From positions 1 to 64,000 of the forward strand of contig JAGOAU010000012.1 in the NCBI GenBank assembly GCA_017983755.1: a stretch of DNA of 64,000 nucleotides. Reading direction: 5' to 3'. The translations under genes and the position numbers were made by a program. Below are positions 1-64,000 of this stretch, piece after piece. Position 1 is the first letter of the stretch, and the number at the start of each line of letters is the position of its first letter. The notes under the pieces are model-generated. The model worked only from the letters and a program-made list of their open reading frames with translations, did not search any database and was not told the DNA's origin. Source of the DNA: Azonexus sp. Lineage in GTDB: Bacteria; Pseudomonadota; Gammaproteobacteria; Burkholderiales; Rhodocyclaceae.

Positions 1-1117
1 TGAGGTCGCTGGCGATGGTCTTGACCAGCGTGGACTTGCCCTGGCCGTTGGCGCCAAGGATGCCGATGCGCTGGCCGGCCATCACTGAGCGGTTGATGCC
101 GCGGACGATGACCGTCGGCGGCGTGCCTTCCGGCGCGTCGTCCGGCGGCGGATAGCCGATGGTGGTATCGACCATCGACAGCATGGGATTAGGCAGGTTT
201 TGTGGCTCCTGGAATTCGAAGGTGAATTCCGCCTCGGCCAGCACCGGCGCGATCTTTTCCATGCGGTCGAGCGCCTTGACCCGGCTCTGCGCCTGCTTGG
301 CCTTGCTCGCCTTGGCCTTGAAGCGGTTGATGAAGGATTGCAGGTGGGCAATCTTCTCGGCCTGGCGGGCGGCGGTGGCCTGCTGTAGCACGATCTGCTC
401 GGCGCGCATGTCCTCGAACTTGCTGTAATTGCCGCCGTAGCGCACTAGCTTGGCGTTGTCGATGTGCAGCGTGACGCCGGTGATGGCATCCAGATACTCG
501 CGGTCGTGGCTGATCATGACCAAGGTGCCCGGGTAACGCTTCAGCCAGGCTTCGAGCCAGACCAGGGCGTCCAGGTCGAGGTGGTTGGTCGGTTCGTCGA
601 GCAGCAGGATGTCGGACGGGCACATCAGCGCGCGCGCCAGTTGCAGGCGCATCCGCCAGCCGCCGGAGAAACTGTTGACAGGGTTGTGCAGTTCCGAGAC
701 CTTGAAACCGAGGCCGAGGATCAGCGACTGGGCGCGCGCTTCGGCGTCGTGTTCGCCAGCGTCGTTGAGCGCCATGTAGGCCTCGGCCATGCGCATGCCG
801 TCGTCGCTGGCTTCGGCGTCGTGCACTTCGTTGCGTGCGGCGAGCAGCTTGGTGTCGCCGTCGATGACGAAGTCGGTGGCCGACTGCTCGGTTTCCGGCA
901 TGTCCTGCGCGACCTGGCCCATATGCCAGATTTTGGGAATCGAATAATCGCCGCCATCCTCGTGCAGCGTGCCGTTGAGCAGCGCGAACAGGGTCGATTT
1001 GCCGGCGCCGTTGCGGCCGACCAGGCCGACCTTCTCGCCGGGGTTGATGGTGACCGAGGCCTTGTCGAGCAGCACTTTCGAGCTGCGGCGCAGGGTGACG
1101 TTCTTGAGGATGATCAT
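1..1117 (-). CDS. ABC-F family ATPase (YheS-like), partial
   Basis: N-terminal 372 residues of a soluble tandem ATPase; the C-terminus lies beyond the left edge. ABC-F proteins act on ribosomes rather than in membranes. The first ATPase domain shows Walker A GRNGAGKST (34-42), signature SGGWRMR (151-157) and Walker B LLLDEPTNHLD (from 171). A charged linker follows, then the second Walker A GANGQGKST close to the edge. No membrane segments are seen. The N-terminal pattern and linker resemble YheS more than EttA or Uup, as recalled from family sequences. The start is the ATG that begins MIILKNVTLRR, the usual ABC-F opening. It is divergent from nothing nearby and reads away from the VF530-type gene. 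Confidence 0.93.
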   Translation of the reverse strand, partial: MIILKNVTLRRSSKVLLDKASVTINPGEKVGLVGRNGAGKSTLFALLNGTLHEDGGDYSIPKIWHMGQVAQDMPETEQSATDFVIDGDTKLLAARNEVHDAEASDDGMRMAEAYMALNDAGEHDAEARAQSLILGLGFKVSELHNPVNSFSGGWRMRLQLARALMCPSDILLLDEPTNHLDLDALVWLEAWLKRYPGTLVMISHDREYLDAITGVTLHIDNAKLVRYGGNYSKFEDMRAEQIVLQQATAARQAEKIAHLQSFINRFKAKASKAKQAQSRVKALDRMEKIAPVLAEAEFTFEFQEPQNLPNPMLSMVDTTIGYPPPDDAPEGTPPTVIVRGINRSVMAGQRIGILGANGQGKSTLVKTIASDL

Positions 1118-1196
1118 GGGGCGGAACTTTCGGGGAAGACGCGCATGATAGCCAGCTACAGGTCGCGCACCTACGGGTATTTGCGGGTTGGGCGAC

Positions 1197-1436
1197 TCAG
1201 GCCGGGCCGCTGTTGTTGCGGCGCACCATATAGACGTACAGCGACTCCACCCGTTCGCGTGCCCACGGCGTGCGGCGCAGGAATTTCAGGCTGGAAGCGA
1301 TGCTCGGGTCGTGGGTGAAGCAGCGGATGTCGATCTGCCGCCCCAGTTCCTCCCAGCCGTAATGGGCATGCAAGGCGGTCAGGATCTTCTCCAGCGTGAT
1401 GCCGTGGAGGGGATTGTTCGGCTGGGGCGCGGTCAT
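1197..1436 (-). CDS. VF530 family DNA-binding-like protein
   Basis: 79-residue protein beginning [12 protein letters not shown] with the family pattern NPLHGxTLExIL...LxxxYGWxxLGxxIxIxCF...DPSxxSSLKFLRKTPWAREKVExLY. The family (DUF2132) is named after a Vibrio fischeri protein of known structure with a SAP-like fold; its function is not established. The longer upstream in-frame extension overlaps dusC on the other strand and is not family-like, so the internal ATG is used. It is divergent from dusC with about 48 bp between the starts. Confidence 0.88.
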
Positions 1437-1484
1437 GGGGCGGATTATAATGCGCGGCTGTTCAGCTGCCGCCCCGGAATTCCC

Positions 1485-2444
1485 ATGTCCCGCATTCTTC
1501 TCGCCCCGATGGAAGGGCTCGCCGACAACCTGCTGCGCGGCGTGCTGACCTCGATTGGCGGCTACGACTGGGCGATCTGCGAATTCATCCGCGTCTCGGG
1601 CAGCGTATTGCCGGTGAAGACCTACGAGCGCATCTGCCCGGAGCTGCTGCACGGCAGCAAGACTGCGGCGGGAACGCCGATGCGCGTGCAGTTGCTTGGC
1701 TCCGACCCGCATTTCATGGCTGAAAACGCCCGCCGGCTAGTGAGCCTGAAGCCGGCGGGTGTCGATCTCAACTTCGGCTGCCCGGCGCCGACGGTGAACC
1801 GCCATCGCGGCGGTGCGGCGCTGCTCGGCGAGCCGGAGTTGCTGAACGAGATCGTCAGCGCCGTGCGTGCGGTGGTTCCGGTCGAAATCCCGTTTACGGC
1901 AAAAATGCGCCTCGGCATCGACGATACTAGCCGCGCCGTCGACTGCGCGCAAGCCCTGGCGGCGGGCGGCATCGACGAACTGATCGTGCATGGCCGGACC
2001 AAGCTCGATGGCTATCGCCCGCCGGCGCGCTGGGCGTGGATCGACAAGGTGCGGGCGGCGGTCGACATCCCGATCATCGCCAACGGCGAGGTGTGGAGGG
2101 TGGACGATTTCGTGCGCTGCCAGCAGGAAACCGGCTGCGCCGACATCATGCTCGGCCGTGGCGCCATCGCCGACCCGCTGCTGGCGCGGCGGGTGCGCGG
2201 CGAGCTAACCGGCGGCTGGGAGGAAGTCGCTCCCGGCGTCGCCGCCTACTGGCAGGGCGTGCGCCGCAAGGTGGTGCCGGAACATGCCGGCGGTCGCCTC
2301 AAGCAATGGTTGGCCCTGCTGCGCCGCAATTATCCGGAAGCCGAAATGCTCTACCAGACCCTGCGGCCGATCAAGACGGCGCACGACATCGACGCGGCGC
2401 TGGTCGCCGCCGGCATCCTCGGCGCACTGCCGCTCGCCGCATGA
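1485..2444 (+). CDS. dusC: tRNA-dihydrouridine(16) synthase DusC
   Basis: 319-residue flavoenzyme that reduces uridine to dihydrouridine in the tRNA D-loop using FMN and NADPH. It opens [15 protein letters not shown], typical of Dus enzymes, and has the active-site motif [15 protein letters not shown] with catalytic Cys99. Downstream are VHGRTK and [10 protein letters not shown], the FMN-phosphate-binding part of the TIM barrel. The C-terminal RIKQWL-like segment ([17 protein letters not shown]) is the DusC-type tRNA-binding helical domain. Length matches the family (about 315). The stop overlaps the start of the following methyltransferase by 4 bp (ATGA), so the two are probably translationally coupled. 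Confidence 0.95.
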
Positions 2445-3106
2445 GCGGAAATTCGCGCTTCATCGTCAGCGCCCAGGAAGGGCCGCATCGCGACCTTGAA
2501 GCACTCGTCCTTCGCCATATAGCGCATCCGTTCAGGAAGCCGATACTCGACTACAACCGGGAAGCCTTCGCTCTTGCACTGGCTGCCCGCGACGCCTGGC
2601 AGCCGGCAGCGCCGCTGATTCTCGACGCCGGTTGCGGCGTCGGCTGGAGCACGCAGCGCCTCGCCGAAATGTACCCCGAGCATTTCGTTTTTGGCGTCGA
2701 TCAGTCGGTCGACCGCATCAGTCGCGGTCGACCGCTCCCGATGCCCAAAAATGCCGTGCTGATCCGCGCCGACCTAGTCGATTTCTGGCGCTTGCTGGCG
2801 GAAAACGACATCCGGCTGGCGCGCCACTACAATCTCTATCCCAACCCGTGGCCGAAAATCGGCCACCTCTCCCGGCGCTGGCATGGTCATGCGGTGTTCC
2901 CGGTGTGGCGCGAACTGGGCGGCGAACTCGAATGCCGCAGCAACTGGCGGATCTACATCGAGGAAATGGCCCAGGCGCTGACCCTGCTGACCGGCCAGCC
3001 AGTCATCGCCGAGCCTTACGAGACCGACGACCCGATGACGCCCTTCGAAAAGAAATATCTCGCCTCCGGCCACGAACTCTGGCGCTGCCGGGTCAGCCTG
3101 CCATGA
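2441..3106 (+). CDS. TrmB-like SAM-dependent methyltransferase
   Basis: 221-residue class I methyltransferase. The SAM-binding loop ILDAGCGVGWST lies at 60-71, with the acidic strand VFGVDQS after it. Residues 131-139 read NLYPNPWPK and are followed by GHLSRRWHG, which corresponds to the FPDPWxKxRHxKRR signature of tRNA (guanine-N7)-methyltransferases, with Asp replaced by Asn. It may therefore be a TrmB paralogue with altered substrate. It sits between dusC and a YkgJ-type gene with 4-bp overlaps on both sides, which supports a role in tRNA modification. Whether the genome holds another, canonical TrmB cannot be seen here. Confidence 0.8.
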   Translation: MSGNSRFIVSAQEGPHRDLEALVLRHIAHPFRKPILDYNREAFALALAARDAWQPAAPLILDAGCGVGWSTQRLAEMYPEHFVFGVDQSVDRISRGRPLPMPKNAVLIRADLVDFWRLLAENDIRLARHYNLYPNPWPKIGHLSRRWHGHAVFPVWRELGGELECRSNWRIYIEEMAQALTLLTGQPVIAEPYETDDPMTPFEKKYLASGHELWRCRVSLP

Positions 3107-3417
3107 ACATCTGCCAGACCTGCGGCGCCTGTTGCGCCAGCTTCCGCGTCGACTTCCACCCCGCCGAACTGGCCGGCTGCGCCTTCGCCTGGGGGGCGGG
3201 TGTGCCGAAGGCAATGACCGTTCCGGTCACGCCTGCCATCGTCCGCATGGCCGGCACCGATGCAACCGAACCGCGCTGCGTGGCGCTGGCCGGAGAAATA
3301 GGAAAAAGCGTGAATTGCACCATCTACGACGGTCGACCGTCACCGTGCCGGGAGTTTGATACCGAGCACGCAGCCTGCAATCGGGCGCGGCAACGGTGCG
3401 GGTTAATGCCCTTGTAG
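3103..3417 (+). CDS. YkgJ family cysteine cluster protein
   Basis: 104-residue protein with the conserved cysteine spacing of the CxxCGxCC family: CQTCGACC at residues 4-11, a central Cys, then NCTIYDGRPSPCREF and further Cys residues. The family (UPF0153) is predicted to bind a metal or Fe-S cluster; no reaction is established. It overlaps the preceding methyltransferase by 4 bp and ends the dusC operon. The 82 bp after it up to the convergent AraC gene hold no gene. Confidence 0.85.
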   Translation: MNICQTCGACCASFRVDFHPAELAGCAFAWGAGVPKAMTVPVTPAIVRMAGTDATEPRCVALAGEIGKSVNCTIYDGRPSPCREFDTEHAACNRARQRCGLMPL

Positions 3418-3499
3418 CCGGGGGGGCAATTGAAATTGATGGGCTGCACCGTGTCCGACGCAGTCTTTGGCCCTGGATACCCCCGTGTTGCCGGTTCCT

Positions 3500-4480
3500 T
3501 TATTTTGCAGACAAAGTGGCTTGATCGACATGCCGCTGGCTGTGGCGTAGCTGCGCTATGTCCCGGCCGGGCGGGGTCCCGAACATGCGGCGATATTCAC
3601 GGCTGAATTGCGACGGGCTTTCGTAGCCGACGTGATGGGCGGCGGAGGCGGCATCGGTGCTGGTGGTTAGCATGAGCCGCCGGGCTTCATGCAGGCGCAT
3701 CTGCTTCTGATATTGCAAGGGCGTCATCGCGGTCAGTGCCTTGAAATGGTGGTGCAGTGACGATTTGCTCATGTTCGACAGGCTGGCCAGACGCTCGATG
3801 CTGATCGGCTGGTCAAGGTTCGTTTTGAGCCAGTCGATGGCGCGGACGATCTGATGGCTGTGGCTGCCGCTGGCAGCAGCCTGGCGCAGGCGCGAGCCGA
3901 GGGCGCCGGTGAGCAGGCGGTAGAGCAGTTCGCGCTCGATGATCGGAGCGAGCACCGGGATGTCGGCCGGCGTATCGAGCAGGCGGGCAAGACGCAGGGC
4001 GGCGCCCTGAATCTCGGCGCTGAGGGTGCCGACGGCAATGCCGCGGTCAACGGCATCCAGGGCACGATTTTCTGGAATGGCGGCGGCCAGTTCGTTGATC
4101 TTCAGCGGATCGATCAGCAGTGCCAGTCCCAGATACGGCTCGCTGGCCGAGGCGCAGATAATGCGCGAGAACATCGGCAGGTCGACCGACGAAATCAGGC
4201 AATGTCGGGCGTCGTAGTCGTAGGTCTCTTCGCCCACCTTGATGCGCTTGGCGCCTTGGACCATCATGGCGAAAACCGAGGCCATGATGGTGCAGGTCGG
4301 CGCGTCGCAATTCGATCCGCGAAACAGCCGCAGGCCGGGGATAGCGGTATCGACGGCCCCGTCATCCGGGCAATGGCGGCGAAGAATCCCGGCGAGTTCC
4401 GCGCGCTGGCGAATCAGCGCGGCGTTTTCCATGGCGATGGAATCATTCGGTCGGGGCGGGGTCAGAACGGCAGTATCCAT
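3500..4480 (-). CDS. AraC family transcriptional regulator
   Basis: 326-residue regulator. The N-terminal half resembles the AraC_N cupin-like domain ([11 protein letters not shown]..., then a region of effector-binding type). The C-terminal 100 residues form two helix-turn-helix units: [20 protein letters not shown] and [20 protein letters not shown], followed by FGTPPG. An in-frame ATG 69 bp upstream gives 349 residues, but that extension is low-complexity and not family-like. The start chosen (MDTAVLTPP) has no strong ribosome site, so the start is uncertain. It is divergent from the molybdenum hydroxylase operon and probably regulates it (inference from position). Confidence 0.88.
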
Positions 4481-4658
4481 GGCCGACAGGGTAGCGGTTT
4501 TGCCTGCGGCCGACGAGAGGTGGCAGGCCGTTTCTGGAGGATCAGGCAATAAGTCTGCACGATTGGGTTATCGGTTCGTCCCGACTCTCGCCCACACTGT
4601 CGGCACCGACAGGGCAATCTTGTTTGCCGCTGTTCCCTTTTTTGCAAGGAGCTTGCAG

Positions 4659-5117
4659 ATGATCAAACTAACTATTAACGGCAAGGTGCATCAGGTCGAT
4701 GTGGCGCCCGATACGCCATTGCTCTGGGCGTTGCGCGACACGCTGCAGATGACAGGCACCAAGTACGGCTGCGGCCAGGCGCTGTGCGGCGCCTGTACCG
4801 TGCATGTCGAAGGCAGCCCGGTGCGCGCCTGCATGACGCCGTTGTCGGCGGTGGCCGGGCGCAAGATCACGACCATCGAAGCCATCGACAGCCAGCGTGT
4901 CGGCAAGGCCGTGCAGGAAGCCTGGCGCAAACTGGATGTCGTGCAGTGCGGTTTCTGCCAGTCCGGCCAGATCATGAGCGCCGTGGCGCTGCTCAGCCAG
5001 AACCGCAAGCCGAGCGATGCCGACATCGACAACGCCATGTCGGGCAACCTTTGCCGCTGCGCCACCTACGTCCGCATTCGCGCGGCCATCCACGAAGCCG
5101 CCAAGACGCTGGCGTGA
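4659..5117 (+). CDS. (2Fe-2S)-binding subunit of a molybdenum hydroxylase (IorA-like)
   Basis: 152-residue small subunit of the xanthine oxidase family. The plant-ferredoxin-type cluster lies in [13 protein letters not shown] and a nearby Cys (RACMTP). The second 2Fe-2S cluster lies in [11 protein letters not shown] and [12 protein letters not shown]. It passes electrons from the molybdenum centre to an acceptor. The start follows AAGGAGCTTGCAG, a good ribosome site. No FAD subunit is encoded next to it, so the enzyme is of the two-subunit isoquinoline 1-oxidoreductase or aldehyde dehydrogenase type, probably using a cytochrome or another membrane acceptor. The true substrate cannot be read from sequence. 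Confidence 0.93.
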
Positions 5118-5127
5118 GGAGATAGCC

Positions 5128-7332
5128 ATGTCCGGGATCATCATCGAAAACCTCAGCCGCCGCCGTTTTCTGCAAGGCAGCGGCGGCCTGACGCTGGGTT
5201 TCTGTCTGCCGGCCATTGCCTCAGGCGCTGCCGGCAAGTTGGGTGCCACTGCTGCGGTCGACACCGAAATTAACGCGTTTTTGAAAATCGGCACCGACAA
5301 CAGCGTGACCATCCTGTCCAAGCACCTTGAAATGGGCCAGGGCAGCTACACCGGCCTGGCCACCATTCTGGCCGAAGAACTGGACGCCGACTGGCAGCAC
5401 GTTCGCGTCGAAGGCGCTCCGGCCGATGCCAGGCGGTACAACAACACTTTCTGGGGCCCGGCACAGGGTACCGGCGGCAGCACGGCGATGGCCAATTCCT
5501 GGGAGCAGATGCGCAAGGCCGGCGCAGCCGGGCGGGCCATGCTGGTTTCCGCCGCCGCCAAGCGCTGGAATATCGGCGCGGCCGATATTGCGGTGCGCGA
5601 CGGCATCGTCAGCCATGCCGCCAGCGGCCGCAAGGCCAGCTTTGGCGAACTGGCGCAGGATGCCGCCAGGGAAACGGTGCCCGCCGATGTCAAATTGAAG
5701 GAGCCCAGGGATTTCCGCCTGATCGGCAAGCAGGCCAGGCGCAAGGACAGCGTGGCCAAGACCAACGGCACGGCGCAATTCACACAGGATGTATTCCTGC
5801 CCGGCATGGTGGTGGCCGTCGTCGCGCATCCGCCGCTGTTCGGCGCCACGGTGAAATCCTTCGATGCCGGCAAGGCCAGGGCGATCAAGGGTGTCGTCGA
5901 TGTTGTGCAGATTCCGCAAGGCGTCGCCGTGCTGGCGAGCGATACGTGGAGCGCCAAGAAGGGGCGCGATGCGCTGTCGGTCAGTTGGGATGAAAGCAAG
6001 GCCTTCAAGCTGGGCAGCGACGAAATCCTCGCCAAATACAAGGAAATGGCCAAGACGCCGGGCCTGATCGCCGCGAACAAGGGCGACACGGCGAAAACCT
6101 TTGCCGGCGCTGCCAAGGTGATCAGCGCTTCCTTCGATTTTCCCTACCTCGCCCACGCCGCCATGGAGCCGATGAACTGCGTCGTCCAGCTCAAGGCCGA
6201 TGGCTGCGACCTGTGGAACGGCGAGCAGTTCCAGACCGTCGACCAGGGCCGGGTGGCGGCGCTGTTCGGGCTCCGGCCGGAGCAGGTCAAGCTCAACATG
6301 CTCTACGCCGGCGGCAGCTTCGGGCGCCGCGCCAATACGCAGTCGGATTACGTGCTGGAGGCGGCGCATATCGTCAAGGCGATCAACGGCAAGGCGCCGG
6401 TCAAACTGGTCTGGCTGCGCGAGGACGACATGCGCAGCGGTTACTACCGCCCCATGTTCCACCACGCGCTGGAGGCGGCGCTCGATGGCAGCGGCAAGCT
6501 GGTCGGCTGGCATCACCGGCTGGTCGGGCAGTCGATCCTGACCGGTTCGCCGTTCGAAGCGATGATGGTCAAGGATGGCATCGATCACGTGTCGGTCGAA
6601 GGCGCCTCCAATCTGCCCTACGCCATTCCCAACCTGCTGGTCGATCTGCACACGCCGACCGATATCGGCGTGCCGGTGCTCTGGTGGCGTTCGGTCGGCT
6701 CCTCGCACACGGCCTATTCGACCGAGGTCTTCCTCGATCAAGTGGCGGCGGCGATGGGCAAGGATCCGGTGGCGCTGCGTCTGGAATTGCTCGCCGAGCA
6801 TCCGCACCATGCCGGCGTGCTCAAGCTGGCGGCCGAGAAAGCCAACTGGGGAACACCGCTCAAGGCGGCTCCCGGCGAACGGCGCGGCCGGGGCGTGGCG
6901 GTGCATGAATCGTTCAACTCCTTCGTCGCCCACGTCGCCGAAGTGACGATCAAGAAAGACGGCACGATTCGCGTCGACCGCGTTGTTTCGGCGGTTGATT
7001 GCGGCACGGCGATCAACCCGGACAACATCCGTTCGCAGGTCGAAGGCTCGGTAGGCTTCGCGCTGTCGGCGGCCATGAGCGGTGAAATCACGCTCAAGGG
7101 CGGGCGTGTCGAGCAGGGTAATTTCGATGGCTATCCGGTGCTGCGCATCGGCGACATGCCCAGGGTTGAGGTCCATATCGTGCCTTCGACGCTCGCCCCG
7201 ACCGGCATCGGCGAACCTGGCGTACCGCCGGTCGCGCCGGCTGTCGCCAACGCCATCGCCGCTGCCACCGGCAAGTTCCTGACCAGGCTGCCGTTCAATA
7301 CCGCCGAGTTGGTGGCTGGAGGGGGGGCCTGA
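5128..7332 (+). CDS. Molybdopterin-binding large subunit of a molybdenum hydroxylase (IorB-like)
   Basis: 734-residue catalytic subunit. The N-terminus has a Tat-type signal, [16 protein letters not shown], so the holoenzyme is probably exported as a folded pair with the small subunit. Typical family segments include [21 protein letters not shown] (molybdopterin region, shortened here), GGSFGRR, and [15 protein letters not shown] near the C-terminus, which carries the catalytic Glu of this family. Length fits isoquinoline 1-oxidoreductase and related periplasmic aldehyde dehydrogenase beta subunits (700-750). It starts 10 bp after the 2Fe-2S subunit with an AGGAG-like site. XdhC and MocA follow, as expected for an enzyme that uses the cytosine-dinucleotide cofactor. 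Confidence 0.93.
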
Positions 7333-7333
7333 C

Positions 7334-8341
7334 ATGGACAGCCTGGATACGCAAGTGCTGGACGCCGCTCGACGCTGGGCGGTAGCCGGGCATCGCTTCG
7401 CCTTGATCACCGTCGCCCGCACCTGGGGTTCTGCCCCCAGGCCGCCGGGCGCGTGGATGATTTTGCGTGACGACGGGCAGGTGCAGGGCTCGGTATCGGG
7501 TGGCTGCATCGAAGACGACCTGATCCGCCGCGCTGCCGCTGGAGAGTTCACCGGCGAATCCGGCAGCACCGCGCCGCGCGTTCTGCGCTACGGCATGACG
7601 GCCGATGAGGCGCATCGCTTTGGCCTGCCCTGCGGTGGCACGCTGGAACTGGTGCTCGAACCGGCGCCGGACGCCGCCTTGCTCGAACAACTCGCCGAGC
7701 GCATCGCCACCGGCCAGCTGGTGCAGCGACGTATCGCGCTGGCTAGCGGCCTGGTCAGCATCGCGGGCAGCAGCGCCGGCGACAGCCTGCAATGGGACGG
7801 CGAAACGCTGGTCACGCTGCATGGCCCGGCGTGGCGCCTGCTGATCATCGGCGCCGGGCAGATTTCGCGCTATCTGGCGACGATGGCGCAGGCGTTGGGC
7901 TATCGCGTCTTTATCTGCGACCCGCGCAGCGAGTACGCCGATGGCTGGGATGTGGCGGGCACCGAACGCATCGCATCCATGCCGGATGACGCGGTGACCG
8001 AGCTTGCGCTCGATCCGCGCAGCGCCGTCGTGGCGTTGACGCACGATCCCAAGCTTGACGACATGGCCTTGCTCGAAGCGTTGAAGTCGCCGGCCTTTTA
8101 TGTCGGCGCCCTCGGCTCGCACGCCAACAACAGCAAGCGTCGCCAACGTCTGCTGCAATATTTCGACCTGTCGCAGGCCGAAGTCGACCGCCTGCATGGC
8201 CCGGTCGGCTTGCCCATCGGCAGCCGCACGCCGCCGGAAATCGCCGTCTCCATCCTGGCCGAAATGACCGCCGTGAAAAATGGGCAAAATTTCCGGTCGA
8301 CCGCAGCAGCCGTCGATCCCTACGCCTGCGGCGTCGCATGA
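7334..8341 (+). CDS. xdhC: XdhC family molybdenum cofactor insertion protein
   Basis: 335-residue accessory protein. The N-terminal XdhC/CoxI domain contains [16 protein letters not shown] (Cys58). The C-terminal Rossmann-like domain starts at [17 protein letters not shown] and continues to [16 protein letters not shown]. The family binds the molybdenum cofactor, protects it, supports its sulfuration and delivers it to the large subunit. It begins 1 bp after the large-subunit stop and overlaps mocA by 4 bp, so it belongs to the same operon. Confidence 0.93.
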
Positions 8342-8919
8342 AGCAAATCGTCGGCATCCTGCTGGCTGCCGGCAGCAGCCAGCGCTTCGGTGCCGACAAG
8401 CGGCTGCAGCCGCTGGCCGACGGCACACCGATGGCGCTGGCCTCGGCGCGGCACCTGGCCAGGATATGCAGCCGCACCATCGTCGTCATTCGTCCCGACG
8501 ATGCAGCGCTGGCCAGCCTGCTGGCGGCGGAAGGGCTGAAAACCGTCGCTTGCGACCAGGTCGGGCAAGGCATGGGCCACAGCCTGGCCCGAGGCATCGA
8601 GGTCAGTGCCGATTCGGACGGCTGGCTGGTTGCCCTGGCCGATATGCCCTACATCGAGCCTGCCAGCTACGCTGCCGTGGCGGAAGCGCTACAGAACGGC
8701 ACCCGTCTTGCCCGGCCCGCCTATCATGGGAAAGCCGGCCACCCCGTCGGCTTCAGCGCCATTTACCGTGCCGATTTGCTCGCCTTGACCGGCGATCAAG
8801 GCGGCAAGTCCATTCTCGACACTCACCGGGAACATATCCGTTTGTGCTCTGTGGACGATCCCGGCATCCTGAAGGACATTGATCGTCCATCGGAGTTTTG
8901 GCCGGGTTGTGTGAATTGA
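8338..8919 (+). CDS. mocA: Molybdenum cofactor cytidylyltransferase (MocA/MobA-like NTP transferase)
   Basis: 193-residue nucleotidyltransferase. The signature GILLAAGSSQRFGADKRL lies at residues 5-22, and VALADMPYIEP carries the metal-binding Asp. The family adds CMP (MocA) or GMP (MobA) to molybdopterin; MocA is expected beside xanthine-oxidase-type enzymes. GHPVGFS near the C-terminus is the family pattern. It ends the hydroxylase operon. About 110 bp of apparently non-coding sequence separates it from the convergent VWA gene. Confidence 0.88.
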   Translation: MKQIVGILLAAGSSQRFGADKRLQPLADGTPMALASARHLARICSRTIVVIRPDDAALASLLAAEGLKTVACDQVGQGMGHSLARGIEVSADSDGWLVALADMPYIEPASYAAVAEALQNGTRLARPAYHGKAGHPVGFSAIYRADLLALTGDQGGKSILDTHREHIRLCSVDDPGILKDIDRPSEFWPGCVN

Positions 8920-9028
8920 CCGTACGGCAGGTTTCGAAGCTCGGCGGTCGCCTGGATTACTACTTGACGGGATGGTCGATTGTCGGCAGTTGGCCGGCCG
9001 GAAGCGAGTCGCCGCGGCGATTCCAGGC

Positions 9029-10201
9029 TTACTTCGACAAACTCCGCATCGCCCGCTCCAGTCCCTCGATGGTCAGCGGAAACATCCGTTTCCCCAGCAG
9101 TTGCTCGATCATCTGGATCGACGGCGTGTAGGTCCAGTGCGCTTCTGGCAGCGGGTTGAGCCAGGCGGCGTGGGGCCAGGTGGCGAGCAGGCGTCCGAGC
9201 CAGACGGCGCCGGCTTCCTCGTTCCAGTGCTCGACGCTGCCGCCGGGGCGGGCGATTTCGTAGGGGCTCATGCTGGCGTCGCCGACGAAGACCAGCTTGT
9301 AGTCGGGGCCGTAGGTGTGGATGACGTCCCAGGTCGACAGCTTTTCGTTGTGCCGCCGGCGGTTGTCCTTCCACACGCCTTCATAGACGCAGTTGTGGAA
9401 GTAGAAGTGCTCGAGATGCTTGAACTCGGCGCGGGCGGCCGAGAACAGTTCTTCGCAGGCCTGGATGTGGTCGTCCATCGAACCGCCGATGTCGAGGAAG
9501 AGCAGCACCTTGACGGCGTTGTGGCGTTCCGGCCGCAGGTGCAGGTCGAGCCAGCCGCCGTTGCGGGCGGTGCCGGCGATGGTGCCGTCGAGGTCGAGTT
9601 CGGTCGCCGCGCCCTTGCGGGCGAAGCGGCGTAGCCGGCGCAGGGCGACCTTGATGTTGCGCACGCCAAGATCGACGGTGTCGTCGAGGTTGCGGAATTC
9701 GCGCTGCTCCCAGACCTTGATCGCCGTGCGGTTGCCGACCGATTCGCCGCCGATGCGCACGCCTTCAGGGTTGTAGCCGCCGTGGCCGTAGGGCGAGGTG
9801 CCGGCGGTGCCGATCCACTTGTTGCCGCCGGAATGGCGCTCCTTCTGCTCGGCCAGCCGCTCCTTCAATTGCTCGAAGATTTTCTCGTAGCTGAGCTTTT
9901 GCAGCCGGGCTCGGTCGGCTTCCGAGAGGTGGCGGCGGGCGGCCAGTTCCAGCCATTCTTCGGGCACTTCGGGGGCGAAACCGGGCAGGGCTTCGATGCC
10001 CTTGAAGTATTCGCCGAAAGCCCGGTCGAAACGGTCGTAGAGGGATTCATCCTTGACCAGCAGGGTGCGCGACAGCAGGTAGAAATCGTCCAGGCTGCCG
10101 CTAACGAGGCGGGCTTCCAGCGCTTCGAGTAGGGCCAGCAATTCGTTGGTGGAAACGGGGAGCTGGCGTGCTTTCAGGTGGAGGAAGAAATCGACGAGCA
10201 T
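9029..10201 (-). CDS. VWA domain-containing protein (CoxE/YeaD-like)
   Basis: 390-residue protein. The N-terminus (FFLHLKARQLPVSTNELLALLEAL) and the C-terminal von Willebrand A fold match the CoxE-like group. The metal site reads LFLDIGGSMDDH, that is DxGxS in place of the usual DxSxS; this variant is common in this subgroup. Later segments are YFHNCVYEGVW and FVGDASMSPYEIARPGG. Its start codon directly follows the stop of the MoxR ATPase with no spacing, so both come from one message. MoxR-VWA pairs work as chaperone-like systems that mature metalloenzymes. The hydroxylase operon lies alongside on the other strand, which makes it a possible client (inference). Confidence 0.9.
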   Translation of the reverse strand: MLVDFFLHLKARQLPVSTNELLALLEALEARLVSGSLDDFYLLSRTLLVKDESLYDRFDRAFGEYFKGIEALPGFAPEVPEEWLELAARRHLSEADRARLQKLSYEKIFEQLKERLAEQKERHSGGNKWIGTAGTSPYGHGGYNPEGVRIGGESVGNRTAIKVWEQREFRNLDDTVDLGVRNIKVALRRLRRFARKGAATELDLDGTIAGTARNGGWLDLHLRPERHNAVKVLLFLDIGGSMDDHIQACEELFSAARAEFKHLEHFYFHNCVYEGVWKDNRRRHNEKLSTWDVIHTYGPDYKLVFVGDASMSPYEIARPGGSVEHWNEEAGAVWLGRLLATWPHAAWLNPLPEAHWTYTPSIQMIEQLLGKRMFPLTIEGLERAMRSLSK

Positions 10202-11044
10202 TTACGGCTTGCGGCGGCTCATGAAAGCCAGGCGTTCGAAGAGATGTACGTCCTGTTCGTTCTTGAGCAGGGCGCCGTGCAGCGGCGGGATGGCGTCCTT
10301 GGCCTCCTTGGCGCGCAGGGCTTCGGGCGGGATGTCTTCGGCCAGCAGCAGTTTGAGCCAGTCGATCAGTTCGCTGGTCGACGGCTTTTTCTTGAGGCCG
10401 GGCACCTCGCGCAGGTCAAAGAAAACTTCGAGCGCTTCCTTGAGCAGCTCGTGCTTGAGCACCGGGAAATGGACCTCGACGATGCGCTGCATGGTTTCCT
10501 TGTCCGGGAACTTGATGTAGTGGAAGAAGCAGCGGCGCAGGAAGGCGTCGGGCAGTTCCTTCTCGTTGTTCGAGGTGATGATGATCAGCGGCCGGTGCTT
10601 GGCCTTGATCGTGCGGTGCAGCTCGTAGCAATGGAATTCCATGCGGTCGAGTTCGCGTAGCAGGTCGTTGGGGAATTCGATGTCGGCCTTGTCGATCTCG
10701 TCGATCAGCACCACCGACGGTTCGTCGCACTCGAAGGCCTGCCACAGCACGCCATGCACGATGTAGTGCGAAATGTCCTCGACACGCGGGTCGCCGAGCT
10801 GCGAGTCGCGCAGGCGGGAAACCGCGTCGTATTCGTAAAGTCCCTGCTGCGCCTTGGTCGTCGATTTTATGTGCCACTGGAACAGCGGCATGTTCAGCGC
10901 CCGCGCCACTTCCTCGGCGAGCAGCGTCTTGCCGGTACCCGGCTCACCCTTGATGAGCAGCGGGCGTTGCAGGGCGACGGCGGCATTGACCGCCAGCGTC
11001 AGGTCGCGCGTCGCGACGTAGGTGTCGGTACTCTGGAATTTCAT
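10202..11044 (-). CDS. MoxR family AAA+ ATPase
   Basis: 280-residue AAA+ ATPase. Walker A is GEPGTGKTLLAEE, Walker B is VVLIDEIDKAD, and sensor 1 is IIITSNNEKELPDAFLRRC. The MoxR C-terminal helical lid follows. The ATG opening MKFQSTDTYVATRDL is preceded by non-coding sequence; an in-frame upstream extension to position 11182 is not family-like and was excluded. It is the first gene of a two-gene unit with the VWA protein and probably powers that protein's action on its client. Confidence 0.92.
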   Translation of the reverse strand: MKFQSTDTYVATRDLTLAVNAAVALQRPLLIKGEPGTGKTLLAEEVARALNMPLFQWHIKSTTKAQQGLYEYDAVSRLRDSQLGDPRVEDISHYIVHGVLWQAFECDEPSVVLIDEIDKADIEFPNDLLRELDRMEFHCYELHRTIKAKHRPLIIITSNNEKELPDAFLRRCFFHYIKFPDKETMQRIVEVHFPVLKHELLKEALEVFFDLREVPGLKKKPSTSELIDWLKLLLAEDIPPEALRAKEAKDAIPPLHGALLKNEQDVHLFERLAFMSRRKP

Positions 11045-11140
11045 GGCAGCTCGTGACCGTTGGTCGGGTTGGTGATTGCCCAAATTGTACGGGCAAACCA
11101 AACGAGCCGGGTTTGCGGTCGTAACCGTCGGGTCGGTGTT

Positions 11141-11162
11141 CGCGGGCAAAAAAATGCCCGCG
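11141..11162. other. Stem-loop in MoxR upstream region
   Basis: Perfect 8-bp inverted repeat CGCGGGCA / TGCCCGCG around a six-A loop, in the 208-bp gap between the N-acyltransferase end and the MoxR start. Neither strand has a following T-run, so it is not a clear intrinsic terminator. It may still separate the two minus-strand units. The rest of this gap shows nothing else recognisable. Confidence 0.4.
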
Positions 11163-11252
11163 CGGTGGCGGGCAAATTCCAATCCTTGGAGGAGGAAGTG
11201 GAGGAGACGTCTTCACTATGCCAAACAATATGCTGCGATGCAACAATTATTT

Positions 11253-12419
11253 TTATTGGATAATTGCTCGCTGCATTTCGAGGCGAAAGGGGAGGTGGGT
11301 CGCTGCTTCGTCGGCATAGGCGATGACGGCGAGTCGGTTGCGTTCCAGGAACTGCCCGATCAGTTGGCGCATCCGCACATCCTCGATCCAGTGGCACGAA
11401 CGCACGATGGTCGGCTCGAAGCCGCGGGCCACCTTGTGTTCGCCGCCGGCGCCCGGCTCGAATGTTTTCAGGCCTTCGCGCAGGCAGTAGGCAATACCCT
11501 GGTAGAAGCACAACTCGAAGTGCAGACTGTTGAAGTTGCCGTTGGTGCCCCAATAGCGTCCATAGAGGGTGTCGTCGCTGCGGAAACACAGCGAAATCGC
11601 GACCGGCGCGCCTTGATGGCGGGCAATGAAGACCACCATGCGCCGGCCCAGTGCGGCCGCCAGGTCGGTAAAGCAGGCGGCCGAAAAGGCGGCGTAATTG
11701 CCGTATTTGTAGAAGGTGGCGGCATATAGCTGGTAAAGCGCCGGCCATTCAGCGGGCGGGATTTCATCGCCGTGGCGGACGCCGACTGCAATCCCGCTTT
11801 CCGCAACCCGCCGGCGTTCCGCCTTGACCTTGCGCCGCTTCACGGAAGGAAAGGCCGCCAGATAGCCGTCGAAATCGCCGTAGCCATGATCGCGCCAGTG
11901 AAATTGCACATCGTGGCTGACCAGCAGGCCGTGGGCGCGCAACAAATCGACTTCGGCTACGGCGGGCAGGGCGACATGCCATGAAGAAAATCTGTCTTCG
12001 GCAACTGCTGCCTTAATCTCCTCGATCAGGCGGGCCTTGACCTGATCGCTGTCTTCCCCCGCTGCCACGAGCAATCGCGGCCCTGACACCGGCGTATGAG
12101 GCAGGCCGCTGAATAATTTCGGGTAGTAGGTCTTGCCGAGCTGCTGATAGGCGGCTGCCCAGGACCAGTCGCGAACGAAATCGCCGTGGGAATGCGCCTT
12201 GACGTAGGTCGGCAGCATGCCGACGACCCCGCCTTCGGCGTTTGTCGCGACCCGGTGCCGGGCTTGCCAGCCGGAGGCGGCTCCGGCCGTTCCATGCTGT
12301 TCCAGAAGTGCGAAAAAATCCGCGTTCTGAAAGGGATGCCCATCCGGGCAGAGGCGTTGCCAGATGCCGCGTTCGATCTGTGCGGCCGCGGCGACAGTGG
12401 CAATGGATGTGGATTGCAT
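11253..12419 (-). CDS. GNAT-fold N-acyltransferase (DUF482/COG3146)
   Basis: 388-residue cytoplasmic protein of the peptidogalycan/FemAB-like N-acyltransferase group. Recognisable segments are WQRLCPDGHPFQNADFFALLEQ at the start, SWAAAYQQLGKTYYPKL, FHWRDHGYGDFDGYLAAF, and the C-terminal FELCFYQGIAYCLREGLKTFEPGAGGEHKVARGFEP. The family is widespread in proteobacteria and its substrate is not established. It has no signal peptide and no partner gene; upstream lies the 400-bp acnB leader region on the other strand. Confidence 0.85.
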   Translation of the reverse strand: MQSTSIATVAAAAQIERGIWQRLCPDGHPFQNADFFALLEQHGTAGAASGWQARHRVATNAEGGVVGMLPTYVKAHSHGDFVRDWSWAAAYQQLGKTYYPKLFSGLPHTPVSGPRLLVAAGEDSDQVKARLIEEIKAAVAEDRFSSWHVALPAVAEVDLLRAHGLLVSHDVQFHWRDHGYGDFDGYLAAFPSVKRRKVKAERRRVAESGIAVGVRHGDEIPPAEWPALYQLYAATFYKYGNYAAFSAACFTDLAAALGRRMVVFIARHQGAPVAISLCFRSDDTLYGRYWGTNGNFNSLHFELCFYQGIAYCLREGLKTFEPGAGGEHKVARGFEPTIVRSCHWIEDVRMRQLIGQFLERNRLAVIAYADEAATHLPFRLEMQRAIIQ

Positions 12420-12821
12420 AAGGAAAGCCGGGTCGCCGAGAGAAAAGTAAGAGTGTCCTAACCCGACCTGGTTCCCGTTTATCCCGGTTTTCGAACTGGG
12501 TACTGGCTCCCGTCACGGCTGGTTAGTGCACTGCATCAAAAAATTTGTCCCCCGTTTGCCGGGGTAAGTCTGTGGATAAACACTGAACAAGCGACGCAAT
12601 GCATTGGGCCGGAAGGGATTCCGGTGTGTTGCCCAAAAATCTGGCAGGCTGCCGGTGGTGCGTGGTGCATCGCGTCAGGTCTGGCATCGCAGTGTTCTAA
12701 CATATAAAATATATAAGACTTGCGAGCCGGCCTCGGGGTGCTAAAAGCCGAACCATTCGGCCGCCGCCATTGTCGTAAAATATCCGTTTCCCAGAGCAAC
12801 CCTTTACGAAAGGAAGTCGCC
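12420..12821. promoter_or_regulatory. acnB upstream region with AT-rich tract and partial GntR-like half-site
   Basis: About 400 bp without a convincing gene, between two divergent genes. The only striking feature is an AT-rich stretch at 12702-12719 ending in TATATAAGAC. It matches one half of the 16-bp palindrome found between mdh and its divergent GntR gene; the other half is degraded (11 of 16 positions match overall). This may be the acnB promoter and a weak operator for the same regulator. No good -35 box was seen at standard spacing. The other 280 bp show nothing I can interpret. Confidence 0.35.
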
Positions 12822-15410
12822 GTGCTTGAAGCCTATCGCGCCCACGTAGCAGAGCGTGCAGCCCTCGGTATCCCGCCGCTGCCCCTGTCCAAGCAACAGA
12901 CCACCGAACTGGTCGCCCTGCTGAAGAATCCGCCCGCTGGCGAAGAAGCAGCCCTGGTCGAACTGATTACCTACCGCGTGCCGGCCGGTGTCGATGATGC
13001 CGCCAAGGTCAAGGCCGAGTTCCTGGCCAAGGTCGCCAAGGGCGATGAGGCCTGTGCGCTGATTTCCAAGGAAAAAGCCACCGAACTGCTCGGCACCATG
13101 CTCGGCGGTTACAACGTCAAGCCGCTGATCGACCTGCTGGCTTGCGGCACCTGCGGCGTTGTCGCCGCCGAAGGCCTGAAGAAGACCCTGCTGGTTTTCG
13201 ACTTCTTCCACGATGTTGCCGAACTGGCCAAGGGCGGCAATGCCAACGCCAAGGCCGTCATGCAATCCTGGGCTGACGGCGAGTGGTTCACCTCCCGCCC
13301 GGCTGTCCCGGCTTCGCAAAAGCTGACCGTCTTCAAGGTGACCGGCGAAACCAATACCGACGACCTGTCGCCGGCGCCGGATGCCTGGTCGCGCCCTGAC
13401 ATCCCGCTGCACGCCCTGGCCATGCTGAAGAACCCGCGTCCGGGTATCGAAGCCGACGAGCCGGGCTCGCGCGGCCCGATCAAGCAACTGGAAAAACTGG
13501 CTGCCAAGGGCAACCTGATCGCCTACGTCGGTGACGTGGTCGGTACCGGTTCTTCCCGCAAGTCCGCCACCAACTCGGTGCTGTGGTTCACCGGCGAAGA
13601 CATCCCCTTCGTGCCGAACAAGCGTTTCGGCGGCGTCTGCCTCGGTTCCAAGATCGCTCCGATCTTCTTCAACACCATGGAAGATGCCGGCGCCCTGCCG
13701 ATCGAAATCGCTGCTGACCAGATGGACATGGGCGATGAAATCGAACTGACCGTCGATCAAGCCACCGGCAAGGTTGTTGCCACCAAGAACGGCGCCACCA
13801 TTGCCGAATCCCAGCTCAAGACCCTGGTCATCCTCGACGAAGTCCGCGCTGGCGGCCGTATCCCCCTGATCATCGGCCGCGGCCTGACCACCAAGGCCCG
13901 CGAATTCCTCGGCCTGCCGCAATCGACCCTGTTCCGCCTGCCGCAGAACCCGGCCGACGACGGCAAGGGTTACTCGCTGGCCCAGAAGATGGTCGGCAAG
14001 GCCTGCGGCGTGACCGGCATCCTGCCCGGCACCTACTGCGAGCCGAAGATGACCACCGTTGGTTCGCAAGACACCACCGGCCCGATGACCCGCGACGAAC
14101 TCAAGGACCTGGCCTGCCTCGGCTTCTCCGCCGACCTCGTCATGCAGTCCTTCTGCCACACCGCCGCCTATCCGAAGCTGGTCGACGTGCGCATGCACCG
14201 CGAACTGCCGTCCTTCATCTCGACCCGCGGCGGCGTTGCGCTGCGTCCGGGCGACGGCGTCATCCACTCCTGGCTGAACCGCCTGCTGCTGCCGGATACC
14301 GTCGGTACCGGTGGCGACTCGCACACCCGCTTCCCGATCGGCATCTCCTTCCCGGCCGGTTCCGGTCTGGTCGCCTTCGCTGCCGCCACTGGCGTCATGC
14401 CGCTGGACATGCCGGAATCGGTGCTCGTCCGCTTCAAGGGCAAGATGCAGGATGGCATCACGCTGCGCGACTTGGTCAATGCCATTCCGTACTACGCGAT
14501 CAAGGCCGGTCTCCTGACCGTCGAGAAGAAGGGCAAGAAGAACGTCTTCTCCGGTCGCATCCTGGAAATCGAAGGCCTGCCGGATCTCAAGGTCGAACAG
14601 GCTTTCGAACTGTCCGACGCCGCCGCCGAGCGTTCCGCCGCCGCCTGTTCGGTCGCCCTGAACAAGGCGCCGATCGTCGAGTACATGCGTTCCAACATCA
14701 CGCTGATGAAGTGGATGATCGCCGAAGGCTATCAGGATGCCCGCACCCTGAAGCGCCGCATCAACGCCATGGAAGACTGGATCGCCAACGGTACGCTGCT
14801 CCAGGCCGATGCCAATGCCCAGTACGCTGCAGTCATCGAAATCGACCTGGCCGAAGTCAAGGAACCGATCCTGGCCTGCCCGAACGATCCGGACGACGTC
14901 AAGCTTCTGTCGGAAGTCGCTGGCGACAAGATCGACGAAGTCTTCATCGGCTCCTGCATGACCAACATCGGCCACTTCCGTGCCGCCGGCAAGGTGCTCG
15001 AAGGCAAGTCGGACATCCCGACCCGCCTGTGGATCGCCCCGCCGACCAAGATGGACGCGCTGATCCTGACCGAAGAAGGCTACTACGGCGTTCTCGGCAA
15101 GTCCGGCGCCCGCATGGAAATGCCGGGCTGCTCGCTGTGCATGGGCAACCAGGCGCAGATCCGCAAGGGCTCGACCGCGATCTCCACCTCCACCCGCAAC
15201 TTCCCGAACCGTCTCGGTATTGACACCCGCGTCTACCTCGGATCCGCCGAACTCGCCGCGATGTGTGCGCTGGCCGGCCGCATCGTGACGGTGCCGGAGT
15301 ACATGGAGCAGATCAAGCTGGTCAACGCCAAGGCGGCTGACGTCTATCGCTACATGAACTTCGACCAGATTCCGGAGTTCGTCGAGCAGGCCGCGACCGT
15401 CGAGATGTAA
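12822..15410 (+). CDS. acnB: Bifunctional aconitate hydratase 2 / 2-methylisocitrate dehydratase
   Basis: 862-residue AcnB, which interconverts citrate and isocitrate via cis-aconitate. Domain order is the AcnB one: HEAT-like N-terminus ([21 protein letters not shown]), then the swivel domain, then the three cluster-bearing domains. Cluster ligands are visible in [10 protein letters not shown] and [11 protein letters not shown]. Length equals that of E. coli AcnB (865). The start is GTG, 7-8 bp after AAAGGAAG; longer in-frame extensions run into the promoter region. It stands alone and ends in a strong terminator. A degraded copy of its last codons and downstream sequence is found about 9 kb away after hsdR. 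Confidence 0.97.
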
Positions 15411-15451
15411 TTCGCGAAAATCGGCGCTTTTAAAGCGTCGACCGCAACAAG

Positions 15452-15482
15452 GCCCTCGCCGGGAAACCGGCGGGGGCTTTTT
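15452..15482 (+). terminator. Intrinsic terminator of acnB
   Basis: Stem GCCCTCGCCGG / CCGGCGGGGGC (11 pairs, one G-T) with a GAAA tetraloop, followed by a run of Ts. It lies about 40 bp after the acnB stop. The segment just upstream contains GTCGACCGCAACA (15437-15449), which recurs elsewhere in the window. Confidence 0.9.
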
Positions 15483-15537
15483 ACATGGGACTCGCGGTAT
15501 CCATCATGCCATCCGGTTTTTGCTTGCATCGCATGTG

Positions 15538-15543
15538 TAAAAT
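15538..15543 (+). promoter_or_regulatory. Possible -10 element of the hsdM promoter
   Basis: TAAAAT within an AT-richer stretch about 67 bp before the hsdM start, in the 127-bp gap after the acnB terminator. A TTGCTT upstream is only 12 bp away, too close for a normal -35 box, so the call is weak. Confidence 0.25.
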
Positions 15544-15609
15544 GTTTGCTTTCGCGGTCTGCAATGCCGCCAGCAACGACCGCTCGCCAGTCAGGGAAAC
15601 CAACGAAAC

Positions 15610-17256
15610 ATGAACAACGCCGGGCAACAATATCTGAACGATCTCGACAAACGCCTGTGGTCCGCCGCCGACCGTCTGCGCGCCAACGTCAACCCCGGCG
15701 ACTACATGCATGTGGTGCTTGGTCTGGTCTTCCTGAAATACATTTCCGACGCCTTCAAGGAACGTCGTGACGAGCTGAAAAAAGCCTTCCACGACCCGGC
15801 CAACGACTATTACCTTGGTGACGAGTCCGGCAATGTCGATGCCGAAATGATCGAGCAGGAACTCGAAGCCCGCGACTACTACACCGAAAAGAATGTTTTC
15901 TGGGTGCCAGCGCTGGCCCGTTGGGACTTCATCAAGGATAACGCCAAGGTTGCTGCCGGCACCAAGCTCGACGTCAAAAACGGCAAGGTCTACCAATACG
16001 AATTCAAGGGGATTGGCCGCCTGCTCGACGACGCCCTCGAAGCCGTCGAGAAGGAAAACCCACGGCTCAAGAACGTCCTCGACAAGGACTACGCCCGCAA
16101 GCGGGTGGATGAGGCGCTGCCCGGCCTGATCGACCTGCTGTCCACCGTGCCCTTCCAGCACGAATCGCTCAAGGCCAAGGACATCCTCGGTCACGTCTAC
16201 GAATACTTTCTCGGCGAATTCTCGATTGCCGCCGGCAAGCGCGGCGGCGAGTTCTACACGCCCAAGAGCATCGTCAGCCTCATTGTCGAAATGCTCGAAC
16301 CCTTCCAGGGCCGGGTCTATGACCCCTGCTGCGGCTCCGGCGGCTTCTTCGTGCAGAGCGAGCGCTTTGTCGAAGAGCACGGCGGGCGCATCGGCCAGCT
16401 CTCGGTCTATGGGCAGGAAGCCAACCCCACCACCTGGCGCCTGGCCTCGATGAACATGGCCATCCGGGGCATGGATTTCGACTTCGGCAAGGAGCCAGCC
16501 AGCACCTACACCCGCCCGCAGCACCCGGACCTGCGCGCCGACTACATCATGGCCAACCCGCCCTTCAACATGAAGGACTGGAACGAAGGCGTCAAAGACG
16601 ACGACGTGCGCTGGAAATATGGTGTGCCGCCGGCCGGCAACGCCAATTTCGCGTGGATGCAGCACATGATCCACCACCTGGCGCCCAACGGCAGCATGGC
16701 GCTGCTGCTCGCCAACGGCTCGATGAGTAGCAACACCAACAACGAAGGCGAAATCCGCAAGGCGCTGATTGAGGCCGACCTCGTCGAATGCATGGTCGCC
16801 TTGCCCGGTCAACTGTTCACCAATACCCAAATCCCCGCCTGCATCTGGTTCCTCACCCGCAACAAGGGGGAAAGGAACGGTGCGCGCAATCGCCAGGGCG
16901 AAACCCTGTTCATCGACGCCCGCAACCTCGGCTACATGAAGGACCGCGTGCTGCGCGACTTCAAACCGGAAGACATCGCCAAGGTGGCCGATACCTTCCA
17001 CGCCTGGAAGAAAGGCAGCCGGGAGGTGACCGAACCCGGCTTCTGCAAGGCCGCCACCCTCGCAGACATCCGCAAGCACGACTACGTCCTCACCCCCGGC
17101 CGTTACGTCGGCGCCGCCGCGCAGGAAGAAGACAGCGAACCCTTCGAAGAAAAGATGGCCCGCCTGACCGCCACCCTGCGCGACCAGTTTGCCGAAAGCG
17201 CCCGGCTGGAAGCGGCTATCCGCAAGAACCTGGCCGGGCTGGGCTATGAAATCTGA
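15610..17256 (+). CDS. hsdM: Type I restriction-modification system methyltransferase subunit HsdM
   Basis: 548-residue adenine-N6 methyltransferase subunit. An N-terminal helical HsdM_N domain (WSAADRLRANVNPGDYMHVV) is followed by the catalytic domain, with SAM motif DPCCGSGGFF near residue 238 and the NPPF catalytic motif near 317. It methylates the recognition site as part of M2S1 and R2M2S1 complexes. It is the first gene of the island; hsdS and hsdR follow, with accessory genes between. Codon use and GC content resemble the host genes. Confidence 0.95.
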   Translation: MNNAGQQYLNDLDKRLWSAADRLRANVNPGDYMHVVLGLVFLKYISDAFKERRDELKKAFHDPANDYYLGDESGNVDAEMIEQELEARDYYTEKNVFWVPALARWDFIKDNAKVAAGTKLDVKNGKVYQYEFKGIGRLLDDALEAVEKENPRLKNVLDKDYARKRVDEALPGLIDLLSTVPFQHESLKAKDILGHVYEYFLGEFSIAAGKRGGEFYTPKSIVSLIVEMLEPFQGRVYDPCCGSGGFFVQSERFVEEHGGRIGQLSVYGQEANPTTWRLASMNMAIRGMDFDFGKEPASTYTRPQHPDLRADYIMANPPFNMKDWNEGVKDDDVRWKYGVPPAGNANFAWMQHMIHHLAPNGSMALLLANGSMSSNTNNEGEIRKALIEADLVECMVALPGQLFTNTQIPACIWFLTRNKGERNGARNRQGETLFIDARNLGYMKDRVLRDFKPEDIAKVADTFHAWKKGSREVTEPGFCKAATLADIRKHDYVLTPGRYVGAAAQEEDSEPFEEKMARLTATLRDQFAESARLEAAIRKNLAGLGYEI

Positions 17257-17267
17257 ACCCGTGATCA

Positions 17268-17286
17268 GTGCAGCAGTCTGCTGCAC
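17268..17286. repeat. 19-bp palindrome between hsdM and the DUF1016 gene
   Basis: GTGCAGCAG T CTGCTGCAC, with perfect 9-bp arms, 12 bp after the hsdM stop and 22 bp before the DUF1016 start. It is not followed by Ts. Two further 19-bp palindromes with GTGC...GCAC ends lie inside the next gene. It could be an operator or an RNA processing hairpin. Confidence 0.7.
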
Positions 17287-17307
17287 AACTTCCGGCGGAA
17301 GCGTCGT

Positions 17308-18435
17308 GTGAGCACCGATACCCTGGATTTTCCGGGCCTCGTCGCCGCCATACGCCAGGCGAATGATGCCCTGGCCGAGCAGGCCAGCCGCGCGGTCAAT
17401 GTAAGCCTGACCCTGCGCAACTGGTTCATCGGCTACTACATTGCCGAATTCGAGCTACAGGGCGCCGACAGGGCCAACTACGGTGACAGACTGCTCGTCG
17501 AACTTGCCCGAGCCTTGAGTAGTCAGGCCGTCAGCAACTGCGGTCGGCGCCAGCTCTACGCCTACCTGGCCTTCTACCGCGCCTATCCCCAGATAGTGCG
17601 GACGGCGTCCGCACTCTCCGCACCGATACTGGCTCGTCCCCGGCTCGAAGAAAAAGTGCGGACGCTGTCCGCACAATCTCCGGTCGTCCCGGCAACCGAT
17701 CCGGAGACGCTCATCGGCCGTCTTTCCTACAGTCACTTCGAGCAGCTGGTGGAGCTCGCCGATCCGCTCCAGCGTGCCTTCTACGAAACCGAAGCCCTGT
17801 TCGGCAACTGGTCCGTGCGCGAACTCAAGCGCCAGATCGCCAGCCAGTATTTTGCGCGTAGCGGCCTGTCCACCGACAAAGCCAAGCTGGCCAAGCTGGC
17901 CCAGACCGGCGCCGAACCGACCAGCCGCCGCGACCTCATCCGCGACCCCTACGTCTTCGAGTTCCTCGGCCTGCAGCCGCGCGAAGTGATGAGCGAAGGC
18001 CAGCTCGAAGACGCGCTGCTCGACAAGCTGCAGGACTTCCTGCTCGAACTCGGCCACGGCTTCTGCTTCGAAGCCCGGCAAAAACGCCTGCTGATCGGCG
18101 GTGAACACTTCTTCGTCGATCTCGTCTTCTACCACCGCATCCTCAAGTGCCACGTGCTGATCGAACTGAAAAACGACGCCTTCAAACACGAACACCTCGG
18201 CCAGCTCAACAGCTACGTCGGCTACTACCAGAAAAATGAAATGGCCGAAGGCGACCAACCGCCGGTCGGCATCCTGCTATGCACGCGCAAGAACGAGGAA
18301 CTGGTCGAATACGCCCTCGCCGGCATGAGCAACCAGCTATTCGTTTCGCGCTACCAGGTGCAACTGCCGGGCAAGGACGAGATCACGGCTTTCCTGCACA
18401 AGGCGGTGGAGGAGTTGGGGGGCGGGGATGAGTGA
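17308..18435 (+). CDS. DUF1016 (YhcG-type) PD-(D/E)XK nuclease domain protein
   Basis: 375-residue protein of the YhcG/DUF1016 group. The N-terminal helical domain holds LTLRNWFIGYYIAEFELQG. The C-terminal nuclease core reads FFVDLVFYHRILKCHVLIELK, with the Asp and the ExK of a PD-(D/E)XK site. The group often sits in type I R-M loci; its role is not settled. The start is GTG (MSTDTLDFPG), since no ATG fits. The last 8 bp overlap hsdS. Residues around 96-125 are an insertion encoded by two palindromic DNA repeats and read VRTASALS and VRTLSAQS. Confidence 0.9.
   Translation: MSTDTLDFPGLVAAIRQANDALAEQASRAVNVSLTLRNWFIGYYIAEFELQGADRANYGDRLLVELARALSSQAVSNCGRRQLYAYLAFYRAYPQIVRTASALSAPILARPRLEEKVRTLSAQSPVVPATDPETLIGRLSYSHFEQLVELADPLQRAFYETEALFGNWSVRELKRQIASQYFARSGLSTDKAKLAKLAQTGAEPTSRRDLIRDPYVFEFLGLQPREVMSEGQLEDALLDKLQDFLLELGHGFCFEARQKRLLIGGEHFFVDLVFYHRILKCHVLIELKNDAFKHEHLGQLNSYVGYYQKNEMAEGDQPPVGILLCTRKNEELVEYALAGMSNQLFVSRYQVQLPGKDEITAFLHKAVEELGGGDE
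17595..17615. repeat. Intragenic palindrome 1 in DUF1016 gene
   Basis: AGTGCGGAC GGC GTCCGCACT, perfect 9-bp arms with a 3-nt loop, inside the reading frame (VRTASAL). Its core is nearly identical to the palindrome 60 bp downstream. Confidence 0.8.
17656..17674. repeat. Intragenic palindrome 2 in DUF1016 gene
   Basis: GTGCGGAC GCT GTCCGCAC, perfect 8-bp arms with a 3-nt loop, in the same reading frame as palindrome 1 and in the same orientation. It encodes VRTLSA. Confidence 0.8.
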
Positions 18436-19780
18436 GAAGATGCAAATGTCTTCATTTCGAGGTTTGCTTATTGAGACTCGGGATGGCGACTGGGGAAAGG
18501 CCGAGCCAAGCGAAGGTTTAGCGCCCTATCGGGTGATTCGCGGGGGCGATTTTGAGTCCGTCCGTCTCGGTGATGTGTCGCGAGTACCGCTGTGCTACCT
18601 CGATCCAAAGAGCGCTTCGAGACGCACTCTTAGAGACCAGGATATTTTGATCGAAACCGCTGGCGGGACGAAAGAAAAGCCAACTGGACGCTCGTTGCTG
18701 GTTACGAAACGAATACTCGACCGATTTGATCACCCTGCGACCTGCGCGAGTTTCGCTAGATTTCTGCGAGTTGACCCAGCTAAGGCAGTTCCTGGTTATG
18801 TATATTGGTTTCTGCAAGGTCTATATCAAGCAGGAGAGATGTGGCAACACCAAGTACAACATACGGGTGTCGCGCGCTTTCAATTTACAAAGTTTGCTGA
18901 TTCAGTTTCCGTTCCTCTCCCTAATACCAACGTTCAGCACGTTATCGCCCACATCCTCGGCACACTCGACGACAAGATCGAACTGAACCGCCGCACCAAT
19001 GAAACCCTGGAAGCCATGGCGCGGGCGATCTTCAAATCCTGGTTCGTCGACTTCGACCCCGTCCGCGCCAAAGCCAGCGGCGAGCCCCCCGAATCCATCT
19101 GCCGCCGCCTGGGGCTCTCGCCTGATGTGCTCGCGCTGTTCCCTGATAGCTTTCAGGATTCGGAGCTTGGGGAGATTCCGTCCGGATGGGAGATAAAAGG
19201 TTTGGATGGAATCGCGAGCTATCTGAATGGCCTTGCATTGCAGAAATTTCCGGCTGACGATGATGGGGCGTGGCTACCGGTCATCAAGATTGCGCAACTT
19301 CGAGCGGGGCACACAAAGACAGCTGATCGTGCAAGCGAAGCCATACCAAAAGACTACGTAATTCAAAATGGCGATGTGTTGTTTTCATGGTCAGGTAGTC
19401 TTGAGGTTGAGATTTGGTGCGGCGGTGAAGGTGCTTTGAATCAGCACTTGTTCAAGGTGACATCGCAGCAATTCCCAAAATGGTTTTACTACCTCTGGAC
19501 TAAAAATCACCTCGAAAGCTTCCGATTGATTGCTGCCAACAAGGCAACGACCATGGGACATATACAGCGCAAGCATTTAAGCGAGGCAAAGGTCGTTGTT
19601 CCTGCTTTGCTGTTGATCGAATCCATGAGTTCCATCTTGGCTCCGATTATTGACCAATTCATAAGCAACAAGCTCGAATCATCCATGCTGGCAAAGACGC
19701 GAGATACATTGCTGCCGAAGCTGCTTTCCGGCGAATTGCCATCAATGACGCTCAAATCTGTTATGGAGGCCATCGCATGA
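18428..19780 (+). CDS. hsdS: Type I restriction-modification specificity subunit HsdS
   Basis: 450-residue DNA-recognition subunit. It contains two target-recognition domains (about residues 1-170 and 250-400), each followed by a conserved helical spacer: HVIAHILGTLDDKIELNRRTNETLEAMARAIFKSWFVDFDPV in the centre and SKLESSMLAKTRDTLLPKLLSG at the end. The recognition-domain DNA is clearly more AT-rich than the spacers, as is usual for HsdS, where recognition domains are exchanged. It overlaps the DUF1016 gene by 8 bp and the DUF3800 gene by 4 bp. The target sequence cannot be predicted from the protein alone. Confidence 0.95.
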   Translation: MSEKMQMSSFRGLLIETRDGDWGKAEPSEGLAPYRVIRGGDFESVRLGDVSRVPLCYLDPKSASRRTLRDQDILIETAGGTKEKPTGRSLLVTKRILDRFDHPATCASFARFLRVDPAKAVPGYVYWFLQGLYQAGEMWQHQVQHTGVARFQFTKFADSVSVPLPNTNVQHVIAHILGTLDDKIELNRRTNETLEAMARAIFKSWFVDFDPVRAKASGEPPESICRRLGLSPDVLALFPDSFQDSELGEIPSGWEIKGLDGIASYLNGLALQKFPADDDGAWLPVIKIAQLRAGHTKTADRASEAIPKDYVIQNGDVLFSWSGSLEVEIWCGGEGALNQHLFKVTSQQFPKWFYYLWTKNHLESFRLIAANKATTMGHIQRKHLSEAKVVVPALLLIESMSSILAPIIDQFISNKLESSMLAKTRDTLLPKLLSGELPSMTLKSVMEAIA

Positions 19781-20484
19781 ATGATTTCATCCACATCTAC
19801 TGCGATGAATCCTGCCACCTGGAAAACGACAGCCAGAAGGCCATGGTGCTGGGTGCGATATCAGCCCCGGCCTCTCACCGGGCGGCCTTGGGGCGCAAGG
19901 TCAAGGCGGTGCGGGAGCAATTCGGCTTGCCGCCGAGTTTCGAGATCAAGTGGACAAAAATCTCCCCGGCCCGGCTCGATTTCTATCTGGCCTTGGTTAA
20001 TCTCTTTTTCGAAGAACCCATGCTGCGTTTTCGCGCGGTGGTGGTGCCGGACAAGGCAGTGCTAGATCATGGGCAGTTCAAGCAGTCTCATGACGATTTT
20101 TACTACAAGATGTGGTACTTGCTGCTTACCCATCTGATTGACGATCAGCATTCTTTCCGCATTTTTCTGGACATCAAGGACACGCGTAGTCAGGCAAAAG
20201 TGTGCAAGTTGCACGATGTGCTGTGCAAGACGCATTACGACTTTGATCAACAGCGCATCGCCTCCATTGAGCACGTTCATTCACACGATGTGCCACTACT
20301 GCAGATGGCTGATTTGATGATCGGCGCACTGTCATATTTACACCGTGGCCTTGATGGTTCACCCGCCAAGCAGGCGGTCATCGAGGAGATCAGGGCGAGG
20401 AGTGGCCATAAACTCCTGCGGTCAACCCTGCCGAGGGCCGAGAAAATGAATCTGCTGGTTTGGCGCCCTAAGTCCGAACTATGA
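19777..20484 (+). CDS. DUF3800 domain-containing protein
   Basis: 235-residue protein opening MNDFIHIYCDESCH, the YxDES motif of DUF3800, and containing FLDIKDTR and PLLQMADLMIGALSY later, the family's other acidic segments. These acidic residues suggest an RNase H-like metal-dependent fold; the activity is not established. The family is frequent in defence islands and phage. It overlaps hsdS and the next small gene by 4 bp each, so it is translated as part of the hsd operon. Confidence 0.85.
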   Translation: MNDFIHIYCDESCHLENDSQKAMVLGAISAPASHRAALGRKVKAVREQFGLPPSFEIKWTKISPARLDFYLALVNLFFEEPMLRFRAVVVPDKAVLDHGQFKQSHDDFYYKMWYLLLTHLIDDQHSFRIFLDIKDTRSQAKVCKLHDVLCKTHYDFDQQRIASIEHVHSHDVPLLQMADLMIGALSYLHRGLDGSPAKQAVIEEIRARSGHKLLRSTLPRAEKMNLLVWRPKSEL

Positions 20485-20960
20485 GCCAGCCACCGGAACT
20501 GCTCTCTTTCGCTGGCGATTGGTCTCGTTATGAGGACGAGATTTATGAAGCCTTCCTCGAATCCTTCGTTCGGGCTGATATTCAGTTTCGCGGCTGGCGG
20601 GTGAGTGCGCAATTCCGGCCTGAAACGCGAGGGAAGGGCTTCAGCTTCTGGCATACGATTTCCGAAGCACTTGATCGGAACAATCGAAATGAAGATGACC
20701 GGATTCCCGATTTGCGGCGCTGCGAGCGGATTCTATGGATCAGTTGGGTGATCGAAAATGCCGGTCAGGCAGGCTTTCCTTGGTGGGAAAACCAACGCCA
20801 AGGAAATACGCATGTGGTGATCTGGGCACAGGCGCATGATTTTGCTGTGGTCCTCGCCAAGCGCAAAGACTATTACGTGTTGAAAACGGCCTACGCCGAA
20901 ATCAAGTCGCACAGAAGAAAGACTTTCGAAGCCGAGTGGGAGGCCTTTTGTGGGGCATAA
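20481..20960 (+). CDS. Small protein of unknown function in the hsd operon
   Basis: 159-residue soluble protein with no family I can name with confidence. The N-terminal half resembles nothing I know. The C-terminal half is aromatic- and His-rich: WWENQRQGNTHVVIWAQAHD then FAVVLAKRKDYYVLKTAYAE. That strand pattern, followed by HRRKTFEAEWEAF, recalls BECR-fold RNases such as the PBECR group, but this is only an impression. It overlaps DUF3800 by 4 bp, suggesting a pair, and ends just before a stem-loop. It could be a DUF3800 partner or a toxin-like nuclease. Confidence 0.75.
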   Translation: MSQPPELLSFAGDWSRYEDEIYEAFLESFVRADIQFRGWRVSAQFRPETRGKGFSFWHTISEALDRNNRNEDDRIPDLRRCERILWISWVIENAGQAGFPWWENQRQGNTHVVIWAQAHDFAVVLAKRKDYYVLKTAYAEIKSHRRKTFEAEWEAFCGA

Positions 20961-20966
20961 AAGGCT

Positions 20967-20998
20967 GAAGCCCCACGACATTACTGTCGCAGGGCTTC
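20967..20998 (+). terminator. Stem-loop after the hsdS accessory genes
   Basis: Outer stem GAAGCCC / GGGCTTC and inner stem CGACA / TGTCG around a TTAC loop, separated by a short internal mismatch. There is no T-run, so it is a weak terminator or an mRNA-stabilising hairpin. The 110 bp between it and hsdR may hold a separate hsdR promoter, but no clear boxes were found. Confidence 0.5.
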
Positions 20999-21107
20999 GT
21001 ATGCTCCTTCCACACTTGGTGGATGAGACTGGGTTCGATTATAGGTATCGACGGTACAGGCGTCAATCTGAAGTTGTGTTTTGCTCTGATTTTAAAGGCG
21101 ATTTCGT

Positions 21108-24100
21108 ATGACCGAATCCGACCTCGAACAGCTCGCGCTTACCTGGTTCCAGGACACCGGCTGGGAGTACCGTCACGGTCCGGACATCGCGCCGGATAGC
21201 GAGACGCCCGAGCGCAGCGATTACCGTCAGGTGCTGCTACCCGGCCAGTTGCGCGCGGCGCTGGGGCGGCTGAATCCTGATGTTCCGGCGGCGGTGCTTG
21301 ATGATGTGGCGCATCACATTGCCAAGCCAGACCATCCTTCCCTGATCCAGAGCAACCGGGCTTTCCATGAAGCGCTGGTCGACGGTGTGCCAGTCGAGGT
21401 GGAAGGCGAGGGTGGGCGGCGCGGGGATCGGGTGCGGCTGATCGATTTCGCGAATCCGGGGCGCAATCGTTTCCTGGTGGTCAATCAATTCACCATCCAG
21501 GGCAGCAAGCAGCCGCGCCGACCCGATCTGGTGTGCTTCATCAACGGCTTGCCGATTGCGGTGATCGAACTGAAAAACGCCGCTTCGGAGCAGGCGGACA
21601 TCTGGTCGGCTTTCAACCAGTTGGCGACCTACAAGGAGGAGATTGCCGATCTCTTCGTCTTCAACGAGGCGCTGGTGATTTCGGATGGGGTGCAGGCCCG
21701 GATCGGTTCGTTGACCGCCAGCCGTGAGCGTTATCTGCCCTGGCGCACGGTGAAGAACGAGAACGACCGGCCGCTGCTGGAGTTCGAGCTGGAAAAGGTG
21801 GTGCGCGGCTTTTTCGCGCCCGAGCTGCTGCTCGATTACCTGCGCTATTTCGTGCTGTTCGAGACCTTCGACGGCAAGCTGATCAAGAAGATTGCCGGCT
21901 ACCACCAGTTCCACGCCGTGCGCGAGGCGGTGCGGGCGACAGTGACGGCAGCGACCCTGCCGCTGTTGCCCGAGGGCAACCGGGTGGAAGAGCCGCGCGC
22001 CACCTACGGCAAGCGGGTCGAGGCGCGCAAGGGCGGTATCGTCTGGCATACCCAGGGTTCGGGCAAGAGCATTTCGATGGTCTGCTTTGCTGCCAAGCTG
22101 ATGCAGCAGCCGGAGATGCAGAACCCGACGTTGGTCGTGGTGACCGACCGCAACGATCTCGACGGCCAGTTGTTCCAGACTTTTGCTGGGGCGCGGGCCT
22201 TGTTGAAGGAGATGCCGCAACAGGCGTCCGACCGCGACGAATTGCGCGCCTTGCTCGACGGTCGACCGTCCGGCGGCATCATTTTCACGACCGTGCAGAA
22301 GTTCGCGCCGGGGCCGGACGAAGCGGTCTTCCCGCTGCTCTCGCCGCGTACCAACATCGTCGTCATCGCCGACGAGGCGCACCGCTCGCAATATGGCTTT
22401 CGCGCCGTGCTGGACAAGAAGACCGGCCAATACAAGTACGGCTTTGCCAAGCATCTGCGCGATGCCTTGAAGAATGCGACTTTCGTTGGCTTCACCGGCA
22501 CGCCGGTGGAAAGCAGCGACAAGGACACGCGGACGGTGTTCGGCGACTACGTCAGCATCTACGACATTCAGGACGCGGTGGATGACGGCGCCACGGTGCC
22601 GATCTACTACGAGAGCCGCCTTGCCCGGCTGGACCTCAACCAGGCCGAGATGGAACAGCTCAACAGCGATGTCGAGGAGGTATTCGAGGACGAGGAGGAT
22701 GTGGCGCTGCGCGAGGCGGCTAAGACGCGCTGGGCAGCGCTGGAAAAGCTGGTTGGCGCGCAGCCGCGCATCGACCAGGTGGCAGCCGACATCGTCCAGC
22801 ATTTCGCGGTGCGCAATGAGGCGGTGGCCGGCAAGGGCATGATCGTCGGCATGAGCCGCGACATCTGCGCCCGCTTGTACCAGGCCATCGTCACGCTGCG
22901 CCCCGAATGGCACAGCGACGATCCGGTTCAGGGCGCGATCAAGGTAGTGATGACCGGGTCGGCGGCAGATAGCGAACTGCTGCGCCCGCACATCTACAAC
23001 GCCACCACCAAGAAGTTGCTGGAAAAGCGTTTCAAGGATGCCAACGACGGCCTCAAGCTGGTGATTGTGCGCGACATGTGGTTGACCGGCTTCGACGTAC
23101 CCTGCCTGCACACGATGTACGTGGACAAGCCGATGCGCGACCACAACCTGATGCAGGCCATCGCGCGGGTGAACCGCGTCTTCCGTGACAAGGAAGGCGG
23201 GCTGGTGGTCGATTACATCGGCATCGCCGCCGAACTGCGCAATGCCTTGAAGGCTTATACGGAAAGCCGTGGCAAGGGGCAGCCGACGCTGGATGCCGCC
23301 GAGGCGCTGGCCAAGCTGAAGGAGTTGATGGATGTGGCGCACGGGCTGCTGCATGGCTTCGAATTCGGCGCCTTCTCCACCCAGGCCGTGGCGCTGCTGC
23401 TGCCGGCGGCCAACTTCGTGCTCGGGCTGGAGGAGGGCAAGAAACGCTGGTTCGACGTCGTGCTGGCCATCACCAAGGCTTTTTCGCTGTGCGGCACGCT
23501 TGACGACGCCCTGGTATTGCGCGAGGAGATCGCTTTCTTCCAGGCGATCAAGGCGGTGATTGCCAAGGCGACGACGTCGGACAAGAAGCTTTCGGAAGAC
23601 CGCCAGAATGCGGTCTTGAAGCAGATTCTCGACAATGCCGTAGTGGCCGAGGGTGTCGAGGATATCTTCAAACTCGCCGGGCTGGACCGGCCGGATATCG
23701 GCATTCTCTCCGATGCCTTCCTGGAGGAAGTGCGCACTCTGCCGCAGCGCAACTTTGCCGTGGAGTTGCTGCAAAAGCTGCTCAACGACGAGGTGAAATC
23801 CCGTTCGCGGACCAATGTGGTGCTCGAACGCAAGTTCAGCGAGCGCCTGCAGGCGGCGCTGAACCGTTATCGCGGTCGGGCAATCGAGAGTGCTCAGGTG
23901 ATCGAGGAATTGATCGCCATGGCCAAGGAGTTCCGGGCCGCTGCACAGCGTGGCGATGCGCTGGGGCTGAACGAATCGGAACTGGCTTTTTACGATGCGC
24001 TGGCCGATAACGAAAGCGCGGTGCGCGAAATGGGCGACGAGATTCTGAAGAAAATCGCCCACGAACTGACCGAAAAGCTGCGCAACAGCACGACCGTCGA

Positions 24101-24254
24101 CTGGCAGAAACGGGACAGCGTGCGAGCTCGCTTGCGTAATCTGGTGCGCATCACCTTGCGCCGCTACAAGTACCCGCCGGATATGCAGGAAGAGGCGATC
24201 CGGCTGGTGCTGGATCAAGCGGAGCGGCTTTCTGATGAGTGGTCATGGGGTTGA
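21108..24254 (+). CDS. hsdR: Type I restriction endonuclease subunit HsdR
   Basis: 1048-residue ATP-dependent translocase and nuclease. The N-terminal PD-(D/E)XK nuclease core is seen in [20 protein letters not shown] (about residues 138-157). The helicase motor has Walker A HTQGSGKS near 313, DEAHRSQYG near 421 and GFTGTPVE near 463. The C-terminal region is helical and binds the MTase. Length matches the EcoR124/type IC-like group. With HsdM and HsdS intact, the system looks functional. It ends at a 15-bp palindrome and is followed by the acnB remnant. Confidence 0.95.
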
Positions 24255-24265
24255 TTTGAAATCAA
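24251..24265. repeat. 15-bp palindrome over the hsdR stop codon
   Basis: TTGATTT G AAATCAA, perfect 7-bp arms, spanning the hsdR stop. It marks the change from hsdR to the duplicated acnB end region. It could be a short hairpin, a binding site, or an insertion scar. Confidence 0.5.
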
Positions 24266-24302
24266 TCTAACCTTAGTCACTGAGCCTGTCTTGGGTGTTC
24301 GC

Positions 24303-24436
24303 GTCATTACTGAGGACGCGTATATGGAGCAGATCAACCAGGTCAATACCGGGTCGGCCACGGTTGAAATGTAAATCGCGAAAATCGACGCTTTTTCGGT
24401 GTCGACCGCAACAAGGCCCCAGTCGGAAACTGTAGG
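24303..24436 (+). pseudogene. Degenerate duplicate of the acnB 3' end and its downstream sequence
   Basis: An open frame here reads VITEDAYMEQINQVNTGSATVEM then stop. It matches the end of AcnB ([14 protein letters not shown]...QAATVEM, stop) with about 22 codons missing in the middle. Beyond the stop, CGCGAAAATCG, then GTCGACCGCAACAAGGCC, also match the sequence downstream of acnB, and a weakened terminator (CCCC...GGGG followed by Ts) lies where the acnB terminator would be. There is no start codon or ribosome site, so it is a remnant, not a gene. It is plausibly the far boundary of the R-M insertion. Confidence 0.8.
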
Positions 24437-24604
24437 GGGGTTTTCTTGCCGGCGGCCTTTTGGCAGCGGGTCCAAGCGTATGGAAATGTAAGCAAGTTGG
24501 CGCGACGGGTTGATCATAGGACGCAGGTGCAAGCAAGTCGTGCTCGTTTTGTCGCTACGCAGGCTGACTTGCGAAGGCCTGCCAGGAGACCAGGAGGATG
24601 AGGC
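24437..24604. other. Non-coding stretch before the TIR gene
   Basis: About 170 bp without a gene, continuing from the acnB remnant. AAGCAAGT occurs twice (near 24491 and 24532). The end carries AGGAGG (24592-24597), the ribosome site for the leader ORF. No promoter boxes of good quality were seen. Confidence 0.5.
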
Positions 24605-24667
24605 ATGTGCGAAAGCTTGAATGACGAGGGTGCCATCCGCTCAGCCGCCCGAGGAGGACGGCCATGA
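24605..24667 (+). CDS. Putative 20-residue leader peptide of the TIR gene
   Basis: Short ORF MCESLNDEGAIRSAARGGRP preceded by a strong AGGAGG seven bases upstream. Its stop overlaps the TIR start by 4 bp (ATGA), and the TIR gene has its own AGGAGG inside the leader's last codons. This arrangement would allow translational coupling. There is no homology evidence, so whether the peptide matters is unknown. Confidence 0.45.
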   Translation: MCESLNDEGAIRSAARGGRP

Positions 24668-25620
24668 GCGGCGTCTTTCTGTCCTATCGCCGCGACGATA
24701 GCGCCGGCTTCGCCGGCCGTCTGGCCGACCGCCTTGAGGCCGAATTCGGTGCCGGAAGTGTCTTCCGGGACGTGGACGACATCCGGCCCGGCGAGGATTT
24801 TCAGACGGCCATCGACAACCATCTGCTGACGGTGGACGCCGTGCTGGTGATGATCGGTCCGCGCTGGCTGGAGGCCCGGATAAATAACGAGCGCCGCCTG
24901 GACGATGCCGCCGATCTCGTGCGCGTGGAGGTCGCCACTGCGCTGGCCTCGGGCAAGCCGGTCATCCCCGTGCTGGTGGGCGGTGCGGCAATGCCCGGTG
25001 AAGGCGATCTGCCAGCCCCACTGGCCGGCCTGGCGCGGCGCCAGGCGGTCGTTCTCTCCGATGATGGCTGGCAGGGCGATGTCGCACGCCTGGTGGCATC
25101 CTTGCACCCACTGCTAGCCACCAAAGCGAATTCCGGCGGGAAATCCCGCCGCCTGCTCCTGGGCGGGGCAGTCGCCGTCGTCGGCTTGGCAGTCACGGTT
25201 TTTCTGTTCCGGAACTGGCGCCTGCCACCACCCAAGATTGACAATTCGGAACCGGTACCGGTTCCGGGCCGGCAGGCCGATATCGCCGGCCGCTGGACGG
25301 CTACCGTGAAGTACGACTGGGGCGAGGTGCATGACGAGATCTTCGAATTCAAATACCTGGGCCAGACCATCCACGGTACCGCCAGTTACCTGACCGGCCG
25401 CCTGACTATCGAGCAGGCGACCCTGGACGGAGAGTGGTTGCGCTTCACGACCCGCAGCCACGAAATGCTCGGCAGCGACAGCTCCCGTAAAGAGGTTGTT
25501 CACCGCTACACGGGCCAAATCACCGCCGACAGCATTTTCTTCACTCTGGAAAGCGGCGGCGGTTATTCAATTCATCCGCCGGTGGAATTTGTCGCGCGCA
25601 GGGTTGCTGCCAGCCGGTGA
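24664..25620 (+). CDS. TIR domain protein with a transmembrane helix and C-terminal beta-rich domain
   Basis: 318-residue protein. The N-terminal TIR domain begins GVFLSYRRDDSAGFAGRL, with VFRDVDDIRPGEDF (BB-loop region) and Glu89 in VRVEVATAL at the position of the catalytic Glu in NAD-cleaving TIRs. A single transmembrane helix lies at about 163-183 (LLLGGAVAVVGLAVTVFLF) after a basic KSRR. The C-terminal part (about 205-318) starts IAGRWTATVKYDW and looks beta-rich, possibly periplasmic; I do not recognise it. It follows the hsd island. It may be an abortive-infection effector or a TIR signalling protein; the sensor would be the C-terminal domain (inference). Confidence 0.85.
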   Translation: MSGVFLSYRRDDSAGFAGRLADRLEAEFGAGSVFRDVDDIRPGEDFQTAIDNHLLTVDAVLVMIGPRWLEARINNERRLDDAADLVRVEVATALASGKPVIPVLVGGAAMPGEGDLPAPLAGLARRQAVVLSDDGWQGDVARLVASLHPLLATKANSGGKSRRLLLGGAVAVVGLAVTVFLFRNWRLPPPKIDNSEPVPVPGRQADIAGRWTATVKYDWGEVHDEIFEFKYLGQTIHGTASYLTGRLTIEQATLDGEWLRFTTRSHEMLGSDSSRKEVVHRYTGQITADSIFFTLESGGGYSIHPPVEFVARRVAASR

Positions 25621-25713
25621 GACAGGCGAGTTGATTCGTCGCCACGAAATGTCGTTAGAATGAATCGGTATCGATAGTCATGCGCCTTGTTCCCGACCCG
25701 GAAGGAAAACAAC

Positions 25714-27132
25714 GTGTACAGAAAGCCGCTCTATCGCAATGCAGGACTGCTGTTCCTGGCGAATCTGCTGGCCGGGAGCGTGTCCGCACTGGAACAGGTA
25801 AATCTGCTGTTGGGGCAGAACTACCTAGGAGAAATCCGCCGTGGCGCGGATGGCAAGTTGACGGTGCTTCCGGCGGCCGGCCAGGCGAACCAGGAGCGTT
25901 CTGACTATCCCGCTTCCGGCACGACGACGCCCGCCGGGAACGATGCGACATCCGGCGGGGCCGGGGTGGCGGGCGATACTCCCGTAAAGCGCGTGGCCCC
26001 GGGGCCGCCCGACATGTCCTGTATTGCTGCCGGAACGAAACTCTCGCCAACCGAGCGCGCATTGGTAAAAATGCCTGCCGACAGCTGGATGTCCTTGCCC
26101 GGCACGGCTTTTCGCACATTCTGCAAGGCGCATGAGATTGCCGCCCTGGAGGGGAGCGGTGGCTGTGCCATGGCCATCAATGCCTGGTCTGGCGGCGTGT
26201 TCGACGAGCGCCTGCGCAAGATGCTGGTCATCGGCGGCGGTCACATGGATTACTGGGGCAACGAGGTCTATGGCTTCGATCTGGCCAGCGGCGCATGGAC
26301 GATGGTCAAGCCGGCCTCGCGTCTGGGAATGACTGGCAGCCCGAGCGAGCCGATGCCGGACGGGAATCCGGTTTCGCGCCACACCTACGATGGTCTTGCC
26401 TACATGCGCCACCTTGCGCAAGTGTTCATGTTCGGCGGTGCCGTCGCGCCCAATGGATATTCGGTGAACAGTACCTGGTGGTTCGACTCGGCAAAGGGCA
26501 CCTGGCGCGCCAAGGGAAATGCGCCACCCAGCGGGGTGGGGCATTACTACATGGGGTCGGCCTACGATCCGGTGACGCGCATGGTCTACGTCCGTGACGA
26601 GAGCGCGTTCTTCGCGTACGACCCCGACACCGACCGCTGGTCCGGGCCCATCGTGAATTTCGGCTATCAAGCACTTTCGCGGATGAAGACCTACAACTAT
26701 CGTCGGGCGGTGATCATGCCCGCCCAGCGACTGTTTCTGGTGGCGGGCGGCGTCCTCAAGAATCCCGCGGCGCCGGATGTATTTATTTACCACCTGGACA
26801 GCAAGCGCGACGTTACCGCCGATTATCCGATGACCGGCGACACCAGCGTCATTTCCGTCGGGGCGCCCGGTCTCGATGCGGATCTCAGCACGGGTTCGCT
26901 GGTCGCCTGGGCCGGCGGCGCGCCGGCGATCATGGACCCCGCCACCTGGAACTGGCGGCGCGGCAGCGCGCGGGGCGCACCGGCGCAGGCCGTGGGCAAT
27001 GGCACTTTCGGACGTTTTCGCTACATTCCCTATCTAAACGTCTTCATCCTCGTCAATCGCCCCGATGACGACGTGCATTTCTACAAGCTGACATCGGGTT
27101 GCGGTTCTCGCGACGAAGCGATGGCGAAATAG
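25714..27132 (+). CDS. Secreted kelch/beta-propeller-like protein
   Basis: 472-residue exported protein. GTG start 7 bp after GGAAGGA, then signal peptide YRKPLYRNAGLLFLANLLAGSVSA. An ATG at 25680 is in another frame. After the signal comes YLGEIRRGADGKLTVLPAAG, then a low-complexity Gly/Ala/Thr linker (to about 90), then a kelch-like propeller with VIGGGHMDYWGNEVYGFDL, MFGGAVAPNG and similar blades. Galactose-oxidase-type copper ligands are not evident, so no enzyme is claimed. The N-terminal GEIRRG motif is shared with the next secreted protein. It may be a surface or polysaccharide-binding protein. Confidence 0.75.
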   Translation: MYRKPLYRNAGLLFLANLLAGSVSALEQVNLLLGQNYLGEIRRGADGKLTVLPAAGQANQERSDYPASGTTTPAGNDATSGGAGVAGDTPVKRVAPGPPDMSCIAAGTKLSPTERALVKMPADSWMSLPGTAFRTFCKAHEIAALEGSGGCAMAINAWSGGVFDERLRKMLVIGGGHMDYWGNEVYGFDLASGAWTMVKPASRLGMTGSPSEPMPDGNPVSRHTYDGLAYMRHLAQVFMFGGAVAPNGYSVNSTWWFDSAKGTWRAKGNAPPSGVGHYYMGSAYDPVTRMVYVRDESAFFAYDPDTDRWSGPIVNFGYQALSRMKTYNYRRAVIMPAQRLFLVAGGVLKNPAAPDVFIYHLDSKRDVTADYPMTGDTSVISVGAPGLDADLSTGSLVAWAGGAPAIMDPATWNWRRGSARGAPAQAVGNGTFGRFRYIPYLNVFILVNRPDDDVHFYKLTSGCGSRDEAMAK

Positions 27133-27201
27133 CGGCGGCCCGGATGACGATACCGGGGCAGGCGTCGCCATCGCCTTCGATTTACCTGTGACTTCCTGCC
27201 C

Positions 27202-27214
27202 TGTTGCGGTCGAC
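27202..27214 (+). repeat. 13-mer repeat TGTTGCGGTCGAC
   Basis: Exact copy of a 13-mer found seven times in the window on either strand (15437-15449, 24401-24413, here, 31773-31785, 34499-34511, 38279-38291, 51890-51902). This copy lies in the 295-bp gap between two secreted-protein genes. Apart from it, that gap shows no recognisable element. Confidence 0.7.
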
Positions 27215-27427
27215 CCGGAAATCGGGGCGAATTCTGCTGGCACCCAGGAGTCGCCGGGCGTGTTGCCGTGGGCATGAACGCTGGCGATGCCGGCCGCCGG
27301 GGGCAGTTGCCGTGCCCGCGGCAGTTGACAAATGGATGAGCGCTGCCGTTTCATGGGGGCTGCTGACATGTCGGATGATTCGGCCCGGCAATCGGCGCCG
27401 TTCAACCCGCATCGCCCGGAGATTCCG

Positions 27428-28813
27428 ATGATCGCCAGAAACATGTTTCGCGGTACTGGCCGCTTGCTGGTTGCGGGCGTCATCCTGCTCGGCCATGGCA
27501 CCTGGCTCGCCGCCCAGACGGCGGGCGGCTTGCCGCCAATGCCGGACTATCGTGGCGAAATCCGGCGCGGACCGGATGGCAAGCTGATGGCCCTGCCCGA
27601 ACCGCCGGTCATCGAAACGGCGCCCCTGGACCCGCAGGCACCCCTGGCACAGCCGGCTCAGGCCGCGCCGGCGGCCAGTCACCCGGCGGCCCCCGGGGCA
27701 GCGCCCCGTGCCGCGACGCCACCGCGTGCAACCACGCTCGTCGTCGGCCCCGGTGAACGAATTCCAACGATCACCGAGGCATCGCGTCAGGCGCGCGATG
27801 GCGACATCGTCGAGATCAAGTCGGGGGAGTATCGCGGGCAACCGGCAGTCTGGACGCAGCGGGACATCACCATCCGCGGTGTCGGCAAACGCCCGGTGAT
27901 GGTGGCCGACAACCAGCTTGCCGAAGAAAAGGGCATCTGGGTCGTGCGTGGCGAGCGGGTGCGCATCGAGAACATCGAGTTTCGCGGGGCGCGTGCTTCG
28001 GACATGAACGGTGCCGGCATCCGCTTCGATAAGGGTAGCCTGAGCATCGTGCGCTGCGCCTTCTTCGATAACGAAATGGGCATTCTCACGGCAAATTCGC
28101 CGGAACTCTCGCTGGCGGTGATCGATAGCGAATTCGCCAATTCGCCGCATACCACGAACGATTTTCACCACCTGCTTTACGTCGGGCGCATCGGCAAGCT
28201 GGTGCTGCGCGGCAGCCGTTTCCGCAACGGCTTCTATGGTCATCTGGTCAAGACGCGGGCACGCGAGAACTACATTCTCTACAACGTGATGGTCGATGGC
28301 GCCAGCGGGCACGCTTCCTACGAGCTGGAGTTTCCCAACGGCGGCGTTGCGTACGTGATCGGCAACGTTATCGGTCAGGGTCCGGAATCCGAAAATCCGA
28401 GCATCATCGCCTACGGCTCCGAAGGCTTGCGCTGGACGCAGAACGCCATTTATCTCGCCCACAATACCGTCATCAACGACGCAAGCAATGCCAACTACCT
28501 GCTCATCAAGAGCGATCGCGGCCCCGAGGCCGTCGAGGTGTGGGCGCTCAACAACCTCATGGCCGGCCCTGGCGAGTTCCGCCGGCCGGCAGTCGGGCGG
28601 TTTGAGGGTAATCAGAACGTGGCACGCAGTGCGCTGGTCGAGCAGGACGGCGTTCCGACGCGCCTGCCGCCCCAGTCGCCGCTGCGCGGCACCGTTCGCC
28701 CGCCCGGCAAGGCCGGCAACGTGGAGTTGACACCTGATTCGGAGTTCGACTTTCCCGTCGGCACCAAGGCTATCCAGCCGTCAACCCGGCCGGCGCCCGG
28801 GGCGTTTCAGTAA
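27428..28813 (+). CDS. Secreted right-handed parallel beta-helix protein
   Basis: 461-residue exported protein. Signal peptide MIARNMFRGTGRLLVAGVILLG...AAQ. Then YRGEIRRGPDGKLMALPEPP, a Pro/Ala linker (PAQAAPAASHPAAPGAAP, about 75-97), and a pectate-lyase-like beta-helix with repeats such as ITIRGVGKRP, IENIEFRGA and LVLRGSRFRNGF. The ATG giving MIARNM was preferred to the upstream in-frame ATG because it opens a proper signal peptide. Possible role: carbohydrate binding or cleavage; catalytic residues cannot be assigned. It probably works with the preceding propeller protein. Confidence 0.78.
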   Translation: MIARNMFRGTGRLLVAGVILLGHGTWLAAQTAGGLPPMPDYRGEIRRGPDGKLMALPEPPVIETAPLDPQAPLAQPAQAAPAASHPAAPGAAPRAATPPRATTLVVGPGERIPTITEASRQARDGDIVEIKSGEYRGQPAVWTQRDITIRGVGKRPVMVADNQLAEEKGIWVVRGERVRIENIEFRGARASDMNGAGIRFDKGSLSIVRCAFFDNEMGILTANSPELSLAVIDSEFANSPHTTNDFHHLLYVGRIGKLVLRGSRFRNGFYGHLVKTRARENYILYNVMVDGASGHASYELEFPNGGVAYVIGNVIGQGPESENPSIIAYGSEGLRWTQNAIYLAHNTVINDASNANYLLIKSDRGPEAVEVWALNNLMAGPGEFRRPAVGRFEGNQNVARSALVEQDGVPTRLPPQSPLRGTVRPPGKAGNVELTPDSEFDFPVGTKAIQPSTRPAPGAFQ

Positions 28814-28869
28814 GACCCGGCGGCTATCGCACCGGGCGGTAGCCGGCGACGGGCATCCGGATCGGTAAC

Positions 28870-29853
28870 TCAGGTGCCGTCGCCGGCTGCTTCGGCCCAC
28901 CGCGCCTTGCGCCATTTTTCGCGTTCGCCGTTGCCGCAGAAGGTCCAGGCCACGAAGCGGCTCTGCTTCTGGCCTTGTGCCATCGGGATGATGCGCGAGT
29001 CGACGACCTTGGCTTTCTTCAGCGCGGCTTCGACATGTACGAGGTTTTCGGCATTCGAAATCAGGCTGGTGAACCACAGCACCCGCTTCGGAATGCCGGT
29101 GCTCTGCTCGATCATGTTCTTGACGAAGGCACGTTCGCCGCCGTTGCACCACAGTTCGGTGCCGCCGCCGCCGAAATTGAGGCGGGGCTGGGCGGCACCC
29201 TTTCCGGCGCCCGGCTTGCCGAGCTTGTTCCACTTGCGCTGGCTGACGGCCAGCACGTCGTCCGGCGAGTTGTGGAAGGGCGGGTTGCAGATGCTCAGGT
29301 CGAAGCTTTCGCCGGAGCGCAGGAGGCCGATGAAGATGTTTTCCCAGACCGGTTGGTGACGTAATTCGATTGCTGCGGTCAACGCCGGATTTTTGCTCAA
29401 AATGGCCTGCGCGTTGTCGAGCGCCGCCTGGTCGATATCGACACCGAGAAAGCGCCAGCCGTATTCAGCATGGCCGATCAGCGGATAGACGCAGTTGGCG
29501 CCGACGCCGATGTCGAGCACGCGCACGTTCGGTCCGGTGGGAATGACTTTCCGGTTGCAACTGGCGAGCAGGTCGGCGGAATGGTGGATGTAGTCGGCGC
29601 GCCCGGGAATCGGCGGGCACAGGTAGCCGGCCGGAATCTCCCAACCCCTGACCCCGTAGTGCAGGGCCAGCAGCGCCCGGTTAAGCGCCTTGACCGCCGC
29701 CGGGTTGGCGAAATCGATGCTTGGCGTGCCGGCGGGCGTGGTCACCACGTATTTGACCAAACCCGGTGCAATGGCGGTCAGGGCGGCGAAATCGTAGCCG
29801 GCGGCATTCTTGTTTCGCGGGTGCAGTCCGGGTTTGGGGGCAGGGGCCGTCAT
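28870..29853 (-). CDS. rlmF: 23S rRNA (adenine(1618)-N6)-methyltransferase RlmF
   Basis: 327-residue SAM-dependent methyltransferase that modifies A1618 of 23S rRNA. The start MTAPAPKPGLHPRNKNAAGYDF leads into the family opening LHPRNxHxxxYDF. SAM motif I is VLDIGVGANCVYPLIG and the catalytic motif is ICNPPFHNS; KLGKPGAGKG and LNFGGGGTELWCNGGE follow. An in-frame upstream extension overlapping the neighbouring promoter region was rejected. It is divergent from the AAA ATPase gene, with about 170 bp between. Confidence 0.94.
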   Translation of the reverse strand: MTAPAPKPGLHPRNKNAAGYDFAALTAIAPGLVKYVVTTPAGTPSIDFANPAAVKALNRALLALHYGVRGWEIPAGYLCPPIPGRADYIHHSADLLASCNRKVIPTGPNVRVLDIGVGANCVYPLIGHAEYGWRFLGVDIDQAALDNAQAILSKNPALTAAIELRHQPVWENIFIGLLRSGESFDLSICNPPFHNSPDDVLAVSQRKWNKLGKPGAGKGAAQPRLNFGGGGTELWCNGGERAFVKNMIEQSTGIPKRVLWFTSLISNAENLVHVEAALKKAKVVDSRIIPMAQGQKQSRFVAWTFCGNGEREKWRKARWAEAAGDGT

Positions 29854-30025
29854 TGGTCGGATTCCGGGCGTAGGGGAGGGGGCGGAGTATCCCACGGATT
29901 GATTGTCGCATGACCGACATGCCTGATTTTTGCCAAGTGACTGTTTCAATGCCGCTTTGTCCATTTTTACGCTCGGCATGGAATTCGCTGGATTTCCCAC
30001 ATCCAACATCCCGGGAGTGGCATTC

Positions 30026-31732
30026 ATGAAGCTGCAAATCGAGCGGGCGCACATCGAGGCGATGCTGCAGGTCTTCCCGCGCCTGGTCTTCGTGCGGGAA
30101 CAACTACGCTTCGGCAACCGGGTCGAGCTGTCCTTCGGCCAGCTGAACGACGAGGAGCTCGATTTCCTTGGTGGCCTCTACGCCGCCGGCGGGCCGGAAC
30201 TGCGGGCGCGCGGCGCGCAGATCGGCACGTTGCGGAAGGCCTTGCACGAAGGTGGCAAGCGCTTCGAACCGGAAGAGCTGGAAATGGCGGTGCCGGCCAT
30301 CGCCCGCTACCTGGCCGAAGGCTCGTCGCGCGGATGGGTCTTTTCGGCCGGCATCACCGGCAAGCCGCTGGCCTACGTGGTGACGCGGCTGGATTTCACG
30401 CCGCCCTCGGAAGAGGAAACGGGAAAGATCTTCGTCGAGCTGAAAGCCAACGCCAGGGCGCGGTTGGCGACGGCGACCCTGCGCATCGCCGGGCCGGATA
30501 TCGCCGGCCGGACCATTCCTGAAATCCTGGCGGCCAAGGGCTTCGTCAAGGAAACGCCGGAACTGCTGGCGAGCTATGACGAGGGCGCGGAACGCTACTT
30601 CGACTGGCGGGCGCAGTATGGCGCGCAGTTCTCCGGTTCCGGTGTCGGCTACTTCGCCGAGAACCCGACAGCGACGCACCGCGATACCGATTATTCGCGC
30701 AAGGACCAGATCATCCTGTCGTCGACCGGTAGCCCGGCACGTCTGGTCAACGACGAGAGTATCCTCGGCGAGCGCGTGCTGGCCATCGATGCGACCGGCG
30801 ACATCATGGCCAAGTTCGTCCGCCGCGTCGCTCGCAATTCCCGGCTCTCCGGCAAGGAGGAGGCCGAGGTCGAGGAAACCCAGGCGACCATGCCGAAGGG
30901 GCTGTTCACCGAACTGCCGGTGCATTTCTACATGCTGATGTTCCACCTCGATCTGCACCACTACGTCTGGGTGCATGTCGACGACATGGCACCCTACGCC
31001 TACCAGCCGGAACTCAAGGACAAGCTGGTGCTGCCGCCGGAGCAGACTGACCTGATCGACATCCTGACCGCCGAGATGGACGTCCTGATGGACGACATCG
31101 TCGCCGGCAAGTCTGGCGGCACGACGGTTCTCTGTGCCGGACCGGCCGGGGTCGGCAAGACGCTTACCGCCGAGGTCTATTCGGAAATCATCAAGCGCCC
31201 CCTCTACCGGGTCCATTCCGGTTAACTCGGCCTCAACGTCGCAGCGATGGAGACGGCGCTCAAGGAGGTGCTGACCCGTGCCCAGCGCTGGGGCGCGGTG
31301 ATGCTGATCGACGAGGCTGACGTGTATATCAAGAAGCGCGACGACAACATCACGATGAACGCCGTCGTTGGCGTCTTCCTGCGCGTGCTGGAATACTTCA
31401 ATGGCCTGCTGTTCCTGACCACCAACCGCGTCGACGACATCGACGAAGCCATCGTCTCGCGCTGCATCGCGATGATCCGCTTCCACCCGCCAAGCCGCGA
31501 CGACCGCCGCAAGATCTGGGGCGTCATGGCCGGGCAGTTCGGGCTCGCCATCGAGCCGGCGCTGATGGAACGCCTGCCCGACATCTTCCCGCAGGCCTCC
31601 GGGCGCGACATCAAGGGCCTGGCCAAACTGGTGGCGAAATTCTGCAACCAGAAACAGGTGCCGCCTACGGAAGAAATTTTCCGCCGCTGCTCGATGTTCC
31701 GCGCGCTGGAGCAGGCCGAAGTGACCACCTGA
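30026..31732 (+). pseudogene. AAA family ATPase interrupted by an in-frame TAA
   Basis: A single frame runs over 568 codons but contains TAA at 31223-31225, between Walker A (GPAGVGKTLTAEVYSE, about residue 371) and Walker B (LIDEADVY). The frame continues unchanged after the stop: VHSG-stop-LGLNVAAMETALKEV. TAA is one transition from CAA (Gln), which would fit the AAA consensus here. The N-terminal 360 residues form a helical domain with RGWVFSAGITGKPLAYVVTR, not assigned to a family. The C-terminal half includes sensor 1 FLTTNRVDDI. Without readthrough the 399-residue product lacks Walker B. Sequencing error, recent nonsense mutation or recoding are all possible. Confidence 0.85.
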
Positions 31733-31817
31733 GCGCCGCCGATTTCGGGCCAAAAATGAAGTCGACCGCGCCTGTTGCGGTCGACGGCAAAAAAGGGGCA
31801 AAAATGAAATCGGGCGC
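31733..31817. repeat. Palindromic repeat element between convergent genes
   Basis: The outer ends GCGCCGCCGATTTC and GAAATCGGGCGC are imperfect inverted repeats, and the inner arms GTCGACCGC / GCGGTCGAC (31761-31769 and 31777-31785) are perfect. Its right half, from 31768 to 31816, recurs at about 85 percent identity near 34494. It sits exactly between the broken AAA gene and the convergent DnaQ-like gene, where it may act as a bidirectional terminator. Confidence 0.75.
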
Positions 31818-31821
31818 TAGC

Positions 31822-32361
31822 TCAGTGCAGCGTTTTTTTCTGCAATTCGAGATAGATCAGGCCGATCAAATGGGCGTCGAGTTCAGCGCCGGTCAGGGTT
31901 CGCCTCGGCAGCGGGATTGCGTAATCCTCGATCAGGGCATCGAGATTGTTGGTCTTTTTTGGCCGTAATCGGCGCGCCATCGCCAGGGTATCGATTACGC
32001 CCGCACACAGTTCCCGAGACGGCGGCAATCCGGCGAGCTCGAATTCCATGTCGAGAAAAGCGATGTGGAAGGGCGCGTTGTGCACGATCAACTCGGCACC
32101 GCGCAGGAATTCGGTGAGTTCGGCGGCGATTTCGCCGAAGCTGGAGGCGCCTTCAAGCATTTCCTCGGAGATGCCATGAACGGCCTCAGCGCCTTCGTTG
32201 ATCGGGTGCTTCGGGTTCAGCAAGCTGCGGTAGGCGCGATAGGTGAAACGCCTGTCAACCAACTCGACGGCAGCCAGTTCGATGATGCGGTGTCCCTCGT
32301 CGACGCTGGCGCCGGTTGCTTCAATGTTGAGAATGATTTTGCGCGGGTTTTCAGGACTCAT
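31822..32361 (-). CDS. DnaQ-like 3'-5' exonuclease homologue with degraded active site
   Basis: 179-residue protein closely resembling the E. coli epsilon subunit in length and order. ILNIEATG replaces the canonical LDTETTG, so Asp12 is Asn; Glu14 is kept. HNAPFHIAF replaces HNAxFDxxF, so the motif II Asp is His99. RTLTGAELDAH replaces RTLHGALLDAQ, so the motif III His is Thr157; Asp162 is kept. Three of five metal/catalytic residues are changed, so exonuclease activity is unlikely; a binding role is plausible. It lacks obvious replacement acidic residues nearby. It is the last of three genes with 4-bp overlaps. Confidence 0.9.
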   Translation of the reverse strand: MSPENPRKIILNIEATGASVDEGHRIIELAAVELVDRRFTYRAYRSLLNPKHPINEGAEAVHGISEEMLEGASSFGEIAAELTEFLRGAELIVHNAPFHIAFLDMEFELAGLPPSRELCAGVIDTLAMARRLRPKKTNNLDALIEDYAIPLPRRTLTGAELDAHLIGLIYLELQKKTLH

Positions 32362-33188
32362 GGGGTGTCTCGTTGGGTTGGCGGAGCTAGCTTTGTTATG
32401 GCCGCGATTGCCAGGTCGGCGGCGGGAACGGCGTTCTTGAAGTCATCAAGCGGGTAATCGGTATGGCAAAGACGCATCGGGAGTTCGCCTCGCGTCAGCT
32501 CAGCCAGCCCGCGATTCAGTTCCTCGGTGAGCGCCGCCATGTCGTGAGGCGTGTCTTGATACCAGGATGTCGGCCCGAGCACGACGAGGTCGATCTTTTG
32601 GGCCTGCATGAGTCTCGATGCGTCGGGTTGGTGATTGGGCTTCTCTTGCCGCGAATGCCAGTAGGCCAGCCCATAGCCGAGAATTTCAAACAGGGCGTAG
32701 ATCGGAGAATCACTGCCAACTTTCAATTCGACGAACGAAAAACCGCCCTCCCCTTGGTCGTAAACCAGATCGATGGAGCGACGCCGGTTGCTTCTTGTAC
32801 GCTTGTGTTTTTTGTCCTTCTGATCCCATTTCGCATCAACGCCAGAGGCGGTCGATATTTGCCGAGTCCAGCGCTGACGGCCCAAATCGACGATCTTGTG
32901 TTCGAGTCGCACTTCCTGAGAGTCATTCTGCTGCGAAGGCTCGGTGTGCTTCTCCCGCCAAACCCAGTTCGCGCCGGGCGTCTCTTGCCACCCTTTGGAT
33001 GCCAGGCTGTCAAACAGGCGCTGCACGGCTTGTTGGCCGTCAAATGTTTTCCAGTCGCGCTTCAGCAGGGCGATATTTTCATCCTTAATGAAGCTCCGGC
33101 GTTTGCTGGGCAGCAAGCCCAGCACGTCGCGTACTTGCTTCCAATAGTTCTCGAAAACCGCTGTTGTACTTAATTGTTGCTCGTTCAT
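32358..33188 (-). CDS. PD-(D/E)XK-like protein of unknown function
   Basis: 276-residue soluble protein. The core RRRSIDLVYDQGEGGFSFVELK (Asp140, Glu154, Lys156) fits a PD-(D/E)XK nuclease site, with Glu97 in RLEHKIVDL a possible upstream ligand. A basic stretch KDKKHKRTRSNRRR at about 124-137 precedes it. The ATG at 33188 is chosen because it overlaps the upstream gene's stop by 4 bp (ATGA), as at the downstream junction; an ATG 12 bp upstream is also in frame. No recognised family. Sharing an operon with a beta-CASP nuclease and a DnaQ homologue suggests nucleic acid work (inference). Confidence 0.8.
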   Translation of the reverse strand: MNEQQLSTTAVFENYWKQVRDVLGLLPSKRRSFIKDENIALLKRDWKTFDGQQAVQRLFDSLASKGWQETPGANWVWREKHTEPSQQNDSQEVRLEHKIVDLGRQRWTRQISTASGVDAKWDQKDKKHKRTRSNRRRSIDLVYDQGEGGFSFVELKVGSDSPIYALFEILGYGLAYWHSRQEKPNHQPDASRLMQAQKIDLVVLGPTSWYQDTPHDMAALTEELNRGLAELTRGELPMRLCHTDYPLDDFKNAVPAADLAIAAITKLAPPTQRDTP

Positions 33189-34417
33189 ACCTGCCACCAT
33201 GCTCCGTCGGGTTGGACTATCACGGGTATACCGAAGTCATTGTAGGCCTCGGTGCGGACGGTGTGAATCGGCACCAATTTCCGGGGAGCCATAGCCTGTG
33301 CAAAGCGGCGCAAGCCGGTGCTATCGGCATGGCCGGAGGTGTGGATCAGGCGAGTCGGTATCCCGTGCGCCGCAAGCCAGGCACCCATTGGCGCAAAGTC
33401 GTCGCGCTGCATGTAGCCCGGCCATTGCGAATAGGTGAACGAGGCGCCCGCGAGGCAGCCTGCTTTTTCCAGATCGGGGCGCCAGAGATCGCGGAACAAC
33501 AGCGCGAATTTTTCTGGATGGGCGGCAACGTCGCGCTTGAGGAACAGGCGACGTCGTGCGTGACGATTCAGTTGTCCGAACCAGGCGTTGCGCCTGATTT
33601 GAATCCGCTGGCGCAAGGGTACGCAGAGGGCGACGTGCGGCCAGTGCGATTGGGGGAGCCTGGGGTTTTCTGTCGCTTCCAGAATGATGGCGGTGTAGAG
33701 GTCGATTAGCAGCGTTCGCCCGGCTTTTCGGCAAGCCCGATAGAGCGTGACCATGCGGTCTATGTTTTGGGCCGAGGTCTGGATCAGCGCCAGGCCAGAG
33801 GTTTCCCGAAAGCTTGCGCAAAACTCGGCCTCAAGTTCGTCTTCGGTTTGCGGCCCGCGTTCGCTTGGCGGGCGCCCCAAGGTCGTGCCCTCCATCAGCA
33901 AAGCATCGATTGCTGCTGGGGGTTGGGAAATGAGCCGTTCCATCAGGGCGGATTTGCGACCGTGCAGCCGGAAATCGCCACTGTAAAACAGGCGTTTTCC
34001 TTCCGCCTCAATCAATAGCGCGTAGGCGTCGTAGGCTGAGTGATCGACCAGATAGGGGGTGATGGTGAACGGCCCGATGGTGAGCGGGCATCGGTCGACC
34101 AAATCCTGTCCGGCGAGCGTCGGTAGCGTCTGCCGCATGAAGGGGGCAGCTGCGAGAAGAATCCGCCGCGCGGCAGCCCCCATGACGATGGGCGTGGACG
34201 GCAGCCTGGGGAGCAGGCCGTAATGATCCAGGTGCGGGTGGGAAATGACGACGGCCAGCAACGAGTCGAAATCGAGTTGAGGCAGTGGTGGATAATTACT
34301 TTCACCGAGCCCATTTAACGGCAAACCGGCATCGATCAGTATGCGTTTTCCGGCAGCAGCAATTTCGATGCACGAGCCGCCAATTTCGTGCGATCCACGA
34401 TGAATCCGAACGTCCAT
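33185..34417 (-). CDS. MBL-fold beta-CASP ribonuclease-like protein (RNase J/CPSF type)
   Basis: 410-residue protein. It opens MDVRIHRGSHEIGGSCIEI with the family pattern GSxxEIGGSC, followed by ILIDAG. The metal motif is SHPHLDHYG (HxHxDH). Later come LVDHSAYDAYALLIE, YSGDFRLHG, the beta-CASP segment LLMEGTTLGR and the C-terminal HTSGHADSTGLRRF, where RNase J-like enzymes have their last His ligands. An in-frame extension of 211 codons upstream runs across the repeat and the TPR gene and is not real. It is the first gene of the operon. It is shorter than RNase J (about 550), lacking the C-terminal domain. Confidence 0.88.
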   Translation of the reverse strand: MDVRIHRGSHEIGGSCIEIAAAGKRILIDAGLPLNGLGESNYPPLPQLDFDSLLAVVISHPHLDHYGLLPRLPSTPIVMGAAARRILLAAAPFMRQTLPTLAGQDLVDRCPLTIGPFTITPYLVDHSAYDAYALLIEAEGKRLFYSGDFRLHGRKSALMERLISQPPAAIDALLMEGTTLGRPPSERGPQTEDELEAEFCASFRETSGLALIQTSAQNIDRMVTLYRACRKAGRTLLIDLYTAIILEATENPRLPQSHWPHVALCVPLRQRIQIRRNAWFGQLNRHARRRLFLKRDVAAHPEKFALLFRDLWRPDLEKAGCLAGASFTYSQWPGYMQRDDFAPMGAWLAAHGIPTRLIHTSGHADSTGLRRFAQAMAPRKLVPIHTVRTEAYNDFGIPVIVQPDGAWWQV

Positions 34418-34493
34418 GATTGCCGTTGCCTGCGCTTGGGAAAGCCATATTGGATCATGGAATATCGGGCGTCGCGCATTTGCTCGATGTTCT

Positions 34494-34543
34494 GCGCCTG
34501 TTGCGGTCGACAGCCAAAAAAGGCCAAAAATGAAGTCAGGCGG
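34494..34543 (+). repeat. Second copy of the repeat flanking the three-gene operon
   Basis: Begins GCGCCTGTTGCGGTCGAC and continues with AAAAAAGG...CAAAAATGAAGTC. It matches 31768-31816 in the same orientation on the plus strand, with a few mismatches and a one-base shift. It lies between the TPR gene and the beta-CASP gene, and its end supplies the stop codon (34536-34538) of the TPR gene. Confidence 0.8.
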
Positions 34544-34994
34544 CCAAGCGCGTTTGCTCCAGCAGGGCCACCACGACCGAACCGCCGACGGCGTCGTCGC
34601 GGTCGAGGGCGACGACGCGGCAGATGGCGTCTTCGGCCTTGCCTGGTTGTCCGCTGCGCAGGTGAATGAATGCCAGGCCCTTGAGCGCGGCGAGGGCGCT
34701 GCCCGGCGCTTCCCGCCACAGCAGCCAGTTGTCCGGAAGGCCCGCGTCGCGCGCCGCCGCGGCGACCCAGTCCCGGGCGGCGGCCAGCGCCTTGTCGAAT
34801 TGCCGACAGCGGTTGTAGTGTTTGACCATGCAGCGATGCGCCGGCAGCGCGTCCGGGGCCAGTGCCAGGGCAGCGAGAAAGTGGCGTTCGGCCAGCGCGC
34901 GATCGGTGAAATGCGCGGCCACGCCTTGCTGCAGCAGTTGATCCACCGCGGGCGGGAGGTGGCCGAAATCGAGATTGTCGTTATCGTCGAGCAT
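34536..34994 (-). CDS. TPR-like protein
   Basis: 152-residue helical protein. Helix-turn-helix pairs with the TPR spacing are visible in ALAERHFLAALALAPDALPAH and ALAALKGLAFIHLRSGQPGKAE. No signal peptide or catalytic motif is seen. The frame ends inside the flanking repeat, so its C-terminus (ALLEQTRLAA) may be newly made. It shares orientation with the nuclease operon but is separated from it by the repeat and about 120 bp. It is divergent from the heme-monooxygenase-like gene. Confidence 0.7.
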   Translation of the reverse strand: MLDDNDNLDFGHLPPAVDQLLQQGVAAHFTDRALAERHFLAALALAPDALPAHRCMVKHYNRCRQFDKALAAARDWVAAAARDAGLPDNWLLWREAPGSALAALKGLAFIHLRSGQPGKAEDAICRVVALDRDDAVGGSVVVALLEQTRLAA

Positions 34995-35070
34995 GTTGTT
35001 TCACGAACGTATCGGGTGGAAGATTCACCCTTCAAGCAACAAGCGTGCACGTCATTTTTCAGGAGATTCC

Positions 35071-35376
35071 ATGTTTCTCGCCATGAACCGTTTTCGCATT
35101 GCGCCGGGCAAGGAGGACGATTTCGTTGCCCACTGGCGCAATCGCAACAGCTACCTGGCCGAGGTGCTGGGCTTCGTCAGCTTCAACCTGCTGCGCGGCG
35201 ACAGCAACGACGAACGAACCTTGTTCGCGTCGCATACGGTGTGGGAATCCGAGCAGGCTTTCGCCGACTGGACGCAGTCGGACGCTTTCCGCAAGGCGCA
35301 CATGGCGGCCGGCCAGTCGCCGCGCGATTTCTACCTCGGGCCGCCGCAGCTCGAACTGTTCGAAGCGGTGCTGTAG
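35071..35376 (+). CDS. Antibiotic biosynthesis monooxygenase/heme-degrading oxygenase-like protein
   Basis: 101-residue ferredoxin-like ABM domain. It opens MFLAMNRFRIAPGKEDDFVAHWRNR and continues EVLGFVSFNLLRGD, then TLFASHTVWESEQAFADWTQSDAFRKAH, the pattern of the IsdG/HmoA-like heme oxygenase group, where the His near the middle can ligate heme. The ATG at this position has AGGAG six bases upstream; an in-frame upstream start would add a non-family segment. It stands alone, so the substrate is not certain. Confidence 0.85.
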   Translation: MFLAMNRFRIAPGKEDDFVAHWRNRNSYLAEVLGFVSFNLLRGDSNDERTLFASHTVWESEQAFADWTQSDAFRKAHMAAGQSPRDFYLGPPQLELFEAVL

Positions 35377-35541
35377 GGCGAACCTTCGCACCGTCGGCGA
35401 ATCCAACTTGCAAGCGAAACACGCGGGCCGGCATTTATCGCGGCGTCGGCAAGCAGGAAGGGTTACATTGGCGTAAAATCCCGCGCTCAGCCACGCTCGC
35501 GTAACCGGAGAAGGGCTCGGCTGCTTTTCTTGAGGATGACG

Positions 35542-36798
35542 ATGAAGCGCGTGGACGATTTCCGTTTGCAGTTGGGCAAGCATGAACTGGTGCCGATCAT
35601 GATCGGTGGCATGGGCGTCGATATTTCGACCGCCGATCTGGCGCTGGAGGCGGCCCGCCTCGGTGGCGTCGGCCACATTTCCGACGCCATGATCAATACC
35701 GTCGCCGACCGCCGCTACGACACCAAGCAGGTCAAGGAAAAGCTCGCGCTCTACAAGTACAACGTTCTCAACGAGGACAAGTCGTCGGTCAAGTTCGACA
35801 TCGGCCGGCTGGTCGAGGCGACCCGCCTGCACGTCGAGGCGACGATGCGACGCAAGCAGGGTTCGGGGCTGATCCTGATCAACTGCATGGAAAAGCTGAC
35901 GATGAATGCGCCGAAGGAAACCCTTCGCGCGCGCATGAGCGCTGCGCTGGATTCCGGGATCGACGGCATCACTTTGGCTGCCGGCCTGCACCTCGGTTCG
36001 TTCGCGCTGATCGAGGATCACCCGCGTTTTCGCGATGCCAAGCTGGGCATCATCGTCTCGTCGGTGCGCGCCCTCCAGCTCTTCCTGAAAAAGAGCAGCC
36101 GCACCAATCGCCTGCCCGATTACATCGTCGTCGAAGGTCCGCTGGCGGGCGGCCATCTCGGCTTCGGCCTAGACTGGGCCAAGTACGATCTGGCGACCAT
36201 CGTCGCCGAGGTCATCGCCTATCTCAAGGAAGCGCAACTGGATATCCCGGTGATTCCGGCCGGCGGCATCTTCACGGGCAGCGATGCGGCGGCATTCCTG
36301 GAAAACGGCGCCGCAGCCGTCCAGGTGGCGACGCGCTTCACCGTGACCGAGGAATGCGGCCTGCCGGCCGACGTGAAGCAGGAGTATTTCAAGGCCGATG
36401 AGGAAGACATCGTGGTCAACGAAATCTCGCCGACCGGTTACCCGATGCGCATGATCAAATCGAGCCCGGGCATAGGCGACGGCATCCGTCCCAACTGCGA
36501 GGCTTATGGCTATCTGCTGGATGCCAGCGGCAAGTGCTCATACGTGACCTCCTACAACCGCGAAGTGGCGGCGCATCCGGGGGCGCGCAAGGTACAGGTA
36601 TGGGACAAGACCTGTCTATGCACCCACATGCGCAACTTCGACATCTGGACTTGCGGTCAACTGACCTATCGCTTGAAGGACACGACTTACCGACTGGCCG
36701 ACGGCAGCTACCAGATGCTCTCTGCCGAACATGTCTTCCACGACTATCAGTTCAGCACCGACAACAAGGTGGCACTGCCGGTAGCAGCCGCTGTTTAA
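35542..36798 (+). CDS. Nitronate monooxygenase (2-nitropropane dioxygenase-like)
   Basis: 418-residue FMN-dependent TIM-barrel enzyme. Family segments are ELVPIMIGGMGVDIST, VVEGPLAGGHLGFG (substrate and FMN site) and VIPAGGIFTGSDAAAFLENGAAAVQVATRF (FMN phosphate). A Cys-rich tail (CEAYGYLLDASGKC, KTCLCTHM, TCGQL) is an addition compared with the basic 320-360-residue family. It either oxidises alkyl nitronates or acts as a FabK-like reductase. Two ATGs 6 bp apart are possible; the second has the better distance from GAGG. An AT-rich stretch near 35465-35480 (TTACAT, TAAAAT) may hold the promoter. Confidence 0.85.
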   Translation: MKRVDDFRLQLGKHELVPIMIGGMGVDISTADLALEAARLGGVGHISDAMINTVADRRYDTKQVKEKLALYKYNVLNEDKSSVKFDIGRLVEATRLHVEATMRRKQGSGLILINCMEKLTMNAPKETLRARMSAALDSGIDGITLAAGLHLGSFALIEDHPRFRDAKLGIIVSSVRALQLFLKKSSRTNRLPDYIVVEGPLAGGHLGFGLDWAKYDLATIVAEVIAYLKEAQLDIPVIPAGGIFTGSDAAAFLENGAAAVQVATRFTVTEECGLPADVKQEYFKADEEDIVVNEISPTGYPMRMIKSSPGIGDGIRPNCEAYGYLLDASGKCSYVTSYNREVAAHPGARKVQVWDKTCLCTHMRNFDIWTCGQLTYRLKDTTYRLADGSYQMLSAEHVFHDYQFSTDNKVALPVAAAV

Positions 36799-36854
36799 TC
36801 GGTGTTTGTTTGGTGCGCCGCCGCTTGTAGGCCAAGGTGAAGGAGGGTTTCGCA

Positions 36855-37346
36855 ATGCTGCATATGAACCGCTGGATTTCACTTGTTTGCGCCGCCATGC
36901 TGTTGTTTGTGGTGCCGGTGCGGGCGCAGGTTCTCGGGGCCAACGATCAGCCGATTCACGATGCGGCACGTATCGGAAACGGCAATGATGTTACCGTCAT
37001 TCTGAAGGTGCAGCCTGCGGCGCGCGATGCGAGAACTTCACAAGGCTCGACGCCGCTGCATCTGGCGGCGACCAACCCCGATGTCTCGGCGCTCAAGGCG
37101 CTCCTCGCCGCCGGCGCCGATCCGAATTCAAGGGATGCGGAGGGGGCCACGCCATTGCACATGGCGGCCTACACGCAGAACGCCAAGCACTCGCAACTGC
37201 TCCTGGAGGCGGGGGCTGATCCTTATGCGAAGACCAATGCCGGGCGCGACCCGACCTCGATGGCGCGCAAGGTAATGGCCAACGAGGCGGCAGGCGTCAT
37301 CTCGCTGTGGATCCTGAAGGGTTGCCAGGCCGGCAAGCCCTGCTGA
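36855..37346 (+). CDS. Exported ankyrin-repeat protein
   Basis: 163-residue protein with signal peptide MLHMNRWISLVCAAMLLFVVPVRA (cleavage likely after RAQ). It has about three ankyrin repeats: QPIHDAARIGNGNDVTVIL, GSTPLHLAATNPDVSALKALLAAGADPN and GATPLHMAAYTQNAKHSQLLLEAGADPYA. AAGGAGGG lies 7 bp upstream of this ATG; the upstream GTG in frame is inside that site and is rejected. A Cys pair closes the sequence (GCQAGKPC). It probably acts in the periplasm as a small binding protein. Confidence 0.85.
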   Translation: MLHMNRWISLVCAAMLLFVVPVRAQVLGANDQPIHDAARIGNGNDVTVILKVQPAARDARTSQGSTPLHLAATNPDVSALKALLAAGADPNSRDAEGATPLHMAAYTQNAKHSQLLLEAGADPYAKTNAGRDPTSMARKVMANEAAGVISLWILKGCQAGKPC

Positions 37347-37396
37347 GAGTCCTTGCTCCCGGCTGTGCTGGATTCGCTGCAAGCGCTTCTTGATCG

Positions 37397-37468
37397 ATGA
37401 ATATCGAACTGATCGGCATAATCATTGTCTTTCTTGTTATAGCGATTATCGTCATCAGGTCGCAATAG
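37397..37468 (+). CDS. Possible 23-residue membrane peptide
   Basis: ORF MNIELIGIIIVFLVIAIIVIRSQ, nearly entirely hydrophobic and ending in a basic residue, as in small single-helix membrane proteins. It lies between the ankyrin and CBS genes. No ribosome site is visible. Its translation is not certain; a chance AT-rich stretch cannot be excluded. Confidence 0.35.
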   Translation: MNIELIGIIIVFLVIAIIVIRSQ

Positions 37469-37541
37469 GATTTCGGCATGCTTGCATCACGCCACCAATC
37501 CGGCGACTATTGCGTTACCAAAAAACATCAAGGAGACAAAC

Positions 37542-37979
37542 ATGCCAACAAGACTCATCAGCAACATCATCGCTGGCCGCCCGCTGGTTTCGGGTACTAC
37601 CGACATGACCGTCCGGGCGGCTTGCCGTCTGATGGCCGAAAAGAAGATCGGCGCCTTGCTTCTGGTCGACAACAACCGGATCGCCGGGATATTCACCGAG
37701 CGCGATGCGCTCAACAAGGTTCTGGCAGGAGGCCTTGATCCGGATTCAACGCTGGTTTCCCAGGTTATGGTCAAGGACCCGCAGACGATTCGCGCCGACA
37801 AGCCGCTCGGCTATGCCTTGCAGTTCATGGCAGATGGCGGTTTCCGCCATGTGCCGGTGGTCGATGCCGACGGTACGCCGCTGGGTATGGTGTCCGCTCG
37901 CGATGCTCTCGGCAATGACATGGTCCAACTCGAGCGCGACCTGAAGTTCAGGGAGCATCTCGAAGAGAATATTGCCTAG
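37542..37979 (+). CDS. CBS domain pair protein
   Basis: 145-residue protein with two CBS domains: VRAACRLMAEKKIGALLLVDNNRIAGIFTERDAL (about 25-58) and ALQFMADGGFRHVPVVDADGTPLGMVSARDAL (about 90-125). Such pairs bind adenosine nucleotides and work as energy or redox sensors. The ATG follows AAGGAGACAAAC. Convergent with truC, with a 4-bp overlap of stops. No partner gene is adjacent. Confidence 0.92.
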   Translation: MPTRLISNIIAGRPLVSGTTDMTVRAACRLMAEKKIGALLLVDNNRIAGIFTERDALNKVLAGGLDPDSTLVSQVMVKDPQTIRADKPLGYALQFMADGGFRHVPVVDADGTPLGMVSARDALGNDMVQLERDLKFREHLEENIA

Positions 37980-38713
37980 CTGGCGATTTCGCCGCTCCAC
38001 CCGAAGCGCGCCAGTGTCGCGGCAAATTCGCCGGACACTGGCGCTGTTATTTTCAGGCTTTGGCCGGTGACCGGGTGCGAGAAGGCCATTTCGGTACATG
38101 CCAGCAACAGGCGGTTGCAAGCGAGATGCTCCGCGAAAAAGCGGTTGTGGCGACCCTTGCCATAGGTGGCATCGCCGATGATCGGATGGGCGATGTATTT
38201 CAGGTGGCGGCGCAACTGGTGGCGGCGACCGGTGACCGGGTTGAGTTCAAGTAGGGCGTAACGGCTGCTCGGGTAGCGGTCGACCGCAACAGGCAGTTCG
38301 ATTTCGGCCAGTTTGCGGAAACGGGTTAGCGTCGGCTGGGCCTCCATGCTGCTTCGTTCGCCCCGGAATTCATAAGGGTCACGCTGGCGGCTGAGCGGGT
38401 GATCTATGCTTCCTGTGGCCGGCGGGTAACCGCGGACAACGGCTAGGTAGCGTTTCTCCACCGTTCCGCTTTCGAACTGCCGGCCGAGGGCGCTGGCGAT
38501 TTCCGGACTGAGTCCGAACAAAAGGACGCCCGAGGTACCGCGGTCGAGGCGATGCGCCGGCCAGACCCGCTGGCCGATCTGGTCGCGCAGGATCTGGATG
38601 GCGAAGCGCGTTTCGTGACGGTCGATTTCCGAACGATGGACGAGCAGGTTGGGTGGTTTGTCGATGACGACGATGTATTCGTCACGATAGAGGATCGGCA
38701 GTGCTTCAGCCAA
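37976..38713 (-). CDS. truC: tRNA pseudouridine(65) synthase TruC
   Basis: 245-residue RluA-family pseudouridine synthase. It reads ILYRDEYIVVIDKPPNLLVHRS, RDQIGQRVWPAHRLDRGTSGVLL (catalytic Asp in HRLDR) and GRRHQLRRHL, all in the positions of E. coli TruC. A TTG start at 38713 gives the family-length N-terminus (AEALPILYRDE). An ATG 51 bp upstream is in frame but adds non-family residues over the end of the neighbouring lyase. GTCGACCGCAACA (38279-38291), the repeated 13-mer, lies inside this gene. Confidence 0.87.
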   Translation of the reverse strand: MAEALPILYRDEYIVVIDKPPNLLVHRSEIDRHETRFAIQILRDQIGQRVWPAHRLDRGTSGVLLFGLSPEIASALGRQFESGTVEKRYLAVVRGYPPATGSIDHPLSRQRDPYEFRGERSSMEAQPTLTRFRKLAEIELPVAVDRYPSSRYALLELNPVTGRRHQLRRHLKYIAHPIIGDATYGKGRHNRFFAEHLACNRLLLACTEMAFSHPVTGQSLKITAPVSGEFAATLARFGWSGEIAS

Positions 38714-39689
38714 AGAAGCGGCTCTTCGCCCCGGCGGGAATCTCCATGCCGGTGACGTGGGCACGGTCCAGCAGTTCCCAGTAATAACGGTACGAGGCGC
38801 GGTCGTGCAGTTTGCCGTCGTGCTGGATCGGACCCCAGTCCTTGTCCTGGGCAGCGATCAGGATCTCGGCCGCGGCCTGGACTTCGGAGAAATCCGGGCG
38901 CATGGCCTCGACGATGGGCATGATCTGGTTGGGGTGGATGCTCCACATGCGCAGGTAGCCAAACTCGCTGCGGGCGCGGCGGGCATCGTTGCGGATGTAG
39001 TCGATGTCCTTCAGTTCGGTCGTCACATTGTGTGACGGCACGACGCCGCAGGCCAGCGCGGCGGCACTGATCTCGCACTTGGCACGGGCGACCAGCGGGT
39101 GCTCGAACTGCCCCGGGCTTTTCATCGCGCTGCCGGGAATGGCGCCGTGGTGGCCGGAAACGAAGTCCATCAGGCCGAAGTCGAGGCTCTCGACGCCGGG
39201 CAGGGCGGCAATCTCCCAGACTTCGCGCAGCGCGCCGTGGGTCTCGATCAGGACGTGAACCGGAATCCTGCGGTCGACGCCAAAATTTTGCTCGATTTCA
39301 CGCAGCGCTTCGATCTGCACCTGCACGTCGCCGGCACTGCAGGGCTTGGGCAGGGTAATGAAGGGCAGGCGCCTGCCGGCCTGGCCAACGAGAATCTCCA
39401 TGTCCTGTCGCCAGTGCGCGTGGGTCACGTCATGGACGCGGGCACCAACTCGGTTGAACAGATTGTCCTCGCTCATGATCAGGCTGGCTGCCATCTCGGC
39501 ATGCTCGCGCTCGGCGCCGGCATGGGCTCCATCCTCGCAGTCGCAGGTGATGTCGAAGATCGGACCAAGTTCCGTCTGCAACTGCAGCGCCTTGCGCATC
39601 AGCTTTTCCGAGCCGGCGTAATGGTCGACCGCGGGCAGGGTGGGGAAGGGTTTTTCGCCGGCGAAGAGAACCGCTTTGGGATGGCGCAT
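38706..39689 (-). CDS. HpcH/HpaI aldolase family lyase (CitE/malyl-CoA lyase-like)
   Basis: 327-residue TIM-barrel lyase. The opening MRHPKAVLFAGEKPFPTLPAVDHYAGSEKLM and ITCDCEDGA fit the CitE-like branch. VHVLIETHGALREVWEIAALPGVESLDFG carries the metal-binding Glu, and LRMWSIHPNQI the C-terminal loop. These enzymes make or cleave malyl-CoA, citramalyl-CoA or similar thioesters using Mg2+. No citrate lyase partner genes are present, so it is not part of citrate lyase. It lies next to mdh, which makes a malate-related role plausible (inference). It overlaps truC slightly. Confidence 0.85.
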   Translation of the reverse strand: MRHPKAVLFAGEKPFPTLPAVDHYAGSEKLMRKALQLQTELGPIFDITCDCEDGAHAGAEREHAEMAASLIMSEDNLFNRVGARVHDVTHAHWRQDMEILVGQAGRRLPFITLPKPCSAGDVQVQIEALREIEQNFGVDRRIPVHVLIETHGALREVWEIAALPGVESLDFGLMDFVSGHHGAIPGSAMKSPGQFEHPLVARAKCEISAAALACGVVPSHNVTTELKDIDYIRNDARRARSEFGYLRMWSIHPNQIMPIVEAMRPDFSEVQAAAEILIAAQDKDWGPIQHDGKLHDRASYRYYWELLDRAHVTGMEIPAGAKSRFFG

Positions 39690-39706
39690 GATTTTCAGAC
39701 CCGAAA

Positions 39707-39741
39707 ATGAAAAAAGGCCGCGGCATTTTACCGCGGCCCTT
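39707..39741 (-). terminator. Intrinsic terminator of mdh
   Basis: Stem GGCCGCGG / CCGCGGCC (8 pairs, extended by A-T pairs) with a 7-nt loop; on the minus strand it is followed by TTTTTT. It lies 27 bp beyond the mdh stop and before the lyase gene. Confidence 0.85.
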
Positions 39742-39767
39742 CGATGAAACTAAAAACTAATGCCGGA

Positions 39768-40754
39768 TTACAGCATGTCCTTGACGGCTTCGGCTTCGTC
39801 AGTCAGTTCCTTCAGCGTGAAGTTGATCTTCTCACGGCTGTACTCGTCGATTTCCAGACCCTGAATGATCTTGAAGGAATTGCCCTTGCACTCGCACGGG
39901 AAGCCGAACACGATGCCGGCCGGAATGCCGTAGGAACCATCGGACGGAACGCCCATGGTGACCCAGTCGCTGGAGCCGAGGACCCAGTCGCGGACGTGGT
40001 CGATGGCGGCGTTGGCGGCGGAGGCGGCGGAAGACAGGCCGCGGGCCTCGATGATGGCGGCGCCGCGCTTGCCGACGGTCGGCAGGAAGACGTCGTTGTT
40101 CCAGGCGTGATCGTTGATCAGGGCCTTGACGTTGTCGCCGTTGGACTCGCAGTTGCGGTAATCGGCATACATCGTCGGCGAGTGGTTACCCCAAACGACC
40201 AGCTTCTTGAAGGAAGAAACGCTGCGGCCGGTCTTCTCGGCCAGTTGCGACAGGGCACGGTTGTGGTCGAGGCGCAGCATGCCGTGGTAGTTGTTCGGGT
40301 TGGTGCGGCCGACCTTCTTGGCGGCGGCAGCCGCGATGTAGGCGTTGGTGTTGCAGGGGTTGCCGACGACCAGAACCTTGACGTCTTCCTTGGCGTTCTC
40401 GGCGATGGCCTTGCCCTGAACGGTGAAAATGGCGCCGTTGGCGGTCAGCAGGTCGGCACGCTCCATGCCCTTGGTGCGGGGGCGGGCGCCGACCAGCAGG
40501 CAGACGTCGGCATCCTTGAAGGCAACGTTCGGATCATCGGTGGCAACCATGCCGGCCAGCAGCGGGAAGGCGCAGTCGTCGAGTTCCATCATGACGCCCT
40601 TGACGGCTTGCTGAGCCTGCGGCAGGTCGAGCAACTGGAGGATGACCGGCTGGTCTTTGCCGAGCATTTCGCCGGAGGCAATGCGGAACAGCAGGCTATA
40701 ACCGATCTGGCCGGCGGCGCCGGTAATGGCAACGCGCATGGGGGCTTTGGACAT
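39768..40754 (-). CDS. mdh: Malate dehydrogenase
   Basis: 328-residue NAD-dependent malate dehydrogenase that oxidises malate to oxaloacetate. N-terminal Rossmann motif [20 protein letters not shown], then [16 protein letters not shown] (substrate Arg) and [14 protein letters not shown] (catalytic His). The form is the 'cytosolic-like' group common in betaproteobacteria. Ribosome site AGGAG lies 7 bp before the ATG. It is divergent from the GntR gene across a 16-bp palindrome and ends in its own terminator. Confidence 0.96.
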
Positions 40755-40888
40755 GTATCGCTCCTGTATTGAACAGCGTGATTGAGATTGTTCGATTCTG
40801 CTCGAATGCCGGCCTTATGCAAATTCTGGTGGCGGGCACGAGAACTATCGATGTTAGAAGTTCGTCGTGTTACTGTCAATTCATCATG

Positions 40889-40904
40889 TGTCTTATATAA
40901 GACA
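40889..40904. promoter_or_regulatory. Perfect 16-bp palindrome, probable GntR operator
   Basis: TGTCTTATATAAGACA, fully symmetric, in the 195-bp gap between the divergent mdh and GntR genes. The AT core and symmetry fit HutC/UTRA-type GntR operators (NyGTnTAnAC-like sites). It lies 46 bp before the GntR ATG and about 135 bp before the mdh ATG, so it could block both promoters. A one-sided copy lies upstream of acnB. Confidence 0.75.
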
Positions 40905-40949
40905 ACTTTTCGTGGACGCTCCGGCTGAAATGTGCTGAAATTTCCCGCC

Positions 40950-41705
40950 ATGAGCCGTGACCCCGCCCGTCCTTCCTTTCGCGTTGCTTCGCCGACATTC
41001 AGTCCGCTGTACCGCCAGATCAAGGATTTCATGATCCGCAGCCTGGAGGCCGGCGAGTGGGGGCCGGGCGATGCGATTCCCAGCGAAGGCGAGTTGGCTG
41101 CGCGCTTCAACGTCAGCCAGGGAACGGTGCGCAAGGCGATCGATGAGATGGCGGCGGAGAATTTGCTGATTCGGCGCCAGGGCAAGGGTACCTTCGTTGC
41201 AAGCCATGACGACCCGCGTTCCTTTTACCGATTTCTCAGGTTGGTGCCCGATGACGGAAACGCCGCGCATGCGGTCAGTGTGCCGCTTTCCTGCTCGACC
41301 CGGGAGGCTAGCGCGGAGGTCGCCGCCGCCCTCGGACTCAAGGTTGGCGAACCGGTGATTTATGTCGAGCGCCTGCTGCGTTTCAACGGTGAAGCCGTGG
41401 TTTTCGATCAGATCCATCTGGTTACCGAACTGTTTGCCGGCTTGACTCTCGAAAGTCTCAGCGGGGGTGACCGCTCCCTCTACAGCCTGTTCGAAAACGA
41501 TTACGGCGTGCGCATGATTCATGCAGAAGAGCATCTGCGCGCAGTGGCTGCAGATGCCTATAGTGCCGGGCTTCTCGCCGTGCAACCGGGGGCGCCGTTG
41601 CTGCTGGTGGAACGCACGGCATATACCTACGGCAACAAGCCGGTCGAATGGCGGCGCGGCCTGTATTGCACGAACCGGCACTATTACCGGAACGACCTTG
41701 GCTAA
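40950..41705 (+). CDS. GntR family regulator (HutC/UTRA type), probable TCA-cycle regulator
   Basis: 251-residue regulator. N-terminal winged HTH: PLYRQIKDFMIRSLEAGEWGPGDAIPSEGELAARFNVSQGTVRKAIDEM. C-terminal UTRA domain with PVIYVERLLRFNGEAVVFDQIHL and a closing VEWRRGLYCTNRHYY. The ATG opening MSRDPARPSF is used; a GTG 18 bp upstream is in frame. It sits between mdh and sdhC in the TCA supercluster, a position conserved in betaproteobacteria as far as I recall. It probably binds a TCA intermediate. Confidence 0.9.
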   Translation: MSRDPARPSFRVASPTFSPLYRQIKDFMIRSLEAGEWGPGDAIPSEGELAARFNVSQGTVRKAIDEMAAENLLIRRQGKGTFVASHDDPRSFYRFLRLVPDDGNAAHAVSVPLSCSTREASAEVAAALGLKVGEPVIYVERLLRFNGEAVVFDQIHLVTELFAGLTLESLSGGDRSLYSLFENDYGVRMIHAEEHLRAVAADAYSAGLLAVQPGAPLLLVERTAYTYGNKPVEWRRGLYCTNRHYYRNDLG

Positions 41706-41772
41706 CATGAATAGTGCTTTGTTACTATGCCGGAAAACGCTTAGTTTGCCGTGTTCTACCTGATTTTGAATG

Positions 41773-41778
41773 TATAAT
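41773..41778 (+). promoter_or_regulatory. Possible -10 box of the sdh operon
   Basis: TATAAT preceded by TG, in the 136-bp gap upstream of sdhC. The nearest -35-like hexamer, TTGCCG, is 21 bp away, so the pair is not ideal. Confidence 0.35.
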
Positions 41779-41841
41779 TATCGTTCTTTTCAAACCACGT
41801 AAAAGCGGGAAAACCGCACCATTTCGCGAGGGATGACGTTC

Positions 41842-42228
41842 ATGGCAGAAATGACCATCAAGAAACGTCCAAAAAATTTGGACTTGACCACTATCAGGTT
41901 GCCGTTACCGGGCAAGGTATCGATCCTCCATCGCGTCAGCGGTGTCGGCTTGTTCCTGTTTCTGCCGGTACTCCTTTGGCTCTTTTCCGCCAGCCTGACG
42001 TCCGCTGAGACCTTTGCCACCTTCAGGTCTGTATTCGCCAGCCTGCCTGCCAAGGTCGTGCTTGCGGGCCTCCTCTGGGCATTCGTTCATCATTTCTGTG
42101 CCGGTATCCGTTTCCTGCTTCTCGATCTTCATGTCGGCATCGAGAAAGAGGCGGCGCGCAAGTCGGCGGCTGTGGTTTTTGCGGTCAGTATCCCGCTAAC
42201 CCTGATTCTCTGGGGGGTGCTGCTGTGA
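41842..42228 (+). CDS. sdhC: Succinate dehydrogenase cytochrome b556 subunit SdhC
   Basis: 128-residue membrane anchor. The family opening KKRPKNLDLTTIRLPLPGKVSILHRVSGVGLFL is followed by three membrane helices. AFVHHFCAGIRFLLLD holds His83/His84, where E. coli SdhC has the heme b ligand His84. GAGGG lies at the right distance for this ATG; another in-frame ATG 9 bp upstream is too close to it. The gene overlaps sdhD by 4 bp. Confidence 0.95.
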   Translation: MAEMTIKKRPKNLDLTTIRLPLPGKVSILHRVSGVGLFLFLPVLLWLFSASLTSAETFATFRSVFASLPAKVVLAGLLWAFVHHFCAGIRFLLLDLHVGIEKEAARKSAAVVFAVSIPLTLILWGVLL

Positions 42229-42572
42229 TCAACCGTAACGTTGTAGGTGCCCATTACGGCCTCAAGGACTGGATTGCCCAGCGTGCCACCGCTGTCATCA
42301 TGGCGGTCTATTCGGTTTTGATCGCGGCAGTTCTACTGATTGTCCGCCCCGGAACCTTCGAAGCCTGGCATGGCATTTTCGCCAATGGCGTCATCAAGTT
42401 CCTGACTTTCCTGTTCTTTGTCAGTCTGTTCTACCATGCCTGGATAGGCGTGCGTGACATCTGGATGGATTACGTCAAGCCGGTCGGCCTGCGCCTGACC
42501 CTGCATGTGCTGACCATTACCGCGCTGGTGGGTTATACCGCGTGGGCTGCTGCGATTCTCTGGAGGCTGTAA
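42225..42572 (+). CDS. sdhD: Succinate dehydrogenase membrane anchor SdhD
   Basis: 115-residue protein with three membrane helices. Start is GTG within the ATGA-like overlap with sdhC. SLFYHAWIGVRDIWMDYV puts His71 at the position of the heme ligand in E. coli SdhD. Together with SdhC it forms the quinone site. Confidence 0.94.
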   Translation: MINRNVVGAHYGLKDWIAQRATAVIMAVYSVLIAAVLLIVRPGTFEAWHGIFANGVIKFLTFLFFVSLFYHAWIGVRDIWMDYVKPVGLRLTLHVLTITALVGYTAWAAAILWRL

Positions 42573-42574
42573 GC

Positions 42575-44359
42575 GTGAGTATTCCTGTTCTCAAGTTTGA
42601 TGCGGTCATCGTTGGCGCCGGTGGTGCCGGCCTGCGTTCCGCAATCCAGTTGTCCGAAGCCGGTCTGAAGACGGCCGTGCTGTCGAAGGTTTTCCCGACC
42701 CGCTCGCACACTGTGGCGGCGCAGGGCGGTGTCGCTGCTTCTCTCGGCAATTCCGAGGAAGATCACTGGACGTGGCACATGTACGATACCGTCAAGGGTT
42801 CCGACTGGCTCGGCGACCAGGACGCAATTGAGTTCATGTGCAAGAAGGCCAACGAAGTGGTCGTCGAACTCGAGCATTACGGCATGCCTTTCGACCGCAC
42901 CGACAACGGCAAGATCTACCAGCGACCGTTCGGCGGTCACATGTCGAACTTCGGCGAGAAGCCTGTGCGTCGCTCCTGTGCTGCCGCCGACCGTACCGGT
43001 CACGCCATGTTGCACGCCATGTACCAGCGCAACGTCAAGGCCAACACCCAGTTCTTCGTTGAATGGATGGCCCTTGATCTGATTCGCGACGAAGAAGGTC
43101 ACGTCCTCGGCGTTACCGCCATGGAAATGGAAACCGGCCAGGTCGTGATTTTCCACGCCCGTGCCACCATTTTCGCCACCGGCGGTGCCGGTCGTATCTT
43201 CTACTCTTCGACCAACGCCTTTATCAATACCGGTGACGGCCTGGGTATGGCGGCGCGTGCCGGTATCCCGCTCGAAGACATGGAGTTCTGGCAGTTCCAC
43301 CCGACCGGCGTGGCCGGAGCAGGCGTGCTGATTACCGAAGGTGTGCGTGGCGAAGGTGGCATCCTGCGCAATTCCAGCAAGGAACGCTTCATGGAGCGTT
43401 ACGCGCCGAACGCCAAGGATCTGGCGTCGCGCGACGTGGTTTCCCGCGCCATGGCGACCGAAATCAAGGAAGGTCGCGGCTGTGGCGTCAACAAGGATTA
43501 TGTCCTGCTCGACATCACCCACCTCGACCCGGCGACCATCATGAAGCGCCTGCCTGGCATCCACGAAATCGGCCTGCAGTTCGCCGGTGTCGATTGCCTG
43601 AAGGAGCCGCTACCGGTCGTTCCGACCTGTCACTACCAGATGGGCGGTATTCCGACCCATTACTCCGGTCGTGTCGTGACGCCGAAAAATGGCGATGTCA
43701 ATTCCGTGGTTCCGGGCTTCTACGCCGGCGGCGAATGCGCCTGTGCGTCGGTCCACGGTGCCAATCGCCTTGGTACCAACTCGCTGCTCGATCTGCTCGT
43801 CTTCGGCAAGTCGGCCGGTGACTCCGCGGTCGAAGATCTGAAATCCGGTCGCGCCCATCGAGAACTGCCGAAGGATGTCGCCGACAAGACACTGGCTCGC
43901 ATCTCTGCTCTGGATAACCGCAAGGGCGGTGCCAATGTGCACGAAACCCGTCTCGCCATGCAGCGCACCATGCAGGACCACGCTGGCGTCTTCCGTTTCG
44001 GCGACATGCTGAAGCAGGGCGTCGAGAAAATCCTCGAAGTCGAGAAGGCGGCTCGCCAGCTCGAGATCAAGGACAAGTCCATGGCCTGGAATACGGCCCG
44101 TACCGAAGCGCTCGAAATGGAAAACCTGATCGAAGTCGCCAAGGCCACGATGATTTCCGCCGAGGCCCGCAAGGAGTCGCGCGGCGCTCATGTGCGCGAC
44201 GACGCGCCGGATACCGCCGAGTTCCCGAACGGCCGCAACGACAAGGAATGGCTGAAGCACACGTTGTTCTCGCCGGTGGATAATTCGATCAGCTACAAGC
44301 CGGTCAACATGCAACCCCTGACCGTCGAGGCCGTAGCCCTCAAGACGCGCTCGTACTAA
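42575..44359 (+). CDS. sdhA: Succinate dehydrogenase flavoprotein subunit SdhA
   Basis: 594-residue flavoprotein that oxidises succinate to fumarate and passes electrons to SdhB. The FAD-binding motif VIVGAGGAGLRSA is followed by PTRSHTVAAQGG, where His45 carries covalent FAD. HPTGVAGAGVLITEG and RTGHAML belong to the active site; the C-terminal NAR-like domain follows. The start is GTG, 2 bp after sdhD. Length agrees with E. coli SdhA (588). Confidence 0.97.
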   Translation: MSIPVLKFDAVIVGAGGAGLRSAIQLSEAGLKTAVLSKVFPTRSHTVAAQGGVAASLGNSEEDHWTWHMYDTVKGSDWLGDQDAIEFMCKKANEVVVELEHYGMPFDRTDNGKIYQRPFGGHMSNFGEKPVRRSCAAADRTGHAMLHAMYQRNVKANTQFFVEWMALDLIRDEEGHVLGVTAMEMETGQVVIFHARATIFATGGAGRIFYSSTNAFINTGDGLGMAARAGIPLEDMEFWQFHPTGVAGAGVLITEGVRGEGGILRNSSKERFMERYAPNAKDLASRDVVSRAMATEIKEGRGCGVNKDYVLLDITHLDPATIMKRLPGIHEIGLQFAGVDCLKEPLPVVPTCHYQMGGIPTHYSGRVVTPKNGDVNSVVPGFYAGGECACASVHGANRLGTNSLLDLLVFGKSAGDSAVEDLKSGRAHRELPKDVADKTLARISALDNRKGGANVHETRLAMQRTMQDHAGVFRFGDMLKQGVEKILEVEKAARQLEIKDKSMAWNTARTEALEMENLIEVAKATMISAEARKESRGAHVRDDAPDTAEFPNGRNDKEWLKHTLFSPVDNSISYKPVNMQPLTVEAVALKTRSY

Positions 44360-44371
44360 CTGGAGTCCAGA

Positions 44372-45082
44372 ATGAGCAAACGCATGGTTCAATTCAGTAT
44401 CTATCGCTACGATCCGGACAAGGACGACGCGCCGTACATGCAGGACATCTCGGTCGAACTCGAGCCGACCGACCGCAAGTTGCTGGACGCGCTGACCAAG
44501 CTGAAGGCCAAGGACGACGCGATCTCCTACCGTCGTTCCTGCCGCGAAGGCGTTTGTGGCTCAGATGCCATGAACATCAACGGGAAGAATGGCCTGGCCT
44601 GCCTGACCGACATCGACAGCCTGAAGCAGCCGATCGTGCTGCGTCCGCTGCCTGGCCTGCCGGTCATTCGCGACCTGATCGTCGACATGACCCAGTTCTT
44701 CAAGCAGTATCACTCGATCAAGCCCTACCTGATCAACAACGATCCGCCGCCGGAACGCGAGCGTCTGCAGTCGCCGGAAGATCGCGAAGAGTTGAACGGC
44801 CTGTACGAGTGCATCCTGTGCGCCTGCTGTTCCACGTCCTGCCCGTCCTTCTGGTGGAACCCCGACAAGTTCGTCGGCCCGGCGGGCCTGCTGGCTGCCT
44901 ACCGCTTCATTGCCGATACGCGCGACCAGGCGACCAATGAGCGCCTCGACAACCTCGAGGACCCGTATCGTCTGTTCCGTTGCCACACCATCATGAACTG
45001 CGTCGATGTCTGTCCGAAGGGGCTCAACCCGACCCAGGCGATCGGCAAGATCAAGGACATGATGGTACGTCGCGCCGTCTGA
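44372..45082 (+). CDS. sdhB: Succinate dehydrogenase iron-sulfur subunit SdhB
   Basis: 236-residue protein with three clusters: 2Fe-2S at SCREGVCGSDAMNINGK plus a later Cys, 4Fe-4S at CILCACCSTSCPS, and 3Fe-4S at CHTIMNCVDVCPKGLNP. It connects the flavin to the quinone site. Starts 12 bp after sdhA; its stop overlaps the sdhE start by one base. Confidence 0.97.
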   Translation: MSKRMVQFSIYRYDPDKDDAPYMQDISVELEPTDRKLLDALTKLKAKDDAISYRRSCREGVCGSDAMNINGKNGLACLTDIDSLKQPIVLRPLPGLPVIRDLIVDMTQFFKQYHSIKPYLINNDPPPERERLQSPEDREELNGLYECILCACCSTSCPSFWWNPDKFVGPAGLLAAYRFIADTRDQATNERLDNLEDPYRLFRCHTIMNCVDVCPKGLNPTQAIGKIKDMMVRRAV

Positions 45083-45324
45083 TGGAGCGAAAGGACTACG
45101 AACGCCTGCGTTGGCGATGTATTCGGCGTGCGCTTCTTGAACTCGACATCACGCTGACGCGTTTTCTCGATGATGGATTCGACAGGCTGAACGAAGAACA
45201 GCAGCAGGCGTTTGTGGAACTTGCCGACATGGAGGATTACGATCTCTGGGACCTGCTGACCGGCAAATCGGAGACCGATGATCCTCGGATGGCGCCGATC
45301 GTGGCCATGCTACGTAAGAGTTAA
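45082..45324 (+). CDS. sdhE: FAD assembly factor SdhE
   Basis: 80-residue protein of the SdhE/YgfY family, which promotes covalent flavin attachment to SdhA. It opens MERKDYERLRWRCIRRALLELDITLTRFL; the RxxRG-like motif appears here as RWRCIRRALLELD, with Arg-rich but without the Gly of the usual RRG(M/T). ADMEDYDLWDLLTG is the second conserved segment. It is coupled to sdhB by a TGATG junction. Confidence 0.9.
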   Translation: MERKDYERLRWRCIRRALLELDITLTRFLDDGFDRLNEEQQQAFVELADMEDYDLWDLLTGKSETDDPRMAPIVAMLRKS

Positions 45325-45330
45325 GTAAGG

Positions 45331-45336
45331 TTGACA
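45331..45336 (+). promoter_or_regulatory. Possible -35 box of a gltA promoter
   Basis: Consensus TTGACA in the 83-bp gap between sdhE and gltA. No convincing -10 box lies 16-18 bp downstream, so gltA may also be read from the sdh promoter. Confidence 0.3.
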
Positions 45337-45407
45337 TTTTAACTTCCAAATGTTGACCGCTTTTTTTGCAATGCAGTGACAACCTACACCTGACAAGGGA
45401 AGACACC

Positions 45408-46706
45408 ATGACGACCGAACGCAAGGCAACTTTGACAATCGATGGGATGGCGCCTGTCGATTTTTCGATCATGACCCCGACGCACGGCAACGAATGTATC
45501 GATATTCGTACGCTGGGTGGCAAGACCGGTCTGTTCACCTACGACTCCGGTTTCCTCTCCACCGCCAGCTGCAAGTCCAAGGTCACCTTCATTGACGGTG
45601 ACGTGGGCCAACTGCTGTACCGTGGCTACCCGATCGAGCAACTGGCCGAGCAGTGCAACTTCCTGGAAGTGACCTATCTGCTGAAGAACGGCGAATTGCC
45701 GAACGCCAAGCAGAAGACCGATTTCGAATCCACCATCAAGAAGCACACGATGGTGCATGAGCAGCTTTCCAAGTTCTACTCCGGCTTCCGCCGCGATGCC
45801 CACCCGATGGCAGTCATGACCGGCGTCGTCGGCGCCTTGTCCGCCTTCTATCACGACGCGATGGACTTCTCCGACGTCGAGCATCGTAACGTCAGCTTCA
45901 ACCGTCTGGTCGCCAAGCTGCCGACCATCGTCGCGATGGCCTACAAGTACAACACTGGCATGCCGTTCATGTACCCGGACAACGATTTGGACTATACCGC
46001 CAACTTCATGCGCATGATGTTCGGCAATCCGTGCGAGAAGTATGTGCCGAACCCGGTTCTGGTCAACGCGCTGGATACCATTTTCACGCTGCACGCCGAT
46101 CACGAACAGAATGCCTCGACCTCGACCGTGCGTCTGGCAGGTTCGTCCGGTGCCAACCCGTTCGCCTGTATCGCTGCCGGTATCGCCTGCCTGTGGGGCC
46201 CGGCGCACGGTGGTGCCAATGAAGCCTGTCTGCAGATGCTGGAACAGATCGGTGATGTCTCCAAGGTTGGCGAATACATCAACCGCGCCAAGGACAAGAA
46301 CGATTCCTTCAAGCTGATGGGCTTCGGTCACCGCGTTTACAAGAACTTCGATCCGCGCGCCAAGCTGATGCGCAAGGTCTGTAACGACGTTCTGGGCGAA
46401 CTGGGTCTGCAGAACGACCGCTTGTTCAAGCTGGCCATGGAACTGGAAAAAATCGCTCTGGAAGATCCGTACTTCGTCGAGAAGAAACTCTACCCGAACG
46501 TCGACTTCTACTCCGGCATCGTCCAGAAGGCTATCGGCATCCCGACCGAGATGTTCACCTGCATCTTCGCGCTGGCCCGTACGGTCGGTTGGATGACGCA
46601 GTGGGAAGAAATGATCACCGATCCGGAATACAAGATCGGTCGTCCGCGCCAGCTGTACATCGGCGCCGCCAAGCGCGACGTCGTGCCGTTGGCTCAACGC
46701 GGCTAA
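45408..46706 (+). CDS. gltA: Citrate synthase
   Basis: 432-residue hexameric-type citrate synthase, which condenses acetyl-CoA and oxaloacetate. Catalytic segments are [37 protein letters not shown] and [15 protein letters not shown]. The N-terminal domain ([16 protein letters not shown]) is typical of NADH-regulated enzymes from gram-negative bacteria. AAGGGAAG precedes the start. It ends in a strong terminator. Confidence 0.97.
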
Positions 46707-46716
46707 AGGAGAGAGG

Positions 46717-46745
46717 AAGGGCGGCCGGCGGGCCGCCCTTTTTTT
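46717..46745 (+). terminator. Intrinsic terminator of gltA
   Basis: Perfect 10-bp stem AAGGGCGGCC / GGCCGCCCTT with a GGCG loop and a following run of seven or more Ts. Confidence 0.93.
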
Positions 46746-46813
46746 ACCGGTGGAGCTTTGTGGCGCTTTACCAGGCGGCTGCAAAGAAATAAAACACCCT
46801 AACGGGGATGCCT

Positions 46814-49648
46814 ATGACTACGATGAATCAACTGTTCGACAGCACGATGTTTTTCGGCGGCAACGCGCCGTTTGTTGAAGAGCTGTACGAAAACTACCTG
46901 AACAACCCGACCGCCGTGCCCGACGAGTGGCGCGACTACTTCGATCGCCTGGCGCAGATGCCGGGCTATGTCGCCCGCGATGTGGCGCATGCACCGGTCA
47001 TCGCGGCTTTCGCCGAGCTGGCCAAGGATGGCGGCTTCCGTCCGGCTGCCAGCAGCGGCGGCGACAACAAAAAACAATCCGCCGTCGGCCAGCTGGTGAC
47101 TGCCTATCGCTCGATGGGTACCCGCTGGGCCGATCTCGATCCGCTCAAGCGCCTGCCGCGTCCGAAAATCGACGAACTGGAATTGTCGTTCTACGGCTTT
47201 TCCGATGCCGACCTCAACCAGAACTTCAGCGTCGGTTCGCTGAAGGGCCTGCCGGAAACGGCCAAGCTCGGCGACATTCTCGAAACCCTGAAGCAGACCT
47301 ACTGCGGCTCGGTCGGTGTCGAGTACATGTACATGACCGAGTACACCGAGAAGCGCTGGCTGCAGGAACGCCTGGAAACCATCCGTTCGCGTCCCACCTA
47401 CAACGCCGATCAGAAAAAGCGCATTCTGGAGCGGTTGACCGCAGCAGAGACGCTGGAGCGTTATCTTCATACCAAGTATGTCGGCCAGAAGCGTTTCTCG
47501 CTCGAAGGCGGCGATTCGCTGATCGTTGCCATGGATGAAGCGATCCGCGTCGGCGGCAAGCTTGGCGTTGACGAAGTCGTCATCGGCATGGCCCACCGCG
47601 GCCGCCTGAACGTGCTGGTCAATACGCTGGGCAAGGCGCCGTCGATGCTGTTCGCCGAATTCGAAGGCAAGAAGAAGAGTGATCTTTCTGCCGGCGACGT
47701 CAAGTACCACATGGGCTTCTCGTCCGACGTTTCCACCCCGGGCGGCCCCTGTCACCTGACGCTGGCCTTCAACCCCTCGCACCTCGAGATTGTCAATCCG
47801 GTGGTCGAAGGCTCGGTCTACGCCCGTCAGCTGCGCCGCGGCGAAGAGGGCAAGTCCAAGGTCGTGCCGGTCATCATCCACGGCGATTCCGCCGTGGCCG
47901 GCCAGGGTGTCAACCAGGAAATGCTCAACTTCGCGCAGACCCGCGGCTACGGCACGGGCGGCACGCTGCACATCGTGGTGAACAACCAGATCGGCTTCAC
48001 CACCAGCGACCCGCGCGACTATCGCTCCGGCCACTACTGCACCGACATCTTCAAGATGGCCGATGCACCGATCTTCCACGTCAATGGCGACGATCCGGAA
48101 GCAGTGGCGCTGGTCACCCAGCTCGCCGTCGAGTTCCGTCAGCAGTTCAAGAAGGATGTCGTGGTCGACATCATCTGCTTCCGCAAGCTCGGTCACAACG
48201 AGCAGGACGAGCCGATGGTCACCCAGCCGCTGATGTACAAAAAGATTGCGCAACACCCGGGTACCCGCAAGCTCTACGGCGACAAGCTGATTGCCGAAGG
48301 TGTGCTGGCTGCCGATGGTCCCGATCAGATGATCAAGGAGTATCGCGAGCACCTGGACAAGGGCGAACTGCTCTACAACCCGGTTCTCGCCGGCTACAAG
48401 CACCCGAACACCATCGACTGGACGCCGTTCCTGACCAAGGGCTACATCGAGAACTGCGATACCACGGTGCCGCTCAAGGAACTGCAGCGCCTGTCGCAAC
48501 GCCTGACCGCGTTGCCGGAAGGCTTCACGCTGCACTCCCGCGTCAAGAAGATCGTCGAGGATCGGGCGGCGATGGGCGAGGGCAAGCTGCCGGTCGACTG
48601 GGGTATGGCCGAGAACCTGGCCTACGCTTCGTTGCTGGTGTCCGGCTACGGTGTCCGCATCTCCGGTGAAGACGTCGGGCGCGGTACCTTCTTCCACCGC
48701 CACGCTGCCTTCCATGACCAGAATCGCGAGAACTGGGATCAGGGGACGTATCACCCGCTGAAGAATCTGCAGGAAAAGCAGGCCGGCTTCCAGTGCTACG
48801 ACTCGGTGCTCTCGGAAGAGGCCGTGCTGGCTTTCGATTACGGTTACGCTTCCGCCAACCCGTACGAGCTGGTGGTATGGGAAGGCCAGTTCGGCGACTT
48901 CGCCAACGGCGCCCAGGTGGTAATCGACCAGTTCATCGCCTCCGGCGAAGCCAAGTGGGGTCGTGCCTGCGGTCTGGTCATGCTGTTGCCGCATGGTTAC
49001 GAAGGTCAGGGTCCGGAGCACTCGTCCGCCCGCCTCGAACGCTACATGCAGCTTTGTGCCGAGATGAACATGGAAGTCTGCGTGCCGACGACGGCTGCCC
49101 AGGTCTTCCACATGCTGCGCCGCCAGGGTGTGCGCCAGCAGCGCAAGCCGCTGATCGTCATGACGCCTAAGTCGCTGTTGCGTCACAAGGATGCGGCGTG
49201 TTCCCTGGATGACCTGGCAAACGGTCAGTTCCAGCCGGTGATCGGCGAGATCGACAAGGTCGATGCCAAGAAGGTTACCCGTGTCGTCCTGTGTTCCGGC
49301 AAGGTTTACTACGACCTGCTGGCTGCCCGTCGCGAGAAGAAGATCACCAACATTGCCATCGTTCGCGTCGAGCAGCTCTATCCCTTCCCGAAGGATCATC
49401 TGGAGAAGGAACTGGCCAAGTATCCGAAAGCGACGGAAGTCGTCTGGTGCCAGGAAGAGCCGCGCAACCAGGGCGCCTGGTACTGGATCGCTTCGCGTCA
49501 TCACCTCGACACGCAGCTTGGCAGCAAGCAGAAGATGCTGCTGGTGTCGCGTCCGGCATCCTCGTCGCCGGCGGTCGGTTATCTCGCCAAGCACAACGAG
49601 CAACAAAAGGCACTGGTCGAGTCCGCCTTGGGCAAGATCGAGTACTAA
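46814..49648 (+). CDS. odhA: 2-oxoglutarate dehydrogenase E1 component
   Basis: 944-residue thiamine-diphosphate enzyme that decarboxylates 2-oxoglutarate and transfers the succinyl group to OdhB. The N-terminus (DSTMFFGGNAPFVEELYENYLNNPTAVPDEW) is the E2-binding motif. Core motifs include GMAHRGRLNVLVN, HGDSAVAGQGV and FRKLGHNEQDEP. Of three close ATGs (46808, 46814, 46823), the second has the best spacing to CGGGG. It begins a third transcription unit in the TCA cluster. Confidence 0.97.
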   Translation: MTTMNQLFDSTMFFGGNAPFVEELYENYLNNPTAVPDEWRDYFDRLAQMPGYVARDVAHAPVIAAFAELAKDGGFRPAASSGGDNKKQSAVGQLVTAYRSMGTRWADLDPLKRLPRPKIDELELSFYGFSDADLNQNFSVGSLKGLPETAKLGDILETLKQTYCGSVGVEYMYMTEYTEKRWLQERLETIRSRPTYNADQKKRILERLTAAETLERYLHTKYVGQKRFSLEGGDSLIVAMDEAIRVGGKLGVDEVVIGMAHRGRLNVLVNTLGKAPSMLFAEFEGKKKSDLSAGDVKYHMGFSSDVSTPGGPCHLTLAFNPSHLEIVNPVVEGSVYARQLRRGEEGKSKVVPVIIHGDSAVAGQGVNQEMLNFAQTRGYGTGGTLHIVVNNQIGFTTSDPRDYRSGHYCTDIFKMADAPIFHVNGDDPEAVALVTQLAVEFRQQFKKDVVVDIICFRKLGHNEQDEPMVTQPLMYKKIAQHPGTRKLYGDKLIAEGVLAADGPDQMIKEYREHLDKGELLYNPVLAGYKHPNTIDWTPFLTKGYIENCDTTVPLKELQRLSQRLTALPEGFTLHSRVKKIVEDRAAMGEGKLPVDWGMAENLAYASLLVSGYGVRISGEDVGRGTFFHRHAAFHDQNRENWDQGTYHPLKNLQEKQAGFQCYDSVLSEEAVLAFDYGYASANPYELVVWEGQFGDFANGAQVVIDQFIASGEAKWGRACGLVMLLPHGYEGQGPEHSSARLERYMQLCAEMNMEVCVPTTAAQVFHMLRRQGVRQQRKPLIVMTPKSLLRHKDAACSLDDLANGQFQPVIGEIDKVDAKKVTRVVLCSGKVYYDLLAARREKKITNIAIVRVEQLYPFPKDHLEKELAKYPKATEVVWCQEEPRNQGAWYWIASRHHLDTQLGSKQKMLLVSRPASSSPAVGYLAKHNEQQKALVESALGKIEY

Positions 49649-49672
49649 TAACTAAAGCAGAGTGGAGTCACT

Positions 49673-50899
49673 ATGAGCATTATCGAAGTTCAAGTCCCCC
49701 AGTTGTCCGAGTCCGTTGCCGAAGGCACGCTGGCTTCCTGGAAAAAGAAAATTGGCGAAGCCGTTGCCCGTGACGAAATCCTGATCGATATCGAAACCGA
49801 CAAGGTCGTTCTTGAAGTGCCCTCGCCCGGCGCCGGCGTCCTCGTCGAAATCGTCAAGGGTGATGGTGAAACCGTCGTTTCCGGCGAGCTGATCGCCCGT
49901 ATCGATACCGAAGCCAAGGCGGGTGCCGCTGCACCGGCCGCCGAAGCGCCGAAGGCTGCCGCTCCGGCCGCTGCCCCGGCACCGGCCGCCGCAGCCCCGG
50001 CAGGTACGGCCAGCCCGTCGGCCCGCAAGATCCTCGACGAGAAGGGCATCGCTGCCGCCGACGTCGCCGGTTCCGGCCGTGGTGGTCGCGTGACCAAGGA
50101 AGACGCCGTTGCCGCTGCGCCGAAGACCGGTCCGGTCGCTGCCCCGGCTGCCGCCAAGGCTGCGCTGCCGACGCCGCCGGTCGCGGTCGCCCTCGGCGAG
50201 CGCACCGAGCAGCGCGTGCCGATGACCCGCCTGCGTGCCCGCATTGCCGAGCGTCTGCTGCAGTCGCAACAAACCAATGCCATCCTGACCACGTTCAACG
50301 AAGTGAACATGGGCCCGATGATGGCGCTGCGCAAGCAGTACGGCGAGAAGTTCGAGAAGACCCACGGTGTCCGTCTCGGCTTCATGGGCTTCTTCGTCAA
50401 GGCCGCTTGCGCCGCCCTGCAGAAGTTCCCGGTGCTGAACGCTTCCGTCGATGGCAATGACATCATCTATCACGGCTACATCGACATCGGCATCGCCGTT
50501 GGTTCGCCGCGTGGCCTGGTCGTGCCGATCATCCGCAACGCCGACCAGCTGAGCATTGCCGAGATCGAAAAGAAGATCGCCGAATTCGGCGCCAAGGCCA
50601 AGGATGGCAAGCTGTCCATCGAAGACCTGACCGGCGGTACCTTCTCGATCTCCAACGGCGGCATCTTCGGTTCCATGATGTCCACCCCGATCATCAACCC
50701 GCCGCAATCCGCGATCCTCGGCATCCATGCCACCAAGGACCGCGCCATGGTTGAAAACGGTCAGGTCGTCGTGCGTCCGATGAACTACCTTGCCATGTCC
50801 TACGATCACCGCATCATCGACGGCCGCGAAGCCGTCCTCGGTCTGGTAACCATGAAGGAAGCGCTGGAAGATCCGTCGCGTCTGCTCCTCGGCGTCTAA
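49673..50899 (+). CDS. odhB: Dihydrolipoyllysine-residue succinyltransferase (E2)
   Basis: 408-residue E2. One lipoyl domain with lipoylated Lys44 in [11 protein letters not shown], an Ala/Pro-rich linker, an E3-binding domain ([18 protein letters not shown]) and the catalytic domain, ending in [14 protein letters not shown] with the catalytic His. It forms the core of the 2-oxoglutarate dehydrogenase complex. Located 24 bp after odhA. Confidence 0.97.
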
Positions 50900-50912
50900 T
50901 CGACGTTTGCCG

Positions 50913-50946
50913 GCGCCAGTGTCCCTATTCGGGCGCTGGCGCTTTT
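50913..50946 (+). terminator. Stem-loop with T tail between odhB and lpdA
   Basis: GCGCCAGTG / CGCTGGCGC (9 pairs, one G-T) with a 12-nt loop, then TTTT. It lies inside an otherwise continuous operon and 28 bp before lpdA, so it may lower rather than stop transcription into lpdA. Confidence 0.7.
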
Positions 50947-50974
50947 GCACATCTGAAATCTGAAAGGTTTACAC

Positions 50975-52399
50975 ATGTCCAAGCAATTTGACGTGCTCGT
51001 TATCGGTGGTGGTCCCGGTGGTTACATCGCCGCCATTCGTGCTTCCCAGCTTGGTTTTACGGCTGCCTGTGCCGAATCCAATCCCTATGCCGACCCGAAG
51101 GGCGAGCCCCGTCTCGGCGGTACCTGCCTGAACGTCGGTTGCATCCCGTCCAAGGCGCTGCTGCATACCTCGCACCTGTTCGAGGAAGCCGGCCACTCCT
51201 TCGAGGCGCAGGGGATCAAGGTCGGCAAGGCTACTATCGACGTGCCGACCATGAAGGCACGCAAGGATGGCGTGGTCAATCAGCTGACCGGTGGCATCAA
51301 GATGCTGCTGAAGAAGAACAAGGTCACCTTCCTGGCCGGCCACGGTTCCTTCGTCGGCAAGGAAGGTGATTACTGGAAGGTCAAGGTCGGCGCCGAGGAA
51401 GTGCTGGCCAAGCAGGTCATCGTCGCGACCGGCTCGAAGGCCCGTCACCTGCCGGGCCTGCCGGTCGACCAGAAGATCGTCATGGATAACGAAGGTGCCC
51501 TGAATCAGGAATCCGTGCCGAAGAAGCTGGCCATCATCGGTGCCGGTGTCATCGGTCTGGAAATGGGTTCGGTCTGGCGTCGCGTCGGCTCCGAAGTCAC
51601 CGTTCTCGAAGCCATGCCCGATTTCCTCGCCGCGGCCGATGTCGATGTGGCCAAGGAGGCCCTCAAGCTGTTTACCAAGCAGGGCCTGAACATCCAGATG
51701 GGCGTCAAGATCGGCGATATCAAGGCGACCAAGAAGTCGGTTTCGATCGCCTACACCGACAAGGATGGCAAGGCGCAGAAACTGGATGCCGATCGCCTGA
51801 TCGTCTCCATCGGCCGCGTCCCGAATACCGACGGCCTGAATGCCGAAGCGGTTGGCCTGCAGCTCGACGAGCGTGGCTTTGTTGCGGTCGACGGCCATTG
51901 CAAGACCAATTTGCCGGGCGTCTGGGCCATCGGCGACGTCGTGCGTGGTCCGATGCTGGCGCACAAGGCGCATGAAGAAGGCGTCATGGTTGCCGAAATG
52001 ATGGCCGGCCAGGCCGGTCACTGCAATTTCGACACCATCCCCTGGGTCATCTACACCTCGCCGGAAATCGCCTGGGTCGGCAAGACCGAGCAGCAACTCA
52101 AGGCCGACGGCGTCGCCTACAAGGCCGGCAAGGTTCCGTTCCTGGCCAATGGCCGGGCGCTGGGCATGGGCGATCCTTCGGGCTTCGTCAAGATGCTGGC
52201 CTGCAAGGATACCGATCGCATCCTTGGCGTGCACATCATCGGCGCCAATGCCTCGGAAATCATCGCCGAGGCCGTCGTGGCGATGGAATTCGGTGGTGCC
52301 TCGGAAGACCTGGCCCGCATCTGCCATGCGCATCCGACCCTGTCGGAGACCGTGCATGAAGCCGCGCTGGCCTGCGACAAGCGTACGCTGAACTTCTGA
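50975..52399 (+). CDS. lpdA: Dihydrolipoyl dehydrogenase (E3)
   Basis: 474-residue flavoprotein that reoxidises dihydrolipoamide with NAD. FAD motif [17 protein letters not shown], redox disulfide [13 protein letters not shown] (Cys51, Cys56), NAD motif [16 protein letters not shown] and the C-terminal HAHPTLSE with the catalytic His-Glu pair. An exact copy of the 13-mer repeat lies inside (51890-51902). It completes the odh unit. Confidence 0.96.
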
Positions 52400-52439
52400 T
52401 GTCGCCGGCTGGCGCAAGCGTCAGCCGCTACGACCAAGC

Positions 52440-52467
52440 AAAGAGCCCTGCGGGGCTCTTTGTTTTT
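52440..52467 (+). terminator. Intrinsic terminator of lpdA
   Basis: AAAGAGCCC / GGGCTCTTT stem around a short CTGCG loop, then TTTTT. Confidence 0.9.
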
Positions 52468-52526
52468 GCGGGGCTTGCCGCCATACTACGGCCTCAATTG
52501 CGATCAAATCCCATTCGGCTTGCAGA

Positions 52527-54737
52527 ATGCATAACGACGACGATCAACTGGCCTTCCTCGATGACATGCCGGCACCCGATTCCGGCAGCGCGGCGGAGGC
52601 TTGCTGGTACCTGCTGATCGTCGATGACGACGAGGATGTCCATCACGCGACCGAATTTGCACTGAGCGATCTGCGGGTACTGGGGCGGCCGCTGGAATTC
52701 CTGCACGCTTTCAGTGCCGGTGAGGCGATCGCCATCCTCGAGCGCCAGCGCGATGTCGCGGTCATCCTGCTCGACGTGGTGATGGAGCACGAGGACGCCG
52801 GTCTCAAGGCGGTCGAACGCATACGCAACGATCTCGGCCTGGATGCCGTGCGGATCATCCTGCGCACCGGCCAGCCGGGCTACGCACCGGAACTCGACGC
52901 CATCGCCAATTACGACATCAACGATTACAAGACCAAGACCGAGCTGACCCGCGGCAAGCTGTTCACCACGGTGACGGCGGCAATCCGTTCGTTCGAGCAG
53001 ATCCAGCGCCTGGAGGCGAGCCGCAGCGGCCTCGAGCTGATCATCGACGGATCCAGCCATTTCAATGCCGAGCAGGGCCTGCCATCGTTTGGTGCTGCGG
53101 TCATCGCGCAGTTGTCCGATCTGCTAGGCATTCCGCCGCACGGCATGGTCTGCATCCGGTGCGGTAGCGGCTCCGCTGCCGGCATCGTTCTCGCCGCGGC
53201 CGGTCGCTACGAGGCGATGATCAACCAGCCGCTGGCGGCGGTGGGTGAGCCCGGCGCCCGCGAGATGCTCGAACGCTGCCTGCAGGAGCGCCGCAACCAG
53301 TGCGGCGAGCATTCCCTGGCACTCTATTTCGCCGGGCGGCACGGCAGCAATTTTGCCGTCTATGTCGAGTCGACCGCAGCGATCCGGGCGGTTGACCGCC
53401 ACCTGCTCAACGTGTTTCGCACCAACATTGCCATCTGCGGCGAGAACATCGGTCTCGTCGAGCGCCTGCGCCGGGCGGCGTACGTCGATACACTGACCGG
53501 GCTGCCGAGCCGGGCTGCACAGATCGAAGTCATCGACGGGCTGGCGGAAGGTGCGCGGAGCGGGAATTACGTGCTGGCGATGATCGACATCGACCAGTTT
53601 TCCGAGACCATCGATGCCTTCGGCTACCGCTTCGGCGACCAGCAACTGCAGGCGGTGGCCGGGCGCCTGCGCGCCAAGCTGCCGGACGATGTGCATGTCG
53701 CGCGGGTCGGCAGCGACGTGTTCGGCGTCTTTGGCCGCAGCGAGGTCGTCAATCCCGCCAGCTTGCGCGCCATCCTGCTTCCGCCCTTCGACAGCGAGGG
53801 GGGGCTGCACACCATTTCGTTCTCGATTGGCCTCGTCCGCGCCGATGCGGTGGACGCCGATGGCGCCGACCTGCAGCGCAACGCGGCGATCGCGCTCAAG
53901 CGCGCCAAGGTCGCCGGCCCCGGCAACGATGCCTACTACACCGCCGAGGTCGGCGCGCTGACCCGGCAGCGCGTGCATATGCTGCACGACTTGCGAGCCG
54001 CGCTTGAAAACGGTGACCTCTTCGTCGTCTACCAGCCGCAGATCGATCTTTCCTCCGGCGCCGTCGTCGGCATCGAAGCCTTGTTGCGCTGGCGCACGGC
54101 GACCGGCGAGTTCGTTCCGCTCGAACAGTTCATCGCCATCGCCGAGCAGTCGGGGCTGATCGTCGCCGTCGGCAGCTGGGTGCTGCGAACCGCCCTGGCT
54201 GCCCAGCGCGAACTGGCGACCCGGGGCTTTCCCCTGCGCATGGCGGTCAATGTCTCGCCGGTACAGTTCCGTCAGCCGGGCTTTCTGGATGTCGTCCGCG
54301 ATGCGATGGCCGAAAATTCGCTCGACCCCGGCCTGCTGGAGCTTGAAATAACCGAATCCGTGGCGCTTTCGGGCTGGACGCAGACCGTCGAGCGCATGCA
54401 GGCGATCAAGGCGCTGGGGGCGTTGATCGCCATCGACGATTTCGGGACCGGCTTCTCGTCGCTGAGCTATCTGGCCCGCCTGCCGGCCGATTGCCTCAAG
54501 ATCGACCGCAGCTTCGTCCATGCGCTTGACAACCAGCGTTCCGGAACGCCGATCGCGGCGATGGTGATCCAGCTCGGCAAGCAGCTGGGCATGCGTGTCC
54601 TGGCCGAAGGCGTCGAGGACTGCGGACAGCTGCAGACCCTGGTCGATCTCGGTTGCCACGAGGCGCAGGGGATGGTTTACGCACCGGCGATGGCGCAACA
54701 GGATCTGCTGGTCTGGCTCGCGAACCGGGAACGTTGA
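52527..54737 (+). CDS. Response regulator with REC, DUF3369, degenerate GGDEF and EAL domains
   Basis: 736-residue cytoplasmic signalling protein. REC domain with phospho-acceptor Asp83 in AVILLDVVME; DUF3369-like middle region (about 165-310); GGDEF domain from VDTLTGLPSRAAQ (about 321) whose active site reads GSDVFGVFG instead of GGEEF, so no cyclase activity is expected; EAL domain from about 480 with IEALLRW and DDFGTGFSSLSYL intact, so c-di-GMP phosphodiesterase activity is likely. A binding lipoprotein and a histidine kinase follow within 16 bp, and they are probably its partner sensor system. Confidence 0.92.
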   Translation: MHNDDDQLAFLDDMPAPDSGSAAEACWYLLIVDDDEDVHHATEFALSDLRVLGRPLEFLHAFSAGEAIAILERQRDVAVILLDVVMEHEDAGLKAVERIRNDLGLDAVRIILRTGQPGYAPELDAIANYDINDYKTKTELTRGKLFTTVTAAIRSFEQIQRLEASRSGLELIIDGSSHFNAEQGLPSFGAAVIAQLSDLLGIPPHGMVCIRCGSGSAAGIVLAAAGRYEAMINQPLAAVGEPGAREMLERCLQERRNQCGEHSLALYFAGRHGSNFAVYVESTAAIRAVDRHLLNVFRTNIAICGENIGLVERLRRAAYVDTLTGLPSRAAQIEVIDGLAEGARSGNYVLAMIDIDQFSETIDAFGYRFGDQQLQAVAGRLRAKLPDDVHVARVGSDVFGVFGRSEVVNPASLRAILLPPFDSEGGLHTISFSIGLVRADAVDADGADLQRNAAIALKRAKVAGPGNDAYYTAEVGALTRQRVHMLHDLRAALENGDLFVVYQPQIDLSSGAVVGIEALLRWRTATGEFVPLEQFIAIAEQSGLIVAVGSWVLRTALAAQRELATRGFPLRMAVNVSPVQFRQPGFLDVVRDAMAENSLDPGLLELEITESVALSGWTQTVERMQAIKALGALIAIDDFGTGFSSLSYLARLPADCLKIDRSFVHALDNQRSGTPIAAMVIQLGKQLGMRVLAEGVEDCGQLQTLVDLGCHEAQGMVYAPAMAQQDLLVWLANRER

Positions 54738-54743
54738 ACGCCC

Positions 54744-55841
54744 ATGCGCCGGCTCGTTCCATGCCTGTTTGCGCTCATCATCCTGATTGGTTGCAGCCCG
54801 CGCGAACCACTGCGTGTCGGCTTCCTGGCCGGACTCAGCGGCAACGTCGCCGACCTCGGCGAGGCCGGGCGCAATGGAGCGCAGATCGCCGTCGAGGAGG
54901 TCAACCGGGCGGGGGGCATCAATGGCCGCCCGGTCGAACTGATCGTCCGTGACGATGCCCAGAGTCCGGAGAAGGCGATCGCCGCCGCCAACGAACTGAT
55001 TGCGTCGGGCGTCGAGGCCATCGTCGGGCCGATGACCAGCGCCATGGCGGAGGTGGTATTGCCGCTGGCGCAACGGGCCGGCGTCGTTCTGGTCAGTCCG
55101 ACCGTGACCGCGCGCAAGTTTTTCGGCCAGGACGACAATCTCTTCCTGATCATGTCGAGCACCCGCGAAGAGGCAAGGCTGAGCGCCGACTATCATTTCC
55201 GCGAAAGCGGCGTGCGTCGCGTGGCGGCCATCTACGACCAGAAGAACCTGGCCTACACGGAGAGCTGGCTGCGCGAATTCACCGTCGCCTTCCAGCAGGC
55301 CGGCGGGGATGTCCTGCCGTTTGCCTTCGAATCCAGCCCCGATGCCAATTTCGGGGCCATTGCCCGGCAGGTTCTGAACAAGCGGCCCGATGCCATCCTG
55401 CTGATAACGAGTGCCGTCGATGCGGCGCGCTTTGCCCAGAAGATCCGCGACCGCAATCAGCAGGTGCTCCTTTTTGCCTCGCAATGGGCGACCACCGATC
55501 GCCTGATCGAACTGGGCGGCAATGCGGTGGAGGGCATGGTCCTCCACAATTATTTTGACCGCGACAGCAAGGCGGCGGGCCTGGCGCGGTTGCGCGACGT
55601 CTATGTCGAACGTTTCCAGCGCGAGCCCGGGTTTGCCGGGGTCGCCGCCTACGATGCGACGCGCGCCGTGCTGGAGGCACTCGTCCGGCGCGAGAGCGGC
55701 GAGCATCTGCGCGAAGTCATGCTGACGCGCGGCCCTTTTCCCGGCGCCGAGGATGGCACCAGCTTCGACCGCTTCGGCGACAGTCGCCGCATTCCTCATG
55801 TCGCGGTGGTGCGTGATGGCCATTTCGTCACCTTGCGCTAG
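54744..55841 (+). CDS. Periplasmic substrate-binding lipoprotein (Peripla_BP_6)
   Basis: 365-residue lipoprotein: lipobox LIGC with Cys17. The mature part is a branched-chain amino-acid-type binding protein: LRVGFLAGLSGNVADLGEAGRNGAQIAVEEVNRAGGINGRPVEL. No permease or ATPase genes lie near it, so it is likely a ligand sensor for the histidine kinase that starts 9 bp later. Starts 6 bp after the EAL gene. Confidence 0.9.
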   Translation: MRRLVPCLFALIILIGCSPREPLRVGFLAGLSGNVADLGEAGRNGAQIAVEEVNRAGGINGRPVELIVRDDAQSPEKAIAAANELIASGVEAIVGPMTSAMAEVVLPLAQRAGVVLVSPTVTARKFFGQDDNLFLIMSSTREEARLSADYHFRESGVRRVAAIYDQKNLAYTESWLREFTVAFQQAGGDVLPFAFESSPDANFGAIARQVLNKRPDAILLITSAVDAARFAQKIRDRNQQVLLFASQWATTDRLIELGGNAVEGMVLHNYFDRDSKAAGLARLRDVYVERFQREPGFAGVAAYDATRAVLEALVRRESGEHLREVMLTRGPFPGAEDGTSFDRFGDSRRIPHVAVVRDGHFVTLR

Positions 55842-55850
55842 GGAAGCATT

Positions 55851-57851
55851 TTGAGCCCGTCAGAACGGTTGACCGCAACAGGCGCATGGCGGCTGCGCAC
55901 GTCGCTCATTCTGCTGCTGGTGGTCGCCACGCTCGTGACCTTCTGCATCATCGGCTTCAGCGTGCTCGCCTATCGCGTCCCCGCGATCCTCGCTGAAGAC
56001 CGCCAGCATGCGCGCAACGAGGCGGTCAGCCTGGCGCACTATTTCGAGCAGCTGATCGACAGCCTCGAGGGGCGCCTCGGGACGCTGGGTGCCCTGAGCC
56101 TCGACATGCCGCCAGCGCAGATCCAGCGCTTTCTCGACGCCGTCGTCGCCGAAGGCGGCTTCACCGCCATCTACCTGCTCGGTGAAAACGGCCGCGTCAA
56201 GTATGCGGCGCTGCCGGAAAATGCGCCGAATGTGCGGCCCAATCTCGTCGGCACCGATCTCTCGCGCAATCCGCTGTTCAGCTCGGCCCGGCATCTTGCG
56301 CGCCGGGTCTGGAGCGACCGTTACCTGTCGGCATTGAAGGGCGATGCCACGATCGGCCTGGCCATTCCCTTCGGCGACTACGTGCTGCTCGGCGAGGTGG
56401 CGCCGGATTTCGCGACGAACGTCCTGCGCGCCGGCGCGGCGGATCTGACTTATCCGGTACTGGTGGTCGACCGCGCCGGCGAATACGTCGCCGGCAAGAA
56501 CCTGGCCGAAAGTGAGCGCCTGCGTAACTGGGCCGCCGACCTGCGCGGTGTCTCGCCGGGGCCGGAGGGCGATGTCCGGCAGCTCCGGTTTGCCGGCAAG
56601 CGTTTCGATACCGGCATCGCGCGTTCGGACAAGCTGCAGTGGACCTTCCTGGTCGGCTCGCCCGCCCGGCTGGACAACCAGCGTGTCCGGATGACCATCG
56701 GGCTGGTGCTCGGTGGCTTTGTCGGTTCGATCCTGCTGGCGTTGATCCTCGCGCCCCTGTGGGCGGCGCGGATGAGCGCGCCGCTGCGTGACCTGATCGC
56801 GCAGACGCGGGCGCTGACCAGCGGCAAATTCGGCGGCAAGGTGGCGCGCGGGCCGATTCTCGAATTCAACCAGCTGGCTTCCGACATGGAATCGATGGCC
56901 GAGGCAATCCGCCAGCGCCAGGGCGAACTGGAACGGAGCGAAGAGCGCCTGCTGCAGAGCCTGCAGAACGTGCAGCAACTCAATCTGCTGCTCGAACACC
57001 GGGTCGAATTGCGGACCATTGATCTGGCGCGCGCCAACCGCGAATTGTCGGAAGCCATGGACACCCTCAAACTGGCGCAGGGCGAACTGGTGCGCAGCGA
57101 AAAGCTCGCGTCGCTCGGCAACCTGGTCGGCGGTGTCGCGCATGAACTGAACACGCCGATCGGCAATGGCGTCATGGCGGTGTCGACGCTGCACGATCAG
57201 GTCCGTGCCTTCCGCCGCGAGATGGAAAGCGGCTTGCGCCGGTCCACGCTGGAAGCCTTCGTCAATCGCGTCGAGCGCGGCAGCGAGATCGCCGTGCGCA
57301 ACCTGCAGCGGGCCAACGAACTGATCGCCAGTTTCAAGCAGGTCGCCATCGACCAGACCAGCGTCCAGCGCCGGCAGTTCATGCTGGCCGAAGTGGTCGA
57401 AGAAATCCTCCTGACCATGCAGCCCTCGCTTAAAAAAGCGTCATGCAAGGTGAATTGCAAGATTCCCGGCGACCTGTCGCTGGACAGTTATCCGGGGCCG
57501 CTCGGGCAGGTGCTGACCAACCTGCTGACGAATGCGCTGAACCACGCATTCGACGGACGTACCCAGGGCCGCATCGAAATTCTCGCCGCGCGCGAGGGCG
57601 TCGACCAGGTCTGCCTGCAGGTTGCCGACGATGGCGCAGGCATCCCGCCGGAACTGCTCGGCCGCATCTTCGATCCCTTCGTCACCAGCAAGCTCGGCCG
57701 TGGCGGCAGCGGCCTCGGCCTGCATATCGTCTGGAACACCGTTACCGCCGTGCTCGGCGGCAGCATCACCGTTGCCAGCGCGCCAGGCGAGGGCACCCGT
57801 TTCCACATCGTCCTGCCGCTTGTTGCACCGCGTCAATCGTCCGCTGCCTGA
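55851..57851 (+). CDS. Membrane sensor histidine kinase
   Basis: 666-residue kinase. Start is TTG (MSPSERLTATG). First membrane helix at about 17-42, periplasmic cache-like sensor domain (about 45-280), second helix at about 283-305, HAMP (about 306-360), coiled coil, then GNLVGGVAHELNTPIGNGV with the phosphorylated His near residue 430. ATPase motifs: LTNLLTNALNHAF, DDGAGIPPELLGRIFDPF and GSGLGLHIVWN. No REC domain of its own. The variant GTTGACCGCAACA of the 13-mer repeat lies in codons 7-11. With the binding lipoprotein and the EAL response regulator it forms a complete pathway. Confidence 0.92.
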   Translation: MSPSERLTATGAWRLRTSLILLLVVATLVTFCIIGFSVLAYRVPAILAEDRQHARNEAVSLAHYFEQLIDSLEGRLGTLGALSLDMPPAQIQRFLDAVVAEGGFTAIYLLGENGRVKYAALPENAPNVRPNLVGTDLSRNPLFSSARHLARRVWSDRYLSALKGDATIGLAIPFGDYVLLGEVAPDFATNVLRAGAADLTYPVLVVDRAGEYVAGKNLAESERLRNWAADLRGVSPGPEGDVRQLRFAGKRFDTGIARSDKLQWTFLVGSPARLDNQRVRMTIGLVLGGFVGSILLALILAPLWAARMSAPLRDLIAQTRALTSGKFGGKVARGPILEFNQLASDMESMAEAIRQRQGELERSEERLLQSLQNVQQLNLLLEHRVELRTIDLARANRELSEAMDTLKLAQGELVRSEKLASLGNLVGGVAHELNTPIGNGVMAVSTLHDQVRAFRREMESGLRRSTLEAFVNRVERGSEIAVRNLQRANELIASFKQVAIDQTSVQRRQFMLAEVVEEILLTMQPSLKKASCKVNCKIPGDLSLDSYPGPLGQVLTNLLTNALNHAFDGRTQGRIEILAAREGVDQVCLQVADDGAGIPPELLGRIFDPFVTSKLGRGGSGLGLHIVWNTVTAVLGGSITVASAPGEGTRFHIVLPLVAPRQSSAA

Positions 57852-57865
57852 TATATCATCCGTCC

Positions 57866-58981
57866 ATGCCGCACAACAAACTGAACGTCTCCGCCCAGGG
57901 CATGCTCGATGCCTACGAGGCCCTGCTCAAGACCCGGGGCTATTTCGCCGATGCCGCCCAGATGGCCGCTGCCAGCGCACTGCAGAACCTGTATGCCAGT
58001 CTGCTCGCCTTCAAGGTCAACCGCGGCAGCACCTTCAAGCGCCTGCTGGCGCCGCCCAAGCCGCCGCGCGGCCTGTATTTCTGGGGCGGCGTCGGGCGCG
58101 GCAAGAGCTTCCTGATGGACTGCTTCTACGATGCGGTGCCCTACCGGCGCAAGCGGCGCATCCATTTCCACGCTTTCATGCAGCAGATTCACCACGACCT
58201 CGACAAGTACAAGGGCGAGCCGGACCCGATGCTCAAGATCGCCGAGCAAATCGCACGCGAGGTGCGTCTGCTCTGCTTCGACGAGTTCCACGTCTCCGAC
58301 ATCGCCGACGCGATGATCCTCGGCCGCCTGCTCGACGGGCTGTTCGAGAAGGGCGTCATCCTGGTCATGACTTCCAACTATCCGCCCGAGCGTCTTTACC
58401 CGAACGGCCTGCAGCGCGAAAACTTCCTGCCGACCATCGACCTGCTCAAACGCCAGCTCGACGTGCTCGAGGTCGAGGCCGGCATCGACTACCGCCTGCG
58501 GGCGCTGGAGCAGGTCGAGATCTACCATTACCCGTCCGACGCCGCAGCAGAGAAGAAGATGCTCGACTACTTCCGCATGGTTGCCGGCGAGGAGGGCAGG
58601 AAGGGTGGCCATATCGAGGTGCTCGGGCGCAACATCGACACAGTCCGCCGCGGCCACGGCGTCATCTGGTTCGATTTCCGGACCCTGTGCGGCGGCCCGC
58701 GCTCGCAGAACGACTACCTGGAGATCGCCCGTGCCTACCATACCGTGATGCTTTCGCACATTCCGCAGATGACGCAGCACCAGGCCTCGGAAGCGCGGCG
58801 CTTCACCTGGCTGGTCGATGTCTTTTACGACCACAAGGTCAAGCTGATCGCCACCGCCGATTGTCCGGCCGATGCCTTGTACACCCAGGGCACCCAGGCC
58901 GGCGAGTTTGCCCGTACGGTCAGTCGGCTGACCGAGATGAACTCACGCGAATATCTTGCCCTGGCCCACATCGCCAGCTGA
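57866..58981 (+). CDS. zapE: Cell division protein ZapE (AFG1-like ATPase)
   Basis: 371-residue P-loop ATPase. Walker A GGVGRGKSFLMD, Walker B LLCFDEFHVSDIADAM and the family's MTSNYPPERLYPNGLQRENFLP. ZapE destabilises or remodels the FtsZ ring in E. coli; mitochondrial Afg1 is its homologue. The ATG used gives the family opening; an in-frame extension into the kinase gene is not real. Located 14 bp after the kinase stop. Confidence 0.93.
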   Translation: MPHNKLNVSAQGMLDAYEALLKTRGYFADAAQMAAASALQNLYASLLAFKVNRGSTFKRLLAPPKPPRGLYFWGGVGRGKSFLMDCFYDAVPYRRKRRIHFHAFMQQIHHDLDKYKGEPDPMLKIAEQIAREVRLLCFDEFHVSDIADAMILGRLLDGLFEKGVILVMTSNYPPERLYPNGLQRENFLPTIDLLKRQLDVLEVEAGIDYRLRALEQVEIYHYPSDAAAEKKMLDYFRMVAGEEGRKGGHIEVLGRNIDTVRRGHGVIWFDFRTLCGGPRSQNDYLEIARAYHTVMLSHIPQMTQHQASEARRFTWLVDVFYDHKVKLIATADCPADALYTQGTQAGEFARTVSRLTEMNSREYLALAHIAS

Positions 58982-58986
58982 CCGCC

Positions 58987-59994
58987 ATGACCGAACAACC
59001 CGTCCCGCAAGACCTTGCCATCGACCTGCGCCAGCTGGTCATGACCATCGCCAACACCGTCGATCTTGTTGGCGTCGACGACCTGCTGCACGGCCGCCGC
59101 GTCGGCATGCTGGCGCGTGAACTCGCCCGCCAGCTCGGACTAGACGATCAGATCCAGCTGCTGCTCTACGATGCCGGCCTGCTGCACGATTGCGGCGTTT
59201 CGTCGACGCGCGTCCATAAGCGGCTGGTCGTCGATCTCGAATGGTCGGGCTCCCAGGAGCACTGCATCCGCGGCGAGGAATTGCTGCAGGATTTCGCGCC
59301 GCTGGCGCATCTGGCGCCGATCATCCGCTATCACCACAGCCGCTGGATGTGGCTCGAAAAGCAGGAACTGGCGCCGGAAACCGTGCGTTTCGCCAACCTC
59401 ATCTTTCTTGCCGACCGCATCGATGTGCTGGCTGCCCCGTTCCATGCCGACCACACTACGCTGGCGCATGCCGAGGAGATCCGCGAACGGCTGGCTGCCG
59501 AGCGCGGCCGCCTGTTCGCGCCCGACCTGATCGATGCCTTCCTCGCCCTGTCGGAAGGCGAGGCCTTCTGGCTGGCGCTGCAGCCCGAGTCGGTGCAGCA
59601 GTACCAGGCGGAAATGGAAAGCTTCGGCGACCTGCGCATGGTCAGCTGGCAGGAATTCAAGCGCTGCGCCGACATCTTCGCCCGCATCATCGACGCCAAG
59701 TCGCCCTATACCGAACAGCATTCGCGCGGCGTTTCCCTGCTGTCGCGCCATCTGGCGGGCAAGATGGGGCTCGACCCGGTCACCTGCGAAAAGATCGAGG
59801 TCGCCGGCCTGCTGCACGACATAGGCAAGCTGCAGATTCCCGACGAGATCATCGAAGGCCACAATGCCCTTACGCCGCAGGAATTCAACATCATGAAGGG
59901 CCACAGCTTCGGCACGCGGCAGGTGCTCAAGCGCCTGCACGCCATCGACGACCTCGCCAACTGCCATCGCATCGCCCTGTGCTGCGCCGCGTGA
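58987..59994 (+). CDS. Two-HD-domain phosphohydrolase, HD-GYP part truncated
   Basis: 335-residue protein. First HD-like domain with LLHDCGVSSTRVHKR (His67-Asp68) and YHHSRWMW. Second HD domain from about 230, KSPYTEQHSRGVSLLSRHLAGKMG and GLLHDIGKLQIPDEII. The HD-GYP domain should go on with HHExxxGxGYP and about 100 more residues; here the frame ends IDDLANCHRIALCCAA. So the c-di-GMP phosphodiesterase signature is missing. A deletion or frameshift is likely. Starts 5 bp after zapE; the end overlaps the next gene. Confidence 0.85.
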   Translation: MTEQPVPQDLAIDLRQLVMTIANTVDLVGVDDLLHGRRVGMLARELARQLGLDDQIQLLLYDAGLLHDCGVSSTRVHKRLVVDLEWSGSQEHCIRGEELLQDFAPLAHLAPIIRYHHSRWMWLEKQELAPETVRFANLIFLADRIDVLAAPFHADHTTLAHAEEIRERLAAERGRLFAPDLIDAFLALSEGEAFWLALQPESVQQYQAEMESFGDLRMVSWQEFKRCADIFARIIDAKSPYTEQHSRGVSLLSRHLAGKMGLDPVTCEKIEVAGLLHDIGKLQIPDEIIEGHNALTPQEFNIMKGHSFGTRQVLKRLHAIDDLANCHRIALCCAA

Positions 59995-60800
59995 CTGCCG
60001 GGCTGGCGCGCCTCCTGCTGTGCCTGGCGGTGCTGTTCGGCGCGCCGGCGGTCGCCCAGCAGGAACTCGAAATCATTCCGTTGCGCAGCCAGACCGTCGA
60101 CCAGGTGTTGCCGACCCTGTTGCCGCTGCTCGAGCCGGGCGGCACGTTGACCGGCATGAACGATCAGCTCTTCCTGCGCGCCAGCGCCCGTAACCGCGAG
60201 GAAATCAGGCGCGTGCTGGCGACCATCGACCGCCCGTCGCGGCGCCTCATTATCCGTGTCAGCCAGAATCGCGAGAGCGAGGCGAGCAGCCGCGGCGGCG
60301 AGGTCAGCGGCCAGGTGGTGATCGGTGACAGCCGCCGCAGCCGTGTCGATGCCCGCCTGTGGGACACGCAAGGCGCGCGCAGCGAGAATTCCGGGCAGAT
60401 GGTGCAGACCGTCGAGGGTGGCCAGGCCTTCATCCAGGTCGGGCGCTCGCTGCCCATCCCCATGCGCCAGGCGACGATCGGCCCCGGTGGCGCGGTGATC
60501 GGAGAGACGGTGGTTTTCCAGGATATCGGCCGCGGCTTTTTTGCCACGCCACGGCTCAACGGCGAGCGGGTGACCATCGATATCAGCCAGCAGGCCGACA
60601 GCGCTTCCCGCTTCGGTCCGCCCGGCAGTGTCAGCACCCAGAGTTTGTCGACCACCGTTTCCGGTCGTCTCGGCGAATGGATCGAACTGGGCGGCACCAG
60701 CCGCCAGGTCAGCGGCAATCAGGCCGGCAGTTTCGGACGGTCGACCAGCGGCGGGCAGGATGCGCGTTCGATCTGGCTTTTGGTAGAGGAAGTGCAATGA
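59979..60800 (+). CDS. Exported secretin-N-domain-like protein
   Basis: 273-residue exported protein. A GTG start gives signal peptide MLRRVTAGLARLLLCLAVLFGAPAVAQ; the next GTG, 12 bp on, is also possible. Residues 30-95 (LEIIPLRSQTVDQVLPTLLPLLEPGGTLTGMNDQLFLRAS, IRRVLATIDRPSRRLIIRV) resemble the N-domain of type II/IV secretins. The following 170 residues (GGQAFIQVGRSLPIP) recall the start of the secretin core, but the beta-barrel part is absent. It is not a pore by itself. It overlaps the truncated HD gene by 16 bp and the following membrane protein by 4 bp. Confidence 0.75.
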   Translation: MLRRVTAGLARLLLCLAVLFGAPAVAQQELEIIPLRSQTVDQVLPTLLPLLEPGGTLTGMNDQLFLRASARNREEIRRVLATIDRPSRRLIIRVSQNRESEASSRGGEVSGQVVIGDSRRSRVDARLWDTQGARSENSGQMVQTVEGGQAFIQVGRSLPIPMRQATIGPGGAVIGETVVFQDIGRGFFATPRLNGERVTIDISQQADSASRFGPPGSVSTQSLSTTVSGRLGEWIELGGTSRQVSGNQAGSFGRSTSGGQDARSIWLLVEEVQ

Positions 60801-61039
60801 CTTTGAAGCGCCACATCGGCCAGCGGGTGGCCCTGGCCACGGCGGCTTTCTGTGCCTTGCTGGCGCTGCCGGCATTCGGGCTGTTCATCTGGCTGTGGGT
60901 CGAGCGCGGCCTGGCCGATACCTGGGTGCCCAGCGCGCTGGCCGCCGTCGCCTTCCTCGGCGCCTGCGCCGGTGTGCTCTACGTCATGAGCCGGCCGCAG
61001 CCGCCGCTGCCCGTTGACGAGGACGGCAGCGAAAGCTGA
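60797..61039 (+). CDS. Small two-helix membrane protein
   Basis: 80-residue protein with two membrane helices: ATAAFCALLALPAFGLFIWLWV and VPSALAAVAFLGACAGVLYVM. The tail RPQPPLPVDEDGSES is acidic. No family recognised. It overlaps the secretin-N-like gene by 4 bp, so both are translated from one message. Convergent with the chitosanase-like gene, 1 bp between stops. Confidence 0.75.
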   Translation: MTLKRHIGQRVALATAAFCALLALPAFGLFIWLWVERGLADTWVPSALAAVAFLGACAGVLYVMSRPQPPLPVDEDGSES

Positions 61040-61040
61040 A

Positions 61041-61973
61041 TCAGGCCAGCAGCTGGCTGATCAGGAGCGGGTCGGCGACGCCGTTGACCGGTATGCCGTG
61101 GCTGGCCTGATAACCTTTGAGCAGATTGACGCTGGTCTGGCCGAAAATGCCGTCGGCCTTGATGTTGACGCCGCGCTCCGAGAGCCCCAGTTGCACCAGG
61201 CGCACATCGAGCCCGCGCGCCAGCGGCGTCTGCAGCGACAGGCTGCGGGTTCCGGGTTGCGGGCCGTCGTAGCAGCCCGGCGGGGTCGCCGTCAGCGAGG
61301 CGCGCGAGATTTCGGATTCGCGGACGACCAGCGGCAGTTCGAGACCCCAGTAACCCTGGTCGATCAGGCGCTGGAACGCTTCCATGCGATAGACCGTCTT
61401 GCGCAGGTCGCTGCGCGGATGGCCGGCCAGCCAGGCGTGGCGGGTGGCGACGTAGGCAGCGATCCAGCCGCGCTCGCCGAGCGCGGCGAGGCTGCCGGCC
61501 TGCTGGATGGTGCGGTCGCGCATCTTCGTCCATGAGCCGTGGACGGTACTGTCGTAGACTACGGCGACGCCGAGCGGCGAGCTGATGCCGAGGTTGGCGG
61601 CAGTGCGGGTGGCCGGCCGCCAATAGACTTCATCGAAAAAGACATCCTGCGTTTCGCGCATGACCGGATCGTCAGCCGTCGCCCGCAGCAGGTTGTGCAG
61701 GCGCAATTCGCCGTCCAGGCCGAGGTCGACCGCAGCAAGGCGCGGCAGCCACGGCTTGAGCCGGGCACCGAAGGCGGCGCCGGCGTTGTCGCAGTAGCGT
61801 TGCAGCAGATTCAGGAGGTTGCCGGAAGCCAGCGTGGTCTGCGAACGGCCGAAGGTGAGATGCCCAGTGTCGCCGGCAATGACCGTCACGCTGCCGTAGT
61901 TGCCAAGCACCGAGCCGGTTTCGAAAAGATTGACGATGGATTGGGCCGTTTGCTTCTGAGTCGGGGTGAGCAT
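61041..61973 (-). CDS. GH46 chitosanase-like protein with peptidoglycan-binding domain
   Basis: 310-residue protein. LTPTQKQTAQSIVNLFETGS and YGSVTVIAGDTGHLTFGRSQTT match GH46 chitosanases, where Glu18 and Asp35 would be the catalytic pair. C-terminal residues from about 245 (RGLDVRLVQLGLSERGVNIKADGIFGQTSVNLLKGYQ) form a peptidoglycan_binding_1 domain. Start chosen because of AAGGAG seven bases upstream; an in-frame start 51 bp upstream lacks this. No signal peptide is present, which is unusual for a chitosanase. It may be an intracellular lysin-like or otherwise exported enzyme. Confidence 0.8.
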   Translation of the reverse strand: MLTPTQKQTAQSIVNLFETGSVLGNYGSVTVIAGDTGHLTFGRSQTTLASGNLLNLLQRYCDNAGAAFGARLKPWLPRLAAVDLGLDGELRLHNLLRATADDPVMRETQDVFFDEVYWRPATRTAANLGISSPLGVAVVYDSTVHGSWTKMRDRTIQQAGSLAALGERGWIAAYVATRHAWLAGHPRSDLRKTVYRMEAFQRLIDQGYWGLELPLVVRESEISRASLTATPPGCYDGPQPGTRSLSLQTPLARGLDVRLVQLGLSERGVNIKADGIFGQTSVNLLKGYQASHGIPVNGVADPLLISQLLA

Positions 61974-62050
61974 TTTCAGACTCCTTCCGGTTGCGGTCGG
62001 GCGTGGCGCGCAAGGTTTCAGCATAGATCAATGGCATGGCAAGGTACAGG

Positions 62051-62077
62051 CAAAAAAAACCCGGCTGCCGCCGGGTT
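62051..62077 (-). terminator. Intrinsic terminator of metY
   Basis: On the minus strand, AACCCGGC / GCCGGGTT (8 bp) with a 4-nt loop and a following T8 run, 20 bp after the metY stop. Confidence 0.9.
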
Positions 62078-62096
62078 CGTCGTGCACGGGCCGGGT

Positions 62097-63368
62097 TCAG
62101 GCCGCGTTCAGCGCCTGATCGAGGTCGGCGATCAGGTCGTCGACGTGCTCGATGCCGACCGACAGGCGGATCATGTCTTCCGACACGCCGGCCTTGGCCA
62201 GTTCCTCCGGCGACAGCTGGCGGTGCGTGGTCGACGCCGGGTGGCAGGCCAGGGTCTTGCAGTCGCCGATGTTGACCAGGCGGGTGACCAGTTGCAGCGC
62301 ATCCTGGAACTTGCCGCCGCCGTCGCGGCCACCCTTCACACCGAAGTTGAGGATGCCGGAAGCGCGGCCGCCCATGTACTTTTGCACCAGTGCGTGGTCC
62401 TTGTGCTCGGGCAGGCCGGCATAGTTCACCCAGCTTACCTTCGAGTGTTTCTGCAGGAACTGTGCGATCTTCAGCGAATTTTCACAGATGCGGTCCATGC
62501 GCAGGGCCAGTGTCTCGACGCCCTGCAGGATCAGAAAGGCATTGAACGGACTGATCGCGGCGCCCATGTTGCGCAGCGGCACGACGCGGGCGCGGCCGAT
62601 GTAGGCGGCGGGGCCAAGAGCTTCTGTGTAGACGACACCGTGGTAGGAAACGTCCGGCTCGTTGAGGCGCTTGAACTTGGCCTTGTGCTCGGCCCACGGG
62701 AATTTGCCGCTATCGACGATGATGCCGCCGATGGAATTGCCGTGACCGCCGAGGTACTTGGTCAGGGCATGGACGACGATGTCGGCGCCGTGCTCGAAGG
62801 GGCGGCAGAGGTAGGGCGAGGGCACGGTGTTGTCGACGATGACCGGGACGCCATGCTTGTGGGCGACTTCGGCGAGCTTTTCAAAATCGACGACATTGCC
62901 GAGCGGGTTGCCGACCGATTCGCAGAACACCGCCTTGGTCTTGCCGTCGATCAGCTTTTCGAAGGCAGCCGGGTCGCGGTAGTCGGCGAAGCGGACGTCG
63001 ATGCCGTATTGCGGCAGGGTGTGGGCGAACAGGTTGTAGGTGCCGCCGTACAGCGTCGAAGAGGTGACGATGTTGTCGCCGGCCTCGGCGATCGTCTGGA
63101 TCGCGGCGGTGATGGCCGCCATGCCGGAAGCCATGGCCAGCGCTGCAATGCCGCCTTCCATCGCGGCAACGCGCTTTTCGAGCACGTCCTGCGTCGGGTT
63201 CATGATGCGCGTGTAGATGTTGCCGGCGACCTTGAGGTCGAACAGGTCGGCACCGTGCTGGGTGCTGTCGAAGGCGTAGGACGTGGTCTGGTAAATCGGC
63301 ACCGCCACGGCCTTGGTGGTCGGGTCCGGGCTGTAGCCGCCGTGGACGGCAAGGGTTTCGATCTTCAT
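62097..63368 (-). CDS. metY: O-acetylhomoserine sulfhydrylase/aminocarboxypropyltransferase
   Basis: 423-residue PLP enzyme, which makes homocysteine from O-acetylhomoserine and sulfide. Opening MKIETLAVHGGYSPDPTTKAVAVPIYQTTSYAF is typical. PLP Lys lies in VVHALTKYLGGHGNSIGG; TLYGGTYNLFAHTLP binds the phosphate. The upstream region is short, contains the AAAAATGAAGTC repeat, and shows no SAM or cobalamin riboswitch that I can find. Length fits the family (about 425-430). Confidence 0.95.
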   Translation of the reverse strand: MKIETLAVHGGYSPDPTTKAVAVPIYQTTSYAFDSTQHGADLFDLKVAGNIYTRIMNPTQDVLEKRVAAMEGGIAALAMASGMAAITAAIQTIAEAGDNIVTSSTLYGGTYNLFAHTLPQYGIDVRFADYRDPAAFEKLIDGKTKAVFCESVGNPLGNVVDFEKLAEVAHKHGVPVIVDNTVPSPYLCRPFEHGADIVVHALTKYLGGHGNSIGGIIVDSGKFPWAEHKAKFKRLNEPDVSYHGVVYTEALGPAAYIGRARVVPLRNMGAAISPFNAFLILQGVETLALRMDRICENSLKIAQFLQKHSKVSWVNYAGLPEHKDHALVQKYMGGRASGILNFGVKGGRDGGGKFQDALQLVTRLVNIGDCKTLACHPASTTHRQLSPEELAKAGVSEDMIRLSVGIEHVDDLIADLDQALNAA

Positions 63369-63395
63369 GCGCGTGTCTCTCTTTGTCTTGTGGTT

Positions 63396-63435
63396 GGCGA
63401 AAAATGAAGTCTAGCAGGGGTTGACCGCAGCCGGC
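63396..63435. repeat. Repeat-family member upstream of metY
   Basis: GGCGAAAAATGAAGTC, then CTAGCAGGG and GTTGACCGCAGCC. It combines the two parts (AAAAATGAAGTC and a relaxed form of GTCGACCGCAACA) found together at 31748-31785 and 34494-34538. Confidence 0.6.
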
Positions 63436-63451
63436 ATCGGAAACGGGCATG

Positions 63452-63483
63452 AAAAAAGCCGCCGGCTTGCGCGTGGCGGCTTT
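63452..63483 (-). terminator. Intrinsic terminator of the glycine-zipper gene
   Basis: AAAGCCGCC / GGCGGCTTT stem, 11-nt loop, followed on the minus strand by a T-run. Confidence 0.87.
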
Positions 63484-63505
63484 GCGTTGATTCGCCCTGG
63501 TGGCG

Positions 63506-64000
63506 TCAGTTCGGCAGCAGGCCGCCGTTGTTCAGGCGCACGCGGTCGCCGACCTGCCAGCGGTTGCCGCCTTCCTGGGCGAGGGTGCGGGTGCTGCCGT
63601 CCTCGAAGCGGACGGTGACCTGCGTCTGCTTCTCGGCGCGCACGTACTTTTCCGTCTGGTGGCCGGCAAAGGCGCCGCCGACGGCGCCGACGATGGTGGC
63701 GGCGGTGTTGCCCTTGCCGCGGCCGACCTGGTTGCCGAGCAGGCCGCCGACGACACCGCCGGCGACGGCGCCGAGGCCCGAGCCTTCGGCCGGTGTGCTG
63801 ACTTCGCGCACGGCCTCGACGGTGCCGCAGTCGCGGCAGACCGGCGGCGGGGCGCTGGCCGGGCGGGCCGGGATGACGTCGATGCCGGCATCGTTGCGCT
63901 GGTCCTGGTAGGCGGTCGTGGTGCGTTCGCTGGCGTAGCGCAGGTCGCCGGTCGCTGGCGGGGCTTCACGCTGCACCTGTTGTTGTTGCGATTTGGCAGC
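63506..64000 (-). CDS. Glycine zipper 2TM domain protein, partial
   Basis: The last 164 residues of a protein whose start lies beyond the right edge. The frame stays open upstream through a Gln-rich AAKSQQQQVQ segment. The central AEGSGLGAVAGGVVGGLLGNQVGRGKGNTAATIVGAVGGAFAGHQTEK is a glycine zipper with two GxxxG-rich helices, as in SlyB/OsmB-like outer-membrane proteins. Before it, CRDCGTVEAVREV is a common family lead. The C-terminal VTVRFEDGSTRTL...WQVGDRVRL is a small beta domain. A signal sequence is expected outside the window. Confidence 0.88.
   Translation of the reverse strand, partial: AAKSQQQQVQREAPPATGDLRYASERTTTAYQDQRNDAGIDVIPARPASAPPPVCRDCGTVEAVREVSTPAEGSGLGAVAGGVVGGLLGNQVGRGKGNTAATIVGAVGGAFAGHQTEKYVRAEKQTQVTVRFEDGSTRTLAQEGGNRWQVGDRVRLNNGGLLPN

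Follow-up and report, generated by a model that had tools for sequence, protein, structure and literature searches.

A repeat-bounded cassette in Azonexus encoding a beta-CASP nuclease, a PD-(D/E)XK-like protein and a pseudo-exonuclease: a candidate immune module

Organization of the locus and its repeats

The window analysed here is a stretch of 64,000 nucleotides from Azonexus sp. (assembly GCA_017983755.1, contig JAGOAU010000012.1, positions 1 to 64,000) and contains a three-gene operon on the minus strand, placed between two direct repeats. Gene 1 (P0001, 33185..34417) encodes 410 amino acids. Gene 2 (P0002, 32358..33188) encodes 276 amino acids from the overlap ATG at 33188, or 280 as called from 33200, and gene 3 (P0003, 31822..32361) encodes 179. 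Both junctions (genes 1/2 and 2/3) are ATGA overlaps of 4 bp. The flanking repeats, at 31768..31816 and 34494..34542, are each 49 nt long, run in the same direction on the plus strand and are 88% identical to each other. Operon, overlaps and repeats agree with what had been proposed in a sequence-only reading of this DNA. The length and identity of the repeats, together with pattern controls of 0, suggest that the pair is not due to chance. The left copy and its flank form a terminator-like hairpin 3' of the operon (31761..31785, minus strand; 9-bp stem, T-rich tail; z -2.9), in a region with 7 terminator-like sites against 3.7 expected. The three open reading frames fill 31822-34417, and neither a recombinase-family match nor a transposase was found between the repeats. 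The GC content of the cassette (58.6%) is below that of the flanks, but it was discarded as a sign of foreign origin given that 14 of 123 windows of the same size are equally low.

Two genes flank the cassette. On the left, an AAA ATPase gene (30026..31732, plus strand) carries a genuine in-frame stop at 31223-31225, whereas its relatives have intact copies: the gene is open across that place in all five relatives where it could be aligned, one of which (G025) was represented by just the later part of the gene. Some 0.5 kb separate the stop from the cassette, and no connection between them was seen. On the right, a TPR-protein gene (34536..34994, minus strand) has its stop codon inside the right repeat. 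This is not damage, since the closest relative examined (G020) shows the same arrangement in the absence of the cassette. The earlier view that both neighbours are disturbed therefore stands for the AAA gene and falls for the TPR gene, and neither serves as a mark of insertion.

The repeat is a member of a dispersed family. Of 276 first-look candidates, 40 were scored, which puts the number of matches to the 93-bp left region in this genome at 40 or more, both window copies included. A degenerate pattern of the repeat gave 37 matches in G000 and 60 in G020, with none for the pattern controls, and the 12-mer core occurs 349 times versus 5 for its control. A repeat specific to the cassette boundary is thus ruled out. 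Of 23 copies, 20 fall within a stop-to-stop frame 150 codons or longer, which is of little meaning in GC-rich DNA. One copy adjoins genes that resemble, by eye, those of sulfate assimilation. A second variable interval bounded by repeats (L111 compared with L156 of G020) proved not to be a clean cassette, as homology continues about 300 bp beyond the left repeat.

An empty site with a single repeat, the arrangement that the sequence-only reading had suggested looking for, is present in G020, where window positions 28910-31816 and 34492-36781 are joined (L124). The cassette is consequently a real insertion or deletion bounded by repeats. Occurrence of the repeat at many unrelated places had been named as grounds for giving up the cassette; the repeat does occur in this way, but a cassette remains tenable because of the empty site, which also shows that gains or losses of genes can be bounded by a dispersed repeat in this lineage.

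The three encoded proteins

The gene identities first suggested from the letters alone are supported by the comparisons. The product of gene 1 matches the Pfam families Lactamase_B_2 (2.2e-14) and RMMBL (4.3e-6; PF07521, 27.1 bits with a cut-off of 21.6). The residues H60, H62, D64, H65, H126, D148, E176, H363 and H385 are invariant in nine of nine sequences of the family, and we take them to be the HxHxDH motif, the further metal ligands and the beta-CASP acidic/His/His motifs. With the metal-binding residues and the RMMBL tail in place, gene 1 is assigned to the beta-CASP metallo-beta-lactamase nucleases. Members of this group are known to act in the maturation and decay of RNA and in the repair of DNA.

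Relatives of gene 1 are encoded by 394 of 429 pattern-matched stretches, and the 80 that were kept span from Proteobacteria to Chloroflexi, plus one Bathyarchaeon. They also occur in 20 plasmid records, 11 of them with at least 80% coverage; no relatives were found in the phages searched. Within the genus the distribution is patchy, with full-length matches in 3 of the 36 genomes examined, this one included.

Apart from this genome, gene 2 was found in the searched genomes only in G432 (1 of 100, 2 of 399 and 1 of 369, in overlapping sets that each count this genome), and no relatives were detected in plasmids, the IMG/VR pattern scan or the genome-contig pattern scan. The G432 homologue is 36% identical over 185 amino acids and follows a gene 1 that is 50% identical. 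The two proteins have in common the motif IDLV...F(V/I)ELK, which contains the D...(D/E)xK signature. A profile built from these two sequences matches the PD-(D/E)XK core of partners in related operons (E 8e-7, 91.6%). Profile matches to P0002 came only from the c21/fusion group and c39, one comparison having used a core segment cut out after inspection of the motif, and no profile similarity was found to the main partner family described below. Through the G432 homologue, gene 2 is judged on its sequence to belong with the PD-(D/E)XK partners of gene 1. The single-protein structure model of P0002 (pLDDT 33) was left unused for the fold assignment.

Gene 3 encodes an exonuclease domain of the DnaQ/Pol III epsilon type. 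It aligns with E. coli epsilon over residues 4-173 (E 2.6e-36), is 46% identical to the DnaQ of the host itself and stops after the exonuclease domain. The catalytic positions are N12, E14, H99, T157 and D162, whereas all 12 DnaQ proteins compared hold DEDHD. Three of the five catalytic residues are therefore changed, and the protein is classified from its sequence as a pseudo-exonuclease.

Partners of the beta-CASP gene across bacteria

A PD-(D/E)XK motif occurs in a same-strand neighbour or in a fused C-terminus at 43 of 72 gene 1 loci, versus 4 of 195 control genes (Fisher p 1e-25). The 43 comprise 39 same-strand neighbours and 4 fusions to gene 1 itself. Open reading frames were called with a simple greedy script that often places the start too far upstream, so the count loses some partners whose over-long frame overlaps gene 1. 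The 72 loci derive from the 80 kept ones after removal of those at which no called frame reached 120 bits against gene 1 (L026, L032, L041, L044, L069, L079, L080 and L083). A wider count gave 50 of 84 versus 4 of 221, in a set that includes plasmid loci, near-duplicates (L091/L017 and L092/L015) and the window itself twice.

Neighbours were grouped by single-linkage clustering. In all 25 sequences of the main partner family E182 and K184 are unchanged, and D165 is kept in at least 90% of them. Its structure model (pLDDT 84.8) has PD-(D/E)XK nucleases as best structural neighbours, and several of these are immune proteins, namely SduA of Shedu, Can2, McrC, HamA and Card1. The matches are modest, with Z under 8 and Foldseek E values all above 0.001; the likeness concerns the partners in other operons and not gene 2, and the family was gathered here solely as neighbours of beta-CASP genes. 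Metallophosphoesterases, a DEDDh exonuclease with BRCT and a PcfJ-like protein are further genes of related operons. A WYL-regulator cluster is present at 12 of the 84 loci, upstream and on the opposite strand at 10 of them, with one member confirmed by Pfam.

The full trio was found together in no other genome searched; in G432, genes 1 and 2 are present but gene 3 is absent. The failure to find the genes together elsewhere had been offered beforehand as a reason to abandon the proposal; it applies to the exact trio only, whereas gene 1 next to some PD-(D/E)XK protein is widespread.

Relation to known systems and proposed function

Gene 1 shares metal motifs, RMMBL tail and best matches with the beta-CASP ribonucleases (RNase J, aCPSF1/CPSF73, TTHA0252). 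On the other hand, it scores far below their curated cut-offs (47 versus 580 and 32 versus 400 bits), and its family is patchy and adjoins PD-(D/E)XK genes. A beta-CASP nuclease also acts in immunity as Cas14, the effector of type VII CRISPR-Cas (PMC10910872). Gene 1 resembles Cas14 weakly, at 34.5 bits with a cut-off of 800, and its partner in the operon is a PD-(D/E)XK-like protein rather than Cas5/Cas7. Judged by its proteins, genes 2 and 3 included, the cassette does not match a type VII system. In Hachiman/AVAST and canu, a nuclease of the metallo-beta-lactamase superfamily recurs in immune loci together with a partner that varies, there a protease; these nucleases resemble DNA-uptake enzymes and are activated by the protease (PMC12799240), whereas the pairs described here combine beta-CASP with PD-(D/E)XK.

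PADLOC-DB 2.0.0 returned no family for gene 1 or gene 2 (E up to 0.1), in keeping with the initial remark that no described system of this composition was known; gene 3 matches the DEDDh and PDC-S48 models. Among the open-access PMC matches listed, judged by title and start of the abstract, none described a defence module of beta-CASP and PD-(D/E)XK proteins, in a search that included the topics type VII CRISPR and Shedu and had preprints and most subscription journals outside its scope. As far as seen, such an immune-like module is apparently undescribed.

The cassette is probably a mobile immune module of two nucleases with a dead epsilon domain as accessory, located at a copy of the dispersed repeat; the role in defence is inferred. 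Its core would be the conserved beta-CASP nuclease acting with the PD-(D/E)XK nuclease. Across bacteria, the beta-CASP partner stays similar, the PD-(D/E)XK partner is drawn from several families with little relation to one another, and an additional gene (metallophosphoesterase, DEDDh exonuclease or PcfJ-like protein) is exchanged in and out. The two nucleases may assemble into a single complex. Within it, the PD-(D/E)XK subunit would bind and cleave invading DNA, and its beta-CASP counterpart would break down or trim transcripts or ends. As for gene 3, it could attach to 3' ends or to intermediates of replication, leaving them uncut, and in this way guide the nucleases or hold them back. This particular division of labour is given a low probability.

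The same observations might be explained by an operon for RNA processing or RNA/DNA repair, horizontally acquired but serving the host, in which gene 1 works like RNase J or CPSF73 and the others are accessory end-binding factors. The RMMBL tail and the closeness of gene 1 to aCPSF1, RNase J and CPSF73 suit such a role, as do the metallophosphoesterases and the DEDDh exonuclease with BRCT, which fit end processing. It is nevertheless considered unlikely: a patchy presence (3 of the 36 genomes examined in the genus), the swapping of PD-(D/E)XK partners and the fusions are better suited to conflict systems than to housekeeping, and the main partner family is structurally like immune nucleases. 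Cargo of a mobile element, for instance a maintenance or competition module carried on a plasmid and captured through recombination at dispersed repeats and with a function incidental to its position, would agree with the plasmid relatives of gene 1 and with a repeat found also beside sulfate-assimilation-like genes; it leaves the conservation of the nuclease pair unexplained, the interval between the repeats contains neither a recombinase nor a transposase, and this reading is considered improbable. A functionless, decaying remnant, suggested by the catalytic losses in gene 3 and by the in-frame stop of the AAA neighbour, is equally improbable in view of three open frames with tight ATGA overlaps, the family-invariant positions of gene 1, a gene 2 motif kept relative to a homologue of 36% identity and a gene 3 that can be aligned across the exonuclease domain.

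The preferred reading, that of an immune module, can be extended tentatively to a widespread and unnamed immune family, composed of a conserved beta-CASP nuclease, an interchangeable PD-(D/E)XK nuclease and a swappable gene; here the dead proofreading domain might act as a sensor or bait linking the nucleases to phage replication ends. If true, a broad family in which beta-CASP proteins are paired or fused with several PD-(D/E)XK families would represent a CRISPR-independent immune use of beta-CASP enzymes, and a case of partner exchange testable with constructs of two genes. A specific hypothesis on how such a module may sense replication follows from the dead epsilon domain. As for the genomic neighbourhood, 87 PADLOC families were matched in 110 flank genes versus 160 in 110 random genes of the same genus, figures that count families rather than genes and with a random control that included Dpd and type I restriction genes.

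Layout of the cassette and its empty site

The cassette consists of three minus-strand genes: gene 1 (34417-33185, 410 aa), which codes for a beta-CASP nuclease (P0001), gene 2 (33188-32358, with the called ORF beginning at 33200), which codes for a PD-(D/E)XK-like protein (P0002), and gene 3 (32361-31822, 179 aa), which codes for a DnaQ/epsilon-like pseudo-exonuclease (P0003). The 4-bp overlaps proposed in the sequence-only reading are present as ATGA at both junctions, gene 1/2 and gene 2/3. The proposed same-direction repeats of about 49 bp are also confirmed, at 31768-31816 and 34494-34542 (49 bp, 88% identity). The cassette has a GC content of 58.6% vs 63.4% and 62.6% in the flanks, and values as low are found in 14 of 123 windows of equal size. 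The source assembly (G000) is incomplete (2.5 Mb, 74% complete).

The TPR gene to the right of the cassette is present in 9 of 60 genomes, source included, and the surrounding stretches from all eight others were compared. In the nearest of these eight (G020), the flanking blocks 28910-31816 and 34492-36781 align to positions 8049-5114 and 5163-2854 of the fetched stretch L124. The two blocks join there at one repeat and the cassette is absent, which is the empty single-repeat site that had been proposed as a check. The matches to the TPR gene and to the AAA gene on the left of the cassette are spaced by 73 bp in G016, 216 bp in G012 and 618 bp in G025, and lie 2.9 kb apart in G027, with different content between them. 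No alignment of the AAA gene was obtained in the stretches taken from G005, G033 and G026, and the cassette has no blastn match in any of the eight. These comparisons favour a gain of the cassette in the source lineage, while recombination between the repeats may alternatively have removed it from G020.

Both neighbours had been considered disturbed. The TPR stop lies inside the repeat in G020 as well, which lacks the cassette, and therefore the TPR gene is not cut. The AAA ATPase gene, otherwise conserved, does carry an in-frame stop (31223-31225), at a position through which the gene is open in G020, G012, G016, G027 and G025; this stop marks either a pseudogene or a sequencing error.

A dispersed repeat

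Matches to the 93-bp left region number at least 40 in the source genome, itself and the right copy included (40 of 276 first-look candidates scored), and span 22 to 51 bp, the region's own match excepted. A degenerate repeat pattern is present in 9 of 37 genomes, with 37 matches in G000, 60 in G020 and 65 in G022 (reversed control 0). Copies of the core GTTGCGGTCRAC number 349 in G000, 479 in G020, 322 in G022 and 137 in G017, vs 5, 1, 2 and 4 for the control. By the pattern longer than this core, the repeat is absent from 14 of 23 same-genus genomes. The core is palindromic, TTGCGGTCGACCGCAA in some copies, and lies on both strands in these four genomes. The repeat is a lineage-specific dispersed element. 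Its occurrence at many other places, which the sequence-only reading had named as a point against the cassette, was indeed found; being dispersed, the repeat is not a general marker of cassettes. Together with its flank, the left copy makes up a hairpin with a T-rich tail, located 3' of the operon.

Elsewhere in the source genome (L111, G000:C9:40000-47700), the content between two same-direction repeats at 716-3942 differs from that of the G020 stretch L156, with an HNH-like ORF (by eye) in G000 and other genes in G020. The homology extends beyond the left repeat, and thus the interval is not a clean cassette.

The three proteins and their relatives

Gene 1 contains the Pfam domains Lactamase_B_2 and RMMBL. 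NCBIfam and PDB searches match it to aCPSF1, Cas14, RNase J and CPSF73, the NCBIfam scores being far under the curated cut-offs. The metal-binding and beta-CASP positions are conserved in 9 of 9 aligned homologues. Full-length gene 1 is found in 3 of 36 same-genus genomes, source counted, and short weak matches in 2 of 24 genomes from other families. The genus is probably Dechloromonas/Azonexus, because the gene-1 loci of two same-genus genomes have scores equal to those of loci from Dechloromonas sp. SB18 and MAG CTSoil_120. Scanned by pattern, the species-genome collection yielded 394 relatives; the 80 best of these range from Rhodocyclales (60%) through Chloroflexi to a Bathyarchaeon. Full-length relatives (36-41% identity) are carried by Alpha- and Betaproteobacterial plasmids, and a relative with 30% identity by a Prevotella plasmid.

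Gene 2 is rare. P0002 has no homologue besides itself among 100 relatives, nor among 369 class genomes, and among 399 order genomes it is found in the source genome and G432 only. In G432 a gene-2 homologue (36% over 185 aa) comes after one of gene 1 (50% over 414 aa), with no DnaQ-like ORF in the 1.26 kb from the gene-2 homologue to the contig end. Of the set, which the sequence-only reading proposed to look for as a neighbourhood, genes 1 and 2 recur together in G432, and the exact trio was seen in the source genome alone. P0002 and its G432 homologue share the motifs IDLV, F(V/I)ELK and SD(T/S)P(L/I)YA..EIL.YG. Their two-sequence profile matches the PD-(D/E)XK core of c21 and the fusions (E 8e-7, 91.6%) and the neighbour cluster c39 (E 2e-5, 75.9%), with no match to clusters c0, c12, c13, c14 or c27. 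P0002 alone reaches the core at E 1e-4, a value attained by 0 of 60 shuffles.

P0003 corresponds to the bacterial Pol III epsilon exonuclease domain (match to the E. coli protein, E 2.6e-36) and ends where this domain ends. At the five catalytic positions it has N E H T D, whereas all 12 DnaQ proteins compared, the host's among them, have D E D H D. It is 46% identical to the host DnaQ, less than to the best other DnaQ (53%), and so is no recent duplicate of the host's own gene. Among the clustered gene-1 loci, DEDDh genes are also found near L062 and L008. In L062 (5980-9700), a gene-1/PD-(D/E)XK fusion is followed by a 429-aa DEDDh exonuclease with BRCT. By eye the catalytic residues of this exonuclease appear intact, and it may be the active counterpart to gene 3.

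Proposed role and neighbouring genes

A nucleic-acid function of the operon, as first suggested, is well supported by the protein families. Together, the conserved beta-CASP enzyme and its exchangeable PD-(D/E)XK partners are best read as a putative conflict (defence) module, given the exchange of partners, the patchiness across phyla, the plasmid location, the WYL regulators and the immune-nuclease-like partner fold. This fold is predicted for the main family of PD-(D/E)XK partners beside gene-1 relatives in other genomes. The dead epsilon domain of gene 3 would most plausibly bind 3' ends or replication intermediates and not cut them, which is the least supported step. On this reading the cassette would be a new form within a known kind, the multi-nuclease immune operons. 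In line with the earlier statement that no system of such composition is described, gene 1 and gene 2 have no model match in PADLOC-DB 2.0.0, and among the papers listed in literature searches none is, judged by title or abstract start, on the beta-CASP/PD-(D/E)XK pair. Some partners weakly match the PADLOC candidate models PDC-S26, PDC-S11 and PDC-S02.

Further genes accompany the gene-1 relatives in other genomes. WYL regulators make up a cluster of 12 loci (in 10, upstream and on the opposite strand), PP2C-like genes one of 4 loci and a PcfJ-like gene lies directly downstream in 7 loci, each label being taken from the annotation of one cluster member. Metallophosphoesterases lie downstream in L004, L008 and the c18 cluster (L075, L081, L082), as assigned from Pfam runs on L004, L008 and L075. 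A small protein family with conserved GIFWxV, PRGR and DxHYR, without Pfam match in the two members tried (L009 and L070), is found next to gene-1 homologues in 6 loci, in 3 of them directly upstream; members are located at L002 5516-5992, L003 5558-5953, L009 5543-5986 and L007 7256-7630.
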